Of a stretch of 64,000 bases of DNA, positions 1 to 64,000 are shown piece by piece. Source of the stretch: Hoeflea ulvae (GTDB lineage: Bacteria > Pseudomonadota > Alphaproteobacteria > Rhizobiales > Rhizobiaceae); contig NZ_JAOVZQ010000001.1 of NCBI RefSeq assembly GCF_026619435.1, forward strand, positions 1,929,501 through 1,993,500, read 5' to 3'. Under the pieces are notes generated by a model. That model ran no database searches and was not told the origin of the DNA. It saw only the letters and a list, made by a program, of their open reading frames with translations. Each line of letters opens with the position of its first letter. The stretch's first letter is position 1. The position numbers and the translations under genes are program-made.

Positions 1-1117
1 TCTCGGTAATGCTCAGCAGGGCGAAAATCCCTTCCTGTTTTCGCTCCTCCGGCAGATAGACCAGTCCATTGGCAATCGCATCGGCAGGATGGCGGAAAAG
101 CACCGGTTTGCCGAACACGGTGACGGTGCCGGAATCGGCAGTGGTCAGTCCGAACAGGCATTTGCCCAGTTCGGTCCGTCCCGAGCCGACGAGTCCGCCG
201 ATACCGACGATTTCGCCGCGCCGCAGGTCGAGCGTCACGTCGCTGAACTCGCCCTTGCGGCAGAGTGCCTGGACGTCGAGCACGATGTCATCGGGAATGC
301 TTTCGACCGGCCGGTGCCGGGCAGGCTTGACCTCGCGCCCGGCCATGAAGCTGACCATCTGGTCCTTGCTGGTCTTGCCCGGATCGAGTTCGACCACGTG
401 GTGCCCGTCCCGCAGGACCGTGATGCGCTGCGACAGGTCGAGGATTTCGTCGAGACGGTGAGAGATATAGAAAACCGATTTGCCGCTGTCGCGAAAGCGC
501 CGGATGAACCTGAAGAGCGTGGTGGTTTCGCGCGAAGTCAGCGCGGCCGTCGGCTCGTCGAAAATCAGCACGTCGGCCGAGGTCGAGACGGCTCGGGCGA
601 TCTGCACAAGCTGTTGTTCGGCCTTGCTGAGGTCTCCGGCCCGGCTGTCCGGATCGATGCTGTCGTCGATCTGGTTGAGCGTGGCGATTGCCCTGTCGCG
701 GGTGTGGCGCCAGTCGATTGTGCCGGCACGGCCGACCGATTGCATGCCCAGGGCAATATTTTCGAACACGCTGAGCCGGGGGACCAGGTTGATTTCCTGC
801 GGCGCGATGGCGATTCCGTGCTGCTGGGCCGCGCGCGGGCTGGGAAATGTCACCGGCTGGCCGTTGCACAACAGCGTGCCGGCACTGGGACTGAGCTTGC
901 CGGAGATGATGTTCATCAGCGTGCTCTTGCCGGCGCCGTTCTCGCCGATGACGGCATGGATCTCGCCCTTGCGCAAGGTCAGGCTCACATCGCTCAGCGC
1001 CTGGACGCTGCCGAACCACTTGTCGATGTTCCGGACTTCAAACTGAACCGCGCTGGCGATGTCGTCCTGTCCGGTCCGGGGGTGTGGCAAGACACCCCCG
1101 GAGGTTTCGTCACTCAC
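1..1117 (-). CDS. Sugar ABC transporter ATP-binding protein, RbsA/MglA type (partial, runs off left edge)
   Basis: ATP-hydrolysing cytoplasmic subunit of a ribose/galactose-type sugar importer. About 372 residues are visible; family members have about 500 residues with two fused ATPase domains, so the end lies outside the window. The first domain shows Walker A GENGAGKST, signature DLSKAEQQ and Walker B VLIFDEPTAAL. The second domain begins near residue 260, and its signature is not reached. The start is GTG at 1115-1117, overlapping by 8 bases the end of the binding-protein gene (stop 1110-1112), which implies translational coupling. The permease gene presumably follows beyond the edge. The sugar cannot be deduced. 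Confidence 0.9.
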   Translation of the reverse strand, partial: MSDETSGGVLPHPRTGQDDIASAVQFEVRNIDKWFGSVQALSDVSLTLRKGEIHAVIGENGAGKSTLMNIISGKLSPSAGTLLCNGQPVTFPSPRAAQQHGIAIAPQEINLVPRLSVFENIALGMQSVGRAGTIDWRHTRDRAIATLNQIDDSIDPDSRAGDLSKAEQQLVQIARAVSTSADVLIFDEPTAALTSRETTTLFRFIRRFRDSGKSVFYISHRLDEILDLSQRITVLRDGHHVVELDPGKTSKDQMVSFMAGREVKPARHRPVESIPDDIVLDVQALCRKGEFSDVTLDLRRGEIVGIGGLVGSGRTELGKCLFGLTTADSGTVTVFGKPVLFRHPADAIANGLVYLPEERKQEGIFALLSITE

Positions 1118-2063
1118 CCAACAGGTCCTTGGTCAGGATCTGGGATCCTGTCGAGTGCTCATGCGGTGTGGTGTGATTCTGGTTCTTGGCCACCAGGTAG
1201 CGCACGGTCCAGTAACCGATTTCCCACTGCCGCTGGGCCTTGACGCCGGCGATGACCCCGTCGGAGATGAATTGCAGGGTCTCGGGCAGATCGTCCATGC
1301 CGACGATGGTGATTTCGCCCGCCTTGCCGGCATTCTGCACGGCGCGCGCCGCACCGACGGGATTGGAGGCATTGGAGCCAAAGATCCCCTTGAGGTTCGG
1401 ATTGGCCTGCAGGGCGTTCTCCGTCAGGTTCACGGCCTTTTCCAGGCTGTCGTCATCGGGTTGTTCGAAGACGATCTTGATGTCGGGATAATTGGCAATG
1501 GTTTCCTTGAAGCCCTTCACCCGGGCGGCGTGGTTGGTTGCGGTCAGGCTGCCGGACAGGATGCCCACTTCGCCGGCGCCGCCAATCTTGTCGGCGAGGA
1601 AATCCGCAAGGTCGGCACCGTCCTGATAATCGCCCTTGTGGCCGACAAAGTCGAAATCGTCCGAGCAGAAGGTGTCGAAGGTCATCACATGGACACCTGC
1701 AGCCACGGCTTCGCCGAGCAATTGCACATTGGTCGCGGGATCAAGGCAGGACACCGCCAGTCCATCGGGATGACGGCCGATATTGGTCTCGATGCGACGG
1801 TTGTGATCCGCGACATCAGCCTGCGGCGGCGAATCCCAGACCACTTCGACCGTGATTCCCTGTTCCGCCAGTTCCTCGGCAGCCTTGGTGGCGCCGGCGG
1901 CAACGACTTCGTACCAGGGATGCACCACTTTCGGGATGATGACGATCTGGAGCGGCTTGTCGATCGGCTTGATGAGGCTGCCCTGATCGAATGCAAAAGC
2001 CTGGCCTCCCGTAAGGGATGCCAACAACACGCCGCATGCGAGCATTGAATTGAACTTGTTCAT
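1110..2063 (-). CDS. Sugar ABC transporter substrate-binding protein, RbsB-like (Peripla_BP_4)
   Basis: Periplasmic binding protein of about 317 residues delivering a sugar-like ligand to the importer encoded downstream. The N-terminus MNKFNSMLACGVLLASLTGG followed by QAFAFDQG is a classic Sec signal peptide. The mature part has the repeated Rossmann-like layout of the RbsB/LacI fold, with the segments GLAVSCLDP, GILSGS and ITIVGMDD. The frame could start further upstream, but ATG at 2061-2063 has an AGGAGAAGGAT ribosome-binding site and gives the signal peptide. It is the first gene of the operon. The preceding 512-base intergenic region carries a leader stem-loop and a direct repeat described separately. 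Confidence 0.9.
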   Translation of the reverse strand: MNKFNSMLACGVLLASLTGGQAFAFDQGSLIKPIDKPLQIVIIPKVVHPWYEVVAAGATKAAEELAEQGITVEVVWDSPPQADVADHNRRIETNIGRHPDGLAVSCLDPATNVQLLGEAVAAGVHVMTFDTFCSDDFDFVGHKGDYQDGADLADFLADKIGGAGEVGILSGSLTATNHAARVKGFKETIANYPDIKIVFEQPDDDSLEKAVNLTENALQANPNLKGIFGSNASNPVGAARAVQNAGKAGEITIVGMDDLPETLQFISDGVIAGVKAQRQWEIGYWTVRYLVAKNQNHTTPHEHSTGSQILTKDLLGE

Positions 2064-2126
2064 ATCCTTCTCCTTGCAGAACTGGCCTGAACCTTGCGTG
2101 GTTTCGGGCCGGGTTGTTGTTGAACA

Positions 2127-2154
2127 TTTCAGCCAGGGAAGTGCCCGGCTGAAA
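2127..2154 (-). promoter_or_regulatory. Stem-loop or palindrome in the leader of the sugar-binding-protein gene
   Basis: TTTCAGCC and GGCTGAAA form perfect 8-bp arms, extended by GGG/CCC with one bulged A around the loop AAGTG. It lies 64 bases upstream of the start codon. No T-run follows on the minus strand, so it does not look like a terminator. It could be a repressor operator or an mRNA structure. The function is inferred. Confidence 0.4.
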
Positions 2155-2388
2155 AAGTACCTTGCTGTTGCCGTGACGGTGCAGAGGGTCAGCTCGAAGA
2201 AACGAGGTGAGCCGGACAATGTATGAAACAAGTGGCAACGGGCAGGTGTAGAAGCGAGCTGCCGGAAGCATCATGGCCGCAGAGGCGGTCAAGAATGGTC
2301 GCGCAGCGTGCCCCCGCAAAATTTGATCTGACTCCCCCAGACGAACTCTTCGGATCGACAGATTTGCATGAGCCGCATCTTTTTTCAA

Positions 2389-2418
2389 TTGTTTTCGGGT
2401 GTTGTCAGTTGTCTTCGG
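2389..2418. promoter_or_regulatory. Direct repeat TTGTYTTCGG, possible DeoR-type operator
   Basis: TTGTTTTCGG at 2389-2398 and TTGTCTTCGG at 2409-2418 are spaced exactly 20 bases start to start, so they face the same side of the helix. They lie in the 512-base noncoding stretch (2064-2575) before the sugar-importer operon. TTCG-rich direct repeats are typical of DeoR-family operators, and this family often controls sugar importers. No such regulator is visible in the window. The rest of the stretch holds only a short open frame (2223-2456) that I do not consider real. Confidence 0.35.
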
Positions 2419-2575
2419 ATTTCCGGCAAATCCGGCTGATCAACGATAGGATTTGATGGGCATCAAGGGAAATGGAAGCAAGTGCGTGGGCGTTTGGATG
2501 CGGTCTGCCGCTTGGGCATGGCGCACCCCTGGCCAGATTGAGGCTGAAAGGCTTGTGGTTCTCGCGGAAGTCCGC

Positions 2576-3031
2576 CTACCAGAAGCGTCCTGCCGTGGCG
2601 ACGGTGATGACCAGCACTCCGAGGGTCAGATTGACTGCCACGATCTTGCGGATGGTGGCGAGGCCTGCGGCGGCATCGGCCGTCGCGCCACTGTCGACGG
2701 CCTTCTTGAAACGCTGCCAGGGGCGCATCACCAGATAGAGATAGATCACCAGCATCACCAGGCCGAGGCCTTCCATGATGTGGACATAGGCCGGCGCGTT
2801 CGATGAGCTCTTGTAGATCCCGAACATCATCATGTAGCCGCTGAGGATCAGCACCAGCGCGGCAACGCCGGCCCAGGGCAGGAAGGTGGCAAACACCCGC
2901 CGCCACAGTCCCAGCCGTTGCGGCGCGTCCAGCGCCCCGGCTGCGGGCCTGAGCACCAGATAGGCAAAGGCCATGCCGCCGACCCAGAACACCGCCGACA
3001 GCACATGTGCAGCTAACAAGATCATCATCAT
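2576..3031 (-). CDS. CopD-family small integral membrane protein
   Basis: A 151-residue membrane protein with four predicted helices (about residues 3-25, 50-72, 85-105 and 127-148). The N-terminal helix LLAAHVLSAVFWVGGMAFAY has the His and WxGGM pattern of CopD/DUF2269-like proteins; a second His is in HIMEGLGLVM. Family members are associated with copper or haem handling in the inner membrane, but the precise role here is unknown. The start has three consecutive ATG codons preceded by GGGAG. It is followed on the same strand, 100 bases upstream, by a DUF302 gene, so the two may be co-transcribed. Confidence 0.75.
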   Translation of the reverse strand: MMMILLAAHVLSAVFWVGGMAFAYLVLRPAAGALDAPQRLGLWRRVFATFLPWAGVAALVLILSGYMMMFGIYKSSSNAPAYVHIMEGLGLVMLVIYLYLVMRPWQRFKKAVDSGATADAAAGLATIRKIVAVNLTLGVLVITVATAGRFW

Positions 3032-3131
3032 TGTCTGAAACTCCCAGTCAGGCCTATCAGCCCTGTCCGGACCGCCAGGTCAAGCGGCATCATTGTTGCC
3101 GGGGCACGGCCAAACAGCGCTCGCTGTGCGA

Positions 3132-3521
3132 TCAGATTGCCTCGACGGCCTGGCTCAGCATGTCGCGCACAGTGCCGGCGACGGAATGCAGCGTCTCGTT
3201 GGGGATGGCCTGCATTGACGCAACGGGGTCGATGGCGCTGACCATGACGTCGCCATCGGGCAGTGACCGGACGATGACATTGCAGGGCAGCATGGCGCCG
3301 ACCCGCGGCTCGATCCCGATGGCTTGATGGGCCATGCCCGGATTGCAGGCGCCGAGAATGAGGTAGTTGTCCATATCGGCGTCGATCTTCTTCTTCATCG
3401 TCGCCTTGACGTCGATTTCGGTCAGCACGCCGAACCCCTTGTCCGCAAGTGCAGCGCGGGTTCGCTCGACGACGGCCTCAAAACTGTCGCCAGTGAAAAT
3501 GCGGTCGATCGTGTAGCTCAT
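3132..3521 (-). CDS. DUF302 domain-containing protein
   Basis: A 129-residue soluble protein of the DUF302 family (TT1751-like fold). Diagnostic segments are FEAVVERTRAALADKGFGVL near the N-terminus, then YLILGACNP and the LPCNVIVR strand. There is no signal peptide. The biochemical role of DUF302 proteins is not established; they often occur with redox or metal-related genes, and here the neighbour is a CopD-like membrane protein. The start ATG at 3519-3521 has an AGGAGAGC ribosome-binding site. Confidence 0.85.
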   Translation of the reverse strand: MSYTIDRIFTGDSFEAVVERTRAALADKGFGVLTEIDVKATMKKKIDADMDNYLILGACNPGMAHQAIGIEPRVGAMLPCNVIVRSLPDGDVMVSAIDPVASMQAIPNETLHSVAGTVRDMLSQAVEAI

Positions 3522-3667
3522 GGTCTGCTCTCCTGTGTCTCATATAGGATGAGCACTATGTGAGACCGGAAGGTGGCAATCGCAAGGCGCCGGGCGGGGC
3601 AAGCCGGCGGCCATGCACACCGGGCAGGGGCCGGGACTACAACTGCCGTCCCGGCCGGGCCGACAAA

Positions 3668-5110
3668 TCAGGTCTGGGTGCCGCCGACCGTCATGGCGTT
3701 CATCAGCAGATGCGGCTGGCCGACGCCGACCGGAACGGTCTGCCCGGCCTTGCCGCACATGCCGATGCCGGTGTCGAGTGCCGAATCATTGCCGACCATC
3801 GAGATCCGCTGCATGGCTTCGGGACCGTTTCCGATCAGCATGGCGCCGGTCACCGGCGCGCCGATCTTGCCGTTTTCGATCATATAGGCCTCGGTGCAGC
3901 CGAAGACGAACTTGCCCGAGGTGATGTCGACCTGGCCGCCGCCGAAGGATACGGCATAGAGGCCCTTTTTCACCGAGGCGATCATCTCTTCCGGGGTCTT
4001 GTCGCCCGAGAGCATGTAGGTGTTGGTCATCCGCGGCATCGGCTGATGCGCATAGGACTGGCGCCGTCCGTTGCCGGTGGCCTTCATGCCCATCAGCCGG
4101 GCGTTCTGCCGGTCCTGCATGTAGCCCACCAGGATGCCGTCCTCGATCAGCACATTGTAGCCCGACGGCGTGCCCTCGTCGTCGACAGACAGCGATCCGC
4201 GGCGTCCTTCGATGGTGCCGTCATCCACCACGGTGACGCCCTTTGACGCCACCCGTTCGCCCAGAAGCCCGGCAAAGGCCGAGGTCTTCTTGCGGTTGAA
4301 ATCGCCTTCCAGGCCATGGCCGACGGCTTCGTGCAGCATCACCCCGGGCCAGCCTGCGCCAAGCACCACATCCATGGCGCCTGCCGGGGCAGGGACGGCG
4401 TCGAGATTGACCAGCGCCTGCCGCAAGGCCTCGTCCGCGCCATGGCGCCAGCTTTCATCGGTCAGGAAGTCGCCGAACAGCTTGCGCCCGCCCATGCCGA
4501 AGGAGCCGGTTTCCTGCCGGTCGCCGACGCCGGCGACGACGGAAATGTTGAGCCGGGTCAGCGGGCGCACATCGCGTACCCGGTGGCCGTCGGCGCGCAG
4601 GATCTCGACGACCTGCCAGTTGGCGCCGACCGACACCGAGACCTGGCGGACGCGCTCGTCCTTGTTGCGCAGGTAGTGATCGATGCTCTGCAGCAGCTTG
4701 ACCTTGTCCTCAAACCCCGGCGTGGCAAGCGGGTTGTCTGCGGTGTAAAGCAGCTTGTTGGTGCGCTGCGGCGCTTCGGAATAGGTGCCGGTCGCGCCAC
4801 GGGTGACAGCGGAGACCGCGTCGGCTGCGCGCATCAGCGCGGCTTCCGAGAATTCGCCGGCATGGGCATATCCCGACGTTTCGCCCAGCACGGAGCGCAA
4901 CCCGAAACCCTTGTCGGTCGAGTAGGAGCCGGATTTCAGCTTGCCATTGTCAAACAGAAGCGATTCGGTTTCTTCGTATTCAAGGAAAAGCTCGCCATCC
5001 TCGGCGCCCCGAAGCGCGTCGGCAACGATCCGCTCCACTTTGGCCTCCGATACGTCGAACTGACTGGCGAGTGGGTCCTGCATGGCTGTGTCCAATTCTG
5101 ATGCGATCAT
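3668..5110 (-). CDS. tldD: Metalloprotease TldD
   Basis: Cytoplasmic TldD subunit of the TldD/TldE(PmbA) zinc protease, which trims unfolded peptides and matures modified peptides such as microcins. It has 480 residues, the usual family length. The zinc-site motif HEAVGHGLEGD lies around residue 261 of the protein, and the C-terminal half has the conserved GGGQVDITSGKFVFGCTEA block. No pmbA/tldE gene is in the window, which is common because the two genes are usually unlinked. It lies upstream of the IalB-like gene and oxidase operon, the order seen in many Rhizobiales. Confidence 0.95.
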   Translation of the reverse strand: MIASELDTAMQDPLASQFDVSEAKVERIVADALRGAEDGELFLEYEETESLLFDNGKLKSGSYSTDKGFGLRSVLGETSGYAHAGEFSEAALMRAADAVSAVTRGATGTYSEAPQRTNKLLYTADNPLATPGFEDKVKLLQSIDHYLRNKDERVRQVSVSVGANWQVVEILRADGHRVRDVRPLTRLNISVVAGVGDRQETGSFGMGGRKLFGDFLTDESWRHGADEALRQALVNLDAVPAPAGAMDVVLGAGWPGVMLHEAVGHGLEGDFNRKKTSAFAGLLGERVASKGVTVVDDGTIEGRRGSLSVDDEGTPSGYNVLIEDGILVGYMQDRQNARLMGMKATGNGRRQSYAHQPMPRMTNTYMLSGDKTPEEMIASVKKGLYAVSFGGGQVDITSGKFVFGCTEAYMIENGKIGAPVTGAMLIGNGPEAMQRISMVGNDSALDTGIGMCGKAGQTVPVGVGQPHLLMNAMTVGGTQT

Positions 5111-5340
5111 GAGATTGTATATAGGTGATCGGGCAGCGATTGAAACATGACCCGCAAACCGGCGGAGAAATTCATCCCCGGAAACGGCCGGCCATCCGCG
5201 CAGGGGTGACGCGCGAAACCATCTGTCCGGGATCCGGCCGCGGGCTGGCCGGGCACAAGGGGTGCCGAAGGCGCGCGAATGGTGTCGCCGATCTCGCCTG
5301 AAAGTCAGTTACGGCCGGTGTGCCTGCATGCGCACTGAAA

Positions 5341-5871
5341 TCACGGCAGTGCCGCGTAGCCTTCGGTGAAGCCCGAGAGATCGACCGGGATACCGATGCC
5401 TTCCTCGGGTGTCTGGAACACGATGAAGGTTGCCGTGGTGCCGCCGCGCAGCGTGGTAAGCAGGGTTTCGTCGAGCACCACCTCGGCATAGCAGCCATCG
5501 GAGAAGCAGCGGACGAAATAGGCCCGGCCGATATCCTTGCCGTCGACATTGAGCCCGAGGCCGGAGGGAAGCAGCACGCCCAGCGGCGCCAGCACCCGCA
5601 GGATTCGCGCCTGTTGGTCGGCGGTCTTGAGCACCACCACGGAAAGTCCGACTTCCGGCCGGTCATCAGCGATGACATTCTGCATCAGGGCGCATTGCTC
5701 GCCGGGCGCGCCGGCGGGTGTGTCGCAGACGATCGACCAGGACCCGTGCGAGGACTTGACCTTGCCGGCCTGCTGGGCCGCTGCCTGGGTTGCAAGCGCC
5801 ACGGGAGCCGCGAGCATCAGGCTGGCCAGAAAGGCTGCTCTGGCAGGGTTCGATTTCGGTGCAAATGCCAT
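5341..5871 (-). CDS. Invasion-associated locus B (IalB) family protein
   Basis: A secreted protein of 176 residues with a Sec signal peptide (residues 1 to about 34, ending LATQAAAQQ). The IalB-like domain shows the typical SSHGSWSIVCDTP start and the cysteines in EQCALMQ, FVRCFSDGCYAE. IalB of Bartonella is linked to host-cell entry, but the family is widespread in free-living Rhizobiales, where its role is unknown. The frame is open further upstream; I choose ATG 5869-5871 because GGAG lies 6 bases before it and it begins the signal peptide. It is divergent from the cytochrome oxidase operon. Confidence 0.85.
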   Translation of the reverse strand: MAFAPKSNPARAAFLASLMLAAPVALATQAAAQQAGKVKSSHGSWSIVCDTPAGAPGEQCALMQNVIADDRPEVGLSVVVLKTADQQARILRVLAPLGVLLPSGLGLNVDGKDIGRAYFVRCFSDGCYAEVVLDETLLTTLRGGTTATFIVFQTPEEGIGIPVDLSGFTEGYAALP

Positions 5872-6174
5872 TTGAACTCCACGTAAAGGCCGAATCATCA
5901 GGCTTTTTGTAAATGGGCGGGGCCAAAATGAAACCCTTCACCTGCACTCTCGCCTGTTTTGTACGGCAAAAATACGGCCTGAACACAATCTGGGCCTGTG
6001 AGCAGCCGGTTTTGCCGCCGGCCGGGCCGGCGGATGCGGCCATTGGCTGCCTGAATTGGCCTGCAAACGGGCAACTCCGGCAACACCGCGCAAAAATGCC
6101 GCATGATCAACACGTGACGGCTGTTGCTAGCGGTGTCATTCTGTGGTTTGAAGCCCCGATCATATTGAGGGATT

Positions 6175-6194
6175 CCGTCTGGTCACGCAGACGG
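6175..6194 (+). promoter_or_regulatory. Inverted repeat in the leader of the cytochrome oxidase operon
   Basis: CCGTCTG and CAGACGG are perfect 7-bp arms around GTCACG, ending 24 bases before the ctaC start. The surrounding noncoding stretch (5872-6218, 347 bases) separates the divergent IalB-like gene and the oxidase operon and must hold both promoters. No FNR-type TTGAT-N4-ATCAA box was seen in it. The element could be an operator or a leader hairpin. Confidence 0.4.
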
Positions 6195-6218
6195 TACGAT
6201 ACTCGAGGGAGACTGAAC

Positions 6219-7097
6219 GTGACCAACAAGCTTTCTGCAGGGCTTGCCGCGCTGGTTTCGCTGGGCGCGAGCCCGGCTTTGGCCGCACAGCCGGTTGATT
6301 GGCAAATGGGCTTCCAGCCCGCCGCCACAGGAATCATGACGCAGATCCGCGGTTTTGAGGCCTATACACTTTGGTTCATCGTGCCGATCACGCTGTTCGT
6401 GCTGGCATTGCTGCTCTATGTCATCGTCAAATTCCGCGCCAGCGCCAACCCGGTTCCCTCCAAGACCAGCCACAACTCGCTCATCGAAGTGATCTGGACG
6501 CTTGGCCCGGTGGTGATCCTGCTCGCACTGGCGATCCCGTCCTTCAATCTGCTGACCGCGCAATATTCGCCGCCGGAAGCCGATTACACGGTCAAGGCCA
6601 CCGGATATCAGTGGTACTGGGGTTACGAGTATCAGGACGACGAAGACGCGCTCTCCTTCGATTCGCTGCTGCTGCGCGACGAAGACCGCGCCGACGCCGG
6701 CAAGGAAGACCTGGCGGTCTATCCGCGCCTGCTCACCGTCGACAACGAACTCGTCGTACCGGTCGGCAAGACCGTGCGCGTGCTGGTCACTGCCGCCGAT
6801 GTGCTCCACGCCTTCGCGATGCCGGCTTTCGGCGTCAAGATCGACGCGGTTCCCGGACGTCTCAACGAGACCTGGTTCAAGGCTGAAGTCGAAGGCCTGT
6901 ATTACGGTCAGTGTTCCGAGCTTTGCGGCAAGGACCACGCCTACATGCCGATCGCCATTCGCGTTGTTGACCAAGGCCAATTCGACACCTGGCTCGCCGC
7001 CGCTGCGGATGATGTCGATGCCGCCAACCGCAACTTGCTCGCCGCCATCGAGACCGACGCGAAGTCGGTCGATGTCGCCGCCAACGTCAAGAACTAA
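6219..7097 (+). CDS. ctaC: Cytochrome c oxidase subunit II (aa3 type)
   Basis: Copper-A subunit of the aa3 terminal oxidase, accepting electrons from cytochrome c on the periplasmic side. It has 292 residues: a signal peptide (to about residue 23, ASPALAA), two transmembrane helices (about 45-75 and 90-115) and a cupredoxin domain. The CuA ligands are visible as DVLHAFAMPAFG and CSELCGKDHAYMPIAI (Cys near 232 and 236, then His and Met). The aromatic patch is GYQWYWGYEY. The start is GTG 6219-6221, with GAGGGAG 8 bases upstream; longer ATG starts would add residues lacking signal-peptide features. It opens the oxidase operon. Confidence 0.95.
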   Translation: MTNKLSAGLAALVSLGASPALAAQPVDWQMGFQPAATGIMTQIRGFEAYTLWFIVPITLFVLALLLYVIVKFRASANPVPSKTSHNSLIEVIWTLGPVVILLALAIPSFNLLTAQYSPPEADYTVKATGYQWYWGYEYQDDEDALSFDSLLLRDEDRADAGKEDLAVYPRLLTVDNELVVPVGKTVRVLVTAADVLHAFAMPAFGVKIDAVPGRLNETWFKAEVEGLYYGQCSELCGKDHAYMPIAIRVVDQGQFDTWLAAAADDVDAANRNLLAAIETDAKSVDVAANVKN

Positions 7098-8771
<1,674 letters not shown>

Positions 8772-8794
8772 GACAGCGCAATCAGCGACAATTT

Positions 8795-8824
8795 CCAGGC
8801 CGCCGGGACCATCCGGCGGCCTGG
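8795..8824 (+). other. Intercistronic 12-bp perfect stem-loop between ctaD and ctaB
   Basis: CCAGGCCGCCGG pairs perfectly with CCGGCGGCCTGG around the loop GACCAT. The next bases are CGCATAAAACC, so there is no T-run and a classic terminator is unlikely. It begins 23 bases after the ctaD stop. It may protect the 3' end of ctaCD mRNA or reduce expression of the assembly genes downstream. Confidence 0.6.
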
Positions 8825-8906
8825 CGCATAAAACCCCGGTCACCAAACTCGGGTCCCGACAGTGGGAAGCCCGGGGACCGGGAGATGAAAGAAAGGCAGA
8901 TTGCCG

Positions 8907-9854
8907 ATGGCAATGACCAACGAACATGAGGCTCTGACAGCACCAGCTTCCGCGGACATCCTGGAAGGCGATGCGGGCGATTTCTTCGCCCTGCTCAAGC
9001 CGCGGGTGATGTCGCTGGTCGTCTTCACGGCCCTGGTCGGTCTGCTCATGGCGCCGGGCGAGATCCATCCGGTGATCGGCTTCATCGCGATCCTGTCGAT
9101 CGCCGTGGGCGCCGGCGCATCGGGCGCGCTCAACATGTGGTATGATGCCGACATCGACATCCTGATGGCCCGCACCGCCAAGCGGCCGGTTCCCGCTGGG
9201 CGGATTTCCGCCGACACCACGCTCGCCTTCGGCCTGTTCCTGTCGGTGTTTTCGGTGGCCACCCTTGGCCTGATGGTCAATCTGCTGTCGGCCGGTCTGC
9301 TGGCCTTCACCATCTTTTTCTACGCCGTGGTCTACACGATGTGGCTCAAGCGCTCGACGCCGCAGAACATCGTCATCGGCGGTGCTGCAGGCGCCTTTCC
9401 GCCGATGATCGGCTGGGCCTGCGTGACCAATTCGATCTCGCTGGAAAGCATCGCGCTGTTTGCCATCATCTTCCTCTGGACGCCTGCGCATTTCTGGGCG
9501 CTGGCGCTGTTCAAGTCGGATGACTACGGGCGCGCCGGCATTCCGATGCTGCCCAATGTGTCGGGCGAACGCACCACCAAGCACCAGATCGTGCTCTATG
9601 CGGTGCTGACGGCGATCAGCGGCGTTGTGCCGACCATCATGGGCTTTGCCGGCATCGCCTATGGCGTCTTCGCGGCAGTCCTTGGTCTGGCCTTCATCTG
9701 GTATTCCGTGCAGGTCTGGCGCATGGCCGACGGGGACGCCAAGATGGTTCCGGCAAAGAAGCTGTTTGCCTATTCGCTGCTTTATCTCTTCGCCATTTTC
9801 TCGGCCTTGCTGGCCGATGCACTCGTCACCAAATTCATCGGCATGGGTGCTTGA
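8907..9854 (+). CDS. ctaB: Protoheme IX farnesyltransferase (haem O synthase)
   Basis: Integral membrane prenyltransferase of the UbiA superfamily converting haem B to haem O, the first step to the haem A used by this oxidase. It has 315 residues and nine predicted helices. Diagnostic motifs are [14 protein letters not shown] at the start, the Asp-rich [15 protein letters not shown], and [16 protein letters not shown]. The ATG at 8907 follows AAAGG at about 9 bases; a TTG 6 bases upstream is in frame but less likely. It lies between ctaD and the other assembly genes, as usual in alphaproteobacteria. Confidence 0.95.
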
Positions 9855-9856
9855 TC

Positions 9857-10006
9857 ATGGATGAAATCGAACTCAGCGAAAAGCAGAAGAAGGCACGCCG
9901 CTCGCGTTCGATCGCGCTTGGCGTGGTTCTGGCCTGCCTCGCGGTGCTGTTTTACGTGGTGACGATCATCAAGGTCGGCCCCGGCATCTTGAACCGGCCG
10001 ATGTGA
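9857..10006 (+). CDS. CoxF-like 49-residue single-span membrane protein
   Basis: A very short gene starting two bases after the ctaB stop and ending ten bases before ctaG. It encodes 49 residues: a charged N-terminus ([18 protein letters not shown]), one transmembrane helix (about residues 19-38) and a short tail ending GILNRPM. A small membrane ORF at exactly this position, between ctaB and ctaG, is a conserved feature of rhizobial oxidase operons and is often called CoxF; its function is not established. The tight spacing on both sides and the bias of the sequence argue that it is translated. Confidence 0.8.
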
Positions 10007-10016
10007 GGATAAAGGG

Positions 10017-10625
10017 ATGACGTCGCAACAGGGCAAACCAGAGACGGCAAAGACCGGCGCCAACCGCCGGATCGTCATCGCTTGCGCTGCCTTCGTGGTT
10101 TCGATGGTCGGCGTCAGCTATGCTGCGGTTCCGCTGTATCAGCTGTTTTGCCAGGTCACCGGCTATGGCGGCACGACACAGCGCGTCGAGCAGATGTCCG
10201 ACACCATCCTCGATCGCAAGATCCGGGTCCGGTTCGACGCCAATGTCGCCGCGGGCCTGCCCCGGGATTTCAAGCCGGACGATCGCGAGGTCGAACTCAG
10301 GATCGGCGAGACCATCCAGGTCGCCTATACGACTGAGAACAAGTCCGACCAGACCACCTACGGCCAGGCGACGTTCAACGTCACGCCGATGTCGGCAGGC
10401 GCCTATTTCAACAAGATCCAGTGTTTCTGCTTCACCGAAAACGCCCTGGCGCCCGGTGAAGTCATGAACATGCCGGTCGTCTTCTTCGTTGACCCTGAAA
10501 TCGTCAACGATCCGGACGCCAAGGATGTCACCACAATCACGCTGTCTTACACTTTCTTCCCGCATGCACCGGAAAAACCCGTTGCAGCCGTGGCCGAGCC
10601 GGTGCAAGACAAGAATACCTTGTAA
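10017..10625 (+). CDS. ctaG: Cytochrome c oxidase assembly protein CtaG/Cox11
   Basis: Copper chaperone that inserts CuB into subunit I. It has 202 residues: one N-terminal transmembrane anchor (about residues 18-38, followed by [19 protein letters not shown]) and a periplasmic immunoglobulin-like domain. The copper-binding CFCF motif is visible in [19 protein letters not shown], and the downstream [11 protein letters not shown] block is typical. The ATG is preceded by GAGGATAAAGGG. It belongs to the oxidase operon. Confidence 0.95.
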
Positions 10626-10687
10626 GAGCAACAATGCGCCGGACGGGTGGTCCGGGGCGGGAATGATGACCATCGGGGAAAACTGAC

Positions 10688-11563
10688 ATGGCCGACGCAC
10701 ATCAAAAACACCACGACTACCACATCATCGATCCCAGCCCATGGCCGCTGACAGGATCCATCGGCGCGCTCGTCATGGCGCTCGGCGGCATCGGCTGGAT
10801 GCAGGGCCTCAAGGGCGCGGACTCGCTCCTCGGTCTGCCGATCGCCAACCCGGTCATGTTCCTGGTGGGCCTGGCCATCGTGCTCTACACCATGTTCGGC
10901 TGGTGGTCGGACACCATCAAGGAAGCGCATGAGGGTCACCACACCAAGGTGGTCGCTCTGCACCTTCGCTACGGCATGATCATGTTCATCGCCTCCGAAG
11001 TGATGTTCTTCGTTGCCTGGTTCTGGGCATTCTTCGACGCCAGCCTGTTTGCCGACGAGGCGCATCAGGTTGCCCGCGTTGCCTTCACCGGTGGCCAGTG
11101 GCCGCCGGAGGGCATCGAGGTTCTCGATCCGATGCACCTGCCGCTCTACAACACCATCATCCTGCTGCTGTCCGGCACGACGGTGACCTGGGCGCACCAT
11201 GCGCTGCTGCATGGCGACCGCAAGGGCCTGGTCAACGGCCTGGCGCTCACCGTGGTTCTCGGCGTGCTGTTTTCCTTCGTGCAGGCCTATGAATACATGC
11301 ACGCACCCTTTGCGTTCAAGGAATCGATCTACGGCGCGACCTTCTTCATGGCCACCGGCTTCCACGGTTTCCACGTGCTGGTCGGAACCATCTTCCTGAT
11401 CGTCTGCCTGATCCGCGCCATGAAGGGCGACTTCACCCCCAAGCAGCATTTCGGTTTCGAAGCTGCGGCCTGGTACTGGCACTTCGTTGACGTGGTCTGG
11501 CTGTTCCTGTTCTTCACCATCTATGTCTGGGCATCCTGGGGTGCGCCGATCTACCACGGCTAG
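10688..11563 (+). CDS. ctaE: Cytochrome c oxidase subunit III
   Basis: Third core subunit of the aa3 oxidase, with 291 residues and seven transmembrane helices; it stabilises subunit I and lines the proton and oxygen entry. Recognisable blocks are [20 protein letters not shown] at the N-terminus, [20 protein letters not shown], and [14 protein letters not shown] followed by [17 protein letters not shown] at the C-terminus. A GGGGAAAA ribosome-binding site precedes the ATG. A 10-bp stem-loop follows the stop. Confidence 0.96.
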
Positions 11564-11587
11564 GTAGCGGCTGAAGCAAGCTATTAT

Positions 11588-11622
11588 ACAGGGCGGCGGG
11601 GAAACCTGCCGCCCTGTGCATT
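11588..11622 (+). terminator. Stem-loop after ctaE, possible partial terminator
   Basis: ACAGGGCGGC pairs perfectly with GCCGCCCTGT around GGGGAAACCT (further GG/CC pairing possible). The following bases GCATTTG contain only a short T-run, so termination may be incomplete. It lies between ctaE and the DUF983 gene, about 25 bases after the stop. Confidence 0.5.
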
Positions 11623-11658
11623 TGTACGGCGCCGACAATCTGAATGAAGGCAAAACCA

Positions 11659-12042
11659 ATGAGCGAAGACGAAGCGCATTATCCTCCTGTTGACACGCTG
11701 TCCGTCGGCCTGCGCGGCCGTTGCCCGCGATGCGGCGAGGGCGCCTTGTTCAACGGTCTTCTCAACGTCAAACCCAAATGCGAGGTCTGCGGGCTGGACT
11801 ACAGCTTCGCCGATGCCGGCGAGGGGCCTGCCGTCTTCGTCATGCTGATCATCGGCTTCTTCGTCGTCGGCCTGGCGCTGTGGCTTGAGGTCAATTACAG
11901 CCCGGCCTTGTGGGTCCATCTGATCCTGTGGATCCCGCTGGCAACGGTGCTGTCGCTGTCGCTGCTGCGGGCGCTGAAGGGACTGATGATCGGTCTGCAA
12001 TACCGCCACAAGGCGGGAGAGGGCCAGATTGACCGTGACTGA
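11659..12042 (+). CDS. DUF983 family membrane protein
   Basis: A protein of 127 residues with an N-terminal zinc-ribbon-like pair CPRCGEG...CEVCG and two transmembrane helices (about residues 55-78 and 84-106). This matches the DUF983 family, found almost always between ctaE and surf1 in alphaproteobacterial oxidase operons, which suggests a role in oxidase assembly; no biochemical function is known. I prefer ATG 11659 (GAAGG 8 bases upstream) to the in-frame ATG 11644. Its end overlaps the start of surf1. Confidence 0.85.
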   Translation: MSEDEAHYPPVDTLSVGLRGRCPRCGEGALFNGLLNVKPKCEVCGLDYSFADAGEGPAVFVMLIIGFFVVGLALWLEVNYSPALWVHLILWIPLATVLSLSLLRALKGLMIGLQYRHKAGEGQIDRD

Positions 12043-12781
12043 ACCGGCCTCCACCAAATTGCCGCGCCGCGCCACCCGGTTCTGGGTCGGGCTTGTGCTG
12101 CTGCCGATCGCGCTCGCTGTCCTGGTCTCGCTCGGCACCTGGCAGGTCAAGCGGCTTTACTGGAAAGAGCAGCTGATCGCCTCGATCGAACAGCGCAGCC
12201 ATGCCGAGCCGCTCGATCCGGCCGGCATCGAAGCGGCGATGGCCGCGGGCGAGCCGATCGACTACCGCACGGCGCGCGCCTCGGGGCGGTTCCTGCATGA
12301 CAGGGAGCGCCACTTTTTCGCGACCTTCAAGGGCCGGTCCGGGTTCTATCTCTACACGCCGCTCGAACTTGACGATGGCCGCTATCTGTTCGTCAATCGC
12401 GGCTTCGTCCCCTATGACCAGAAAGAACCGGCAAGCCGGCCGCAAAGCCTGGTCACGGGCAATCAGCAGGTCACCGGTCTCGCCCGCGAGCGGCTGAGCG
12501 AACGGCCGTCATCGATCGTTCCCGACAACAATGAAGCCGATAATGTCTTTTACTGGAAGGATCTGGACCGGATGGCGGCCTCCGTTGGTCTGCCCGCAGG
12601 CCAGGTGCTGCCGTTCTTCCTCGATGCCGATGCAACGCCGGTGCCGGGCGGACTGCCGATGGGCGGGGTCACGGTCATAGACCTGCCCAACAGTCACCTG
12701 CAATATGCGGTGACCTGGTACGGATTGGCGCTGGCCCTGCTGGCGGTCAGCATTTTTGCCTGGATCAGGCGAAAATCCTGA
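12029..12781 (+). CDS. surf1: SURF1 family oxidase assembly protein
   Basis: Inner-membrane assembly factor for haem a insertion into subunit I. It has 250 residues with the two-helix layout of SURF1/SHY1: helix one near residues 18-40 (LVLLPIALAVLVSLGTWQVKR, with the family motif GTWQxxR) and helix two at the C-terminus (YAVTWYGLALALLAVSI). The periplasmic part has the conserved VNRGFVPYD. The start is TTG 12029 or GTG 12035; both overlap the DUF983 gene and share the upstream GGGAGAGGG. Confidence 0.92.
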   Translation: MTVTEPASTKLPRRATRFWVGLVLLPIALAVLVSLGTWQVKRLYWKEQLIASIEQRSHAEPLDPAGIEAAMAAGEPIDYRTARASGRFLHDRERHFFATFKGRSGFYLYTPLELDDGRYLFVNRGFVPYDQKEPASRPQSLVTGNQQVTGLARERLSERPSSIVPDNNEADNVFYWKDLDRMAASVGLPAGQVLPFFLDADATPVPGGLPMGGVTVIDLPNSHLQYAVTWYGLALALLAVSIFAWIRRKS

Positions 12782-12843
12782 TCGCGGCTGGCGTCGACCG
12801 GCGCGGGCATGGTAACCCGGTGTTCGATTTGGAAAGCAGGGGA

Positions 12844-13215
12844 ATGCAGGTGGCAAGTCTGGCTATGGTTCTGGTGGCGCTGATCGCTGTTCTGCACATC
12901 TATATCCTCGTGCTGGAGATGTTCCTGTGGACCACGCCGCGCGGCATGAAGGCCTTCGGCATGAAGCCGCAGCAGGCAGAGCAGACAAGGGTGCTGGCCG
13001 CCAACCAGGGGCTCTATAACGGCTTTCTCGCCGCCGGGCTGATCTGGTCGCTGCTTCAGCCCGATGCCGAATTTGCCTTTCAGCTCAAGCTGTTTTTTCT
13101 CGCCTGCGTGCTGGTCGCCGGCCTCTATGGTGGCGCAACCGCATCGCGCAAGATCTTTGTCATCCAGGCGCTTCCGGCGGCAATTGCCCTGGCCGCCGTG
13201 CTGCTGGCCGGCTGA
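12844..13215 (+). CDS. DUF1304 family membrane protein
   Basis: A protein of about 123 residues with four hydrophobic helices, matching DUF1304: the first helix ends in [13 protein letters not shown], followed by [10 protein letters not shown] and the second-helix block [15 protein letters not shown]. The function is unknown. The start is uncertain: GTG 12820, ATG 12844 or GTG 12850 are in frame, and the AGGGG at 12838-12842 fits 12850 best by spacing. It sits between surf1 and ispH on the same strand, probably a passenger in the operon. Confidence 0.75.
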
Positions 13216-13231
13216 AACCGTGAACGAGCTC

Positions 13232-14230
13232 ATGTCCCGAACACCCCTGACAATCAGGCTTTGCGGCCCCCGCGGATTTTGCGCCGGGGTTGACCGCGCC
13301 ATCCAGATCGTGGTGCTGGCGCTGAAGAAATACGGTGCGCCGGTCTATGTCCGCCACGAGATCGTGCACAACCGCTATGTGGTAGAAGGGCTCGAGGCGC
13401 TCGGCGCCATCTTCGTCGAGGAGCTCGATGAAATCCCGGCCGAGCATCATGCCCAGCCGGTGATCTTCTCGGCCCATGGCGTGGCCAAATCGGTGCCTGC
13501 CGATGCCGAAGCGCGCAACCTGTTCTATCTCGACGCGACCTGTCCGCTGGTCTCCAAGGTCCACAAGCAGGCGATGCGGCACGAGCGGCTGGGGCGCCAT
13601 GTCGTGCTGATCGGCCACAGGGGCCATCCCGAGGTGATCGGCACCATGGGACAATTGCCGCCCGGTGCCGTGACGCTTGTGGAAACCGTGGCCGATGTCG
13701 ATGCGTTCGAACCCGCCGACCCGACCGCGCTCGGCTTTGTTACCCAGACGACGCTCTCCGTCGATGACACGGCGGATGTGATTGCCCGGCTTCATGCAAA
13801 ATTCCCACTGATCACCGCACCTGCGGCGGAATCGATCTGCTACGCCACCACCAACCGGCAGGATGCGGTCAAGCAGGCAGCACCGGGCTGCGATCTGTTC
13901 GTGGTTGTCGGTGCGCCCAACTCGTCCAATTCCAAGCGTCTGGTCGAAGTGGCGCTCAAGGCCGGCGCCAGGAAATCCATCCTGCTGCAGCGCGCCCACG
14001 AGATCGACTGGGACGAGATCGGCGATATAGGCCTGCTCGGCTTGTCGGCCGGTGCTTCGGCGCCGGAAGTCGTCGTCGCCGAGATCATCGACGCCTTCAA
14101 GGCGCGGTTTGACGCCACCATCGAATTGGCCGAGACCGTGCAGGAAACCGAGAATTTTCTGGTCAACCGCGAATTGCGCGATGTTGAACTGACCCCCGCC
14201 GATATGGCCTTTGTCAACGGAGCGCGCTGA
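13232..14230 (+). CDS. ispH: 4-hydroxy-3-methylbut-2-enyl diphosphate reductase
   Basis: Last enzyme of the methylerythritol phosphate pathway, an iron-sulfur protein reducing HMBPP to IPP and DMAPP. It has 332 residues. The three cluster cysteines are visible in [25 protein letters not shown] and [11 protein letters not shown], and the substrate site includes VGAPNSSNS and SAGASAPE. The start is ATG 13232; an in-frame GTG at 13220 is possible. The gene is placed directly upstream of thrB, the usual rhizobial order. Confidence 0.96.
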
Positions 14231-14232
14231 AC

Positions 14233-15213
14233 ATGGCCGTCTACACGGATGTCAACGAGGAGCAGCTTCGCGCCTTCCTCGCAGAATATGATGTCGGCAC
14301 CTTGCTGTCCTACAAGGGCATTGCGGAAGGGGTGGAAAATTCCAACTTCCTGCTGCGCACCACCGGCGGCACCTTCATCCTCACGCTTTACGAGAAACGG
14401 GTCAATCGCGACGATCTGCCGTTTTTCATCGGGCTGATGGACCATCTGGCGTTGAAGGGACTGAGCTGCCCTCTGCCGATCGTGCGGCGCGATGGCGGCC
14501 ATCTCAGCGAACTGGCCGGCCGGCCGGCAGCCATGGTCTCCTTTCTCGACGGCGCCTGGCTGCGCAAGCCGCAGCCGCAACATTGTCGCGAGGTCGGACA
14601 GGCGCTGGCCGCCATGCATGTCGCCGGCAGCGATTTTGCGATCCGCCGCGCCAACGGGCTGACAGTTGCTGACTGGCGGCCGTTGTGGGAAGGCGCGCGG
14701 GCGCGCGCTGACGAGGTGCAGCCGGGACTGAAGGACGAGATCGACCAGGAACTGGCGAGCCTGGAAAGCGACTGGCCCTCGGGGCTCCCGGAAGGCGTGA
14801 TCCATGCCGATCTGTTTCCTGACAACGTGTTCTTCATCGAGGACCGACTGTCGGGGCTGATCGATTTCTATTTCGCCTGCAACGATTTCCTCGCCTATGA
14901 CATCGCCATCTGCCTCAATGCCTGGTGTTTCGAGCCTGATGGCGCATTCAATCTCACCAAGGGCATGGCGCTGATCGACGGCTATGTCTGCGTGCGTCCG
15001 CTGGAGCCAGGGGAGGCGGAAGCCTTGCCCTTGCTGGCGCGGGGTGCTGCCTTGCGGTTCTTCCTCACGCGGCTGCATGACTGGCTGACCACACCGGAGG
15101 GCGCGCTGGTGGTCAAGAAGGATCCGCTGGAATATATGCGCAAGCTGCGGTTTCATCGCCAGATCGATTCGGCATCGGAATATGGACTACGCATCAAGGA
15201 CCTGACCCAGTGA
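14233..15213 (+). CDS. thrB: Homoserine kinase (aminoglycoside phosphotransferase fold)
   Basis: Kinase phosphorylating homoserine in threonine biosynthesis. It is the alphaproteobacterial/pseudomonad ThrB type, which has the APH/choline-kinase fold, not the GHMP fold. It has 326 residues. The N-lobe contains [11 protein letters not shown], and the catalytic loop [11 protein letters not shown] and metal site [10 protein letters not shown] are intact. It starts two bases after ispH and overlaps rnhA by four bases. The partner thrC lies at 22903-24306. Confidence 0.95.
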
Positions 15214-15674
15214 AGCATATCGAGATTTTCACCGACGGCGCCTGCTCGGGCAATCCCGGTCCCGGCGGCTGGGGCGCCATCCTGCGCCACGGCGAGACCC
15301 AGAAGGAACTTTGCGGCGGCGAGGCTGAAACCACCAACAACCGCATGGAGCTGCTCGGTGCGATCTCGGCGCTCAACGCGCTCAAGAGCGCCTGCGAGGT
15401 CGATCTTTACACCGACAGCAAATATGTCATGGACGGCATATCCAAATGGATCTTCGGCTGGAAGAAAAACGGCTGGAAGACCGCGGCGAAGAAGCCGGTC
15501 AAGAACGCCGAACTCTGGCAGGCGCTGGACCAGGCCAATCAGCGCCACAAGGTCAAGTGGCACTGGGTCAAGGGCCATGACGGTCATGCCGAGAACGAAC
15601 GCGCCGACGAACTGGCGCGCGCGGGCATGGAGCCCTTCAAAAGCAAAACGGCGCCCCGCAGGAGCGCCGTTTAA
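15210..15674 (+). CDS. rnhA: Ribonuclease HI
   Basis: Endonuclease degrading the RNA strand of RNA-DNA hybrids. It has 154 residues; catalytic acidic residues are seen in [39 protein letters not shown] and near the end in [13 protein letters not shown] start 15210 overlaps the thrB stop (GTGA), indicating coupling. The last codons lie within a stem-loop that also serves the convergent peroxiredoxin gene. Confidence 0.96.
15645..15672. terminator. Bidirectional terminator inside the 3' end of rnhA
   Basis: AAACGGCGC (15646-15654) and GCGCCGTTT (15664-15672) form a perfect 9-bp stem around CCCGCAGGA. It encodes the last rnhA codons and sits 23 bases from the end of the convergent peroxiredoxin gene. 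Read on the minus strand the stem is followed by TTTTGCTTTT, so it mainly ends peroxiredoxin transcription. Confidence 0.65.
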
Positions 15675-15695
15675 GTCGTCTGATCCGTCTGGATA

Positions 15696-16181
15696 TCAGA
15701 GCTGATCGAGCAGTGCGGCCGCACCCGAGGTGACTGCCTTGCCCGGTGTGTCCTCGATGTTGAGCGCGGTCACGGTGCCGTCCTCGACAATCATCGAATA
15801 GCGCTGCGAGCGCGTGCCCAGCGTGCCGGCGGAAAGATCGGCGTCCAGGCCGATGGCCTTGGTGAAGCTTGCGTCCCAGTCGGACAGGTAGCGCAGCTTG
15901 CCGGTGCCGTTGGTGGCCTTTTCCCAGGCGCCCATGACAAAGGCGTCATTGACCGACACCACGGCGATTTCATCCACACCCTTGGCCAGAATCGCGTCAC
16001 GGTTCTCGATGTAACCCGGGACATGATTGAGGTGGCAGGTCGGCGTGAAGGCGCCGGGTACGGCAAACAGCACGACCTTCTTGCCGGCGAACAGATCGCT
16101 GACCTTGGTTTCCGTCATGCCATCCTCGGTCTTTTCCTTGAAGGTGGCTTCCGGCAGTTTGTCCCCGATTGCAATTGTCAC
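15696..16181 (-). CDS. Peroxiredoxin, Prx5/redoxin type
   Basis: Thiol peroxidase of 161 residues reducing H2O2 and alkyl hydroperoxides. The peroxidatic cysteine lies in VPGAFTPTCHLNHVPGY (near residue 49), the signature of the PRX5-like subfamily, and RYSMIVEDG supports the fold. There is no signal peptide, so it acts in the cytoplasm. It is convergent with rnhA. Confidence 0.93.
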   Translation of the reverse strand: MTIAIGDKLPEATFKEKTEDGMTETKVSDLFAGKKVVLFAVPGAFTPTCHLNHVPGYIENRDAILAKGVDEIAVVSVNDAFVMGAWEKATNGTGKLRYLSDWDASFTKAIGLDADLSAGTLGTRSQRYSMIVEDGTVTALNIEDTPGKAVTSGAAALLDQL

Positions 16182-16344
16182 GTCATCACTCCCTCTTTGC
16201 TGAAACTCAGGACTAGGATTTAGAGCCCTTCATCCTGAAATGGAAGCGGTTTGATGGAATGGATTTTTTGCGCCAGCCGGGAAAACACCGCAGTCATGAT
16301 GCCGGGCATCGTGCGGGGATCTTGACGCCAGTGTTGCGACAAAT

Positions 16345-17226
16345 TCAATTGAGCGGCGCGCGCCCTGTCGGCAGGCTCAGCCCGATGGCGCGTTGGCCAA
16401 GTGTCACCACGATATCGAGATTTTCACCGGCGACGCCTGCATCCGGCGCCGGTTCCGGAAGCCCCTCGATCCGCACGGTCCAGGTGGCAAGACCTGCCTC
16501 GTCACTGACAAGCTGCGGCGGCGCAAAGGCAAAGCCTTGCGGCCCGGCGACAAACAGGTCCGGTGTCACCCCGGATGGCCTGAAACCGGGCAGTCTTGCC
16601 GCTATTTCGAGACTCTTGCTTTCGGCGTCAAACCGGGCCGTCTCGACCTTGAAATCCGCTCCGGGAGCCTCGGGAAGCCGCGCAAAGGCGTCCGCGACGA
16701 TGCTCGGGGCTCCATCATCGGCAACCGAGCCTTCCGCCAGATCGACCGTGAAATCGGCCTGGAACGGAACGCAGATTTTCTCGCATATGCCGACAAAGGC
16801 CATGGCCCGGATCTGCACCCGACCCGATCCGGTGCGCCGGAAGGTCAGGGGGAAGCGCACAGGCGCGGTGTAGCCGGCCCAGATCGCATAGCCGTCGTCG
16901 ACCCGCACCGGTGGCGGGTAGTGCATGGTCTCAAGAACCACGTTCCGGCTTGCGGAAGCATCGAGCATCGGCGGAATGCCGGCGCTGCCCGGGTCACGCC
17001 AATAGGTTTTCCAGCCCGGCTCGAGATCGATGTCGAGAACGCCCCTGATGGTGCCATCCTGGTCGGCCGCCGGGTCGATCACCAGCCGCATGCGACCGCC
17101 TTCGGTCTCGGCCCAGCCGCTGTCGAGCGCCGACGCGGGCGAGAGCGCCAGCACAAGGGCTGTGACAGGAGCGGCGATCAGCAAGAGAACCCGGCGTGGA
17201 GAAAGGCGGCAAAGAGACTTGAGCAT
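16345..17226 (-). CDS. Protein-disulfide reductase DsbD-like N-terminal domain protein
   Basis: An exported protein of 293 residues with a signal peptide (to about residue 33, ALSPASALDSG). It matches the alpha-like domain family of DsbD: EPGWKTYWRDPGSAGIPP and the CxxxC in VGICEKICVPFQADFTVDL. The membrane and thioredoxin parts of full DsbD are absent, so it is a stand-alone periplasmic domain, probably part of a thiol-reducing chain for cytochrome or copper proteins; this role is inferred. It is divergent from the YqgE gene. Confidence 0.85.
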   Translation of the reverse strand: MLKSLCRLSPRRVLLLIAAPVTALVLALSPASALDSGWAETEGGRMRLVIDPAADQDGTIRGVLDIDLEPGWKTYWRDPGSAGIPPMLDASASRNVVLETMHYPPPVRVDDGYAIWAGYTAPVRFPLTFRRTGSGRVQIRAMAFVGICEKICVPFQADFTVDLAEGSVADDGAPSIVADAFARLPEAPGADFKVETARFDAESKSLEIAARLPGFRPSGVTPDLFVAGPQGFAFAPPQLVSDEAGLATWTVRIEGLPEPAPDAGVAGENLDIVVTLGQRAIGLSLPTGRAPLN

Positions 17227-17379
17227 GGCGTCAGTCTAGCGGAAACCGCCCGGCCAAATCCATTCAATCCTTCGGGCCCGCGCTCATATTTGCGTGACCG
17301 GTCCGCGCTGCGGCAAAGGCGCACGGCCGGTGCGCCGCAAAAGCCTTCCCAAAACCTCAAAACTTGCTAGGCTTGAACA

Positions 17380-18000
17380 ATGTTCGGGATCGAGGACCAT
17401 TTGTCCCGGCGCGAGCGGGGATGTCTGGACGGGCATTTCCTTGTCGCCATGCCGGGAATGGAGGACGAGCGCTTTGAGCGCACGGTGATCTTCGTGTGCG
17501 CGCATTCCGAGGAGGGCGCCATGGGGTTCATACTCAATCGCCCGCAACCGGTCCGGTTTCATGAACTGGTCGAGCGGCTCGAGCTCGACAGTCCGAAACA
17601 GTCGCACAAGCGCCCGGTGATCAAGGGCGATACTGCTCCGGATTTTCCGATCCAGTTCGGCGGCCCCCTCGATGTCGGGCGCGGCTTCGTGCTGCATTCG
17701 GACGATTACATGAGCCAGTCGACCATGCCGGTCAATGACGATCTGTGCCTGACCGCGACGGTGGATATTCTGCGCGCCATCAGCCAGGGACTGGGGCCGC
17801 GCCGCGGCATCATGCTGCTGGGCTATGCCGGCTGGGCGCCGGGGCAGCTTGAGGACGAGATGTCATGCAATGCCTGGCTGAGCTGCCCGGCCCATGAGGA
17901 CATCGTTTTCGATCCCGACCATTCCGGCAAATATGACCGGGTGCTGGCCATCATGGGGATCGCGCCGGCGATGCTTTCGACCCAGACCGGTCACGCATAA
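17380..18000 (+). CDS. YqgE/AlgH family protein
   Basis: A protein of 206 residues with the DUF179 signature: [20 protein letters not shown] followed by [11 protein letters not shown], the [15 protein letters not shown] block, and [16 protein letters not shown]. The family is widely conserved and structurally known, but its biochemical role is not settled; in Pseudomonas it was proposed to influence alginate expression. There is no signal peptide. It is transcribed alone and converges on the GGDEF-EAL gene. Confidence 0.93.
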
Positions 18001-18018
18001 CCGGTCGGGCTTAGGCCG

Positions 18019-20949
18019 TCAGTTCGGTTTGGAAACCGGAAACCGTTCCTTGAGAAGCTTGAGAACCGAATCCGAACCGATCGGCGGGCCGAACAGGAAG
18101 CTCTGCCCGTAATCGCAGCCGATTTCGGAGAGCTTGATCGCATCTTCCTCGGATTTGACGCCCTCGGCCACCACCTGCATGTCCAGTTTCTTGGCCAGAT
18201 CGACGATCGACCGGATCAGCACGCCGCCCTTGTCGGACTGGTCGATGACCAGAGACCTGTCGATCTTCAACGTCTTGAACGGAAAGCGGGTCAGATAGGC
18301 CAGCGAGGAATGGCCGGTTCCGAAATCGTCCAGTGTCAGGCCGATGCCGGCATCGGCCAGCCGTGACAGGGTCATCAGCGCCTGTTGCGGATTGTGCATG
18401 ACCAGGGTTTCGGTCAGCTCCAGCCGGAACCGCTTCGGGTCGCAGCGCGAAGCCGAGATCGCCTTGATGACGTCGTTGCACAGGTCGCTCTTGAGCAATT
18501 GCGCGCTCGACAAATTCACCGACATGAAACCCGCGACTTCGCCGACGGCTTCCTGCCACCGCGCCAGGTCTTCCGCCGATTGCTTGAGCGCATACATGCC
18601 GAGTTCGAGGATCAGGTCGGAGGCTTCTGCGATGGGGATGAATTCGGACGGCGGCACGGTGCCGCGCTTGGGGTCCTCCCAGCGCAGCAGCGCTTCAAAG
18701 CCGGCAATCTCCGCATCCTTGAGTTCGACGATCGGCTGGTAGACCAGTGTGAGTTCCCGCCGCTCCAGCGCCCGGCGCAGATCGCTTTCCAGCCGCTGGC
18801 GGTCCGAGCCGACGGTCCTGAAGGCCGGCCGGAACGGTTCGATCCGGTTGCCGCCAAAACGCTTGGCCTGATACATGGCCAGTTCGGCGTCCTTTATCAG
18901 ATCGTCGGGAATGGCGTTGTTTTCGACCCAGGTCACCACGCCGATGGAGGCGGTCAGCCGGATGTCCTGTCCGGCAAAATCGATCGGGGCGGCAATCGCC
19001 TTGGAGATGGCTTCCGCCAGCGCCGCCACCTTGACGGCGTCCTGTTCGGACACCAGCACCAGGCCGAACTGGTCGCCGGCAATGCGTGCCAGCGTGTCCT
19101 GCGGCTTGAGCAGCCGTTTCAGCCGCCGCGTCAGCGCCAGCAGGATGGTGTCGCCCACCGACATTCCGAGCCTGTCATTGACCTGCTTGAAGCGGTCGAG
19201 ATCGATCATGAACACGCTCGGGCGCACATCCGGGTAGCGCTCGGCCATGTTGATCATGGTCTCGAGCCGGTCGACGAACAATTGCCGGTTGGGCAGTCCG
19301 GTCAGATTGTCGTGAACCGCGTCATGCAGCAGCCGGTCTTCCGAGGTCTTCTGCTCGGTAACGTCGATGATGGTGCCGACGCAGCGGATGACTTCGCCGT
19401 TTGAGCCCAGCACCGGCCGAGCCCTGAGCGCCATCCAGTGGTAATGCCCGTCTTCGGCGCGCATGCGGAACTGGTGGTTGAGCCGGCCCTTGCGGTGTTC
19501 GAGCAGCACGTCAAGCGTGGTGCGGAAGCGGTCGCGGTCATCGGCATGAACCCGCGGCAGCCAGAGCCGTGCCGGTCCGGCCAGCGAGCCGGGCGACAGT
19601 CCCAGCTGCGGCGACAGGTCAGGCGAGGTGACGACGCGATCGCGGGTCACATCCCAGTCCCAGACCGTGTCGCCGGACCCGGCAAGCGCCATGGCCTGAC
19701 GCTCCATGTCCGAAAACAGGCCCTGGTGATAGGCGCCGCCGGCAAAGGCGTGCTGCATCACCGTGAACCCCATCAAAAGCACGATCAGCACCAGACCGCC
19801 GCCCAGCGCCGGCTGCACGATATCGTTGGCCAGTTGCCCGGTCACCGTCATCCAGGCACCGAAGAGCCAGCACAGGATCAGCGCCCAGGTGGGGATCAGC
19901 ATCACCGCCCGGTCATATCGGTGAAAGCCGAGATAGGCGATCAGGGCCACGCCGGCGACGGCCGTGGCCGCAAAGGAAAGCCGGGCAATGCCCGAGGCCA
20001 CCGGCGGATCATAGATGGCGACGGCAAACAGCCCGCCCAGGCCCAGGATCCACGCGACCGTTACATAGGACAGGTTGGTGTGCCAGCGGTTGAGATTGAG
20101 ATAGGTGAACAGGAACACCACGAGCCCGGTCGCCAGCAGCACCTCGGTGCCCGAGCGCCAGATCCGCTCGTCGCCGGGGGTGACGCTGATCAGCTTGGAC
20201 AGGAAACCGAAATCCACCGAGACATAGGCGAGCACGGCCCAGGCCAGTGCCGCAGTCGCCGGAAGCATGGAGGTGCCCTTGACCACGAAGAGGATGGTCA
20301 GGAACACCGCCAGAAGTCCGGCAATGCCGAGCACGATGCCGCGATAGAGCGTATAGGCGTTGACCGCGTCCTTGTAGGCCTCGGGCTCCCACAGATAGAT
20401 CTGCGGCAGATCGGGTGCGGCCAGTTCAGCGACGAAGGTGATCACGGTTCCCGGGTTGAGCGTGATGCGGAAGACGTCGTCCTCGCTGCTTTCGACCTTG
20501 TCGAGGGCAAAGCCCTCGCTCGGGGTGATCCCCAGAATGCGGGCGGAGCCCAGATCCGGCCACAGGATGCCGGATCCGACCAACCGGAAATGCGGCGCCA
20601 CGATCAGCCGGTCGATCTGTTCATCGGTGACATTGGCCAGCGCAAACACCGCCCAGTCGCCCGAATGCTGCGGCGAGCTGGCGCGGACCTCGATGCGGCG
20701 GACGATCCCGTCCGCTCCGGCGGCCGTCGACACCTGAAAGGCCTCTCCGCGCCGCTTGTAGATCTCGGTGGTCGCGGTCAGGTCAAGGGCGGTGTCATCG
20801 CGGCTGATCTTGACCGGTTCGGTGGCCTGCGCCATCGGCGCAAGCACGAACATCACGCAGGCGACAACCAGACCGCACAGGGTCTTCACGCTGCAGGCGG
20901 CCAGAGCGCCGCGACGTCTGGTGGTGGTGAAACGGGATATGCATGTCAT
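18019..20949 (-). CDS. Membrane-bound PAS-GGDEF-EAL protein with degenerate GGDEF motif
   Basis: A cyclic-di-GMP signalling protein of 976 residues. Order: signal/anchor (about 20-45), periplasmic sensor domain (to about 190), seven transmembrane helices (about 200-400, 7TMR-DISM-like), PAS (about 420-540), GGDEF (about 550-710) and EAL (about 720-970). The GGDEF signature reads AGDQF, so cyclase activity is unlikely, although NLTGLPNR and DLDRFKQVND are normal. The EAL domain keeps GFEALLRWEDP, ELTETL, LDDFGTGHSSL, KIDRSL and VAEGVKSEED, so it is probably an active phosphodiesterase. ATG 20947-20949 overlaps the GNAT stop (ATGA). Confidence 0.9.
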   Translation of the reverse strand: MTCISRFTTTRRRGALAACSVKTLCGLVVACVMFVLAPMAQATEPVKISRDDTALDLTATTEIYKRRGEAFQVSTAAGADGIVRRIEVRASSPQHSGDWAVFALANVTDEQIDRLIVAPHFRLVGSGILWPDLGSARILGITPSEGFALDKVESSEDDVFRITLNPGTVITFVAELAAPDLPQIYLWEPEAYKDAVNAYTLYRGIVLGIAGLLAVFLTILFVVKGTSMLPATAALAWAVLAYVSVDFGFLSKLISVTPGDERIWRSGTEVLLATGLVVFLFTYLNLNRWHTNLSYVTVAWILGLGGLFAVAIYDPPVASGIARLSFAATAVAGVALIAYLGFHRYDRAVMLIPTWALILCWLFGAWMTVTGQLANDIVQPALGGGLVLIVLLMGFTVMQHAFAGGAYHQGLFSDMERQAMALAGSGDTVWDWDVTRDRVVTSPDLSPQLGLSPGSLAGPARLWLPRVHADDRDRFRTTLDVLLEHRKGRLNHQFRMRAEDGHYHWMALRARPVLGSNGEVIRCVGTIIDVTEQKTSEDRLLHDAVHDNLTGLPNRQLFVDRLETMINMAERYPDVRPSVFMIDLDRFKQVNDRLGMSVGDTILLALTRRLKRLLKPQDTLARIAGDQFGLVLVSEQDAVKVAALAEAISKAIAAPIDFAGQDIRLTASIGVVTWVENNAIPDDLIKDAELAMYQAKRFGGNRIEPFRPAFRTVGSDRQRLESDLRRALERRELTLVYQPIVELKDAEIAGFEALLRWEDPKRGTVPPSEFIPIAEASDLILELGMYALKQSAEDLARWQEAVGEVAGFMSVNLSSAQLLKSDLCNDVIKAISASRCDPKRFRLELTETLVMHNPQQALMTLSRLADAGIGLTLDDFGTGHSSLAYLTRFPFKTLKIDRSLVIDQSDKGGVLIRSIVDLAKKLDMQVVAEGVKSEEDAIKLSEIGCDYGQSFLFGPPIGSDSVLKLLKERFPVSKPN

Positions 20950-21569
20950 CCGCCGGAACCGGATCCTTTCGACCGTGCGACTCGCCAATCCTCGGCTATC
21001 AGCGCGTAAAGCAGGTGATCACGCCAGGCGCCGTTGATTTTGAGGTAGCCGTTCAAATATCCCTCACGCCGAAAACCGACATTTTCAAGGAGGCGCTGGC
21101 TCCTTGCATTGTCGGGAATACAGGCCGCCTCTATCCGGTGCAACCGCATCCGTTCAAACACATGGGGAAGGAGGGATTTAAGTGCGTCATGCATCAGGCC
21201 CTTGCCGGCATATTGATGCCCCATCCAGTAGCCCAGCGAGCAGCATTCCGCAGCGCCGCGCCGGATCGTGCCCAGTGTGACACCGCCGACCAGGCGCCCG
21301 TTCGCCTTCTGGCAAACAAACAGCGGCAGCGCCAGACCGGCCTCGCGATCGGCGTCATAGCGGCGGATCCGGTAGCGGAAGGCCGGGCGGGTCAGGTCGT
21401 CCTCGGGCCAGCGCGGCTCCCATGGCTCGAGAAACGCCCGGCTTGCCGCGCGAAGCTGGCTCCATTCGGCAAAGTCTCCCGCCTGCGGATGGCGCAGAAA
21501 GGTGCGCTCTCCCTCTATCCGAAACTCTTCCTGGGCTCGTCCGCGGAATCTGAATACCGGAGGCGCCAT
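20946..21569 (-). CDS. GNAT family N-acetyltransferase, RimJ-like
   Basis: Acetyltransferase of 207 residues related to RimJ/RimL, which acetylate the N-terminus of ribosomal or other proteins. Seen are the EGERTFLRHPQAGDF start, CSLGYWMGHQYAGKGLMHDA (acetyl-CoA loop), and NARSQRLLENVGFRREGYL. Its stop overlaps the GGDEF-EAL start by four bases. The substrate is not predictable. Confidence 0.88.
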   Translation of the reverse strand: MAPPVFRFRGRAQEEFRIEGERTFLRHPQAGDFAEWSQLRAASRAFLEPWEPRWPEDDLTRPAFRYRIRRYDADREAGLALPLFVCQKANGRLVGGVTLGTIRRGAAECCSLGYWMGHQYAGKGLMHDALKSLLPHVFERMRLHRIEAACIPDNARSQRLLENVGFRREGYLNGYLKINGAWRDHLLYALIAEDWRVARSKGSGSGG

Positions 21570-21584
21570 GGCGGCCTCTGAACT

Positions 21585-22883
21585 TTACTCGGCCGCAGCG
21601 GTACGCCCGCCACGTTGGCCAAGTGCATGCGCCATTTCGGTCACCGGCATGAGCGTGTCGATCGGTCCGATTGCCGACACCGTGATCGGTGTCTCGAAGA
21701 ACAGTTTTTCGGAAAGATCGGACAGCCGTTTCGGCGTGATGTTGGCGAGCCGCTCCATCAGTTCGACATTGCTGACCGGCCGGCCGAACAACAGCATCTG
21801 GCGGGCGATCTGGCTGGCTCTCGCCGCCGGGCTTTCCTGCGCCATCAACAGGCCGGAACGGACCTGCGCCCGCGACCGGTTGATTTCCTGTTCCTCGACG
21901 CCGTCGGCGGCCTTGGCCAGTTCGGCGAGAATGACCGGGACCAGTTCGGCCAGGTCATCGGCGCCGGTTGCGGCGTGAACGCCGAACAGGCCGGAATCCG
22001 AAAAGCCCCAGTGAAAGGCATAGACCGAATAGCACAGCCCGCGTTCCTCGCGGACCTCCTGGAACAGGCGCGATGACATGCCGCCGCCCAGGATGTTGGC
22101 GAGCATCTGCGAGCAGTAGAAGTCACGGACCTGGTAGGCCCGGCCTTCGAATCCGATCATCATCTGCGCGTCCATCAGGTCGCGGCTCTCGCGGTAGTCG
22201 CCACCGGTATAGATGGCTTTCGGGATGGCGCGCAATTGCGTGCCGGTCGGCTTGATCGACTTGCCGAAGCGCTCGTCGACCAGCTTGACGAAGATGTCGT
22301 GATCGACCGCGCCGGCGGCCACCACTACCATGCGGTCGCCGGTGTAATGCCGGGCGAGATAGCTTTTGATCTGCGCCGTGGTAAAGGCCTTCACCGTTTC
22401 CGGCGTGCCCAGGATCGGCCGTCCGATGGTCTGGTCGCGGAAGGCGGCTTCGGCGAACTTGTCATAGACCACGTCGTCGGGCGTGTCGTTGGCCGCGCCG
22501 ATTTCCTGCAGGATGACGTGTTTTTCGCGGGTGAGTTCATCCTCGTCAAACACCGAATTGGTCAGAATGTCGTGCAGGATGTCGACCGCCAGCGGCACGT
22601 GGTCCTTGAGCACGCGGGCATAATAGGATGTGGTTTCCGTCGAGGTTGCGGCATTGACTTCGCCACCGACATTCTCGATTTCCTCGGCGATCTGACGGGC
22701 CGTGCGCTTGTGCGTTCCCTTGAACGCCATGTGCTCGAGCAGATGGGCAATGCCGTGCTCGTCAGCGGTCTCGTCACGGGAGCCCGATTTCACCCAGACC
22801 CCCAGAGCGACGCTCTCGAGATGGGGCATCGTCTCGGTCACGACGGTGACGCCGTTGTCGAGAGTTGTTGTCTTGACTTTCAT
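21585..22883 (-). CDS. M16 family zinc peptidase (mitochondrial processing peptidase-like)
   Basis: Metallopeptidase of 432 residues in the pitrilysin/MPP family. The inverted zinc motif HLLEH is in EHGIAHLLEHMAFKGTHKR, and the distal glutamate is in ENVGGEVNAATS. The C-terminal half has the Gly-rich LGGGMSSRLFQEVREERGL. It has no signal peptide, so it is presumably cytoplasmic. ATG 22883 is preferred over an in-frame GTG 9 bases upstream because GAGGAAA lies at proper distance. It lies 19 bases downstream of thrC. Confidence 0.93.
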   Translation of the reverse strand: MKVKTTTLDNGVTVVTETMPHLESVALGVWVKSGSRDETADEHGIAHLLEHMAFKGTHKRTARQIAEEIENVGGEVNAATSTETTSYYARVLKDHVPLAVDILHDILTNSVFDEDELTREKHVILQEIGAANDTPDDVVYDKFAEAAFRDQTIGRPILGTPETVKAFTTAQIKSYLARHYTGDRMVVVAAGAVDHDIFVKLVDERFGKSIKPTGTQLRAIPKAIYTGGDYRESRDLMDAQMMIGFEGRAYQVRDFYCSQMLANILGGGMSSRLFQEVREERGLCYSVYAFHWGFSDSGLFGVHAATGADDLAELVPVILAELAKAADGVEEQEINRSRAQVRSGLLMAQESPAARASQIARQMLLFGRPVSNVELMERLANITPKRLSDLSEKLFFETPITVSAIGPIDTLMPVTEMAHALGQRGGRTAAAE

Positions 22884-22902
22884 GCGTGTCACTTTCCTCG
22901 GG

Positions 22903-24306
22903 TCATTGTGCGGCCCGCGTCAGGGACAAGATATGGGCTTCCACCTTGTCCTGTTCACTCGGCAACACGCTGAACCGTTCCTCCCGTTTCATCAAATCAG
23001 AGAGCCACGACGGGAGCGCGGGGTCAATACCACAGGCTTGTTTTACGGCGTCGGGGAACTTCGCCGGATGCGCTGTCGCCAGCGTTATCATGGGTGCGGC
23101 AGGCTTCGTCATCCGGTCTGCGACATGGACGGCCACGGCCGTGTGCGGATCAAGCACATAGCCGGTTTGTGCCTGCATGTCGCTGATCACCGCCTTGACC
23201 TGGCGCTCGCTGGCGCGGCCGGCGCGGAAGTCCTTGCGGATCGCCTTGAGCGCGGCTTCACCGATGTCGAAGGCGCCCGACTGCTTCAGCCCCGACATCG
23301 CCCGGCGCACGGTTTCCGCGTCACGCGCCCCGGCCTCGAACAGGAGCCTTTCGAAATTCGACGAGATCTGGATGTCCATCGATGGCGAGGTGGTTGGATT
23401 GACGCCGCGCATCTCGTAGCGGCCCGTGCGCATCGTGCGCGCCAGAATGTCGTTCTCGTTGGTGGCAATCACCAGCTTGGCGATCGGCAATCCCATGCGC
23501 TTGGCGCAGTATCCGGCGAAGATATCGCCGAAATTGCCGGTGGGAACCGTGAAAGACACCTTGCGGTCGGGCGAGCCCAGGGAAACCGCGGCGGTGAAAT
23601 AATAGACGATCTGGGCCATGATCCGGGCCCAGTTGATCGAATTGACGCCGGACAGGCGCACCTGGTCGCGGAAGGAGCCGTGATTGAACATGGCTTTGAT
23701 CATGTCCTGGCAATCGTCGAAATTGCCCTGAAGCGCCACGGCATGGACATTGGACGCTTTCGACGTGGTCATCTGCCGCTGCTGCACCGGTGAAACCCGG
23801 CCTTCGGGAAACAGGATGAAGATGTCGGTGCGGTCACGCCCGGCAAAGGCGTCGATCGCAGCACCGCCGGTGTCGCCTGATGTGGCGCCGACTATGGTCG
23901 CACGCTGGTCGCGCTTGGCCAGGACATGGTCCATCAGCCGGGCGATCAACTGCATCGCCACGTCCTTGAAGGCCAGGGTCGGGCCGTGAAACAGCTCCAG
24001 AATGAAGGCGTTGGCGCCGGTTTGCACCAAGGGAGCGACAGCCGGATGCCGGAAGGTGGCATAGGCCTCGTCGATCATCGCCCGCAATGCCTCTGGCTCG
24101 ATCTCGCCGGCGGTGAAGGGTTCCATCACGCGGAACGCGATCTCCTGATAGCTCTGGCCACGCATCGCCCGGATATCCTTGCGGGTGAATGTCGGCCATT
24201 CGCGCGGCACATACAGTCCGCCATCGCGGGCCAGGCCTGCCAGAAGTGCATCGGAAAAGCCCAGGTTCGGGGCTTCGCCCCGTGTCGAAATATAGTCCAC
24301 AGACAT
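22903..24306 (-). CDS. thrC: Threonine synthase
   Basis: PLP enzyme converting O-phosphohomoserine to threonine, the last pathway step. It has 467 residues, typical of the long bacterial/fungal ThrC class. The start MSVDYISTRG with APNLGFSDALLAGLARDGGL is diagnostic. The PLP lysine is in GPTLAFKDVAMQ and the phosphate loop in GATSGDTGGAAI. ATG 24304-24306 has GGAGAAC before it. Homoserine kinase is at 14233-15213. Confidence 0.96.
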   Translation of the reverse strand: MSVDYISTRGEAPNLGFSDALLAGLARDGGLYVPREWPTFTRKDIRAMRGQSYQEIAFRVMEPFTAGEIEPEALRAMIDEAYATFRHPAVAPLVQTGANAFILELFHGPTLAFKDVAMQLIARLMDHVLAKRDQRATIVGATSGDTGGAAIDAFAGRDRTDIFILFPEGRVSPVQQRQMTTSKASNVHAVALQGNFDDCQDMIKAMFNHGSFRDQVRLSGVNSINWARIMAQIVYYFTAAVSLGSPDRKVSFTVPTGNFGDIFAGYCAKRMGLPIAKLVIATNENDILARTMRTGRYEMRGVNPTTSPSMDIQISSNFERLLFEAGARDAETVRRAMSGLKQSGAFDIGEAALKAIRKDFRAGRASERQVKAVISDMQAQTGYVLDPHTAVAVHVADRMTKPAAPMITLATAHPAKFPDAVKQACGIDPALPSWLSDLMKREERFSVLPSEQDKVEAHILSLTRAAQ

Positions 24307-24462
24307 GTTCTCCGGTGGTGGACGCGGGTCGCGCAAGATGAGATAAAGTCGGTCGAATTCTCGCCACGCGGCTGATATAGACCATGGGCGGTCGTCATGC
24401 AAAGGCTAGACGATGTCTGCGAAATTTGCCCCGGGCGTTGTGTGAATGAAGGTAGGTATATT

Positions 24463-25020
24463 GTGTCAAACTCATTGTTGCGTTTCATCCCGGCTCTGAT
24501 CGGTGCTGCCGTGATCGCCGGCTGCACCTCCACTGATCCGCGCGCCGTTCTCGGCGGCGGCGGCCAGCAGCCGGCAATCGATCAGGCGACGAATGCGCCG
24601 GTGGTGCAGGGCACCTGCCCGCAGGTGATCTTGCGCGAAGGCACGGCCTATTACACACGCTATGCCAAGGGCGGTGAGGGCGACGCCACCAAGGTGATGC
24701 ACCAGGCTTCGATTTCCGACACCACGCGGCAATGCCGCATCAGCGGTGATCAGATGATCATCACGGTTGTCGCCTCTGGGCGCGTCGTGGCCGGACCTGC
24801 CGGCAAGCCGGGCACTGTCGAGGTGCCGGTGCGCATCGCCGTGGTCGAGGGCGATACGGTGCTCTATTCGGAACTGCAGAAACAGCCTGTGAACCTGCTG
24901 GAAGGCATGCCCGCCGAGCAGTTCATCTTCACCAATGACAGCGTGGCATTCCCGGCGGCCTCGTCGCAGACGGCCAAGCTCTATGTCGGCATCGACCCGG
25001 GCCCGTACAACACGCCCTGA
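24463..25020 (+). CDS. Putative outer-membrane lipoprotein, conserved hypothetical
   Basis: A protein of 185 residues with a lipoprotein signal: hydrophobic segment FIPALIGAAVIAGC ending in lipobox IAGC at about residue 20. The mature part begins TSTDPRAVLGGGG, has two further cysteines (GTCPQVI, TRQCRIS) and no recognised enzyme motif. The start is GTG 24463 with AGGTAGG upstream. It is divergent from thrC, convergent with the HAD gene. I do not recognise the family. Confidence 0.75.
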   Translation: MSNSLLRFIPALIGAAVIAGCTSTDPRAVLGGGGQQPAIDQATNAPVVQGTCPQVILREGTAYYTRYAKGGEGDATKVMHQASISDTTRQCRISGDQMIITVVASGRVVAGPAGKPGTVEVPVRIAVVEGDTVLYSELQKQPVNLLEGMPAEQFIFTNDSVAFPAASSQTAKLYVGIDPGPYNTP

Positions 25021-25032
25021 CGGCCGCACTGA

Positions 25033-25722
25033 TCACAGAAGTTCGGACCATCCGGCCAGCGCTTCAACGGTGGCCGGAAGCTCGGCCATCCGCCGGATCA
25101 CGGTCTCGGCCCCGGCCTCGGTCAGCTTGTCGGCGTGACCGGGATAGCTGTGCGAGCCGCCGGTGAAGCCGACGACGCGCATGCCGGCGGCGGCTGCGGC
25201 ATGGATGCCGTGCACCGAATCCTCGACCACCAGAACCTTCTCCGGCTCGACAGTGAATGTCCGGGCACCGTGCAGGAACACGTCCGGCGCCGGCTTGGTG
25301 CGGCCTTCGCCGACTTCCCGCGCCGAATAGACATGCTCGCCGAAAAGCCGGTCGATGCCGGTGCGCGCCAGCATCATGGTCAGGCGCTTCTGCTCCGAAT
25401 TCGAACAGATGCAGCGCGGGCCCGGAATGCGGCTGATTGCCTCGATGACGCCGTCAATGGCGACGACTTCGGTGGCCAGCCGCTTGTCGAGCAGCTTGTC
25501 GGATGCATCCAGCAGTGCGGCGGAGAACGGGATGCTGGATTCGCGCTCGACCTCGAACAGGATGTCCTTCCAGGTCAGACCGGCGAAACGCTCGGCCACC
25601 TCTTCCGGGCTGATCGGAAAGCCGGCTTCGGTCAGAAGCTTCGATTCCACCTGGGCGGCGACAATTTCACTGTCGACGAGAACGCCGTCGCAATCAAAAA
25701 TGATGAGGTCGAAACCGGACAT
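25033..25722 (-). CDS. HAD-IA family phosphatase
   Basis: A hydrolase of 229 residues in the haloacid dehalogenase superfamily, beta-phosphoglucomutase-like subfamily. Motif I DCDGVLVDSE, motif II CSNSEQ, motif III lysine in GRTKPAPDVFLHGA and motif IV VVEDSVHGIHAA are intact. Such enzymes dephosphorylate sugar phosphates or related metabolites; the substrate is not predictable. It ends 12 bases from the lipoprotein gene. Confidence 0.9.
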   Translation of the reverse strand: MSGFDLIIFDCDGVLVDSEIVAAQVESKLLTEAGFPISPEEVAERFAGLTWKDILFEVERESSIPFSAALLDASDKLLDKRLATEVVAIDGVIEAISRIPGPRCICSNSEQKRLTMMLARTGIDRLFGEHVYSAREVGEGRTKPAPDVFLHGARTFTVEPEKVLVVEDSVHGIHAAAAAGMRVVGFTGGSHSYPGHADKLTEAGAETVIRRMAELPATVEALAGWSELL

Positions 25723-27181
<1,459 letters not shown>

Positions 27182-27240
27182 GCCGAACAGTTTCAGATCC
27201 GGCGGGCGTCAAGTACCTTCAGTCACCGCCGGACATGCAG

Positions 27241-27273
27241 CGCCCGGGATGTTTTGAGCATCCCGGGCGTTTT
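27241..27273 (+). terminator. Rho-independent terminator of ccrM
   Basis: CGCCCGGGATG (27241-27251) pairs perfectly with CATCCCGGGCG (27259-27269) around TTTTGAG and is followed by TTTT. It lies 60 bases after the ccrM stop. Confidence 0.85.
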
Positions 27274-27317
27274 GCATTGAAATGTCCGGAGGTGAAAGCT
27301 CACCCGCAACTTTGATT

Positions 27318-27342
27318 TGAACCAAACCCCGCGCCAGACGTT
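27318..27342 (+). promoter_or_regulatory. EcfG-type general stress promoter of the CsbD gene
   Basis: TGAAC (27318-27322), 16 bases, CGTT (27339-27342): this matches the alphaproteobacterial EcfG consensus GGAAC-N16/17-CGTT with one mismatch. It lies 68 bases before the CsbD start, just after the ccrM terminator. Confidence 0.6.
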
Positions 27343-27409
27343 TTCCCAGGCAAGCCAGATCTTGCACAACCAGCACCGCAGATTTCGCGGTCTTACAGGA
27401 GATAGTGGC

Positions 27410-27592
27410 ATGGGTGAAATGACCGACAAGACCAAGGCCGCCGGTAACAAGGTTGCCGGAGCAACCAAAGACGCCGTCGGCAAGGCGACCGACAACAAGA
27501 AACTTCAGGCCGAAGGCAAGGCGCAAAAGGCCAAGGGCGCCGCGCAGAACGCATCCGGCAAGATCAAGGGCGCCTTGGGCGACAAGGTTTGA
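27410..27592 (+). CDS. CsbD family stress protein
   Basis: A small hydrophilic protein of 60 residues, rich in Lys, Ala and Gly, with the CsbD repeat-like pattern DKTKAAGNKVAGATKDAVGK. CsbD-type proteins are general-stress markers in many bacteria; their molecular role is unknown. ATG 27410 has AGGAG 9 bases upstream; a second ATG at 27419 is possible. An EcfG-like promoter precedes it and a terminator follows. Confidence 0.85.
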   Translation: MGEMTDKTKAAGNKVAGATKDAVGKATDNKKLQAEGKAQKAKGAAQNASGKIKGALGDKV

Positions 27593-27618
27593 CGTTCAAG
27601 CCTGAATCATTGCCAACT

Positions 27619-27654
27619 GGCTGCGCCCCGACAGGGGCGTGGCCTTTTTCTCTT
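27619..27654 (+). terminator. Rho-independent terminator of the CsbD gene
   Basis: GGC-T-GCGCCCC pairs with GGGGCGT-G-GCC around GACA and is followed by TTTTTCTCTTTT. It ends shortly before the start of the AI-2E family gene, so that gene depends on read-through or a promoter of its own. Confidence 0.75.
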
Positions 27655-27671
27655 TTCAGGTGAGGTTCACC

Positions 27672-28789
27672 ATGGATCCGCATACAGATCTCACCAGTCC
27701 CGACATCATCACGATAAAACGTGTTCTGATCGGGATATTCATCGTTCTCATTGCCCAGGTGCTGTTCGTTGCCCAGGACGTCGTCATGCCGATGGTGCTG
27801 GGTGTTCTCATCGCCCTGACGCTGAGACCGGTCGTGCGCTTTGCCGACAAGCGCGGCATCCCCTCGGGAATTTCCGCCATCCTGATCATCGTGTTTCTGG
27901 CCGGTGGTCTTGGCTTCGGCGCCTATTCGCTGTCCGGACCGGTCACGGACCTGATCGCGTCCGCGCCCGAGACGGGCGTGAAGATCAGGGCGAAATTCGC
28001 CGAATACCAGGATGAGATCGAGGCCGTGAAGGAGGCAACCGAGCAGGTCGAGACACTTGCCCAGGGCTCGGACACCCCCGCTGTGCAGAAGGTTGTGGTG
28101 CAGCAGCCGGCTTTGCTCACCGCCGCCGCCTCCAACGCCTTTGTCGGCCTTACCACCTTCGTGGTGGCGCTGATCCTTGCGCTGTTCCTGCTTTCGACCG
28201 GCACGCTGTTTTACGAGAAGGTCGTGGGCATCATGCCGCTGATGAGCGAGAAGAAGCGTGCCTTGCGCGTGATCTATGACGTGGAACGGCAGGTCTCGCG
28301 CTACCTCTTCACCATCACGCTCATCAATGCCGGGCTCGGTGTCGCTATCGGCCTGGGCCTGTGGCTCTACGGCATGCCGAACCCGATCATGTGGGGCTGC
28401 ATAGCCGCGATTCTGAATTTTCTGCCCTTCATCGGTGCATGGGGGGCGCTGCCGCGCTTGCCGCCACCGCCATGGTTGTCTACCCGACGCTCGGGGCGGC
28501 ATTGATCGCGCCTGCCATCTATCTCGGCTTCACCATGCTGGAAGGCAATGTGCTGACGCCGATGATCGTCGGCCGCAGGCTCGAGCTCAACATCGTCGCC
28601 GTTTTTCTCACCGTGACGGTCTGGGGCTGGCTCTGGGGCCTGGTCGGCGCGCTGATGGCGGTGCCGATCCTGGTTGGCGTCAAGGTCCTGTGTGACAACT
28701 TTGAATCGATGAATGCCTTTGGCCAGTTCCTGTCCGGGCGACCGGCTGCCGAAGACAAGGAAATTGCCGAGGAACGCGGCGCGGGCTGA
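27672..28789 (+). pseudogene. AI-2E family permease, interrupted by a frameshift at a G6 run
   Basis: An inner-membrane permease of the AI-2E/PerM family (DUF20), about 372 residues if whole. The first frame starts at ATG 27672 after AGGTGAGG and holds the N-terminal helices and IMWGCIAAILNFLPFIGAW. It then loses homology and stops at 28505. The C-terminal part (AALAATAMVVYPTLG ... LEGNVLTPMIVGRRLELN ... GLVGALMAVPILVGVKV) continues in another frame to 28789. Both parts join if one G is added to the six-G run at 28441-28446. Either a real loss-of-function or phase mutation, or a base-calling error in the homopolymer. Confidence 0.8.
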
Positions 28790-28805
28790 ACCGCGATTGC
28801 GGCAG

Positions 28806-28830
28806 GGAACCAATTGCCCGCTGGGGTGTT
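28806..28830 (+). promoter_or_regulatory. EcfG-type general stress promoter of the DUF3309 gene
   Basis: GGAAC (28806-28810), 16 bases, TGTT (28827-28830): the -35 element is perfect and the -10 element keeps GTT. It lies 36 bases before the start of the DUF3309 gene. Confidence 0.7.
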
Positions 28831-28866
28831 CTGCAGAAGAAGTGCAACCACGCAGGATACTATGTC

Positions 28867-29025
28867 ATGGCTATTTCAACTCTGCTCATCATCATTCTGA
28901 TCATTCTTCTGATCGGCGCGGTGCCGTCCTGGCCGCATGCGCGCAACTGGGGCTACGGCCCATCCGGCTTTCTCGGTCTGGCGCTGCTGATCGTCATCAT
29001 CCTGGCGCTCACCGGCCGCTTCTGA
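28867..29025 (+). CDS. DUF3309 family small membrane protein
   Basis: A 52-residue protein made of two hydrophobic helices (MAISTLLIIILIILLIGAVP and GFLGLALLIVIILALTGRF) joined by WPHARNWGYGPSG, the DUF3309 signature. The function is unknown; such proteins are common in Rhizobiales stress regulons. AGGAT lies 8 bases before the ATG, and an EcfG-type promoter precedes it. Confidence 0.85.
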   Translation: MAISTLLIIILIILLIGAVPSWPHARNWGYGPSGFLGLALLIVIILALTGRF

Positions 29026-29083
29026 CCGCGGACCTGATGCCCGGTCGTCTCTGGCGGCCGGGCATCAGGACGCAGCTGCATGA

Positions 29084-29716
29084 TCAATTCAGGAGAAGAC
29101 GCTTGAGGTCGGCGCGAAGGGTTTCGGGGTCGGTAAACAGTACGGACTGCCATCCGGCCGCAATGGCGCCATCGACATTTTTCTGGCTGTCGTCAATGAA
29201 CAGGCAGGCCGCAGGATCAAGCTCAAAACTCTTGACGTGGGTCTCGTAGATCGCGAGGTCCGGCTTGATCAGGCCAATCTCGCCCGACACCGTCACCCCG
29301 CGGGGAATCTTCAGGAACGGATACATCTCGCGCGCCTGCCGGAAGGTATCGGCGGCGAAATTGGTCAGCATGGTCACGTCGCGTCCCTGCTGGATCAGGT
29401 CGAGCATGATATCGACGCTGCTGTCATAGGCATGACTGACCATCTCCGGCCAGTGCAACCGGAAGGCCCGGATCAGCTCGGCCTTGTCGGGAAACTGCTC
29501 GATCAGCAGCGCCTCGGCCTCGCCCCAGTCGCGCCCGCGATCCTGCTCCAGGTTCCAGTCCTGGGTGCAGATCTTGTCGAAGAATTCCCTGCGTTCGGTC
29601 TCGTCCGGGATCAGCCGGCTGAACGGAATGTTCGGATCGTAATGGATCAGCACCTTGCCGATATCGAACACGATGTGACGGACAGGGCGGCCCTCGGGCC
29701 GGATGGTTTCACTCAT
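29084..29716 (-). CDS. HAD-IA family phosphatase, YihX-like
   Basis: A HAD superfamily hydrolase of 210 residues. Motif I is FDIGKVLIHYDP (the D-x-[GN]-x-V pattern of the YihX glucose-1-phosphate phosphatase group), motif II MLTNFAADTF, the lysine in LIKPDLAIYE, and motif IV LFIDDSQKNVDGA. The substrate is unknown. ATG 29714-29716 overlaps the mutY stop (ATGA), so the two are translationally coupled. Confidence 0.88.
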   Translation of the reverse strand: MSETIRPEGRPVRHIVFDIGKVLIHYDPNIPFSRLIPDETERREFFDKICTQDWNLEQDRGRDWGEAEALLIEQFPDKAELIRAFRLHWPEMVSHAYDSSVDIMLDLIQQGRDVTMLTNFAADTFRQAREMYPFLKIPRGVTVSGEIGLIKPDLAIYETHVKSFELDPAACLFIDDSQKNVDGAIAAGWQSVLFTDPETLRADLKRLLLN

Positions 29717-30816
29717 GACTTGCCTTTTCTGAACAATGCGGGGTAGGCGGCACTGAGCGCCTTCTTCATCACGGTTGGCAGCGCTTCGCCGGGCAGCGAC
29801 TCGGGGTTGCTCCACCAGCCTGGATGGTCGGCGGCGCCGCATACAACCGCATGAAACACCTCAAGTCGCAATTCAAAATGTGTAAAAACATGTGTTATGA
29901 CGCCCTTGTGCTGCCAGTCTGCGGCAAAAGGCGCGGATTTCTCACCGGTTTCGCCATCTGCCCGCACCGTCCAGTTGGTGGTCGGCACACCGGTCATGCC
30001 GCCAAGCAGGCCCTTGTCCGGGCGCTTGACCAGAAGCACCGAGCCATCGCGGCGTTCGGCCACGAAGGCGGCGCCAAGGCGCAGCGGCTTTGACTTCTTT
30101 GCCGGCTTGACCGGGAACTGCTCTTGCCTGCCGGAAGCGCGCGCCTGGCACATCTTGTCGATCGGGCACAGCGCGCAGGCCGGGCGTTTCGGGGTGCAGA
30201 TCGTCGCGCCGAGATCCATCAGCGCCTGGGCGAAATCGCCGGGGCGCTCGTCCGGGGTGGCGTGGCCGACCGCGGCGCGAATTTCGGTCTTGGCGGCAGG
30301 CAAAGGCGTTTCGATCTCGAGCAGCCGCGTGAACACCCGCTCGATATTGCCGTCCACCACGGCCGCCGGCCGGTCAAAGGCAATCGCCGCGATTGCGGCT
30401 GCCGTATAGGGGCCGATGCCGGGCAGGGCGCGCAGACCGTCTTCATTGTCGGGAAATCTACCGCCATGCTCGCTCGCCACCACGTCGGCGCATTTCTTCA
30501 AATTGCGGGCGCGCGAATAATAACCCAGCCCGGCCCAGGCTTTCATCACGTCTTCGGTGTCAGCCGCCGCAAGGTCGCTCACACGCGGCCAGCGCGTGGC
30601 AAAGGTTTCGAAATAGGGTTTTACCGCCTGCACGGTGGTCTGCTGGAGCATGATCTCGGACAGCCAGACCCGATAGGGATCGGCAACCACGCCATGAGCT
30701 CTGTCAGCCGGGCTCACCCGCCAGGGCAGGGCGCGCGCGTGGCGATCGTACCAGGCAAGCAGCAGGCTCGCCAAATCCGGATCAGGCGCAGTCTTCAAGG
30801 GCATGGCGGGTGACAT
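29713..30816 (-). CDS. mutY: A/G-specific adenine glycosylase
   Basis: DNA repair glycosylase removing adenine mispaired with 8-oxoguanine. It has about 367 residues. The catalytic Glu is in WLSEIMLQQTTV, the helix-hairpin-helix LPGIGPYTAAAIAAIAF is followed by the catalytic Asp in VVDGNIERV, and the [4Fe-4S] loop is CTPKRPACALCPIDKMC. The C-terminal NUDIX-like domain (from about residue 235) recognises oxoguanine. The start is ATG 30816 or 30804. It lies upstream of the HAD gene on the same strand. Confidence 0.94.
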   Translation of the reverse strand: MSPAMPLKTAPDPDLASLLLAWYDRHARALPWRVSPADRAHGVVADPYRVWLSEIMLQQTTVQAVKPYFETFATRWPRVSDLAAADTEDVMKAWAGLGYYSRARNLKKCADVVASEHGGRFPDNEDGLRALPGIGPYTAAAIAAIAFDRPAAVVDGNIERVFTRLLEIETPLPAAKTEIRAAVGHATPDERPGDFAQALMDLGATICTPKRPACALCPIDKMCQARASGRQEQFPVKPAKKSKPLRLGAAFVAERRDGSVLLVKRPDKGLLGGMTGVPTTNWTVRADGETGEKSAPFAADWQHKGVITHVFTHFELRLEVFHAVVCGAADHPGWWSNPESLPGEALPTVMKKALSAAYPALFRKGKS

Positions 30817-31081
30817 GGAACTCGTGGAGAAGCAGGAAGCAGGATCGCCACGACATAGTGCGCGCGGCGGCGGAGGCAAGCCGATCATGTCGCGGAGACG
30901 ATCCGGGCGCAATCCACCGCCGCGGTTTTCCCGTCATCATGCGCTGCCGTGATCTGACGCTTCCCCGCCCAACGGCAAAAGGCAGCGCCACCTCGAAGGG
31001 GGCACTGCCGGTTTGGCCGTTGGGGGTCGGCAGACTGGCGCCCCTGGGGGCCGCCAGTCATATTCTTGCACCTGTCCGGGA

Positions 31082-31264
31082 CTAGACCCTGCCGCGACCG
31101 GCCAGGAACCAGATGATCAGACCGATCACCGGCAGCAGCAGGATGACCAGGATCCACAGCACCTTACTGCCCGTGGAGCCGCCGCCCTTGATGATCTGCA
31201 GGATCGCCCAGATGTCGAGAACCAGAATGATGATGCCGAGAATGCCGCCATATTCAAAACCCAT
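31082..31264 (-). CDS. PLDc_N domain small membrane protein
   Basis: A 60-residue protein with two transmembrane helices (about residues 8-26 and 35-54) and the phospholipase-D N-terminal-like pattern GILGIIILVLDIWAILQII and WILVILLLPVIGLIIWFLAG. No catalytic PLD part exists. The function is unknown. ATG 31262-31264 has AGGAG upstream, and a perfect EcfG promoter lies 60 bases before it. Confidence 0.85.
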   Translation of the reverse strand: MGFEYGGILGIIILVLDIWAILQIIKGGGSTGSKVLWILVILLLPVIGLIIWFLAGRGRV

Positions 31265-31323
31265 GTCAATATCTCCTAATATGATCGCGCGAGCCGCGCT
31301 GAAATGATGTGTTGCACCTGACA

Positions 31324-31348
31324 AACGGTTTTCAACCGATATGGTTCC
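31324..31348 (-). promoter_or_regulatory. EcfG-type general stress promoter of the PLDc_N gene
   Basis: Read on the minus strand: GGAAC (31348-31344), exactly 16 bases, CGTT (31327-31324), a perfect match to the EcfG consensus. It is 60 bases upstream of the PLDc_N-type gene. Confidence 0.75.
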
Positions 31349-31536
31349 ATCGAACCTGGAACGCGGTTTGCGTGAACACCAGGCCTCATGGCACCCGATC
31401 CGGTTCGCGCCATGGAACGGGCCCGCGCTGCGGGACGGGAGCTGGAGGGCGCTTTCCATCACCGGCTTTTCGCGCTATCGGTCGTCGGACAGGGCTGGCC
31501 GGCGATGCGCCGGCAGCCAGAAGCGGAGGCAGAGCC

Positions 31537-32049
31537 GTGGCCAAGCCAAGCCATTATCGCAAGACACGTCAGATTGCCGAGATCGCCAATGGACTGATCG
31601 ATCCGATCCTGGCCAAGCGCGCGGGAATCAACACGCTGCTGCTGGCCTCGTGGGACGAGATCGTCGGCGAGCAATTTGCCGGCTGCTCGCGGCCCGAACG
31701 GATCCGCTGGCCCCGTCAGGACGGCCCGGATGAAACCGGCGGCGGGTTCTCGCCGGGCCTGCTGACCATTGCCTGCGAAGGCGCGCGGGCCCTGTTCCTG
31801 ATGCACCAGGAGGCCGAACTGATCGGTCGGGTGAACGGTTTTTTCGGATTTCGCGCCATCTCGCAGATCCGCATCATCCAGAAGGCCATCCATGTGCCGA
31901 CCCGCAAGCCCAGGAGCCGGCCGCTCGACAGCGCCGAAAAGCACCGTCTTGCCGGGATGCTGGCCGATGTCGAGGACCCGAAACTGCGCGAGTCCCTGGA
32001 GCGTTTGGGCGCCGGCGTCATCAGCCGGCAGCCGAAACGCAGGCCCTGA
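31537..32049 (+). CDS. DciA (DUF721) family protein, putative replicative helicase loader
   Basis: A 170-residue protein of the DUF721/DciA family. DciA is the ancestral loader of the DnaB helicase in bacteria lacking DnaC. The alphaproteobacterial form starts with IAEIANGLIDPILAKRAGINTLLLASWDEIVGE and has the KH-like core GLLTIACEGARALFL. The start is GTG 31537 with GGAGG 8 bases upstream; the frame is open further back but lacks features there. The order mutY, DciA, DsbA, smc is typical of rhizobia. Confidence 0.85.
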   Translation: MAKPSHYRKTRQIAEIANGLIDPILAKRAGINTLLLASWDEIVGEQFAGCSRPERIRWPRQDGPDETGGGFSPGLLTIACEGARALFLMHQEAELIGRVNGFFGFRAISQIRIIQKAIHVPTRKPRSRPLDSAEKHRLAGMLADVEDPKLRESLERLGAGVISRQPKRRP

Positions 32050-32209
32050 TCACGGCTCAGTGAACATCGGGCACTTGTTTGGCCACATTTCACGTTATAG
32101 GAGTCGGGTAAGCTTGGTGTCCGCTCGGACCGGATGCCGGGCACGGCGCGAACCACCTGAAGGGTGCGGCAGCGTGTGTGAGTACAATCTTGAAACAATG
32201 GGTGATTTG

Positions 32210-32965
32210 ATGTTCCGTTTGACGTCCCGATTGAAAGCCGCCGCGACGGTATCCCTGCTCGCGCTGACACTGGCCGCGTGCTCGGACAGCTCCGACCAGT
32301 CGACGCAGGCTTCGGGTGCCTCCGCTGAAGCGGTCGCCACCGAGACCGCCGACGCCGGAGTGACATCCGAAATCACCGGAGCCATTGAATCCTCTGTCGA
32401 GGCGCCAAAGGCCGATGGCGATGTCGATATGGCCAAGGTGCTCGAGCCCGGCTCGCTCAAGGACATGGTGCTCGGTGAAGAGAACGCGCCGGTCACTGTC
32501 GTCGAATACATGTCGATGACCTGCCCGCACTGCGCTGCCTTCCACGAGGAAAACTTCAAGCCGCTCAAGGAAAAATACATCGACAGCGGCAAGGTGCGCT
32601 TCATCCTGCGCGAATTCCCCTTCGATCCACGCGCCGCCGCTGCCATCATGCTGGCCCGTTGCGCGCCCGAAGCGCAGTTTTTCCCGATGGTGGACGTGTT
32701 GTTCCAGCAGCAGCGCACCTGGGCGACAGCCACCGATGGCCGTGAAGCCCTGCTGCAAATCGCCCGTTTGGCCGGTTTTACACAGGAGTCCTTCGAGGCT
32801 TGCTTGACGAACCAGAAGCTTCTGGACGATGTGAATGCGGTCAGAACCAAGGCCGCCAACGAGTTCGGGGTGCAGTCCACCCCGACCTTCATCATCAATG
32901 GCAAGCGGTATCCGGGGAACATGTCGATTGAAGTCATGTCGGCGATCATCGACCCGCTGCTCTAA
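32210..32965 (+). CDS. DsbA-family thioredoxin-fold lipoprotein
   Basis: A periplasmic thiol oxidoreductase of 251 residues, membrane-anchored by lipid. The signal ends in lipobox LAAC (near residue 24), followed by a linker of about 55 residues rich in Ser, Ala, Glu and Thr. The thioredoxin domain has active site CPHC in EYMSMTCPHCAAFH and the cis-Pro loop in VQSTPTFIINGKRYPG, as in DsbA/BdbD (Thioredoxin_4) proteins. ATG 32210 has GGTGA upstream; ATG 32198 is possible. A terminator separates it from smc. Confidence 0.9.
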   Translation: MFRLTSRLKAAATVSLLALTLAACSDSSDQSTQASGASAEAVATETADAGVTSEITGAIESSVEAPKADGDVDMAKVLEPGSLKDMVLGEENAPVTVVEYMSMTCPHCAAFHEENFKPLKEKYIDSGKVRFILREFPFDPRAAAAIMLARCAPEAQFFPMVDVLFQQQRTWATATDGREALLQIARLAGFTQESFEACLTNQKLLDDVNAVRTKAANEFGVQSTPTFIINGKRYPGNMSIEVMSAIIDPLL

Positions 32966-32982
32966 GCGGGTACACCACGACA

Positions 32983-33014
32983 ATCCCCTGCGAGGGCTTC
33001 GCCGGGGATGTTTT
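32983..33014 (+). terminator. Terminator between the DsbA-like gene and smc
   Basis: ATCCCC (32983-32988) and GGGGAT (33004-33009) with inner GCGA/TCGC and a T/C mismatch form a stem-loop followed by GTTTTG. It starts 17 bases after the DsbA-like gene stop. Confidence 0.65.
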
Positions 33015-33052
33015 GCCGTGTCGATGATCTTGCTTGACCGGGAGGTCCGGTC

Positions 33053-36000
33053 GTGAGGTTCACCAAACTTCGTGTTCTGGGCTTCAAGTCCTTCGTCGAG
33101 CCCAATGAATTCGTCATCGAGCGCGGGCTGACCGGTGTGGTCGGCCCCAATGGTTGCGGCAAGTCCAATCTTGTCGAAGCCATGCGCTGGGTGATGGGCG
33201 AAAACTCCTACAAGAACATGCGCGCCTCGGGCATGGATGACGTGATCTTCTCGGGCTCGGGCAACCGTCCGGCGCGCAACACCGCCGAAGTCGGTCTCTA
33301 TCTCGACAATTCCGACCGCACCGCGCCCGCAGCCTTCAATGATTCCGACGAGATCCAGGTCACCCGCCGCATCGAGCGCGAATCCGGCTCGGTCTATCGC
33401 ATCAATGGCAAGGAAGCCCGCGCCAAGGATGTGCAGCTGCTGTTTGCCGATGCCTCGACCGGCGCCCGCTCGCCGTCGATGGTCGGGCAGGGCCGCATCG
33501 GTGAATTGATCCAGGCCAAGCCCCAGGCCAGGCGGCAATTGCTCGAAGAAGCGGCCGGCATTTCCGGCCTGTATTCGCGCCGCCACGAGGCGGAACTCAG
33601 GCTGCGCGCCGCCGAAACCAATCTCGAACGTCTCGATGACGTCACTTCGGAGCTTGAATCGCAGATCGAAAGCCTCAAGCGGCAGGCCCGCCAGGCCAAC
33701 CGGTTCAAGAGCCTGTCAGCCGAAGTACGCCAGGCCGAAGCGATCCTGCTGCATCTGCGCTGGTCGATCGCCAAGGGGCAGGAGGGCGAGGCAGAAAGCG
33801 CGCTGGCCAAGGCCACATCCCATGTCGCCGAACTGGCGCAGGCGCAGATGGACGCGGCCAGAAACCAGGCCGTGGCCGCACACAAACTGCCTGAACTGCG
33901 CGACGGCGAAGCCGCCGCTGCCGCCGCCCTGCAGCGGCTGCAGATCGCCCGCACCCAGATCGACGAGGAGGCCGAGCGGATATCCCGCCGCCGCGACGAA
34001 CTCGACCGGCGGCTGTCGCAGCTTAAAGCCGATATCGAGCGCGAGGAGCGGATGATTGCCGACAATGCCGGCATCATGCAGCGGCTCTCAGCTGAGGAAG
34101 CCGAGCTGAAACTGGCGCTCGAGGGCAGCGGCGAACGCTCCGCGGCGCTCAAGGCCGTGTTCGACCGGGCCCAGGCCAAACTCACCGAAAGCGAGACCTC
34201 GCTCGGGGTTGTCACGGCCGAACGGGCCGAGGCCGCCGCCGAACGCACGCAGCTCGAACGCGTCATCCGCGAGGCGGGCGAACGCAAGGTCAGGCTCGAG
34301 CGGCAGATTGCCAGCCAGGATGCCGATCTCGCCGCCATCGCAGAGCGCATTGCCAGGCTGCCCGACCCCGCCGCCAAGCGCCGGGAGACCGAGATTGCCG
34401 AAAAGGCTCTGGCCGATTCCGAAAGCGCGCTGATCCGGATCGAGGCGTCGCTGGAGGCTGCGCGCGAAGCCGAGGCCGCGGCGCGCCAGCCGGTCACCGA
34501 AGCCAGGGCCCGGCTCAATGCCATCGAGACCGAAGCCAAGACCATTGCCCGGATGCTCAATGCCGGCCAGGGCTCGGAGCTGTTTCCGCCGGTGGTCGAC
34601 AGCATCAGGGTCGATCGGGGCTACGAGACCGCCCTGGGCGCCGCCCTTGGCGATGATCTCGACCTGCCGCTTGATCCGGCAGCGCCGGCGCATTGGGCAA
34701 AGCTTGAAACCGCCGGCCAGGATCCGGCCATGCCCGATGGTGTGACGCCATTGTCGGCCCATGTCCGCGCGCCGGCCGAGCTTGCCCGCCGCCTGGCCCA
34801 TGTCGGGCTGGTGGCGGATGAAGCCCATGGCCTGGCGCTGCATGCCTCGCTCAAGCCCGGACAGCGGCTGGTCACCCGCGATGGCGCGCTGTTTCGCTGG
34901 GACGGCTATGTCGCTTCCGCCGATGCGCCGACACCCGCCGCTCTCAGGCTGGGGCAGAAGAACCGGCTGACCGAGCTCGAGGCCGAAGCCGTCGAAGCCA
35001 CCGCGACCTTGCGCCTGACCGAAGAAGCGCTCAAAGCCAGCGAGGCTGCGGTCGCAGCCCGGATCGGCGAGGGGCGTCTGGCGCGCGACCTGATCCGCGA
35101 TGCCGGCGCCAAGGTAAGCCGCTCCCGCGACGAGCTGGCGAGCGCCGAGCGCGCCTCGGGCGAATTGTCGAACCGCCGTGCGGTGCTGACCGAATCCCGC
35201 GCGCAAGTGGGCGCGCAACTGGCCGAAGCCGTGAGCGCGCTGGAGCAGGCGATGGAATCGCTGAAAGCCTGCCCCGATCTGGCAGGCCTCGACGCCGCTC
35301 TGGTGCAGATCAATGCGGAAGTGGCGACCGATCGCGGCGCGCTGGCCGAAGCCCGTGCGGCCCATGAGGGGCTGGAGCGCGAAAATGCCGCCCGTGTGCG
35401 CAGGCTCGAAGCCATTGCTGCCGAACGGACCTCCTGGCTCGAACGCGCGGCCAATGCCGAAAGCCATCTCGCCGCCCTGCGCGCCCGCTCCGAGGAAACC
35501 GCGACGGAAGCGGCCGGCATCGCCGATGCGCCCGATGAGGTGGCCGCCCGCCGCCGCGCCTTGCTGACGCAATTGAGCGATGTTGAGAAACGCCGCCAGG
35601 ATGCCGCCGACGCGCTGGCGCTGGCCGAAACCCGTTCGCGCGAGGCAGACAAGCTCGCCACCGAGGCGATTGGCGCCCTGTCGCAGGGCCGGGAAGTGCG
35701 GGGCCGGACCGAGGAACGCCTGATGGCGGCAAGGGAGCGCCGCGAGGATGGCGAGGCGCGTATCCGCGAAGCGCTCAATTGCCCGCCGCATGAAGCCATG
35801 CGCCACACCGGTCTGGCCGCCGACGCAGAGTTGCCCGATCCGGCCCTGGTCGAACGCAATCTCGAACGCCTCAAGATCGAGCGCGAACGGTTGGGCGCAG
35901 TCAATCTGCGCGCCGAGGAAGAGCAGACCGAACTGTCGGACCGGCTCAACCAGATCATCACCGAGCGCGAAGACATCATCGACGCGATCAAGAAGCTGCG

Positions 36001-36517
36001 CGCCGGCATTCAGGGGCTGAACAAGGAAGGCCGCGAGCGTCTGCTGGTGGCCTTCGAAGTCGTCAACAACCAGTTCCAGCGGCTGTTCACCCATCTCTTC
36101 GGCGGCGGCACGGCGGAACTGCAGCTCATTGAATCCGACGATCCGCTGGAAGCGGGGCTGGAAATTCTTGCCCGCCCGCCGGGCAAGAAGCCGCAGACCA
36201 TGACGCTGCTGTCGGGCGGCGAGCAGGCGCTGACCGCCATGGCGCTGATCTTTGCGGTGTTTTTGACCAATCCGGCGCCGATCTGCGTGCTCGACGAGGT
36301 CGATGCGCCGCTGGACGACCACAATGTCGAGCGTTTTTGCAATCTGATGGACGAAATGGCGTCGTCCACCGAGACCCGCTTTGTCATCATCACCCACAAC
36401 CCGATCACCATGGCGCGGATGAACCGGCTGTTCGGCGTCACCATGGCCGAGCAGGGCGTCAGCCAGCTGGTCTCGGTGGATCTGCAGACCGCCGAGCAAT
36501 TGCGCGACGCGGGCTAG
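33053..36517 (+). CDS. smc: Chromosome segregation protein SMC
   Basis: ATPase of the SMC-ScpAB condensin that compacts and segregates the chromosome. It has 1154 residues: N-terminal Walker A VVGPNGCGKSNLVEAM near residue 27, long coiled coils (about 170-500 and 650-980, rich in Ala, Glu and Arg), the hinge between (PPVVDSIRVDRGYETALGAA), and the C-terminal signature LLSGGEQALTAMALIF with Walker B CVLDEVDAPLDDHN. The start is GTG 33053 after GGGAGG. scpA and scpB are not in the window. Confidence 0.97.
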   Translation: MRFTKLRVLGFKSFVEPNEFVIERGLTGVVGPNGCGKSNLVEAMRWVMGENSYKNMRASGMDDVIFSGSGNRPARNTAEVGLYLDNSDRTAPAAFNDSDEIQVTRRIERESGSVYRINGKEARAKDVQLLFADASTGARSPSMVGQGRIGELIQAKPQARRQLLEEAAGISGLYSRRHEAELRLRAAETNLERLDDVTSELESQIESLKRQARQANRFKSLSAEVRQAEAILLHLRWSIAKGQEGEAESALAKATSHVAELAQAQMDAARNQAVAAHKLPELRDGEAAAAAALQRLQIARTQIDEEAERISRRRDELDRRLSQLKADIEREERMIADNAGIMQRLSAEEAELKLALEGSGERSAALKAVFDRAQAKLTESETSLGVVTAERAEAAAERTQLERVIREAGERKVRLERQIASQDADLAAIAERIARLPDPAAKRRETEIAEKALADSESALIRIEASLEAAREAEAAARQPVTEARARLNAIETEAKTIARMLNAGQGSELFPPVVDSIRVDRGYETALGAALGDDLDLPLDPAAPAHWAKLETAGQDPAMPDGVTPLSAHVRAPAELARRLAHVGLVADEAHGLALHASLKPGQRLVTRDGALFRWDGYVASADAPTPAALRLGQKNRLTELEAEAVEATATLRLTEEALKASEAAVAARIGEGRLARDLIRDAGAKVSRSRDELASAERASGELSNRRAVLTESRAQVGAQLAEAVSALEQAMESLKACPDLAGLDAALVQINAEVATDRGALAEARAAHEGLERENAARVRRLEAIAAERTSWLERAANAESHLAALRARSEETATEAAGIADAPDEVAARRRALLTQLSDVEKRRQDAADALALAETRSREADKLATEAIGALSQGREVRGRTEERLMAARERREDGEARIREALNCPPHEAMRHTGLAADAELPDPALVERNLERLKIERERLGAVNLRAEEEQTELSDRLNQIITEREDIIDAIKKLRAGIQGLNKEGRERLLVAFEVVNNQFQRLFTHLFGGGTAELQLIESDDPLEAGLEILARPPGKKPQTMTLLSGGEQALTAMALIFAVFLTNPAPICVLDEVDAPLDDHNVERFCNLMDEMASSTETRFVIITHNPITMARMNRLFGVTMAEQGVSQLVSVDLQTAEQLRDAG

Positions 36518-36557
36518 ACTGCGCTAGGCAGCGGCATAATCCATATACAGATGCACT

Positions 36558-36639
36558 GACAGCGTGTCCAAAGCCGGGCGCTGTCGCATCATCATGGATT
36601 GAAATCTGCCAAATGGCGTGATATTTTGTGTCAAATGGC
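36558..36639. promoter_or_regulatory. Repeats upstream of the antitoxin gene, candidate autoregulatory operator
   Basis: GACAGCG (36558-36564) and CGCTGTC (36579-36585) form an inverted repeat. Closer to the gene, CAAATGGC occurs at 36610-36617 and 36632-36639, 22 bases apart, and the first copy lies in the palindrome GCCA-AA-TGGC (36608-36617). All lie in the 135 bases between smc and the antitoxin start. Antitoxins of this type often repress their own operon. Confidence 0.45.
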
Positions 36640-36652
36640 AAGGATACCGTCG

Positions 36653-37063
36653 ATGGTACTGGTGAAAACATCAGATCAGGTCGCGCTGGCGGCAGTGGAT
36701 CCGGCCCGCCTGGCGCGGGTCTCCGCCACCGCCTTTTCGCGCATCGTGCAGGCCTGGCGCCTTGGCAACGAGGCCGCCGCACAATTGCTCGACATCAGCC
36801 CGCGCACCTTCGCGCGGATGAAGAGCGAGAACTGGTCCGGCCGTCTGAGCCGCGACCAGCTGATGCGTGTGAGTGCCGTGACCGGGCTCTACAAGGGGTT
36901 GCATCTGTTTTTCAGCGATGAGCTGGCCGATCGCTGGGTCACGATGCGCAACACCGGCCCGCTGTTTGACGGGCGGACGCCGCTGGAGGCGATGATCGAG
37001 GGCGGTCTTCCCACCATTCTCGCCACCCGCAATCATATCGATGCCTTACGGGGCGGTGTGTGA
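36653..37063 (+). CDS. Xre/MbcA/ParS family antitoxin
   Basis: A 136-residue antitoxin partner of the RES toxin downstream. The N-terminal part (about residues 25-75) is an Xre-like helix-turn-helix (LGNEAAAQLLDISPRTFARMKS), and the C-terminal part is the toxin-binding DUF2384 domain (LHLFFSDELADRWVTMRNTGPLFDGRTPLEAMIEGGLPTI in two pieces). ATG 36653 has AAGGAT 8 bases upstream; an in-frame ATG at 36635 is weaker. It overlaps the toxin gene by four bases. Confidence 0.9.
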   Translation: MVLVKTSDQVALAAVDPARLARVSATAFSRIVQAWRLGNEAAAQLLDISPRTFARMKSENWSGRLSRDQLMRVSAVTGLYKGLHLFFSDELADRWVTMRNTGPLFDGRTPLEAMIEGGLPTILATRNHIDALRGGV

Positions 37064-37740
37064 CGCTGCCTCTGGCAACACTGGCGCTGTCCGCAACCGT
37101 GCGGCTGATCCCGACGGCCTATTACAAGCCGCCGGTGCTGACGCCGTTGGTAAACAACGCGGAGGACCTTGCCGTCCTTGAAGCCCTCGAAGGGCTTACC
37201 AGCCAGCGCCTGATCGCAGAAAAATCCGGGCTTGCCGATCTTGACCCGCGCGAATTGCTGTTTCGCGCCTGGGGACAGACCCATGTCAACGCCGCCTTCG
37301 CCTATACCCGCAGCGAGGGCAATCGCTTCAACGGCGCAGCGCGCGGCGCCTGGTATTCAGGCTTTGACGATCTCACGGCCATCGCCGAGGTCGCCTATCA
37401 CCGCACCCGCGAACTCGAACGCATCAGCCATTTTCATGACCATGCGATCTACCAGGCATTGCTCGCAGGCATGATGGGTGATTTCCATGATCTGAGGTCC
37501 GCACCACCCGACACGCCCTGCCTGTCTCCCGACATTGGAGTTGCCTATCCGGCGGGGCAGGAACTGGCCCGGGCGATGCGCGGGCAGGGATCACGCGGTT
37601 TCGTCTATCCCTCGGCGCGCAGGACGGGAGGCACCTGCCTCGTCGCCTTCGAGCCGCATTCGGTGCAGAATGTCCGCCCCGGCGCGCGCTGGAAAATGAT
37701 CTGGAACGGCACCCGGGATTACACCGTCACCACTGAATGA
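37060..37740 (+). CDS. RES-domain toxin (NAD-consuming, MbcT/ParT type)
   Basis: Toxin of a type II toxin-antitoxin module, 226 residues. RES-domain toxins either phosphorolyse NAD+ (MbcT) or ADP-ribosylate a target (ParT). The RES core is visible: FRAWG near residue 68, FNGAARGAWYSGFDDLTAIAE and the serine-containing FVYPSARRTGG. The start GTG 37060 overlaps the antitoxin stop (GTGA). Which of the two reactions it performs cannot be told from sequence. Confidence 0.88.
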   Translation: MTLPLATLALSATVRLIPTAYYKPPVLTPLVNNAEDLAVLEALEGLTSQRLIAEKSGLADLDPRELLFRAWGQTHVNAAFAYTRSEGNRFNGAARGAWYSGFDDLTAIAEVAYHRTRELERISHFHDHAIYQALLAGMMGDFHDLRSAPPDTPCLSPDIGVAYPAGQELARAMRGQGSRGFVYPSARRTGGTCLVAFEPHSVQNVRPGARWKMIWNGTRDYTVTTE

Positions 37741-37779
37741 TATGGGGTCCGGGACCCGCAGGCAGCCGGGGTCGGGCGC

Positions 37780-38922
37780 CTATAAAGCCCCGATCAGCGC
37801 ATTTGTCACCCGGTCCTGGGTGTCTTCATCCAGATAGGGATGCATCGGCAAGCTCAGCACGCAGCCCGACAGCATGTCGGTGACCGGCAATGCCCCGCCG
37901 GCGACGCCGTGATGGCTGTAGGCGTCCTGCAGGTGTAGCGGCTTGGCGTAATAGACCGCACTGGGCACGCCCTGGTCCTTGAGCTTGCCCTGGATGGCTG
38001 CGCGATCAGAGCCTTCAGGCAGCTTGACCGTGTATTGCGCCCAGACCGACTGCAGACCCTCGGGCACCACCGGAGTGGCGACATGGTTTGCGAGCTGTGC
38101 GGAATAGCGCGTTGCAATGCGGTTGCGGGCTTCGATCTCGTCGTCGAAAATTCTGAGCTTCTCGATCAGGATCGCTGCCTGCATGGTGTCGATTCGCCCG
38201 GTCATGCCGATGCGGACATTGTCATACTGGCTGGTGCCCTTGCCGTGAAACAGGATCGAGCGAAGCGTGTCGGCCAGTTCCGCGTCATCGGTGAAGATCG
38301 CGCCGCCATCGCCATAGGCGCCCAGCGGCTTGGCCGGGAAGAAACTGGTGGCCGTCGCCATTGCCAGCGTGCCGACCCGGCGGTTGTGATAGCGCGCGCC
38401 ATAGGCCTGGGCGCCATCGCCCAGCACCCAGAGGCCTTCGCGCGCGGCAATCTTCGAGATCGCGTCATAATCGGCAGGGATGCCGAAGAGGTCGACCGGA
38501 ATCACACCCACCGGCTCCTGTCCGGCCTGTCTGGCGCCCGCGATCGCTGTTTCCAGCGAGGCCGGGTCCATGTTGAAGGTGTCGGCGTCGACATCGACGA
38601 ACCAGATATGCGCGCCCAGCCAGGCCACCACTTCCGCCGTGGCAACGAAGGTGAAGGCGGGGCAGAAGACGGCCTGGCCCGGCCGTACATTCTTGGCCAT
38701 CAGCACCATGGCCAGCGCATCGGTGCCGGACGAGCAGGCAATGGAATGCGTCGCGCCGCAATGGGCCGAGAGCTGCGCTTCGAGTTCACCGACTTCGGGC
38801 CCCATGATGTATTGGCCGTGGTCAAGCACCCGTGCAATCGCGGCATCGACCCGGTCACGTATGAGCGCTTGCTGGGCGGCAAGATCGACAAAACGGACGG
38901 GTTCGAGCGAGGCAGATGACAT
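37780..38922 (-). CDS. DegT/DnrJ/EryC1/StrS family PLP aminotransferase
   Basis: A sugar aminotransferase family enzyme of 380 residues, transferring an amino group to a nucleotide-linked keto-sugar. Motifs: FVDLAAQQALI start, SSGTDALAMVLMA (PLP phosphate), GDGAQAYGARY, the PLP lysine in SFFPAKPLGAYGDGG, and YTVKLPEGSDR. No nucleotide-sugar or polysaccharide genes lie nearby, so it is isolated from any visible pathway. ATG 38920-38922 has GAGGA upstream. It is divergent from ppdK. Confidence 0.9.
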   Translation of the reverse strand: MSSASLEPVRFVDLAAQQALIRDRVDAAIARVLDHGQYIMGPEVGELEAQLSAHCGATHSIACSSGTDALAMVLMAKNVRPGQAVFCPAFTFVATAEVVAWLGAHIWFVDVDADTFNMDPASLETAIAGARQAGQEPVGVIPVDLFGIPADYDAISKIAAREGLWVLGDGAQAYGARYHNRRVGTLAMATATSFFPAKPLGAYGDGGAIFTDDAELADTLRSILFHGKGTSQYDNVRIGMTGRIDTMQAAILIEKLRIFDDEIEARNRIATRYSAQLANHVATPVVPEGLQSVWAQYTVKLPEGSDRAAIQGKLKDQGVPSAVYYAKPLHLQDAYSHHGVAGGALPVTDMLSGCVLSLPMHPYLDEDTQDRVTNALIGAL

Positions 38923-39378
38923 GGTGATGGTGTCCTCGGGCTCAATGCTGATGCTGTTCTCCGCCGCGAGCCCATGAAACGACCGGATTTGGCATTGTGT
39001 TAAAGCGCTCCGCCACCCGGGTCCATACGCCATTGCCGCAATTGCACCGGATAGTACCATCGTAACAATCACTTTGCGTTGCTTTTGGTGATGCGACGTG
39101 AAATTCGGCAGACGCGCCGGACCAAACTGCGCGCGCGGGTTGCGCAGTTTTGCACAAGCCCCGAATCGGTCCGCGCCTTCGCCATCTTCCTGACCCGTTG
39201 GATCGATTTAGACGATCAATAGGCCGATTTGCGCATTGTATTTCCCGGTCCATACGCTAAGCGTCCATGCAAGTGCTCACGGAGACCAGCTCTTCGCGGG
39301 ATTGGCGTGCGCCCGGTCGGGGGCGGGCGAAGCCGGTTTGGGTCAGCAGGCCGGCTGCAGCAAACGGAAGGTCAAGTG
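38923..39378. other. Noncoding region between the aminotransferase and ppdK genes, with a 9-bp stem-loop
   Basis: The 456 bases hold the promoters of two divergent genes. AAACTGCGC (39124-39132) and GCGCAGTTT (39142-39150) form a perfect stem around GCGCGGGTT, followed on the plus strand by TGCAC after four Ts in total. No upstream plus-strand gene exists for it to terminate, so it may belong to a leader or small RNA. Nothing else was recognised. Confidence 0.4.
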
Positions 39379-42045
<2,667 letters not shown>

Positions 42046-42247
42046 TCCTCCGGATCATGGGTGTTTCCTGCGGGGTCCGGTGCCTGAACCCGCACCCCTT
42101 CAACTGCGTCTTGCGGAATGAGTTTGCTCCGGCCCCGCCATCAGCGGATTTATATTCCGCGACCGGCGGAATCCGGGATGGTTTCGTGTCACGGAAGCGA
42201 CGGGCGCAGCCGGTATAATCCTGCGGTTATTCACGGAGCTGGCAATC

Positions 42248-43336
42248 ATGGACCTCGTACCTCTGATCGATCTCATCGGTGAGCCGCAGACCGCCCTGGT
42301 CGGCGGCCTCGTTCTGGGGCTCGCATTCGGCGTGTTTGCCCAGCGCAGCCGCTATTGCACCCGCTCGGCGGTTCTCTCCGCCATGGGCGAAAGCGACCTC
42401 AAGCCGCTGGCAACCTGGGCTTTCGGCTTTGCGGCCGCGATCCTGGCGGTGCAGCTGCTGCTTGGCGCCGACATGATCGATGTCGGCGAAACCCGCTTTT
42501 TCTCCACCGCGCAGAGCCTCTCGGGCGCCCTTGTCGGCGGCCTGGTGTTCGGCATCGGCATGGTGCTGGCCCGCGGCTGCGTCTCGCGGCTTCTGGTGCT
42601 CGGCTCCTCGGGCAATCTGCGCGGCGTCTTTTCCATTGCCCTGGTCGCGGTGACCGCACTTGCGACCTATAGCGGTGTGCTGGTGCCGTTGCGCGACAAT
42701 ATCGGCAGCGTCTGGAGCACGGCCTCCATCGGCGGCAACGACCTTCTGGTCCACGCCGGACTGGAGCGCTGGGCCGGCATCGCGCTGGGTGCGGTTCTGG
42801 CCGTCGCTGCGCTGGGCATTGCGTTCAAGGCGCGGCTGTCGCTCTGGCGAGCCCTTGGCGGCATCATGATCGGCCTCACCGTGGCTGCGGGCTGGTATTT
42901 CACCTGGCAGCTCTCGACCCAGGTGTTCGAGCCGATCCAGGCCGAAAGCCTCTCCTTCATCCGTCCGCTCGCCACCACCGGCGAACTTGCGCTTCAGAGC
43001 GGCTTTGCCGGGCTTGACCAGGGCGTGCTGCTCGGCGCCATCATCGGGGCCTTTGTTGCGGCCCTGCTTTCGGGTGAATTCCGCATCTCCACCTTCGCCG
43101 AACCCGGTACGCCGTCGATCTGGCGCTATGCTGCCGGTTCCGTGCTGATGGGCTTTGGCGGCATTCTGGCTGTTGGCTGCACCATCGGCGCTGGTCTCAC
43201 CGGCGGTTCGGTGCTGGCGGTCTCGTCGCTGCTCGGCCTGGCCTCGATGATCACTGGTGCCGCACTGACCCAGCTTGTGCTGCGCTCCGTGGCGCGCGAA
43301 CCGGCCAGCCAGTCCGCGATCATGCCGGCGGAGTGA
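42248..43336 (+). CDS. YeeE/YedE family sulfur-compound transporter
   Basis: A membrane protein of 362 residues with about nine to ten helices, belonging to the YeeE/YedE (DUF395, TsuA) family; characterised members take up thiosulfate. Conserved cysteines occur in SRYCTRSAV, LARGCVSRLLVLG and AVGCTIGAGLTGGS, which in TsuA relay the substrate. The usual companion TsuB/TusA-like protein is not adjacent. Its end overlaps the DUF126 gene on the other strand by 17 bases. Confidence 0.85.
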   Translation: MDLVPLIDLIGEPQTALVGGLVLGLAFGVFAQRSRYCTRSAVLSAMGESDLKPLATWAFGFAAAILAVQLLLGADMIDVGETRFFSTAQSLSGALVGGLVFGIGMVLARGCVSRLLVLGSSGNLRGVFSIALVAVTALATYSGVLVPLRDNIGSVWSTASIGGNDLLVHAGLERWAGIALGAVLAVAALGIAFKARLSLWRALGGIMIGLTVAAGWYFTWQLSTQVFEPIQAESLSFIRPLATTGELALQSGFAGLDQGVLLGAIIGAFVAALLSGEFRISTFAEPGTPSIWRYAAGSVLMGFGGILAVGCTIGAGLTGGSVLAVSSLLGLASMITGAALTQLVLRSVAREPASQSAIMPAE

Positions 43337-43739
43337 TCCGCACAGTCTCGGTCCCGGCTTCAACCAGAAGCCGGGGCAAACACGACAGTTCCTGCCATTC
43401 GGCGCGCGCGCCGAGAACCACCACCGGACAATCGATCCCGTAAAGCATCTGCGCCACAAGCGCGCCGGTGGCGATGATGGCGTCGTTTTCTAGCAGGATG
43501 ATCGCCGCAGGTGCGGTGCCCAGCCGGATCGCCTCGGCCAGCACCGATGCGCCGGAAGACGAGCCCCGGCCGCGCTCCATGCACAGCACCGCTCCGCTGA
43601 GGCAGGCCCCGTGCTGCGGGTGAAACCGGTCGATCACCTTGCCGCTGGCGCTGTCGAAGCCACCCCAGAAGCTCAGCGGATCATCAAGCATCAGCACCGG
43701 GCCCGAAGCCGTGCCGTGAACCAGGCTGCGCCCGCTCAT
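43320..43739 (-). CDS. Aconitase X small (swivel) subunit, DUF126
   Basis: A 139-residue protein matching the swivelling domain of aconitase X (DUF126): [23 protein letters not shown] split over the start, [22 protein letters not shown] (substrate loop) and [15 protein letters not shown]. Together with the large subunit just upstream it forms a dehydratase of the AcnX type. ATG 43737-43739 overlaps the large-subunit stop by four bases. Confidence 0.88.
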
Positions 43740-44977
43740 GCCCGCACCACCCGTCCGGCCCTGGCCGACAGGAGCGTATCAGCGAGCGTGCCGAAGGCGA
43801 CGTCAATTCCGAGATTTCCCGGCGCGTAATAGGCCCATTTGCCCGAATTGGTCATCACCGCACCGCTGAGATCGCGGATGATCGAGGTGACATAGGTGCA
43901 GGTGTCGACCACCACCGTGACGCCTGCGGCCTCCAGTTTTGCTGCGCGTTCGTCCGCCTCCAGCCGCTGCCATTCGTGCCGTCCGGTGTTGATGTAGACA
44001 GGCACCGCGAACGGCGCCAGATCGAGCATCGGCATCAGCCGGTCGAATTCGCTCAGCGAAAAATGCGGTGTCCCTAGCGCCACCGCCGTCAGCGCCGTGC
44101 CATCGGGCACGGTGCAGAGCCTGGCCAGAATGCCCGAAATCTCCGCCGGTCCGAGCCGGGCAACAACGGGAACATTCGCTCCGCCGGTCGCGGTGAGAAG
44201 ATCTGGCGCTTCCGGGGTCAGGCCGACTGCATGGAACATCGCCACACTGCCCGAAGATGCAGCCGCAGCCCCAAGCGCCTTGAGATCGTCCTCGCTGGTT
44301 GAGGCCGGCAGCCCGGTGATTGCCGCAATGGTGTCGCCGCATTCCTTGCCGACGATCAGCCCGGCCGCCACCGCGATGCCACCGGCCTGATCCGGACCGG
44401 CAGTCTCAAATCCGCTCAATTCCACGATCACCCGGGCCCGGCGGTTCTCGCTGCGGTGCAAGCCGTAATCGGGCACCCGGCCGGTCAGGGCGCAGGCGAG
44501 ATCGATGAAATCGCCATAGCGGTTGGTGCGCGCGCCGATCACCGAATTGGCAAAGACGATCGCATTGGATTCGGCCCAGGCGAGCTGGTCGCCGAAGTTT
44601 GGTCTGAACAGGGTCTGGTAGGGCGCACAGGTAAAACTCGGGATGCAGCCGAGCTCGACATGGGCTTCCATCAGGCGCTTTCCGGCAGCGCCAAGCGCTG
44701 CGTCGCCGATGAACAGGTCCGGATGAATCAGGTCGACCGAGCCGACATTGAGCGTGGTGGGAACCTTGACGCGACCATCGAGAGCGACGAACCGTTCGAC
44801 GAAATCGAGGCTGGCCTGGCCATGATACAGGCATCCGTCGACATGGGCGCTGGCGCAGGGCAGCAGCCGTTCGGCGCCAACGGCTTCGGCAAAGCGCAGC
44901 ACCAGGCCAAGGGCGTCCGCTGCGGCGCGCCCCTGCCTACCTGCCAAGATGTCACTGTCTGTCTGCGTCAATTCCAC
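43736..44977 (-). CDS. Aconitase X catalytic subunit, DUF521
   Basis: A 413-residue large subunit of aconitase X. Bacterial AcnX enzymes characterised so far dehydrate cis-3-hydroxy-L-proline; archaeal ones act on phosphomevalonate. Candidate cluster cysteines are in [18 protein letters not shown] and VDTCTYVTS, and [14 protein letters not shown] is a family block. No proline racemase, imine reductase or other hydroxyproline genes lie nearby, so the substrate assignment is inference. Confidence 0.88.
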
Positions 44978-45061
44978 CTGGCAGCCCCCGCGCTTGCGCA
45001 GTGGAGACTAGCGGCAGGGCCGGCACTGAGGAAGGGGTGAAACAGCGATCGAGGCGAAAAC

Positions 45062-45376
45062 TCAGAGCTTTTCCAGCACGCCGACAAAGGCCCTGGCAAA
45101 GCGCAGCAGATCAGCCGTACCAGCACCTGGTTCCACCGTCATTGCCCGGTCGCCCTTGCTGTTGAGCACCACCAGGCCAAAGCGCCCGCCATCCTGACGC
45201 GACAGGCAGACGACGGCGATGCGCTGGGCATCGTCGAGAAGGCCGGAGGCGGGCAGGTCGAACAGGAATTCACCATTGACCGTCCTGGCCGCCGCGCGCA
45301 CGGCTTCGCCAAATCCATGCACAGCAATGTCGGTGAGGTCGAGCGCCAGATCAAGCTGCACCAGATCCAGCGCCAT
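45062..45376 (-). CDS. Conserved hypothetical protein, possibly with a frame-disrupted N-terminus
   Basis: A 104-residue acidic-hydrophobic protein beginning MALDLVQLDLALDLTDIAVH; no family recognised. ATG 45376 has no ribosome-binding site, but an ATG at 45490-45492 in another frame has AAGGAG and encodes a Pro/Gln/Ala-rich stretch that would lead into this frame if one shift occurred in the GC-rich segment near 45400-45440. The true N-terminus is therefore uncertain. Confidence 0.5.
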   Translation of the reverse strand: MALDLVQLDLALDLTDIAVHGFGEAVRAAARTVNGEFLFDLPASGLLDDAQRIAVVCLSRQDGGRFGLVVLNSKGDRAMTVEPGAGTADLLRFARAFVGVLEKL

Positions 45377-45673
45377 CGGGGACCCGCTGGCCGGTTCGGG
45401 GGTGTTGCCATAACCGGGCGGGTCGGGCCCTGCTGCGCTGCGGACGGCTGCGAGGGGCCCTGCAGGGGTGTGGCTGCGGCGTCATTGGCCATGGCGGATC
45501 TCCTTGAAAACCGTGGACCTTGTCCAGGTTGATCTGCCCCCTTTGCCAAGGATTGCGTTCAAGCGTGGCTGAAGTGTGGCGCTTGCCGCGACCGCGCTGA
45601 GCGGCTAAGGAATTCCACCTCACACAGGCGCGCAATCCCGCACGCCGCTTGTCCCGGAGACCTGGCCGCCGCC

Positions 45674-46582
45674 ATGCCGTTCCGTCCTCACCGACCCTAT
45701 TCCCTTGCTGCCAGCTGGTCGCGCGGGCTTGGCCGATTCACATTGCTGCTGGCTGTCATGACCCTGGTCCTGCATCGCGCCGGCATCCTTGTGCTGCCAA
45801 ATGCGGTTGCGGCCATCCTGCTGGCGTCATGCCTGGCGGTCGTCGTGCTGGGCCTGTCGATGATCGGCTTCTTCATGCTCTGGCAAGTCGGCGCCAAGGG
45901 TGGTCATGCCTCGTTTGCCGGCATGGTGATGGCGCTGATGGTGCTGGTTCCGGTCGGCATTGCCGCCAGCCGCTATGTCATGCTGCCCAATATTCACGAC
46001 GTGTCGACCGATGTCGTCGACGCGCCCGAATGGCTTGAGCCGCCGGAGATCACCCTGTCCTGGATGCCGCGCGCCAATGGCGGCGATGCGGCGGCGCGGG
46101 AGCTGCAGCTTCAAGCCTATCCGCAGGTCACCGGACGGCGCTACGAAGGCGCCATCGACCGTGTGCTGCTGGCCGTGCGCGCGGTGGTGGAGGAAAACAA
46201 GTGGAAGCCGGTCGCCAATATCGGGGTCGAAGCCCTGGTCGACGGTCTCGAGCCGACCTCGGAGCCTGCCGGAGACAGCGAGGTGATCTTCAACGGTGTG
46301 GTCGATCCGGCGCGCGCACCGATCCCGGAGCCGCGGCCCGACATTGAGAACCAGCTCGAGGCGCTGCCCACCTTCGCGCTGATGCAGTACACCACCCGGA
46401 CCCTCGTGCTCGGTATTCCGCAGGATGTGCTCATCCGGCTGGTCGAGGAGGAGGAAACCACCTTTGTCGACATGCGGGCCGCGACCCGCGACGGCGATCA
46501 TGATCTCGGCCTGAACGCCAGGCTGATCAGGGATTTCCTGCGCGATCTCGATATCCGGCTGCTGGGCATTGCCGGCGGCTGA
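45674..46582 (+). CDS. DUF1499 domain membrane protein
   Basis: A 302-residue protein with three N-terminal transmembrane helices (about residues 20-40, 44-72 and 78-100) and a soluble DUF1499 domain starting near NIHDVSTDVVDAPEW and ending DLGLNARLIRDFLRDLD. The function is unknown. ATG 45674 has CGGAGA upstream. It is transcribed alone. Confidence 0.85.
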   Translation: MPFRPHRPYSLAASWSRGLGRFTLLLAVMTLVLHRAGILVLPNAVAAILLASCLAVVVLGLSMIGFFMLWQVGAKGGHASFAGMVMALMVLVPVGIAASRYVMLPNIHDVSTDVVDAPEWLEPPEITLSWMPRANGGDAAARELQLQAYPQVTGRRYEGAIDRVLLAVRAVVEENKWKPVANIGVEALVDGLEPTSEPAGDSEVIFNGVVDPARAPIPEPRPDIENQLEALPTFALMQYTTRTLVLGIPQDVLIRLVEEEETTFVDMRAATRDGDHDLGLNARLIRDFLRDLDIRLLGIAGG

Positions 46583-46671
46583 TACCGGCCTTGATGTCAG
46601 CCAGGTACAGGTGTTCGCGCACTGAACTGCCGTGCCGGACACGCGTTGCGGCCGGTTTCGAAGCCGGGCTG

Positions 46672-47583
46672 TCAGGCGGGCCGGTATTCGCCGTTGATCG
46701 CCGGCGGGCCGTTGGTGATGACTTCGCCCCGGCCGACCAGATCCTCCAGATGCGCCAGCACTGACAGCGCCGCCGCGCCATGCAGCCTTGGGTCGGTGTC
46801 GCGGTAGATCGCCTTGACCATCTCGCTGATCAGCCTGTCGCCCTTCCTGACCCGGCCCAGAATGGCGCGTTCGCGCATCCGCCGGTGGGTCTTCAGCGCC
46901 CGGACGAATTTCTGCGGCTCCTTCACCTTGCCGCCATGGCCGGGCAGGTAGGCGCGGTCGTCGCGCGCTGCCAGCATGTCGAGCGAAGCCATGAAATCGC
47001 TCATCGCCCCATCCGGAGGCGCGATGATCGACGTTGCCCAGGCCATCACATGGTCGCCGGAAAACACCAGCCCCGTATCCTTGAGCGCAAAGGCTGCATG
47101 GTTGGCGGTATGGCCGGGCGTGTGCAGCGTCTCGATTGCCCAGCCGTCACCGCTGGTCAGATCGCCATGTCCGGACACGATGTCGGGGACAAAGTCCATG
47201 TCCGAGCTTTCCTTGAGCGGATTGACCTCGCCGGTATAGAGCGCCCGGGCGGCGCGGTGCGGCCCTTCCGCGATCACCACCGCTCCGGTCTCCGCCTTCA
47301 GCCGGGCGGCGAGCGGGGAGTGATCCTTGTGGGTGTGGGTGACGAAGATATGGCTGACCGGCCGTCCGGCAATGGCCGCCTTGAGGGTGTTCCAGTGGCT
47401 TTCGTCCTCGGGGCCGGGGTCGATCACCGCCAGCGCGTCGCGTCCGACAATGTAGCTGTTGGTCCCGTGAAAGGTCAGGGGGCCGGCATTGGGCGCTGTC
47501 ACCCGCAACACATCCTCGGCAACGGCCACGGCAAAGCCATGGCCAGGCTGGAAGGCCTTGTCGAATTCGGGTTCGCTCACTGA
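46672..47583 (-). CDS. MBL-fold metallo-hydrolase (LACTB2-like)
   Basis: A metallo-beta-lactamase fold hydrolase of 303 residues. The metal motif THTHKDHSPLAARL (HxHxDH), GHTANHAAF and GDHVMAW are intact, and the C-terminal winged-helix segment (from about residue 230) resembles LACTB2-type ribonucleases or glyoxalase II-like hydrolases. The substrate is unknown. GTG 47583 with GGAG 7 bases upstream is preferred to GTG 47607. Confidence 0.88.
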   Translation of the reverse strand, partial: SVSEPEFDKAFQPGHGFAVAVAEDVLRVTAPNAGPLTFHGTNSYIVGRDALAVIDPGPEDESHWNTLKAAIAGRPVSHIFVTHTHKDHSPLAARLKAETGAVVIAEGPHRAARALYTGEVNPLKESSDMDFVPDIVSGHGDLTSGDGWAIETLHTPGHTANHAAFALKDTGLVFSGDHVMAWATSIIAPPDGAMSDFMASLDMLAARDDRAYLPGHGGKVKEPQKFVRALKTHRRMRERAILGRVRKGDRLISEMVKAIYRDTDPRLHGAAALSVLAHLEDLVGRGEVITNGPPAINGEYRPA

Positions 47584-47755
47584 TGTCTCCAGTTCCTGCA
47601 CGGGCACAGCTCACGGCTTCGCCCCGCCATGGCCGATTGTGGATGGCCGTTGATTTGGGCCGGACTGTCTTGCTGTCGGTCGGCTAAGTCAATATACCCA
47701 TTGCAAAGCGCGACTGTGCAAGTCCTGCTCCCGCCAACCAATCGGAGAAAGATCC

Positions 47756-48337
47756 ATGGCCATCGCTCCCGCACGTTCCCTTGTTGAATCCTACGCGCCC
47801 GAAGGCACGGCCGCCCGCTATGCGACCTTTGGCGCGCTTGCACTCCTGGGCAGCATTGCCATTGCCGTTGCCGGCAAGATCACTGTTCCGTTCTGGCCGG
47901 TTCCGGCGACGATGCAGACGCTGGCGATCTTCGTCATCGCCGCTGCCTTCGGCCGCAAGCTGGCGCTGGCAACCCTTGCCGCCTATCTCATCGAAGGCGC
48001 TGCCGGCCTGCCGGTGTTCACCAATGGCGGAGGTCTTGCCTATTTCGCCGGCCCGACCACCGGCTATCTCGCCGGCTTCGTCATCGCCGCCGGCCTGACC
48101 GGCTGGGCTGCCGATCGCGGTCTCGACCGCAATGCGTTCAAGCTGTTTGCCGTCAATCTTGCCGGCACGGCCATCATCCTGCTTCTCGGCGCGGCCTGGA
48201 TCGCCATGGTGTTCGGATCCGACAAGGCGCTGGCCTGGGGCGTTGGTCCGTTCATCGCCACCGACGTGATCAAGGCCGCCCTTGCTGCTGCGGTGGTTCC
48301 CGCCGGCTGGCAGATCGCCAATCTGCTGCGCCGCTGA
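47756..48337 (+). CDS. bioY: Biotin transporter BioY
   Basis: Substrate-binding S component of the biotin ECF transporter, 193 residues with six helices. Diagnostic segments are KITVPFWPVPATMQTLAIF, AYLIEGAAGLPVFTNGGGLAYFAGPTTGYLAGF (in two blocks) and the C-terminal GPFIATDVIKAALAAAV. No bioM/bioN genes adjoin it, as for solitary BioY proteins. GGAGAAAG precedes the ATG. I looked for a BioR box (TTATCTATAA-like) upstream and did not find one. Confidence 0.93.
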   Translation: MAIAPARSLVESYAPEGTAARYATFGALALLGSIAIAVAGKITVPFWPVPATMQTLAIFVIAAAFGRKLALATLAAYLIEGAAGLPVFTNGGGLAYFAGPTTGYLAGFVIAAGLTGWAADRGLDRNAFKLFAVNLAGTAIILLLGAAWIAMVFGSDKALAWGVGPFIATDVIKAALAAAVVPAGWQIANLLRR

Positions 48338-48379
48338 GGCCGACACGATACAAGCTCCGGCTTTGCCGGGGCTGTGAAC

Positions 48380-48416
48380 AAAAAACCCGCCCGGCATCGC
48401 GCCGCGCGGGTTTTTT
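48380..48416 (+). terminator. Terminator of bioY
   Basis: AAAAAACCCGC (48380-48390) and GCGGGTTTTTT (48406-48416) form a perfect 11-bp stem with inner CGGC/GCCG pairing. It has the form of a bidirectional rho-independent terminator and lies 43 bases after the bioY stop. Confidence 0.88.
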
Positions 48417-48544
48417 GGTACGATTTTCCTGGCCGAGGGATGGTTTCGACGCTTGTGATCGCGCGCGTCTTTTGCTATCCCCGCGAGGCTTCCGGTAATT
48501 CCGGGATGCGCCCGGCGACCGATCCACGCGTCCGGGTAAAGTGT

Positions 48545-48618
48545 TGGGGCGTAGCCAAGTGGTAAGGCAATGGTTTTTGGTACCGTCACCCCTGGTTCGA
48601 ATCCAGGCGCCCCAGCCA
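48545..48618 (+). tRNA. tRNA-Gln (anticodon TTG)
   Basis: A 74-base cloverleaf. The acceptor stem TGGGGCG/CGCCCCA is perfect, discriminator G and CCA are encoded, the D-loop contains AGTGGTAAGG, the anticodon loop TTTTGGT has TTG, and the T-arm is GGTTCGAATCC. The stretch before it (48417-48544) presumably holds its promoter. tRNA 3' ends are frequent integration targets, and the accessory region starts just downstream. Confidence 0.95.
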
Positions 48619-49014
48619 ATCTTCCTTTCAAGCAAATGAACCCAGGCTTTCCGGCATCTCCGGCCTGGCTGAGACTCACAAGTCAGGCAGTGTCTGACCT
48701 GACTGTCTCACCGGACTGTGCAACCTGACGTCTGCCCAAGCCTGCTCCGCGATCGCAACAGGAGCGCTTCTGGCTGTCGCACCACATGTCGTCAGGCGTA
48801 GTGCTAAATGAACCGCCCGTGCATGTCACTGTCTTGACGACTCTGCCAGAGTTTCGAGGAAGTTCAGTGCCCAGGTCGACGAAAGCCGCAGTGAGGTGAG
48901 GTGGCCCGGTCCTGGTGTGTTCACTTGTGGGTATGCCGGGATGTTCACCGAAGTGTCGGCCCAATCCCGCCTTGACCCGCCGGCTCCCCGATCATCGAGT
49001 GCGGCATTGACACC
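48619..49014. other. Noncoding stretch downstream of tRNA-Gln with a long inverted repeat
   Basis: About 400 bases without a convincing gene. AGTCAGG-CAG (48681-48690) and CTG-A-CCTGACT (48694-48704) form a 10-bp stem with one bulge, flanked by GAGAC (48671) and GTCTC (48705). An open frame on the minus strand (48683-48964, 93 codons) has no recognisable domain and odd composition; it may be spurious or a remnant. No second copy of the tRNA 3' end was seen within the window. Confidence 0.4.
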
Positions 49015-49051
49015 TCCCGATAATGGGATTAAATATTCCCGAAATCGGGAA
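49015..49051 (+). promoter_or_regulatory. Tandem TCCC/GGGA palindromes, candidate IclR-regulator operators
   Basis: TTCCCGA-AA-TCGGGAA (49036-49051) is a perfect 7-bp-arm palindrome. TCCC-GATAAT-GGGA (49015-49028) is a weaker copy. They start 21 bases apart, so they face the same side of the helix. The first ends six bases before the IclR start codon and would block transcription or translation initiation. As no other promoter gap exists in the operon, this site probably controls the whole transporter-sulfatase operon. Confidence 0.6.
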
Positions 49052-49056
49052 ATAAG

Positions 49057-49836
49057 ATGAGCGACAACCTGAGCAGAACCCTGATCTTGCTAGAGCACCT
49101 TTCCTCCGCGAAAGCCGAGGGGGTGACCGTGGCACAGCTGGTAGAACGAACGAATCTGGCCAGTTCGACGGTCTATCGTCTGGTTCAGGAGCTGGAGGGG
49201 CTGGGATATCTGCGCAAGGCCAGCGATCGCCGTCTTTTCCCGAAATTCCTGTTCGAGCAGGGCATGAATGTCGGCGGCGTGGATATCGGGCGTCTTACCG
49301 AGGCGTGCCAGTCTATATCCTCGCGGCTGATCGTTGCATCCGAATTCATCGCGCTCAGGCGCGAGAACCTGTTGTGGCACATCGCTGAAGAGCATCCCCA
49401 GCAATCCATCCGCCTGCGCGCCGGTGTCGGATTTGTCCGCGGCGCCTACGAGCTTGACTGCATCACCCGCATGGCGCTGGCGCATTTGCCGATCAGGACG
49501 ATCGAAGCAAACTGGGATGTCGCAGCCTTTTTTGATGTCGGCGTGTCAGGCGGCAAGGTGCCATGGGACGAGGCGCGGGCCAGCGTGGCCGCCGTCGATA
49601 CCAGTGACATGCAATATGACTTGATGGGCAATGCCAAGGGCGTGCGCAGGTTCTGCGTCGCGATCCATGGCACGGGTGGAGAATTCGTCGGGTTGCTGAC
49701 CGCTGCGGAAGCGGCAACGCCCCTGCGAGACGTCGAGGGGCATGTGGCGCAGGTTCGCGCCGTGCTTCTGGAAACCAAAGGCGCCGTGGAGAGCGGCGCA
49801 GGAGCAACAAGCAAGGCGCTGACGCACAACGGCTAG
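49057..49836 (+). CDS. IclR family transcriptional regulator
   Basis: DNA-binding regulator of 259 residues. The N-terminal winged helix-turn-helix (LSRTLILLEHLSSAKAEGV, then NLASSTVYRLVQELEGLGYL) is followed by the IclR effector domain (about residues 85-240). It is the first gene of the operon, 27 bases before the binding-protein gene, so it likely controls the operon and itself through the palindromes directly upstream. The ligand is presumably the imported or desulfated sugar; this is inference. Confidence 0.92.
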   Translation: MSDNLSRTLILLEHLSSAKAEGVTVAQLVERTNLASSTVYRLVQELEGLGYLRKASDRRLFPKFLFEQGMNVGGVDIGRLTEACQSISSRLIVASEFIALRRENLLWHIAEEHPQQSIRLRAGVGFVRGAYELDCITRMALAHLPIRTIEANWDVAAFFDVGVSGGKVPWDEARASVAAVDTSDMQYDLMGNAKGVRRFCVAIHGTGGEFVGLLTAAEAATPLRDVEGHVAQVRAVLLETKGAVESGAGATSKALTHNG

Positions 49837-49863
49837 GCGCGCATTATCACCAGGGAGGATACT

Positions 49864-51132
49864 ATGAAATTCGCACTTTACGGTGCAGTCGCCATGGCGA
49901 CTGCAATGACTGCTTTCGCGCCCGCTGTGGCGGCTGCGCAGGAACTCGTCCTGTCGATCGGCTCACGCGGCTACGGCGGCATGGTCGAACGCAACATCGA
50001 GGCGTTTGAAGCTGCCAACCCCGACACGTCGGTGGAATGGCTCAAAGTTTCGGACGTGCCCGGCGACAGCCGCAAGCTCTATGTGACCGGTCTCACTGCA
50101 AAAAGCCCGACACCGGATGTCTTCGCCATCGATGTGATCTGGGCCGGTGAATTTGCCCAGCGCGGCTGGCTCGAGCCGCTGAACGACTATCTTGGCGAAG
50201 AAACGATTGCAGCCTACAACCCCTCTTTCCTGTCTGCCGCAACGGTGGAGGACAAGGTGTTTGCAGCCCCGTTGTATGTCGACGGCACGCATCTTTTCTA
50301 CCGCTCGGACCTTCTGGAAAAATACGGCATCGCCGTTCCCAAGACCTGGGAAGAAGTGATCTCCGCCTCGAAGATCGTGATGGAGGGGGAGGGCAATCCC
50401 CAGCTCTACGGATTTGTGTCGATGTGGGCCAAGATCGAGGGCCTGTTCATGAACTGGCTTTCCTTCATCAACGGCAATGGCGCCAGCTTCTTTGACGCTG
50501 ATGGCAATGTCGCAGTCAACTCGCCTGAGGCAATCGCGGCGACCCAGACGATGGTCGACATGCTTTATGAAGACAGGATCGTGCCGGATTCGATCCTGAC
50601 CATGCGGCCCGATGATGCCCGCACGCTGTTTCAGCAGGGTCGTGCCGTCTTCCTGATGGTGCAGGACTTCGTCCACGCGCCGCTGAGCGCCGAAGACAGC
50701 CCGGTGGCCGGCAAGTTCGATTTTACCCGCAACCCCTATTTCGAAGGCCATGAAGATGCGCATTCGACCGCAATGGGCGGCTGGCTCCTGGCGGTCAACG
50801 CCAATTCGGAGCACAAGGAGGAAGCTGCAAAGCTGGTGGAATACTTCACCTCCTACGCGGCTCAGCTGGCTGCCGCCATCGACGAGAACCGGGCCCCGGG
50901 CCGCACCGACGTCTATGCCGCACCGGAAATGACGGAAGCCGCGCTGATCCAGAAGTTCGGCGAAGACTATGCCGTCGGCGTGGTGCGCCCATCGGCAATA
51001 ACAGGCAGCCTCTATCCGCGCGTGTCCGAAGTCATGCAGACTGAAGTCACCAATGCGCTGCACCGTCAGAAGACGGTTGAGGAAGCCCTCAATGACGCTG
51101 CTGCCGAAGTCAACTCGATCCTCGGCAAGTAA
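49864..51132 (+). CDS. ABC transporter sugar-binding protein (family 1 solute-binding)
   Basis: Periplasmic binding protein of 422 residues. The signal peptide (to about residue 26, FAPAVAAAQE) is followed by the SBP_bac_1 fold: LVLSIGSRGYGGMVERNIEAF, DVFAIDVIWAGEFAQRGWLEPLND, PLYVDGTHLFYRSDLLEKYG and the late GRTDVYAAPEM. This is the MalE/UgpB type used for saccharides. GGGAGGA precedes the ATG. A terminator-like stem-loop follows, which would favour higher expression of this gene than of the permeases. Confidence 0.93.
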   Translation: MKFALYGAVAMATAMTAFAPAVAAAQELVLSIGSRGYGGMVERNIEAFEAANPDTSVEWLKVSDVPGDSRKLYVTGLTAKSPTPDVFAIDVIWAGEFAQRGWLEPLNDYLGEETIAAYNPSFLSAATVEDKVFAAPLYVDGTHLFYRSDLLEKYGIAVPKTWEEVISASKIVMEGEGNPQLYGFVSMWAKIEGLFMNWLSFINGNGASFFDADGNVAVNSPEAIAATQTMVDMLYEDRIVPDSILTMRPDDARTLFQQGRAVFLMVQDFVHAPLSAEDSPVAGKFDFTRNPYFEGHEDAHSTAMGGWLLAVNANSEHKEEAAKLVEYFTSYAAQLAAAIDENRAPGRTDVYAAPEMTEAALIQKFGEDYAVGVVRPSAITGSLYPRVSEVMQTEVTNALHRQKTVEEALNDAAAEVNSILGK

Positions 51133-51142
51133 GACCTGATAC

Positions 51143-51174
51143 CCCGTGCGGTCGCTTCGGTCCGCACGGGTTTT
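51143..51174 (+). terminator. Intra-operon attenuating terminator after the binding-protein gene
   Basis: CCCGTGCGG (51143-51151) pairs perfectly with CCGCACGGG (51162-51170) and is followed by TTTTCCCC. It sits between the binding protein and first permease of one operon, so it is probably partial and sets subunit stoichiometry. Confidence 0.7.
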
Positions 51175-51196
51175 CCCCAAAACGCAGGAGGTGGGC

Positions 51197-52087
51197 ATGT
51201 CCCGCACCATGAGCTTGGAACGGCGCACGGCGCTGACCGGCATCGGCTTTGTTACGCCTACCATCTTGATCATTGCGCTGATCCTGATCTACCCGATCAT
51301 CCAGTCGGTGGTACTCAGCTTCGGACAATCGAGCATTGACGGGTCGCAGCCCTATCAGTTTGTCGGCCTGAAGCATTACGCCGCCCTGATGGGGGATGGC
51401 AGGTTCTGGAACGCGCTCGGCGTGACCTTCACCTTCACGGCACTTTCCATTCCGCTGGAACTGGGGCTCGGCATCGGCCTGGCCTTGCTGATGAACGAGA
51501 GTTTCAAGGGCAAGGGACTTGCGCGCCTCGCGGTGCTGTTTCCCTGGGCATTGCCGACAGCGCTCAACACGCTGATCTGGCGTTGGATGTACAATTCCGA
51601 CTACGGCCTTTTCAACGGGATAGCCTTGCAGAGCGGGCTTGTCGACCGCCCGATCAACTTTCTCGGCGACGAAATTCTGGCAATGGGATCGATGGTCGTG
51701 GTCGCGGTCTGGAAGACCAGTTCCTTCATGGCGCTGATCATTCTCGCCGGGCTGCAGTCCATCCCGCGCGACCTGTTCGAGGCCGGCCGCATGGACGGCA
51801 TGAGCAAGTGGCAGGAATTCACCCAGATCACATTGCCATTGCTGAAAGGCCCGATCCTGGTGGCGCTGATCATCCGCTCGATGGATGCGCTGCGCACATT
51901 CGAGCTGCCTTTCAACCTGACCGATGGCGGGCCGGTGAATGCCACCGAGAGCCTGTCGCTCTACGCCTACAAGGTGATCTTCGATTTCCTCGATTTCAAC
52001 TTCGGCGCAGCCGTCGTCGTGGTTCAGTTCCTTGTGATTTTCGCCATGAGCCTGATCTACGTCTTCGCACTCCAGAACAAGGACTGA
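51197..52087 (+). CDS. Sugar ABC transporter permease (MalF/UgpA type)
   Basis: Inner-membrane permease of 296 residues with six helices. The ATPase-docking EAA loop is DLFEAGRMDGMSKWQEFTQI (EAxxMDGxxxxxxFxxITLP pattern). ATG 51197 has AGGAGGTG 5 bases upstream, and an in-frame start 51 bases earlier lies in the terminator stem and is rejected. It forms the membrane channel with the next gene. Confidence 0.94.
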   Translation: MSRTMSLERRTALTGIGFVTPTILIIALILIYPIIQSVVLSFGQSSIDGSQPYQFVGLKHYAALMGDGRFWNALGVTFTFTALSIPLELGLGIGLALLMNESFKGKGLARLAVLFPWALPTALNTLIWRWMYNSDYGLFNGIALQSGLVDRPINFLGDEILAMGSMVVVAVWKTSSFMALIILAGLQSIPRDLFEAGRMDGMSKWQEFTQITLPLLKGPILVALIIRSMDALRTFELPFNLTDGGPVNATESLSLYAYKVIFDFLDFNFGAAVVVVQFLVIFAMSLIYVFALQNKD

Positions 52088-52091
52088 GCCC

Positions 52092-52916
52092 ATGCAGAAA
52101 CGACCGCGCTACGGCCTTTATGCAATTGTCTCGCTCTCGGTGCTGATCTCGTTCTTTCCGATCGTCTGGCTGATCCTGACCTCGTTCAAGAACACCGCCG
52201 GGATCTATGCCTGGCCGCCGCAATACTGGCCCGATCCCTTCACGCTGGACAACTATATCTCGATTTTCACCAATTCACCCGAGCTGCTGCGTTACATTCT
52301 CAACAGCTTTATCGTCGGGGCAGGCTGCACGGCTATCACGCTGCTGCTCGGCGGCCTGGCGGCCTATGCCCTGTCGCGGCTGCGGCTGCGCTTTGCCGGC
52401 ATGCTGATGGTCGGCATTCTTGCTGTGTCGATGTTCCCGCCGGTCTCGCTGCTGCCGTCATTGTTCCAGAATTTCCTCAATCTCGGGCTGCTCAACACCT
52501 ATACCGGGCTGATTCTCGCCCATGCCGGGCTGTTCCTGCCGTTTTCGGTGTGGATGCTGGCGAGCTATTTCGCCACCTTGCCGGTCGAGATCGAGGAAGC
52601 CGCCCGCATGGACGGCATGGGTTTTGTGCGCATTTTCCTGACCATCGTTCTGCCCCTGTCATGGCCGGGTTTCGTCGCCACCGGGCTGATCGTCTTCATC
52701 TTCTCGTGGAACGAATTCCCGCTCTCGCTGGTGCTGATGACCCAGAATGCCATGCGAACGGCCCCGGTCGGCATCTCGCTCTATCCCGGCGAATACGCCT
52801 TCCCGTGGGAGACGATCTCGACGGCGACGGTCCTGGCGATCATCCCGGTGCTGATCATCACCGCAATTTTTCAAAAACAGATTGTCGGCGGCCTGACCGC
52901 TGGCGCCGGCAAGTGA
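52092..52916 (+). CDS. Sugar ABC transporter permease (MalG/UgpE type)
   Basis: Second permease, 274 residues with six helices. The EAA loop is EIEEAARMDGMGFVRIFLTI and the C-terminus (AIFQKQIVGGLTAGAGK) is the MalG-type ending. It starts four bases after the first permease gene. The short spacing shows one transcription unit with the ATPase gene that follows. Confidence 0.94.
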   Translation: MQKRPRYGLYAIVSLSVLISFFPIVWLILTSFKNTAGIYAWPPQYWPDPFTLDNYISIFTNSPELLRYILNSFIVGAGCTAITLLLGGLAAYALSRLRLRFAGMLMVGILAVSMFPPVSLLPSLFQNFLNLGLLNTYTGLILAHAGLFLPFSVWMLASYFATLPVEIEEAARMDGMGFVRIFLTIVLPLSWPGFVATGLIVFIFSWNEFPLSLVLMTQNAMRTAPVGISLYPGEYAFPWETISTATVLAIIPVLIITAIFQKQIVGGLTAGAGK

Positions 52917-52925
52917 GGTCCTGAC

Positions 52926-54020
52926 ATGGCAAGCGTAACACTCAAGCAGATCGGCAAGTCCTACGGCGCGGTCACCGCTGTGGAACAGTTCGACCTCGAC
53001 ATCGCTGACGGCGAATTCCTGGTGCTGCTCGGCCCCTCCGGCTGCGGGAAATCCACCACCTTGCGCATGATCGCAGGGCTCGAGAGCATCACCACCGGCG
53101 ACCTGATGATCGGCGGCACGCGGGTCAATGACACCGATCCCAAGGACCGCGGCGTGGCGATGGTGTTTCAGAACTATGCGCTTTATCCGCACAAGTCGGT
53201 GTTTGACAACATGGCCATGGCGCTCAAGCTGCAGAAGATGCCGAAGGCCGAAATTGCTAAGCGGGTCAATGATGTGGCCGACATGCTCGGCCTGACACCC
53301 TATCTCGAGCGAAAGCCCGCCGCCCTGTCAGGCGGCCAGCGGCAGCGCGTCGCCATCGGCCGCGCCATCGTGCGCACGCCGGAAGTGTTCCTGTTCGATG
53401 AGCCGCTGTCAAACCTCGATGCGCAGCTGCGCGTCAAGATGCGGATGGAGCTGCAGGAACTGCATGAGCGACTGGGGGTGACCTCGATCTATGTCACCCA
53501 TGACCAGGTCGAGGCGATGACGCTCGCCGACAGGATCGTCATCCTCGATCGCGGCAGGGTGGCGCAGATCGGCACGCCGCGCGAAGTCTATGAGCAGCCG
53601 GCCACCCGGTTCGTCGCCAGCTTCATCGGCAGCCCGGCGATGAATTTCATGCCGGCGGAACGGGCAGGCACGGACTGGAAGATCACCGGCACGGACCTGG
53701 TGATCCCCGGGTTCGGTCAGCTTGCCACAGAGGCAGCGGCTCTGACGCTCGGCCTGCGCCCGGAACATATCGAGGTGCTGCCTGCCGACACCGCACCCGG
53801 CGACCCCTGGGTGTTCGATGCCACGGTCAAACTGGCGGAATTGCTTGGCGCTGATGCGCTTCTCAATCTTTCGGTAAACGGTCAGCCGTTTCTGGCGCGC
53901 GTTGGCGGCACGGATTTCCCGCAGGCCGGAGAGACCGTGCGCATTCGTGTCGACCCGGCACGGCTTCATGCCTTTGATCCGGAAACGGAACTGACCGTCG
54001 CCCGCGCGGCACAGCATTAG
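52926..54020 (+). CDS. Sugar ABC transporter ATP-binding protein (MalK/UgpC type)
   Basis: A 364-residue ATPase energising the importer. Walker A GPSGCGKSTT, Q-loop NYALYPHKSVFDN, signature LSGGQRQRVAIGRA, Walker B VFLFDEPLSNLDAQ and switch His VTHDQVEAM are all intact. A C-terminal TOBE regulatory domain follows (from about residue 235). MalK-type ATPases often serve several importers. It starts nine bases after the permease gene; sulfatase and isomerase genes follow. Confidence 0.95.
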   Translation: MASVTLKQIGKSYGAVTAVEQFDLDIADGEFLVLLGPSGCGKSTTLRMIAGLESITTGDLMIGGTRVNDTDPKDRGVAMVFQNYALYPHKSVFDNMAMALKLQKMPKAEIAKRVNDVADMLGLTPYLERKPAALSGGQRQRVAIGRAIVRTPEVFLFDEPLSNLDAQLRVKMRMELQELHERLGVTSIYVTHDQVEAMTLADRIVILDRGRVAQIGTPREVYEQPATRFVASFIGSPAMNFMPAERAGTDWKITGTDLVIPGFGQLATEAAALTLGLRPEHIEVLPADTAPGDPWVFDATVKLAELLGADALLNLSVNGQPFLARVGGTDFPQAGETVRIRVDPARLHAFDPETELTVARAAQH

Positions 54021-54030
54021 GACCGCCAAC

Positions 54031-55542
54031 ATGACCAAACGACCCAATATCCTTTTCATCATGGCCGATGACCACGCATCCAAGGCAATCAGCTGCTACG
54101 GAGCGGGCATCAACTCGACACCAAATCTCGACCGGATCGCCATCGAAGGCATGCGGCTGAACCATTGCTATGTCACCAACTCGATCTGCACGCCCAGCCG
54201 TGCGGCGATCCTCACCGGCACCTATAACCACGTCAACAATGTCACCACGCTGGCAACGCCGATCAACAACCGCGGACCCAATGTCGCCAAGCACCTGCGC
54301 GCCAGCGGTTACCAGACCGCGCTGATCGGCAAGTGGCATCTGGGCGAGGGCAAGGCGCATGAGCCGACCGGGTTCGATTTCTGGTCGGTGCTGCCGGGGC
54401 AGGGCGAGTATTTCGATCCCTACATGATCGAGATGGGCGAAGAGATCGAGGTGCCGGGCTACGCCACCGACATCATTACCGACAAGAGCCTCGACTGGCT
54501 CAAGTCCTGCGATCCGGACAAGCCGTTTTTCCTGATGTGCCACCACAAGGCGCCGCACCGGGAATGGGAGCCGCATCCCAAGAACCGCTCGCTCTACACC
54601 GATGACATCAAGGTGCCCGAGACCTTCGACGATGATTACCGCAACCGTGCCCGCGCCGCCGCCGAAGCCAAGATGCGGATCAAGGACGACATGAAATATA
54701 TCGATCTCGGGCTGGTGCAACCCGAGGGGGGCGCCGAGGTCGGCGAGCGGGTGAAGCCCGGCGACATCAACCGCAAGATCCCCAATCCCGAAGACGTCTC
54801 CAACCTGCGGCTGATCGATCGCGATACGGGCGAGGTGTTCACCTTCTCCAGCAGCCGCGAGCTCAATCATTTCAAGTATCAGCGCTACCTGAAGCGCTAT
54901 TTGCGGACGATCCACTCGGTGGATGAAAGCGTCGGGCGGCTGCTTGACTGGCTTGACGAGACCGGACAGGCTGACAACACCATTGTCATCTATACCTCCG
55001 ATCAGGGCTTCTTCCTGGGAGAGCACGGCTGGTTCGACAAGCGCTTCATGTATGAGGAATCCTTCCAGATGCCGTTGCTGGTGCGCTATCCGGCGGCAAT
55101 CCCGGCAGGCAGCGTCTGTGACGACATATTATGCAATGTCGACTTCGCCCCGACCTTTCTGGATTTTGCCGGTCAGGTCGTGCCCAACTACATGCAGGGC
55201 AGATCAGCCCGGCCGCTGCTGGAAGGCAAGACCCCGCCAGACTGGCCGCAACTGGCCTATCACCGCTACTGGATGCACCGCGACCCCGACCACAATGCCT
55301 ATTCGCATTACGGCGTGCGCAATCAGCGCTACAAGCTGATCTACTGGTACAATGAGGGCTACGATCTGCCGGGGACCAACCATGGCGGACAGGACCGGGA
55401 GTGGGAACTGTTTGATTGCCAGAAGGATCCGCTTGAATTGTTCAACGTCATCGATGATCCTGACTATGCCGACATCCGCGTTGCCTTGCAGCGGGAGCTT
55501 GACATGAAGATGGCCGAGATCGGTGACGATCCTGCGCATTAG
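54031..55542 (+). CDS. Cys-type sulfatase (S1 family), cytoplasmic
   Basis: Sulfatase of 503 residues hydrolysing sulfate esters. The N-terminus MTKRPNILFIMADDHASKAI is the metal-binding start of the S1 fold with no signal peptide, so the enzyme should act in the cytoplasm. The activation motif CTPSRAAILTG (CxPSR) carries the cysteine that must become formylglycine. Further blocks are GKWHLGEG, CHHKAPH and IVIYTSDQGFFLGEHGW. It lies ten bases after the ATPase gene, so its substrate is probably what the importer brings in. The sugar cannot be identified from sequence. Confidence 0.93.
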   Translation: MTKRPNILFIMADDHASKAISCYGAGINSTPNLDRIAIEGMRLNHCYVTNSICTPSRAAILTGTYNHVNNVTTLATPINNRGPNVAKHLRASGYQTALIGKWHLGEGKAHEPTGFDFWSVLPGQGEYFDPYMIEMGEEIEVPGYATDIITDKSLDWLKSCDPDKPFFLMCHHKAPHREWEPHPKNRSLYTDDIKVPETFDDDYRNRARAAAEAKMRIKDDMKYIDLGLVQPEGGAEVGERVKPGDINRKIPNPEDVSNLRLIDRDTGEVFTFSSSRELNHFKYQRYLKRYLRTIHSVDESVGRLLDWLDETGQADNTIVIYTSDQGFFLGEHGWFDKRFMYEESFQMPLLVRYPAAIPAGSVCDDILCNVDFAPTFLDFAGQVVPNYMQGRSARPLLEGKTPPDWPQLAYHRYWMHRDPDHNAYSHYGVRNQRYKLIYWYNEGYDLPGTNHGGQDREWELFDCQKDPLELFNVIDDPDYADIRVALQRELDMKMAEIGDDPAH

Positions 55543-55553
55543 GAGACACCCCA

Positions 55554-56786
55554 TTGTCTGAAAGACCGCCTTTGGCCAGCGAAACCTGTGAGGGGAACTG
55601 GTGTGACGACCCGGTGCACCGGGACTGGCTCCGCCGCGATGCAGTGAAGCAACTCGACTTCTTCCGGCCAAGCCTGCGCAAGGACGGTGGCTTCGATATT
55701 CTCAATTGGGATGGCACACCGCGCGCCGGCGTGCCGCTGGAACTGCACATCACCACCAGGCTGGTCCACTCCTATGCGCTGGGTGCCGCCTTTGGCGACA
55801 ACGGCGCCGCGGCGATCATCGATGCCGGCATGGAGCGTCTGTGGAACGGCCATCGCGACACCACCCATGGCGGCTATGTCTGGTCCATTGACGGCAATAT
55901 AGTGGCAGATGCGACGAAGCTGGCCTATGGCCATGTCTTCGTGCTGTTGGCCGGCGCCAACGCCAGGCAGGCGGGGCATCCCGATGCGGACCGGCTGATT
56001 GATGACGTGACAGCGGTGATCGACCGGCATTTCTGGGATGACGACAAGGGATTGCTGCGCGAGGAGTTCAATCAGGACTGGAGTACATTTTCGACCTATC
56101 GCGGCATGAATGCCAACATGCATGGGGTCGAGGCCCTGCTGGCTGCCTTCGAGGCAACCGGACGCGAGATCTACCTTGACCGCGCCGGCCGGATCCTCGC
56201 CTTTTTCATAGGCCGGATCGCCCCCGACCATCACTGGCGGATCCCTGAGCATTACACCGAGGACTGGCAGCTCGACCGCGCCTATGCCGGCAATCCGATG
56301 TTCCGGCCGGCGGGCACCACGCCGGGGCATTCGCTGGAGCTTGGCCGTCTGCTGCTGCAGCACTGGGATCTTGCGGGACGGCCTGAGAACCAGTCCCCCG
56401 AACGGGCGCGCAAGCTGATCGAGCGGGCGCTTGACGATGCCTGGCTGGCCGAAGGCGGCTTGTGCTACACGCTGGATTATTCCGGTGAAGTGGCTATCCG
56501 GGACCGCTACTGGTGGCCTGTCGCCGAAGCGATCGGGGCGATCTCGACACTGCAACGGATTGACCCGCGAGACAGCGATGAGAGGTGGTACCGCAAACTC
56601 TGGCGGTTTGCCGACGGGCATTTCATCGACCACAAGAACGGCGGCTGGTATCCCGAACTTGACGAGGCGGGCGCTCCGGTCGAGCGCCAGTTCCTCGGCA
56701 AGCCGGACATCTACCACTCGCTGCAGGCTGTCATCCTGCCACTGGTTGGGGCGCCTTCGGGGATATTTCCGCTTTTGAAGCGCTGA
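55554..56786 (+). CDS. AGE-superfamily sugar isomerase/epimerase (mannose or sulfoquinovose isomerase-like)
   Basis: A 410-residue (alpha/alpha)6-barrel enzyme of the N-acylglucosamine 2-epimerase superfamily. Active-site blocks: HGGYVWSIDG, GMNANMHGVEALLAAFEATG, GHSLELGRLLL, DRYWWPVAEAI, GGWYPELDEAG and GKPDIYHSLQAVI. The last, with PDxYHxLQA, resembles bacterial D-mannose isomerase and YihS more than the renin-binding epimerases, so aldose-ketose isomerisation is expected. TTG 55554 start with AGGAG 8 bases upstream. It is the last gene of the operon. Confidence 0.88.
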   Translation: MSERPPLASETCEGNWCDDPVHRDWLRRDAVKQLDFFRPSLRKDGGFDILNWDGTPRAGVPLELHITTRLVHSYALGAAFGDNGAAAIIDAGMERLWNGHRDTTHGGYVWSIDGNIVADATKLAYGHVFVLLAGANARQAGHPDADRLIDDVTAVIDRHFWDDDKGLLREEFNQDWSTFSTYRGMNANMHGVEALLAAFEATGREIYLDRAGRILAFFIGRIAPDHHWRIPEHYTEDWQLDRAYAGNPMFRPAGTTPGHSLELGRLLLQHWDLAGRPENQSPERARKLIERALDDAWLAEGGLCYTLDYSGEVAIRDRYWWPVAEAIGAISTLQRIDPRDSDERWYRKLWRFADGHFIDHKNGGWYPELDEAGAPVERQFLGKPDIYHSLQAVILPLVGAPSGIFPLLKR

Positions 56787-56803
56787 GGTTACCTGCGGCG
56801 GCA

Positions 56804-56886
56804 GTTCTTCAGAACATTTCATTATCCGAATTAGCCTTGGGGAATTGGCCGATTTCGTTAGAGTAACTTCCGTAGTTCCGAATAAT
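56804..56886 (+). promoter_or_regulatory. Promoter region of the first LysR gene with several symmetric elements
   Basis: GTTCT-TC-AGAAC (56804-56815) is a small palindrome. ATTATCCGAA (56821-56830) is mirrored by TTCCGAATAAT (56876-56886). GAATTAGC (56828-56835) recurs before the DAO-GcvT gene at 57958-57965. These are plausible sites for the LysR protein encoded next. Confidence 0.35.
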
Positions 56887-56898
56887 CGGGTGCGTGAG

Positions 56899-57873
56899 AT
56901 GACCGATCTGATTGTCAATGCTGTTTCCCTGCGCGGACTTGAGCTGCTCGAAGAGCTCAGCCGTGCCGGTTCCATGCAGGTCGCCGCGCGCAATCTTGGC
57001 CTGTCGGCGCCGGCGGCATCGCAGCAATTGAAGAACCTCGAAACCGCACTGGGCCAGAAACTGGTCGAACACGGCCGGCGGCCGTTGGAGCTGAGCTCTG
57101 GCGGGCTCGCCTATCTGGCCCATGTGCGCGCGGCGCTTCTGCACTTGCGTCAGGGTGCTGCCGAACTGTCACTGATGGATCTGCGCACGGTCCGCTCTTT
57201 GCGGATTGGCATTATCGACGATTTTGACAGCGAGGTAACGCCGCGTCTTGCGGTCGCTCTCGCCAAGGTACTGACGACTGCCGAGCTGAGCCTGATGACG
57301 ACGCCTTCGTCGCGCACGCATGAGGATGTCGCTGCACGGCACATCGATCTCGGCATTGCCGCCCAACCGCTTGAACTGCCCGAAGGCGTCACGGAAACCC
57401 CGGTCTTGCGCGATCCCTTTGTGCTGGCGGTGCCGCGCGGATGTCTGAGCGCGCCGCCGGCAAGCATCGAGGCTCTCAAGGACCTGCAGTTCCTGCGCTA
57501 TGAAAGGAGCCAGCTCCTGGGCCGCCAGATCGCAGCCCATCTGGCCCGGCTGCGGCTTGCGCCGGAAGGCCGGATCGAAGTAGACAGCAATCAGGCGATC
57601 TTCGGACTGATTGCCAGCGGAGCGGGATGGGCGATATCAACGCCCGTCGGATTTCTCCGTGCCCGGCGTTTTCACGACCGGGTCGACATCTTTCCGCTGC
57701 CATTTTCGGGATTTGCCCGCACCATCTCCTTGTTTCACCGGCAGGAATGGATGCCGGACACCGCCGGCATCATTGCCGGAAGCCTGCGCGGCATCCTGCG
57801 CGAACAGGTGGTGGCGCCCGGCCGCGCGGCGATCCCGTGGATCGGGGAGGCCTTGGCGGTCATTGAAAGCTGA
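56899..57873 (+). CDS. LysR family transcriptional regulator
   Basis: A 324-residue regulator. The winged helix-turn-helix is ELSRAGSMQVAARNLGLSAPAASQQLKNLE, followed by a periplasmic-binding-like effector domain from about residue 90 (RSLRIGIIDDFDSEVTPRLA). ATG 56899 is chosen because the LysR homology begins right after it, although the frame is open to 56845. It precedes the DAO-GcvT oxidoreductase on the same strand and shares an upstream sequence box with it, so that gene is the most likely target. Confidence 0.9.
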   Translation: MTDLIVNAVSLRGLELLEELSRAGSMQVAARNLGLSAPAASQQLKNLETALGQKLVEHGRRPLELSSGGLAYLAHVRAALLHLRQGAAELSLMDLRTVRSLRIGIIDDFDSEVTPRLAVALAKVLTTAELSLMTTPSSRTHEDVAARHIDLGIAAQPLELPEGVTETPVLRDPFVLAVPRGCLSAPPASIEALKDLQFLRYERSQLLGRQIAAHLARLRLAPEGRIEVDSNQAIFGLIASGAGWAISTPVGFLRARRFHDRVDIFPLPFSGFARTISLFHRQEWMPDTAGIIAGSLRGILREQVVAPGRAAIPWIGEALAVIES

Positions 57874-57943
57874 CATAGCTGCTCGGCGGAGTGGCCATGG
57901 TCCGCGCAATGCAAGCATCCAATGTCGGGAACGTAAAAGTCCC

Positions 57944-57986
57944 AATTCCAAAAAACGGAATTAGCGCATGAAAGATTGATCTTTCA
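57944..57986 (+). promoter_or_regulatory. 18-bp palindrome and AATTCC inverted repeat upstream of the DAO-GcvT gene
   Basis: TGAAAGAT-TG-ATCTTTCA (57969-57986) is a perfect palindrome with 8-bp arms. Just upstream, AATTCC (57944-57949) and GGAATT (57957-57962) form a second inverted repeat. Both lie in the 164-base gap between the LysR stop and the oxidoreductase start, whose start codon is 52 bases further on. Confidence 0.6.
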
Positions 57987-58037
57987 CTCCGATTGCCTCT
58001 CAATCTGATGACACTGTCTCTCAGGCCAGAGGTATCC

Positions 58038-60449
58038 ATGAAAGCTCAGACTCGCGTCGTGGTGATCGGCGGCGGCATCGCCGGATGTTCCACCTTGTAC
58101 CATCTCACCCAGGAGGGTTGGACCGACGTGGTGTTGGTCGAACGCAACGAGCTGACGTCGGGAACGACCTGGCATTCGGCGGCACAGGTCACCAATTTCG
58201 GAATGACACAGACGATGGTCGGGCTGAAAAGCCATTCGATCCGGCTCTACAAGGAAATGGCCGACGATCCGGATTATCCGATCAACTATCACCACGGCGA
58301 CGGCGGCCTCCGGCTGGCGAATTCGGAGGTCACCATGGACGGCTATCGCCACTTCGCCAGTGTGGCCAAGGGGATGGGCGTCGATTTCGAAATCATCGAT
58401 GCGGCCGAATCCGCCCGCCGTCACCCGCTGATCACGACCGACCGGTTGATCGGCGCGCTTTGGGATCCGATGGATGGCGACATCGACCCGGCGCAGTTGT
58501 GTCAGGCGCTGGCGCGGCGCGCCCGCAAAGCCGGTGCCGAAGTGTATCGCAACACACCGGTGACCGGGCTGACCCAGCACAAGGATGACAGCTGGACGGT
58601 GCACACCGAACAGGGCGACATCGCCTGCGAAATCGTCGTCAATGCCTGCGGCTATCGTGTCAACGAAGTGGGCGCGATGATGGGGGTGCACCACCCGGTG
58701 ATGTCGATGGAACATCAGTATTTCCTGACAGAGCCGATCCAGCAGATCATCGACCACGGCCGCAGGGTGCCGTTGCTGCGTTGTCCCATTGATGACTTCT
58801 ATTCCCGGCAGGAAAAACAGGGGCTGCTGGTCGGTTTTTATGAGCAGGATTGCCGGACCTGGGGCATGGACGGGATCGATCCGGGATTCGTCAATGCGCT
58901 TTGCCCCAGTGACACGGATCGGGTGCTGCCGGTGCTTGAAAACGTGTTCAAGCGCATGCCGGTGCTGGAGGAAGTCGGCATTCACACCATCGTCAACGGG
59001 CCGATCACCTATACGATCGACGGAGCGCCGCTCGTCGGCCCGATCCCCGGCAAACGCAATGCCTTTTGCATCATCGGCCTGCGCGCCGGCCTCGGCGAAG
59101 GCGGCGGCCATGGCTGGCTGCTGGCGCAGCAGATTGTCCATGGCGAGGCGGAATACGATACATGGGTAATTGATCCGCGCCGGTTCACCGGCCATGCCAA
59201 TGTCGAACTCTGTGCGCTCAAGGCCATCGAGGACTATCAGAACGAATTCCGGTTTCACCTTCCACACGAACACCGGCCCGCGGGGCGTCCGATGAAGACG
59301 ACGCCGCTGACGCCGATCCTTGCGGCGGAAGGCGCCGAATTCGGGGTCGTCAACGGATGGGAGCGCGTTGCCTATATCAAGCCTTCACCGGATTTTCACG
59401 AGAGCCACGGATTTCGCTTCAATGAAACCTTCGAAGTCGTCGCCGACGAGGTGAAAGCCGTTCAAAGCGGCGTCGGCATGACAGAGATCAGTGGTTTCAA
59501 CAGGTTTGAGATCACCGGACCGGGAGCCAGGGATTGGCTCGATACGATGGTGTGCGGAAGATTGACGCGGAAAGCCGGACGGGTGGGCTTGGCCTATCTG
59601 CTCAACGATCACGGCAACATCAAAGCCGAAGCTACGCTTGCGCACCTTGATGATCAGACCACCTGGTATGGATCGGCAGCAGCCTCCGAATACCACGATA
59701 TGGATTGGCTGACGCAGCACCTTCCCGAGGACGGATCCGTCGCAATCCGGTCACTGACCAACGAATACACCATCCTCGTGCTTGCCGGACCGAAATCACG
59801 TGATGTGCTCGCTGCAGTGTCACGCGGCGACTGGTCGGCTGCGGCATTCCCCTGGCTTTCGGTGCGCCGGGCGTTCATCGGCATAGCACCCGCGGTCGTG
59901 CTGTCGGTGAGCTTTTCGGGCGAACTCGCCTATGAAATCCATGTCCCCAACGCGCAGTTGCATGCAGCCTATCTGGCCTTGCGCAAGGCGGGCGAAGCAC
60001 ACGGATTGCGTCTGTTCGGATCCCATGCCGTCGAATCCATGCGGCTGGAAAAGGGATACCGGCATTGGAAGGCCGATCTGGTGACCGAATTTTCCCCGCT
60101 TGAAGCCAATCTTTCGCGCTTCGTCAAACTCGACAAGCCGGATTTTGTCGGCAAGGCCGCGTTGGAAGCCTCCTCGCCGCGGCGCGCATTTGTCTCCATG
60201 GTGCTCGACTGCAGCCATGCTCCGGCACAGGGCGGCGACAGCATCATATCCGATGGCCGCCTTGTCGGCACTGTCACGTCCGCGGGCTGGGGCCACAGGG
60301 TCGGACACAACATTGCCATGGGCTTTGTCGACACAGGCTTCGCCGAGATTGGAACCAGCCTGCAGATCGAAGTCATCGGCGCGCCGGTTGCGGCGCAAGT
60401 CGTTGCCGAGTGTCTCTATGACCCGGAATACACCCTGGTCCGCGGCTGA
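58038..60449 (+). CDS. FAD-dependent DAO-GcvT oxidoreductase, dimethylglycine/sarcosine dehydrogenase-like
   Basis: An 803-residue enzyme with an N-terminal FAD domain (VVVIGGGIAGCSTLYHL, residues about 6-25), a middle FAO domain and a C-terminal folate-binding GcvT domain (from about residue 420). The histidine that binds FAD covalently in this family is present in LTSGTTWHSAAQ. Such enzymes oxidise N-methyl groups and pass the one-carbon unit to tetrahydrofolate. The substrate is unknown. ATG 58038 has GAGG upstream; the frame is open to 57993. It is convergent with the formylglycine-generating enzyme gene. Confidence 0.9.
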   Translation: MKAQTRVVVIGGGIAGCSTLYHLTQEGWTDVVLVERNELTSGTTWHSAAQVTNFGMTQTMVGLKSHSIRLYKEMADDPDYPINYHHGDGGLRLANSEVTMDGYRHFASVAKGMGVDFEIIDAAESARRHPLITTDRLIGALWDPMDGDIDPAQLCQALARRARKAGAEVYRNTPVTGLTQHKDDSWTVHTEQGDIACEIVVNACGYRVNEVGAMMGVHHPVMSMEHQYFLTEPIQQIIDHGRRVPLLRCPIDDFYSRQEKQGLLVGFYEQDCRTWGMDGIDPGFVNALCPSDTDRVLPVLENVFKRMPVLEEVGIHTIVNGPITYTIDGAPLVGPIPGKRNAFCIIGLRAGLGEGGGHGWLLAQQIVHGEAEYDTWVIDPRRFTGHANVELCALKAIEDYQNEFRFHLPHEHRPAGRPMKTTPLTPILAAEGAEFGVVNGWERVAYIKPSPDFHESHGFRFNETFEVVADEVKAVQSGVGMTEISGFNRFEITGPGARDWLDTMVCGRLTRKAGRVGLAYLLNDHGNIKAEATLAHLDDQTTWYGSAAASEYHDMDWLTQHLPEDGSVAIRSLTNEYTILVLAGPKSRDVLAAVSRGDWSAAAFPWLSVRRAFIGIAPAVVLSVSFSGELAYEIHVPNAQLHAAYLALRKAGEAHGLRLFGSHAVESMRLEKGYRHWKADLVTEFSPLEANLSRFVKLDKPDFVGKAALEASSPRRAFVSMVLDCSHAPAQGGDSIISDGRLVGTVTSAGWGHRVGHNIAMGFVDTGFAEIGTSLQIEVIGAPVAAQVVAECLYDPEYTLVRG

Positions 60450-60481
60450 CCTGATCAAGCCGCAAATCACCCCGAGTGCGA

Positions 60482-61339
60482 TCAATCGCGATCGAAGGCC
60501 AGCCGGAACCCGGCATTGGAGGTTCCGTTGTCGGCCTGTTTTCCGGAGCGCGCGGCAATCCGGTAGCGCCAGCAGACATTGTGGTGGCACAGGAATGATC
60601 CACCCTTGAGAACACGTTCATTCTCGCGCAGCGCAACCGCATTTCGCCTTTTCGCATCCGCGCTCAGCGACCGGATTCGCAAAAGATCTTCGCACCATTC
60701 CCAGACATTGCCGGCCATGTTGTAGATGCCGGCCGCATTGGGCGGGAAGCTGTGGGCAGGGGAGGTGCCGTAATACCCGTCAGCCATCAGGTTGCGGTCC
60801 GGGAAGCTACCCTGCCAGATGTTGCAGTGAACGGCGTTGGTGTCACTTGGTTCATCGTCTCCCCAGGGATAGCGGGCCTTGTGCGGGCCGCCGCGTGCGG
60901 CATGCTCCCATTCGGATTCCGTGGGCAGGCGTCCACCGGCCCATGCGCCATAGGCCCGGGCATCATTCCACGACACGTGAACCACCGGGTGGTCCGGGGT
61001 GGACCGCCAATCGCTTTCCGGCCCCAAGGGTCTGCGCCAGAACGCACCCTCCATTGCGTTCCACCAGGGCATTCCTTCGGGCTGGGGGCCGCCCGTCTGG
61101 TCAAGCAATCCGCGAAACACAAAGGACCAGCCATAGCGTTCTGCATCAGTGATGTATCCGGTCTCTTCAACGAAGATGGCAAACTGGCTGAAGGTGATGG
61201 TGTGTCTGGTGATACCAAAGGGTCGCAGCCTGACCTTGCGAGCCGGGCTTTCGCCATCCGCCTTGATCTCTGGACGGTCGGTGCCGATGTGGCTCACGCC
61301 ACCATCGAACCAGGCTATGTCATCAGACGATATTTTCAC
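60482..61339 (-). CDS. Formylglycine-generating enzyme (sulfatase-activating)
   Basis: Copper-dependent oxidase that converts the sulfatase active-site cysteine to formylglycine. About 285 residues. The catalytic cysteine pair is present in GGSFLCHHNVCWRYR, which separates true FGE from EgtB-like or other SUMF1-domain relatives. Other blocks: RLPTESEWEHAARGG and GIYNMAGNVWEWCED. No signal peptide, matching the cytoplasmic sulfatase at 54031. GTG 61339 is preferred (AAAGGG 7 bases upstream); ATG 61390 or an earlier start would include a palindrome. Convergent with the DAO-GcvT gene, 32 bases apart. Confidence 0.93.
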   Translation of the reverse strand: MKISSDDIAWFDGGVSHIGTDRPEIKADGESPARKVRLRPFGITRHTITFSQFAIFVEETGYITDAERYGWSFVFRGLLDQTGGPQPEGMPWWNAMEGAFWRRPLGPESDWRSTPDHPVVHVSWNDARAYGAWAGGRLPTESEWEHAARGGPHKARYPWGDDEPSDTNAVHCNIWQGSFPDRNLMADGYYGTSPAHSFPPNAAGIYNMAGNVWEWCEDLLRIRSLSADAKRRNAVALRENERVLKGGSFLCHHNVCWRYRIAARSGKQADNGTSNAGFRLAFDRD

Positions 61340-61388
61340 ACTGGCGCCCTTTCGTTCCGCTTTCGCACTTAGGCCGACACCCGGCATC

Positions 61389-61410
61389 ATGCAAATGCAT
61401 TTTGATTTGC
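61389..61410 (-). promoter_or_regulatory. Palindrome upstream of the formylglycine-generating enzyme gene
   Basis: ATGCA-AA-TGCAT (61389-61400) is a perfect palindrome, and GCAAAT (61391-61396) is also repeated inversely as ATTTGC (61405-61410). It lies 50-71 bases before the preferred start. Possibly an operator. Confidence 0.4.
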
Positions 61411-61554
61411 GATTATCCGGATCCGACAGGCTCCCCATGCCGCAGGCGGCCCGGATCAAAGTCCGGCGGCACCATCATCGGCGAATGTGCGGGAGAGCCA
61501 CGGTACCGCCGGAGCATCCGGCATCGGCCGCGCGATGTGAAATCATCGGCAGTT

Positions 61555-62463
61555 TCAGGCCGCAGGTTGGCGCAGTGTCATGATCTTTGTCGACAGCAAC
61601 CGGATGAATTTCTCGATCAGCGGATTGGAAAGTGCATTGGAGCGCCGCACGATCCCGACCTTTCGCTCAAAGTCGAAGCCCTGCAGGACGAAGCGCCCGA
61701 ATCCCTGAAATTCGGGCAGATCGACATTTGTCAGCGGGGTCGCGCTCACATAGTCCGTGCCTGTCAGGAACCGCTTCATCACGGATTCTGCATTTGTGGT
61801 GATCTTGACGCGCGGCGGCACCTGGCTGTGATTGATGAAATAGGCATCAAGCGCCTTGCGGGCAGGTTCTTCGAGATTGGGAAAGATCCATTCCAATCGT
61901 GCCAGTTGCGCGGGACCGATTGCCTTTCCCTCGAACGGATGGCCGGGATTGCACAAGCCGGTGAAACCGTCGGTGAACAGGATCTCGACGTCAAAGGCGC
62001 CATCGTCAAATTCCGTATTCGCCATGCCGATGTAGAAATCGATGCGATTGTCGAGCAGGGCCCGGCGCAGGTTCTGCGCGTGGTCGGTCATCACGGTGAA
62101 CTCGGCCGCGGGCAGCAACTGGTCGAGGTCATGCATCGTTTCCGACACGATGCCGACAAAGGAGGAGCCCGCCCCGATGGCTATACGCCCCGAGGAGCCC
62201 GAGGCGATTGCGGCGATCTCTGTCCGGCTTTGAACGACGTCGAGCAGGATGCGCCGTGCGTGCCGTTCCAGTGCCAGGGCATAGGCGGTCGGCTGCACCC
62301 CGCGCGGCAGGCGCTTGAACAGCGGCACCTTGTAGTAATTTTCCATGGAAATGATGCTCTTGCTCAAGGCGGGCTGGCTGATATTGACTTCCTTCGACGC
62401 GCCAAGAAGGCTTCCATGTTCGAGGACCGCGATGAAGTGACGAAATTGTCGTAGGTTTATCAA
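61555..62463 (-). CDS. LysR family transcriptional regulator
   Basis: A 302-residue regulator. The helix-turn-helix is NLRQFRHFIAVLEHGSLLGA, then NISQPALSKSIISMENYYKV; the effector domain starts near residue 90 (GRIAIGAGSSFVGIV). The start is TTG 62463, after GGGGACAAGG; the frame is open far upstream, but homology begins here. It is divergent from the solute-binding protein gene at 62591, its likely target. Confidence 0.88.
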   Translation of the reverse strand: MINLRQFRHFIAVLEHGSLLGASKEVNISQPALSKSIISMENYYKVPLFKRLPRGVQPTAYALALERHARRILLDVVQSRTEIAAIASGSSGRIAIGAGSSFVGIVSETMHDLDQLLPAAEFTVMTDHAQNLRRALLDNRIDFYIGMANTEFDDGAFDVEILFTDGFTGLCNPGHPFEGKAIGPAQLARLEWIFPNLEEPARKALDAYFINHSQVPPRVKITTNAESVMKRFLTGTDYVSATPLTNVDLPEFQGFGRFVLQGFDFERKVGIVRRSNALSNPLIEKFIRLLSTKIMTLRQPAA

Positions 62464-62590
62464 CGCCTTGTCCCCGTGGCTTGTTGTGAGACGGGAACGG
62501 TATTCCAATTGGTTATATAAATCAAAAGAAAAGAAGCTTGCTGTTGTATCGAAGCCAGATAATGATGCGGCAGCTTTTAGGGAGGGCACA
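62464..62590. promoter_or_regulatory. Divergent promoter region between the second LysR gene and the binding-protein gene
   Basis: A 127-base AT-rich gap. The palindrome CCAATTGG (62505-62512) lies within a T-N11-A element (TTCCAATTGGTTA), the general form of LysR binding sites, followed by TATATAA. It should hold both promoters. Confidence 0.4.
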
Positions 62591-63937
62591 ATGAAACGAT
62601 TTTCACCGATATACCGGTCCGCCGCGCTGTCCGCGATGGCCGCTATCTGCCTCACGACGGCTTCCGTGAGTTATGCTGACGAACTGGCGCCAATCAATAT
62701 TGTCATCAACCAGTCGCCATGGCTTGATGGATTTGCCGGCCTTGTCGACCTTTACGAGTCCGAAACCGGCAACACGGTCACGCTTGACGTGAACCCCTAT
62801 GCCGGCAGTCTCGAAAAGCAGCGCAATGCGGTTCGTTCCGAGCAGAGCGAGTATGACATCCTGATCGTCAACGGCATTTTCTACCCCGAAATGTATCACG
62901 GTGGATTTCTCGAGCCGCTGAAGAATGTTGACCCGGACTTCAAGCTCGATCCTCAGATCTACACCTATGACGACACCCTTTGCTATGATGCCGTCAACAA
63001 GACGGTCAACTGCGAAACCGGTGACCTGCTGACGATTCCGGTCAATCCCAACATCACGCTGATGTTCTACCGCAAGGATCTGTACGAGCAGAACGGACTG
63101 AAGATCCCCGAAACCTGGGACGAGTTGATGGCCAATGCCAAGGCCCTGCACAATCCGCCGGAAATGATCGGCATGATGCAGCGCAGCGCACGCGCCACCA
63201 TTTCCATCACCTGGGACTACTGGCCCTATCTGATCAGCCATGGTGGCTCATTGTTCCAGGATGAGGGCAACGGCGATTTCTCCGTCACCATCAACAGCCC
63301 GGAAGCGCGCAAGGCGCTGGAAACCTATGTGGCCTTTTCAAAGGAAGTCGGACCGGAAAACCCGGCCAGCATGGAGCAGGGTGATCTGATCCAGTACCTG
63401 GTAACCGGTCGTGCAGCCCATGCGGTTCTGCCGGCAGCGGCCCAGTCGCAGATGGATGATCCCAACAAGTCCATCGTGGCGGGCAAGATCGGATACATGA
63501 CCATTCCGCATGCGCCCGGCCATCCTTCCGCGCCCGCACTCGGCCATTGGCTGGGCGGCATTCCGAAGAACATTGCACAGGATCACAAGGTCGCAGCCCT
63601 TGCGTTTCTCGACTGGTTCCAGAAGCCTGAGACCCAGATCGCCTATGCTGAAATGGGCGGCTCGCCTGTCAGCGCAGCGGCCTATGAATCCGATTTCGCC
63701 GACAAGCCGGAAAACCGCTACATGCTGACCATGCGCACGGCCTCGCCGACCGCACGTCGTCTGTGGACGATCCCCGAGGGGTCCGAAATCGTGGCAGTCC
63801 TCGAAGTCGGGCTCAACCGTGTGGTTGCGGGCGAAATCTCGGTCGTGGATTCGCTCAACAACATGGCTGCTGAGATCGAGAAGATCATGGTCGATGCCGG
63901 TTACAAGACCGGTCGTCTCCCCGATCTGGCAAACTGA
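62591..63937 (+). CDS. ABC transporter solute-binding protein (family 1)
   Basis: Periplasmic binding protein of 448 residues. The signal peptide runs to about residue 28 (TTASVSYADE). The SBP_bac_1 fold is seen in INIVINQSPWLDGFAGLVDLYE, YDILIVNGIFYPEMYHGGFLEPL and LGHWLGGIPKNIAQDHK. Its permease and ATPase genes would lie past the right edge. ATG 62591 has GGAGGG upstream; the frame is open to 62468. The ligand is unknown; regulation by the divergent LysR is inferred. The last 63 bases of the window show no gene. Confidence 0.92.
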   Translation: MKRFSPIYRSAALSAMAAICLTTASVSYADELAPINIVINQSPWLDGFAGLVDLYESETGNTVTLDVNPYAGSLEKQRNAVRSEQSEYDILIVNGIFYPEMYHGGFLEPLKNVDPDFKLDPQIYTYDDTLCYDAVNKTVNCETGDLLTIPVNPNITLMFYRKDLYEQNGLKIPETWDELMANAKALHNPPEMIGMMQRSARATISITWDYWPYLISHGGSLFQDEGNGDFSVTINSPEARKALETYVAFSKEVGPENPASMEQGDLIQYLVTGRAAHAVLPAAAQSQMDDPNKSIVAGKIGYMTIPHAPGHPSAPALGHWLGGIPKNIAQDHKVAALAFLDWFQKPETQIAYAEMGGSPVSAAAYESDFADKPENRYMLTMRTASPTARRLWTIPEGSEIVAVLEVGLNRVVAGEISVVDSLNNMAAEIEKIMVDAGYKTGRLPDLAN

Positions 63938-64000
63938 TCCCATCCACGAGATACTGGCGGCGGCTGCCGCCGCCAGTTCCGGCTTTCGCATGGGGGCCGG

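Follow-up and report, generated by a model that had tools for sequence, protein, structure and literature searches.

Sulfate esters shield the sugars of algae, plants and animals from microbes, and those carbohydrate sulfatases that are known best act outside the cytoplasm. A cluster of genes in Hoeflea ulvae raises the question of whether a sulfated sugar may instead be carried into the cell intact and be desulfated there. The cluster lies within a 64,000-nucleotide stretch of contig NZ_JAOVZQ010000001.1, which was analysed as a whole and is called the window here; all coordinates refer to it. We favour, with a probability of roughly 60%, the reading that these genes form an operon for using a small sulfated sugar that is imported before it is desulfated, with an AGE-type enzyme probably acting downstream.

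Layout of the operon

The original prediction described seven co-directional, tightly spaced genes, and the gene calls and Pfam domains agree with it. All seven lie on the + strand and are close-packed. An IclR-type regulator (49057..49836; HTH_IclR, PF09339, 41.2 bits) is followed by a sugar-type solute-binding protein (49864..51132; SBP_bac_1, PF01547), a MalF-like permease (51197..52087, alternative start 51146) and a MalG-like permease (52092..52916), both with BPD_transp_1 (PF00528), and then by a MalK/UgpC-like ATPase (52926..54020; ABC_tran, TOBE and OB_MalK; PF00005, PF08402, PF17912), for which the NF008653 match is above its cut-off. A sulfatase with Sulfatase and SGSH_C domains (54031..55542) and an AGE-superfamily enzyme with a GlcNAc_2-epim domain complete the set. 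With the first-named starts, the intergenic gaps are 27, 64, 4, 9, 10 and 11 bases, and the predicted ten bases between the importer ATPase and the sulfatase are exact (54020 to 54031). A consensus promoter scan gave one match versus 2.3 in shuffles, i.e., no excess.

The SBP_bac_1 protein, the two BPD_transp_1 permeases and the ATPase with its MalK-type C-terminal domains identify the importer as a MalEFGK-type (CUT1) system. The best solved relatives of the binding protein are maltose/trehalose-binding proteins, with SmoF at rank 10.

A sulfatase predicted to stay in the cytoplasm

The sulfatase carries the CxPSR formylglycine motif as C53-TPSR and matches PF00884 at 183.5 bits against a cut-off of 25, which together make it an S1 formylglycine sulfatase. 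Its conserved core begins no more than five residues from any in-frame start codon, so a signal peptide is impossible, in line with the original prediction of a sulfatase without one. The nearest characterised enzymes belong to S1_11 (BT4656 at 450.5 bits), and the protein resembles, by sequence, those S1_11 enzymes that remove 6-O-sulfate. The columns of D336, R338 and H421, which we take to be the sugar triad from the alignment and residue numbers, are invariant in 85/85. Fold family, formylglycine motif and His/Asp/Arg triad are common to the window's enzyme, BT4656, BT3177 and the exo-L-galactose-6-sulfatase 7lha; these three, however, are exported Bacteroidota enzymes for polymer-derived sugars, and their C2-recognition region differs. 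In the sulfatase tree the window's enzyme clusters with its nearest marine relatives (support 97), which mostly have no adjoining importer, and apart from the sulfatases of the importer-sharing loci; both points count against the import-first reading.

Pairing of sulfatases with importers

The neighbourhoods of 86 related sulfatase loci, the window's included, were compared, 56 without and 30 with a leader; 19 leaders were called by a hydrophobicity rule and 11 by eye (Tat-like, lipoprotein-like or extended N-termini), with the assignment of L036 and L054 debatable. An importer permease lies within five genes of 34/56 leaderless sulfatases and of 0/26 scorable secreted ones, a comparison in which secretion and phylum are confounded. 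Leaderless sulfatases directly adjoin an importer gene in 15/56 cases, against 64/615 for other genes of the same loci (Fisher p=0.0016); the clustered loci were chosen after the first matches had been seen, and the adjacency counts are probably low, because the gene caller sometimes takes an antisense frame in GC-rich loci (e.g., L023, L025 and L087, and the annotated sulfatase of L137). An importer operon also adjoins the sulfatase in all five plasmid records read, of 14.

The same association emerged with the binding protein as the probe. Its orthologues (E<=1e-120) were found in 3/199 and 3/394 family genomes (the same three), in 1/385 class genomes (its own) and in one plasmid record, and the four distinct copies all adjoin a sulfatase of this type. 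The importer-sulfatase pair recurs in several other genera, both co-linear and divergent, which argues that the pairing is more than chance, and related importer-plus-sulfatase sets are present in marine, soil and root bacteria.

The importers beside the related sulfatases are of several unrelated types; a Tau/Ssu-type importer adjoins the sulfatase in 17 related loci, whereas the window has a CUT1 importer instead. Since the importers are so varied, what the loci conserve seems to be the succession of import and desulfation. Some of the Tau/Ssu-type loci come from root isolates, which suggested a glucosinolate or a Nod factor as a purely speculative substrate.

The AGE-type enzyme

The last gene (from 55554, a TTG, or 55614, a GTG, to 56786) encodes an AGE-superfamily enzyme on the YihS/mannose-isomerase side of the family (PF07221, 336.8 bits), with YihS as its best solved relative (238.4 bits). 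The positions aligned with R55, H176, H248, E251 and H383 of YihS, which include the catalytic His and Arg residues, are conserved. Those aligned with Q362 and Q379, which we take to be the sulfonate contacts of YihS, are both proline, and a neutral hexose would therefore suit the enzyme. The D-mannose isomerase profile NF051846 scores 310.1 bits, below its curated cut-off of 600. Isomerase profiles nevertheless outscore those of GlcNAc 2-epimerases (310.1 versus 38.2 bits), a preference that the structure matches share. Family, position and residues make isomerisation of the freed aldose plausible.

The linkage of this enzyme to the sulfatase is, in fact, particular to the window, since an AGE gene stands beside the sulfatase in 0/85 other loci (1/86 with the window's own). 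An AGE match (E<=1e-80) is absent from G002 and G008, two genomes that have this importer-sulfatase pair, and an S1 sulfatase, sought with either of two queries, was found in 0/10 AGE neighbourhoods of 15-20 kb taken from 50 other AGE-matching genomes. The complete set of seven genes was sought in the other loci and not found. The original prediction of intact import, desulfation inside the cell and isomerisation of the aldose had offered homologous loci without linkage to the importer as a way to overturn it, and had proposed a search for co-occurrence. That search separates its parts: the sulfatase keeps its link to the importer, so that comparative genomics supports the first two steps well, whereas the isomerase is not linked to this sulfatase in any of the other 85 loci and the third step is weaker.

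It is conceivable, though unlikely, that import and desulfation hold while the AGE-type enzyme has a different role: isomerising the sugar before its sulfate is removed, epimerising GlcNAc at C2, or acting on some other sugar that is imported. GlcNAc-6-sulfate is a substrate of BT4656-type sulfatases, an AGE gene also closes CUT1 operons without a sulfatase (L131, L132), and YihS acts on a sulfosugar, sulfoquinovose, as reported in the cited part of PMC9594981. Against this stand the two prolines and the preference for isomerase profiles and structures noted above. A sulfoquinovose pathway as such, suggested by the similarities to YihS and SmoF, was also considered. Sulfoquinovose systems share with the window the AGE family with its catalytic positions and a CUT1 binding protein for a sulfur-bearing sugar; their substrate, however, is a sulfonate (C-S) in place of a sulfate ester and needs no sulfatase. 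This candidate was ranked low because no sulfatase can break a C-S bond and because the presumed sulfonate contacts are missing.

Regulator, maturase and island

A palindrome, ATTCCCGAAATCGGGAAA (49035..49052), precedes the regulator gene and is common to six IclR-promoter regions, the window's included, which makes it a candidate IclR operator. Its palindromic information is 18.0, versus 10.1 (sd 0.45, maximum 11.5) in 60 Markov-resampled sets. The regulator is an IclR protein at the window and a ROK protein in the Tau/Ssu-type loci, both of which are known as carbon-responsive rather than CysB-like types. That sulfate from sulfate esters is the main gain, with the carbon skeleton incidental, appears improbable for the window, where a CUT1 importer, an IclR regulator and a sugar enzyme at the operon end are found; this idea draws on the Tau/Ssu-type partners of related sulfatases and on the induction of atsA by sulfur starvation in P. 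aeruginosa, as given in the cited part of PMC12581299. It is very improbable that the seven genes merely lie side by side and share no substrate, even with importers as dense as the 64/615 background indicates, or that the sulfatase has a target that is not a sugar sulfate, e.g., a phosphonate ester, given the recurrence of the pair in both orientations in several genera and the far weaker matches to phosphonate monoester hydrolases (122 versus 450 bits for S1_11).

The operon lies in an island of about 31 kb, a variable stretch of the chromosome, past a tRNA-Gln (TTG; 48545..48618, + strand, ARAGORN) that forms the left edge; same-genus synteny breaks just 3' of this tRNA. Exact copies of the tRNA 3' end of at least 18 bases, which might mark the second edge, did not turn up in those stretches of the genome that were searched. 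Within 4 kb of the operon the island carries a formylglycine-generating enzyme (FGE) gene (60482..61459, - strand, exact start uncertain; PF03781, 241 bits), absent from the original prediction, which is the only PF03781 match of the genome; FGE matches also occur in 9/9 other genomes examined. Sulfonate (DHPS) genes are present as well, along with a second importer-sulfatase operon (L099), which opens with a binding protein (62636..63937, + strand, start uncertain) and continues past the window.

The scheme that we infer, including the sugar, the order of the steps, the AGE reaction and the ligand of the regulator, would run as follows. The MalEFGK-type importer would carry the intact sugar sulfate to the cytoplasm, where the S1_11-like sulfatase, activated by the FGE of the same island, would remove a sulfate, most likely 6-O, from a D-gluco- or L-galacto-configured sugar. 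The AGE-type enzyme, added at the operon end in this genome, would most likely convert the freed hexose to a ketose for central metabolism, and the IclR protein would govern the operon via the palindrome 5' of its own gene.

Comparison with known systems

The Pseudomonas AtsRBCA system for aryl sulfates combines a Tau/Ssu-type ABC importer with a cytoplasmic sulfatase and sulfur regulation; it is like the Tau/Ssu-type relatives found here and unlike the window in importer, substrate and regulation. In Bifidobacterium breve the sulfatase of the GlcNAc-6-sulfate cluster is cytoplasmic. According to the cited part of PMC6045583, this bacterium grows on a 6-O-sulfated sugar and its transporter gene adjoins the sulfatase gene, as in the window, but the transporter is annotated as glucose/fructose-type and the maturase is AtsB (Fe-S), in contrast to the ABC importer and FGE here. 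In Streptobacillus moniliformis, as far as the cited part of PMC5430744 describes it, sulfated disaccharides are imported through an ABC importer (Smon0120-0123) and, by prediction, lose their sulfate in the cytoplasm to the cluster's own sulfatase (Smon0126), with sugar-processing enzymes acting after, all of which resembles the window. That cluster, however, deals with disaccharides of host polysaccharides and includes lyases and a GH88 hydrolase; Pfam found neither a polysaccharide lyase nor a GH88 domain among the operon's seven genes. The original prediction knew of no described pathway with exactly this set; the type of pathway nevertheless has its precedent in Streptobacillus (PMC5430744), and with B. 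breve import before desulfation is already known in kind.

A possible wider import-first route

Taken across the loci, the S1_11-like cytoplasmic branch, which is large and spans Pseudomonadota, Actinomycetota and Bacillota, could represent a general way of using small sulfated sugars by importing them first, a proposal to which we give somewhat less than an even chance. One sulfatase type would have been combined anew with importers that are unrelated (CUT1, Tau/Ssu, TRAP, Opp) and with sugar enzymes that vary downstream of it (an AGE enzyme in the window, DUF4432 on a plasmid of Marinovum). Together with FGE and sulfonate genes, it would travel on plasmids and on one or more tRNA islands. 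In the window, one island holds a compact unit of regulator, candidate operator, importer, sulfatase, maturase and candidate downstream enzyme, a defined set from which the sugar may be found. A branch of sulfatases working on sugars already imported would open a way to scavenge the sulfated mono- and disaccharides that polymer degraders leave behind and, if the wider proposal is true, some of the sulfated-sugar turnover ascribed to exported sulfatases would take place inside cells that never degrade the polymer.

The Seven-Gene Operon

Gene calls and Pfam domains bear out the original prediction of seven co-directional, closely packed genes, which on the forward strand encode an IclR regulator (49057–49836), a binding protein (49864–51132), two permeases (51197–52087 and 52092–52916), an ATPase (52926–54020), an S1 sulfatase (54031–55542) and an AGE-superfamily enzyme (55554–56786). 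The ATPase and sulfatase genes are indeed 10 bases apart, and the sulfatase does lack a signal peptide, since just 5 residues precede its conserved core and there is no in-frame start upstream. In the proposed mechanism, the importer would take up a sulfated sugar before sulfate removal, the leaderless sulfatase would remove the sulfate inside the cell, and the AGE enzyme would act on the freed hexose. This import-first reading explains the operon best, and as a whole we give it a probability of about 0.6; it is quite likely that the importer and the intracellular sulfatase act on one sugar sulfate, and the odds that AGE acts on the freed hexose are roughly even.

Import before desulfation is already known, the aryl-sulfate system AtsRBCA being one precedent. 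Further reports describe an ABC importer for sulfated chondroitin disaccharides, with predicted cytoplasmic desulfation, in Streptobacillus (PMC5430744), growth of B. breve on GlcNAc-6-sulfate, with a transporter gene beside the sulfatase gene (PMC6045583), and choline-O-sulfate import by BetT and cleavage by BetC (PMC12442346). No description of the present gene set or of the leaderless sulfatase branch was found in listings and abstract openings of the open literature, which takes in only some subscription papers.

The Sulfatase and Its Substrate

The sulfatase carries the formylglycine motif C53-TPSR. The genome has six PF00884 matches and a single formylglycine-generating enzyme (FGE) family gene, located 3.7 kb beyond the operon on the opposite strand; the cysteine pair in its GGSFLCHHNVC segment we take to be catalytic. 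Between AGE and FGE (56845–60449) lie a LysR regulator and a fused DAO/GCV_T protein resembling dimethylglycine or sarcosine dehydrogenase.

The best solved relatives of the sulfatase are the GlcNAc-6-sulfatase BT4656 (450.5 bits) and then a mucin-desulfating sulfatase (386.3 bits); an exo-L-galactose-6-sulfatase scored 340 bits. According to one review, the S1_11 triad is a His plus Asp/Arg, and aquatic members with the same triad recognise L-galactose (PMC10154612). Alignment columns D336, R338 and H421 show no variation across all 85 aligned relatives, one partial sequence of the 86 having been left out. From the BT4656 alignment and its triad numbering, these residues would form the S1_11 triad. 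Our best guess at the substrate is a sugar of D-gluco or L-galacto configuration with its sulfate at 6-O; GlcNAc is not implied, because the C2-recognition region is described as variable within S1_11 (PMC10154612) and the stretch matching that of BT4656 aligns poorly. Relatives are plentiful: of 8,000 candidates scored, at least 3,227 reach E ≤ 1e-150.

Leaderless Sulfatases and Their Importers

Across 86 sulfatases (80 loci, five family loci and the window), an export leader was absent in 56 and present in 30 (19 called by rule, 11 by eye). A CUT1, Tau/Ssu or TRAP permease lies within five genes of 34/56 leaderless sulfatases, window included, versus 0/26 secreted ones, four secreted loci with fewer than three neighbours being left out. 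An importer gene lies immediately next to 15/56 leaderless sulfatases on the same strand (window included) versus 64/615 other genes of these loci (Fisher p = 0.0016); for secreted sulfatases the count is 0/30. Presence or absence of a leader follows the tree closely, with 2 changes versus a shuffled mean of 25, which confounds location with phylum.

A frequent order, seen in rhizobia and actinobacteria, is ROK regulator, Tau/Ssu-type permease, ATPase, binding protein and sulfatase; its binding protein clustered in 17 of 51 chosen sulfatase-centred loci, with taurine-binding (62.7 bits) and sulfonate-binding (57.6 bits) proteins as best solved relatives. Four loci that pair a Tau/Ssu importer with a sulfatase (L025, L029, L030, L065) belong to strains with Root in their names (554, 1334, 1203 and 4), and the names may point to a plant-root substrate for this pairing. 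Fourteen plasmid records carry the sulfatase, and in 5/5 of those examined an importer operon of CUT1, Tau/Ssu or Opp type adjoins it. On Martelella mediterranea plasmid pMM170 (L138:1553–12116), three sulfatases in a row share a co-directional run with a CUT1 importer, a Gfo/Idh/MocA oxidoreductase and a ThuA-like protein, and a multiply sulfated sugar is suggested.

The AGE Enzyme

The nearest solved structure to AGE is YihS (238.4 bits), and the nearest NCBI family is D-mannose isomerase (310.1 bits, below the 600-bit cut-off). Residues aligned with YihS R55, H176, H248, E251 and H383 are conserved, and those aligned with Q362 and Q379, presumably the sulfonate contacts, are prolines; this would suit a neutral hexose, i.e., one already desulfated.

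The expected linkage of sulfatase and isomerase to the importer held for the sulfatase, which recurs beside it, and failed for AGE: in the remaining 85 loci it is never next to the sulfatase. AGE matches (E ≤ 1e-80) occur in 51/199 family genomes, G002 and G008 not among them, and 0/10 AGE neighbourhoods fetched had a sulfatase-query match within 15–20 kb. In two of these, AGE ends another CUT1 operon; the operons (L131:3433–10664 and L132:3300–10708) have as their first genes those for a GntR-like regulator and a PLP enzyme of Cys/Met metabolism, and perhaps serve a sulfur-linked sugar. On the Marinovum plasmid, the gene directly after the sulfatase encodes a DUF4432 protein, a family we assume to be related to aldose 1-epimerases, and the downstream enzyme looks exchangeable.

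The Organosulfur Island

The operon follows a tRNA-Gln (48545–48618, from a tRNA gene search), and this site was compared in four of the 17 other genomes of the genus. In three (G793, G642, G726), DNA matching our genome from 2009344 or 2009355 onward begins 53–225 bases past the tRNA, where our genome has about 31.2 kb in between; the post-tRNA DNA of the fourth (G046) had no match to the stretches compared. None of the other seven same-genus genomes listed has the binding protein, and an FGE (>50% identity) occurs in 1/17.

The island contains the seven-gene operon, FGE, a second importer-sulfatase operon and a TRAP transporter gene group. The second operon (62636–63937, continuing past the window end at L099:1705–6908) encodes a binding protein, MalF, MalG, DUF4432 protein, CMPAR-type S1 sulfatase and ATPase, i.e., a CUT1 importer with DUF4432 between permease and sulfatase; the genome has another operon of this type (L103:3872–10624). 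The importer of the second operon also turns up close to the first sulfatase in L025, L028, L035 and the Marinovum plasmid; L028, L035 and the plasmid have the second operon's sulfatase as well. Just beyond the window (L099:8382–17147) are a TRAP transporter, a DHPS-dehydrogenase homologue (705.7 bits to 8wwe versus 264.8 for the best histidinol dehydrogenase), two dehydrogenases, SAF-domain and galactarate-dehydratase-like proteins, which we take to be arranged as SuyA and SuyB, and a YeiH-family protein, probably for sulfonate catabolism. Taken together, the stretch amounts to an organosulfur island.

Importer–Sulfatase Linkage

The binding protein, which does not presuppose a sulfatase, was used as the probe (E ≤ 1e-120). 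It matched an identical trio of genomes in two overlapping family samples (3/199 and 3/394), 1/385 class genomes (our own) and one record in 72,556 plasmids. The same sulfatase as in the operon adjoins all four distinct copies, in the window, G008 (L094), G002 (L095, a contig end showing part of the set) and the Marinovum algicola plasmid (L137), and two loci found via the sulfatase (L023, L024) hold the same set; the co-occurrence search proposed originally thus recovered the importer-sulfatase pair. All five relatives have the sulfatase and the IclR-importer genes in divergent orientation. The regions before IclR in all six loci share the palindrome ATTMYCRHAWWYRRGARW (49035–49052 in the window), with a palindromic information of 18.0, where 60 Markov-resampled sets average 10.1 (sd 0.45) and reach 11.5 at most; common descent may contribute to this.

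Counting against the reading, most of the sulfatase's nearest marine relatives lack a neighbouring importer. The window sulfatase clusters with them (support 97), apart from the sulfatases of the importer-sharing loci, so the operon may be a re-pairing of importer and sulfatase. If true, this would still speak for function, and would weaken simple vertical conservation.
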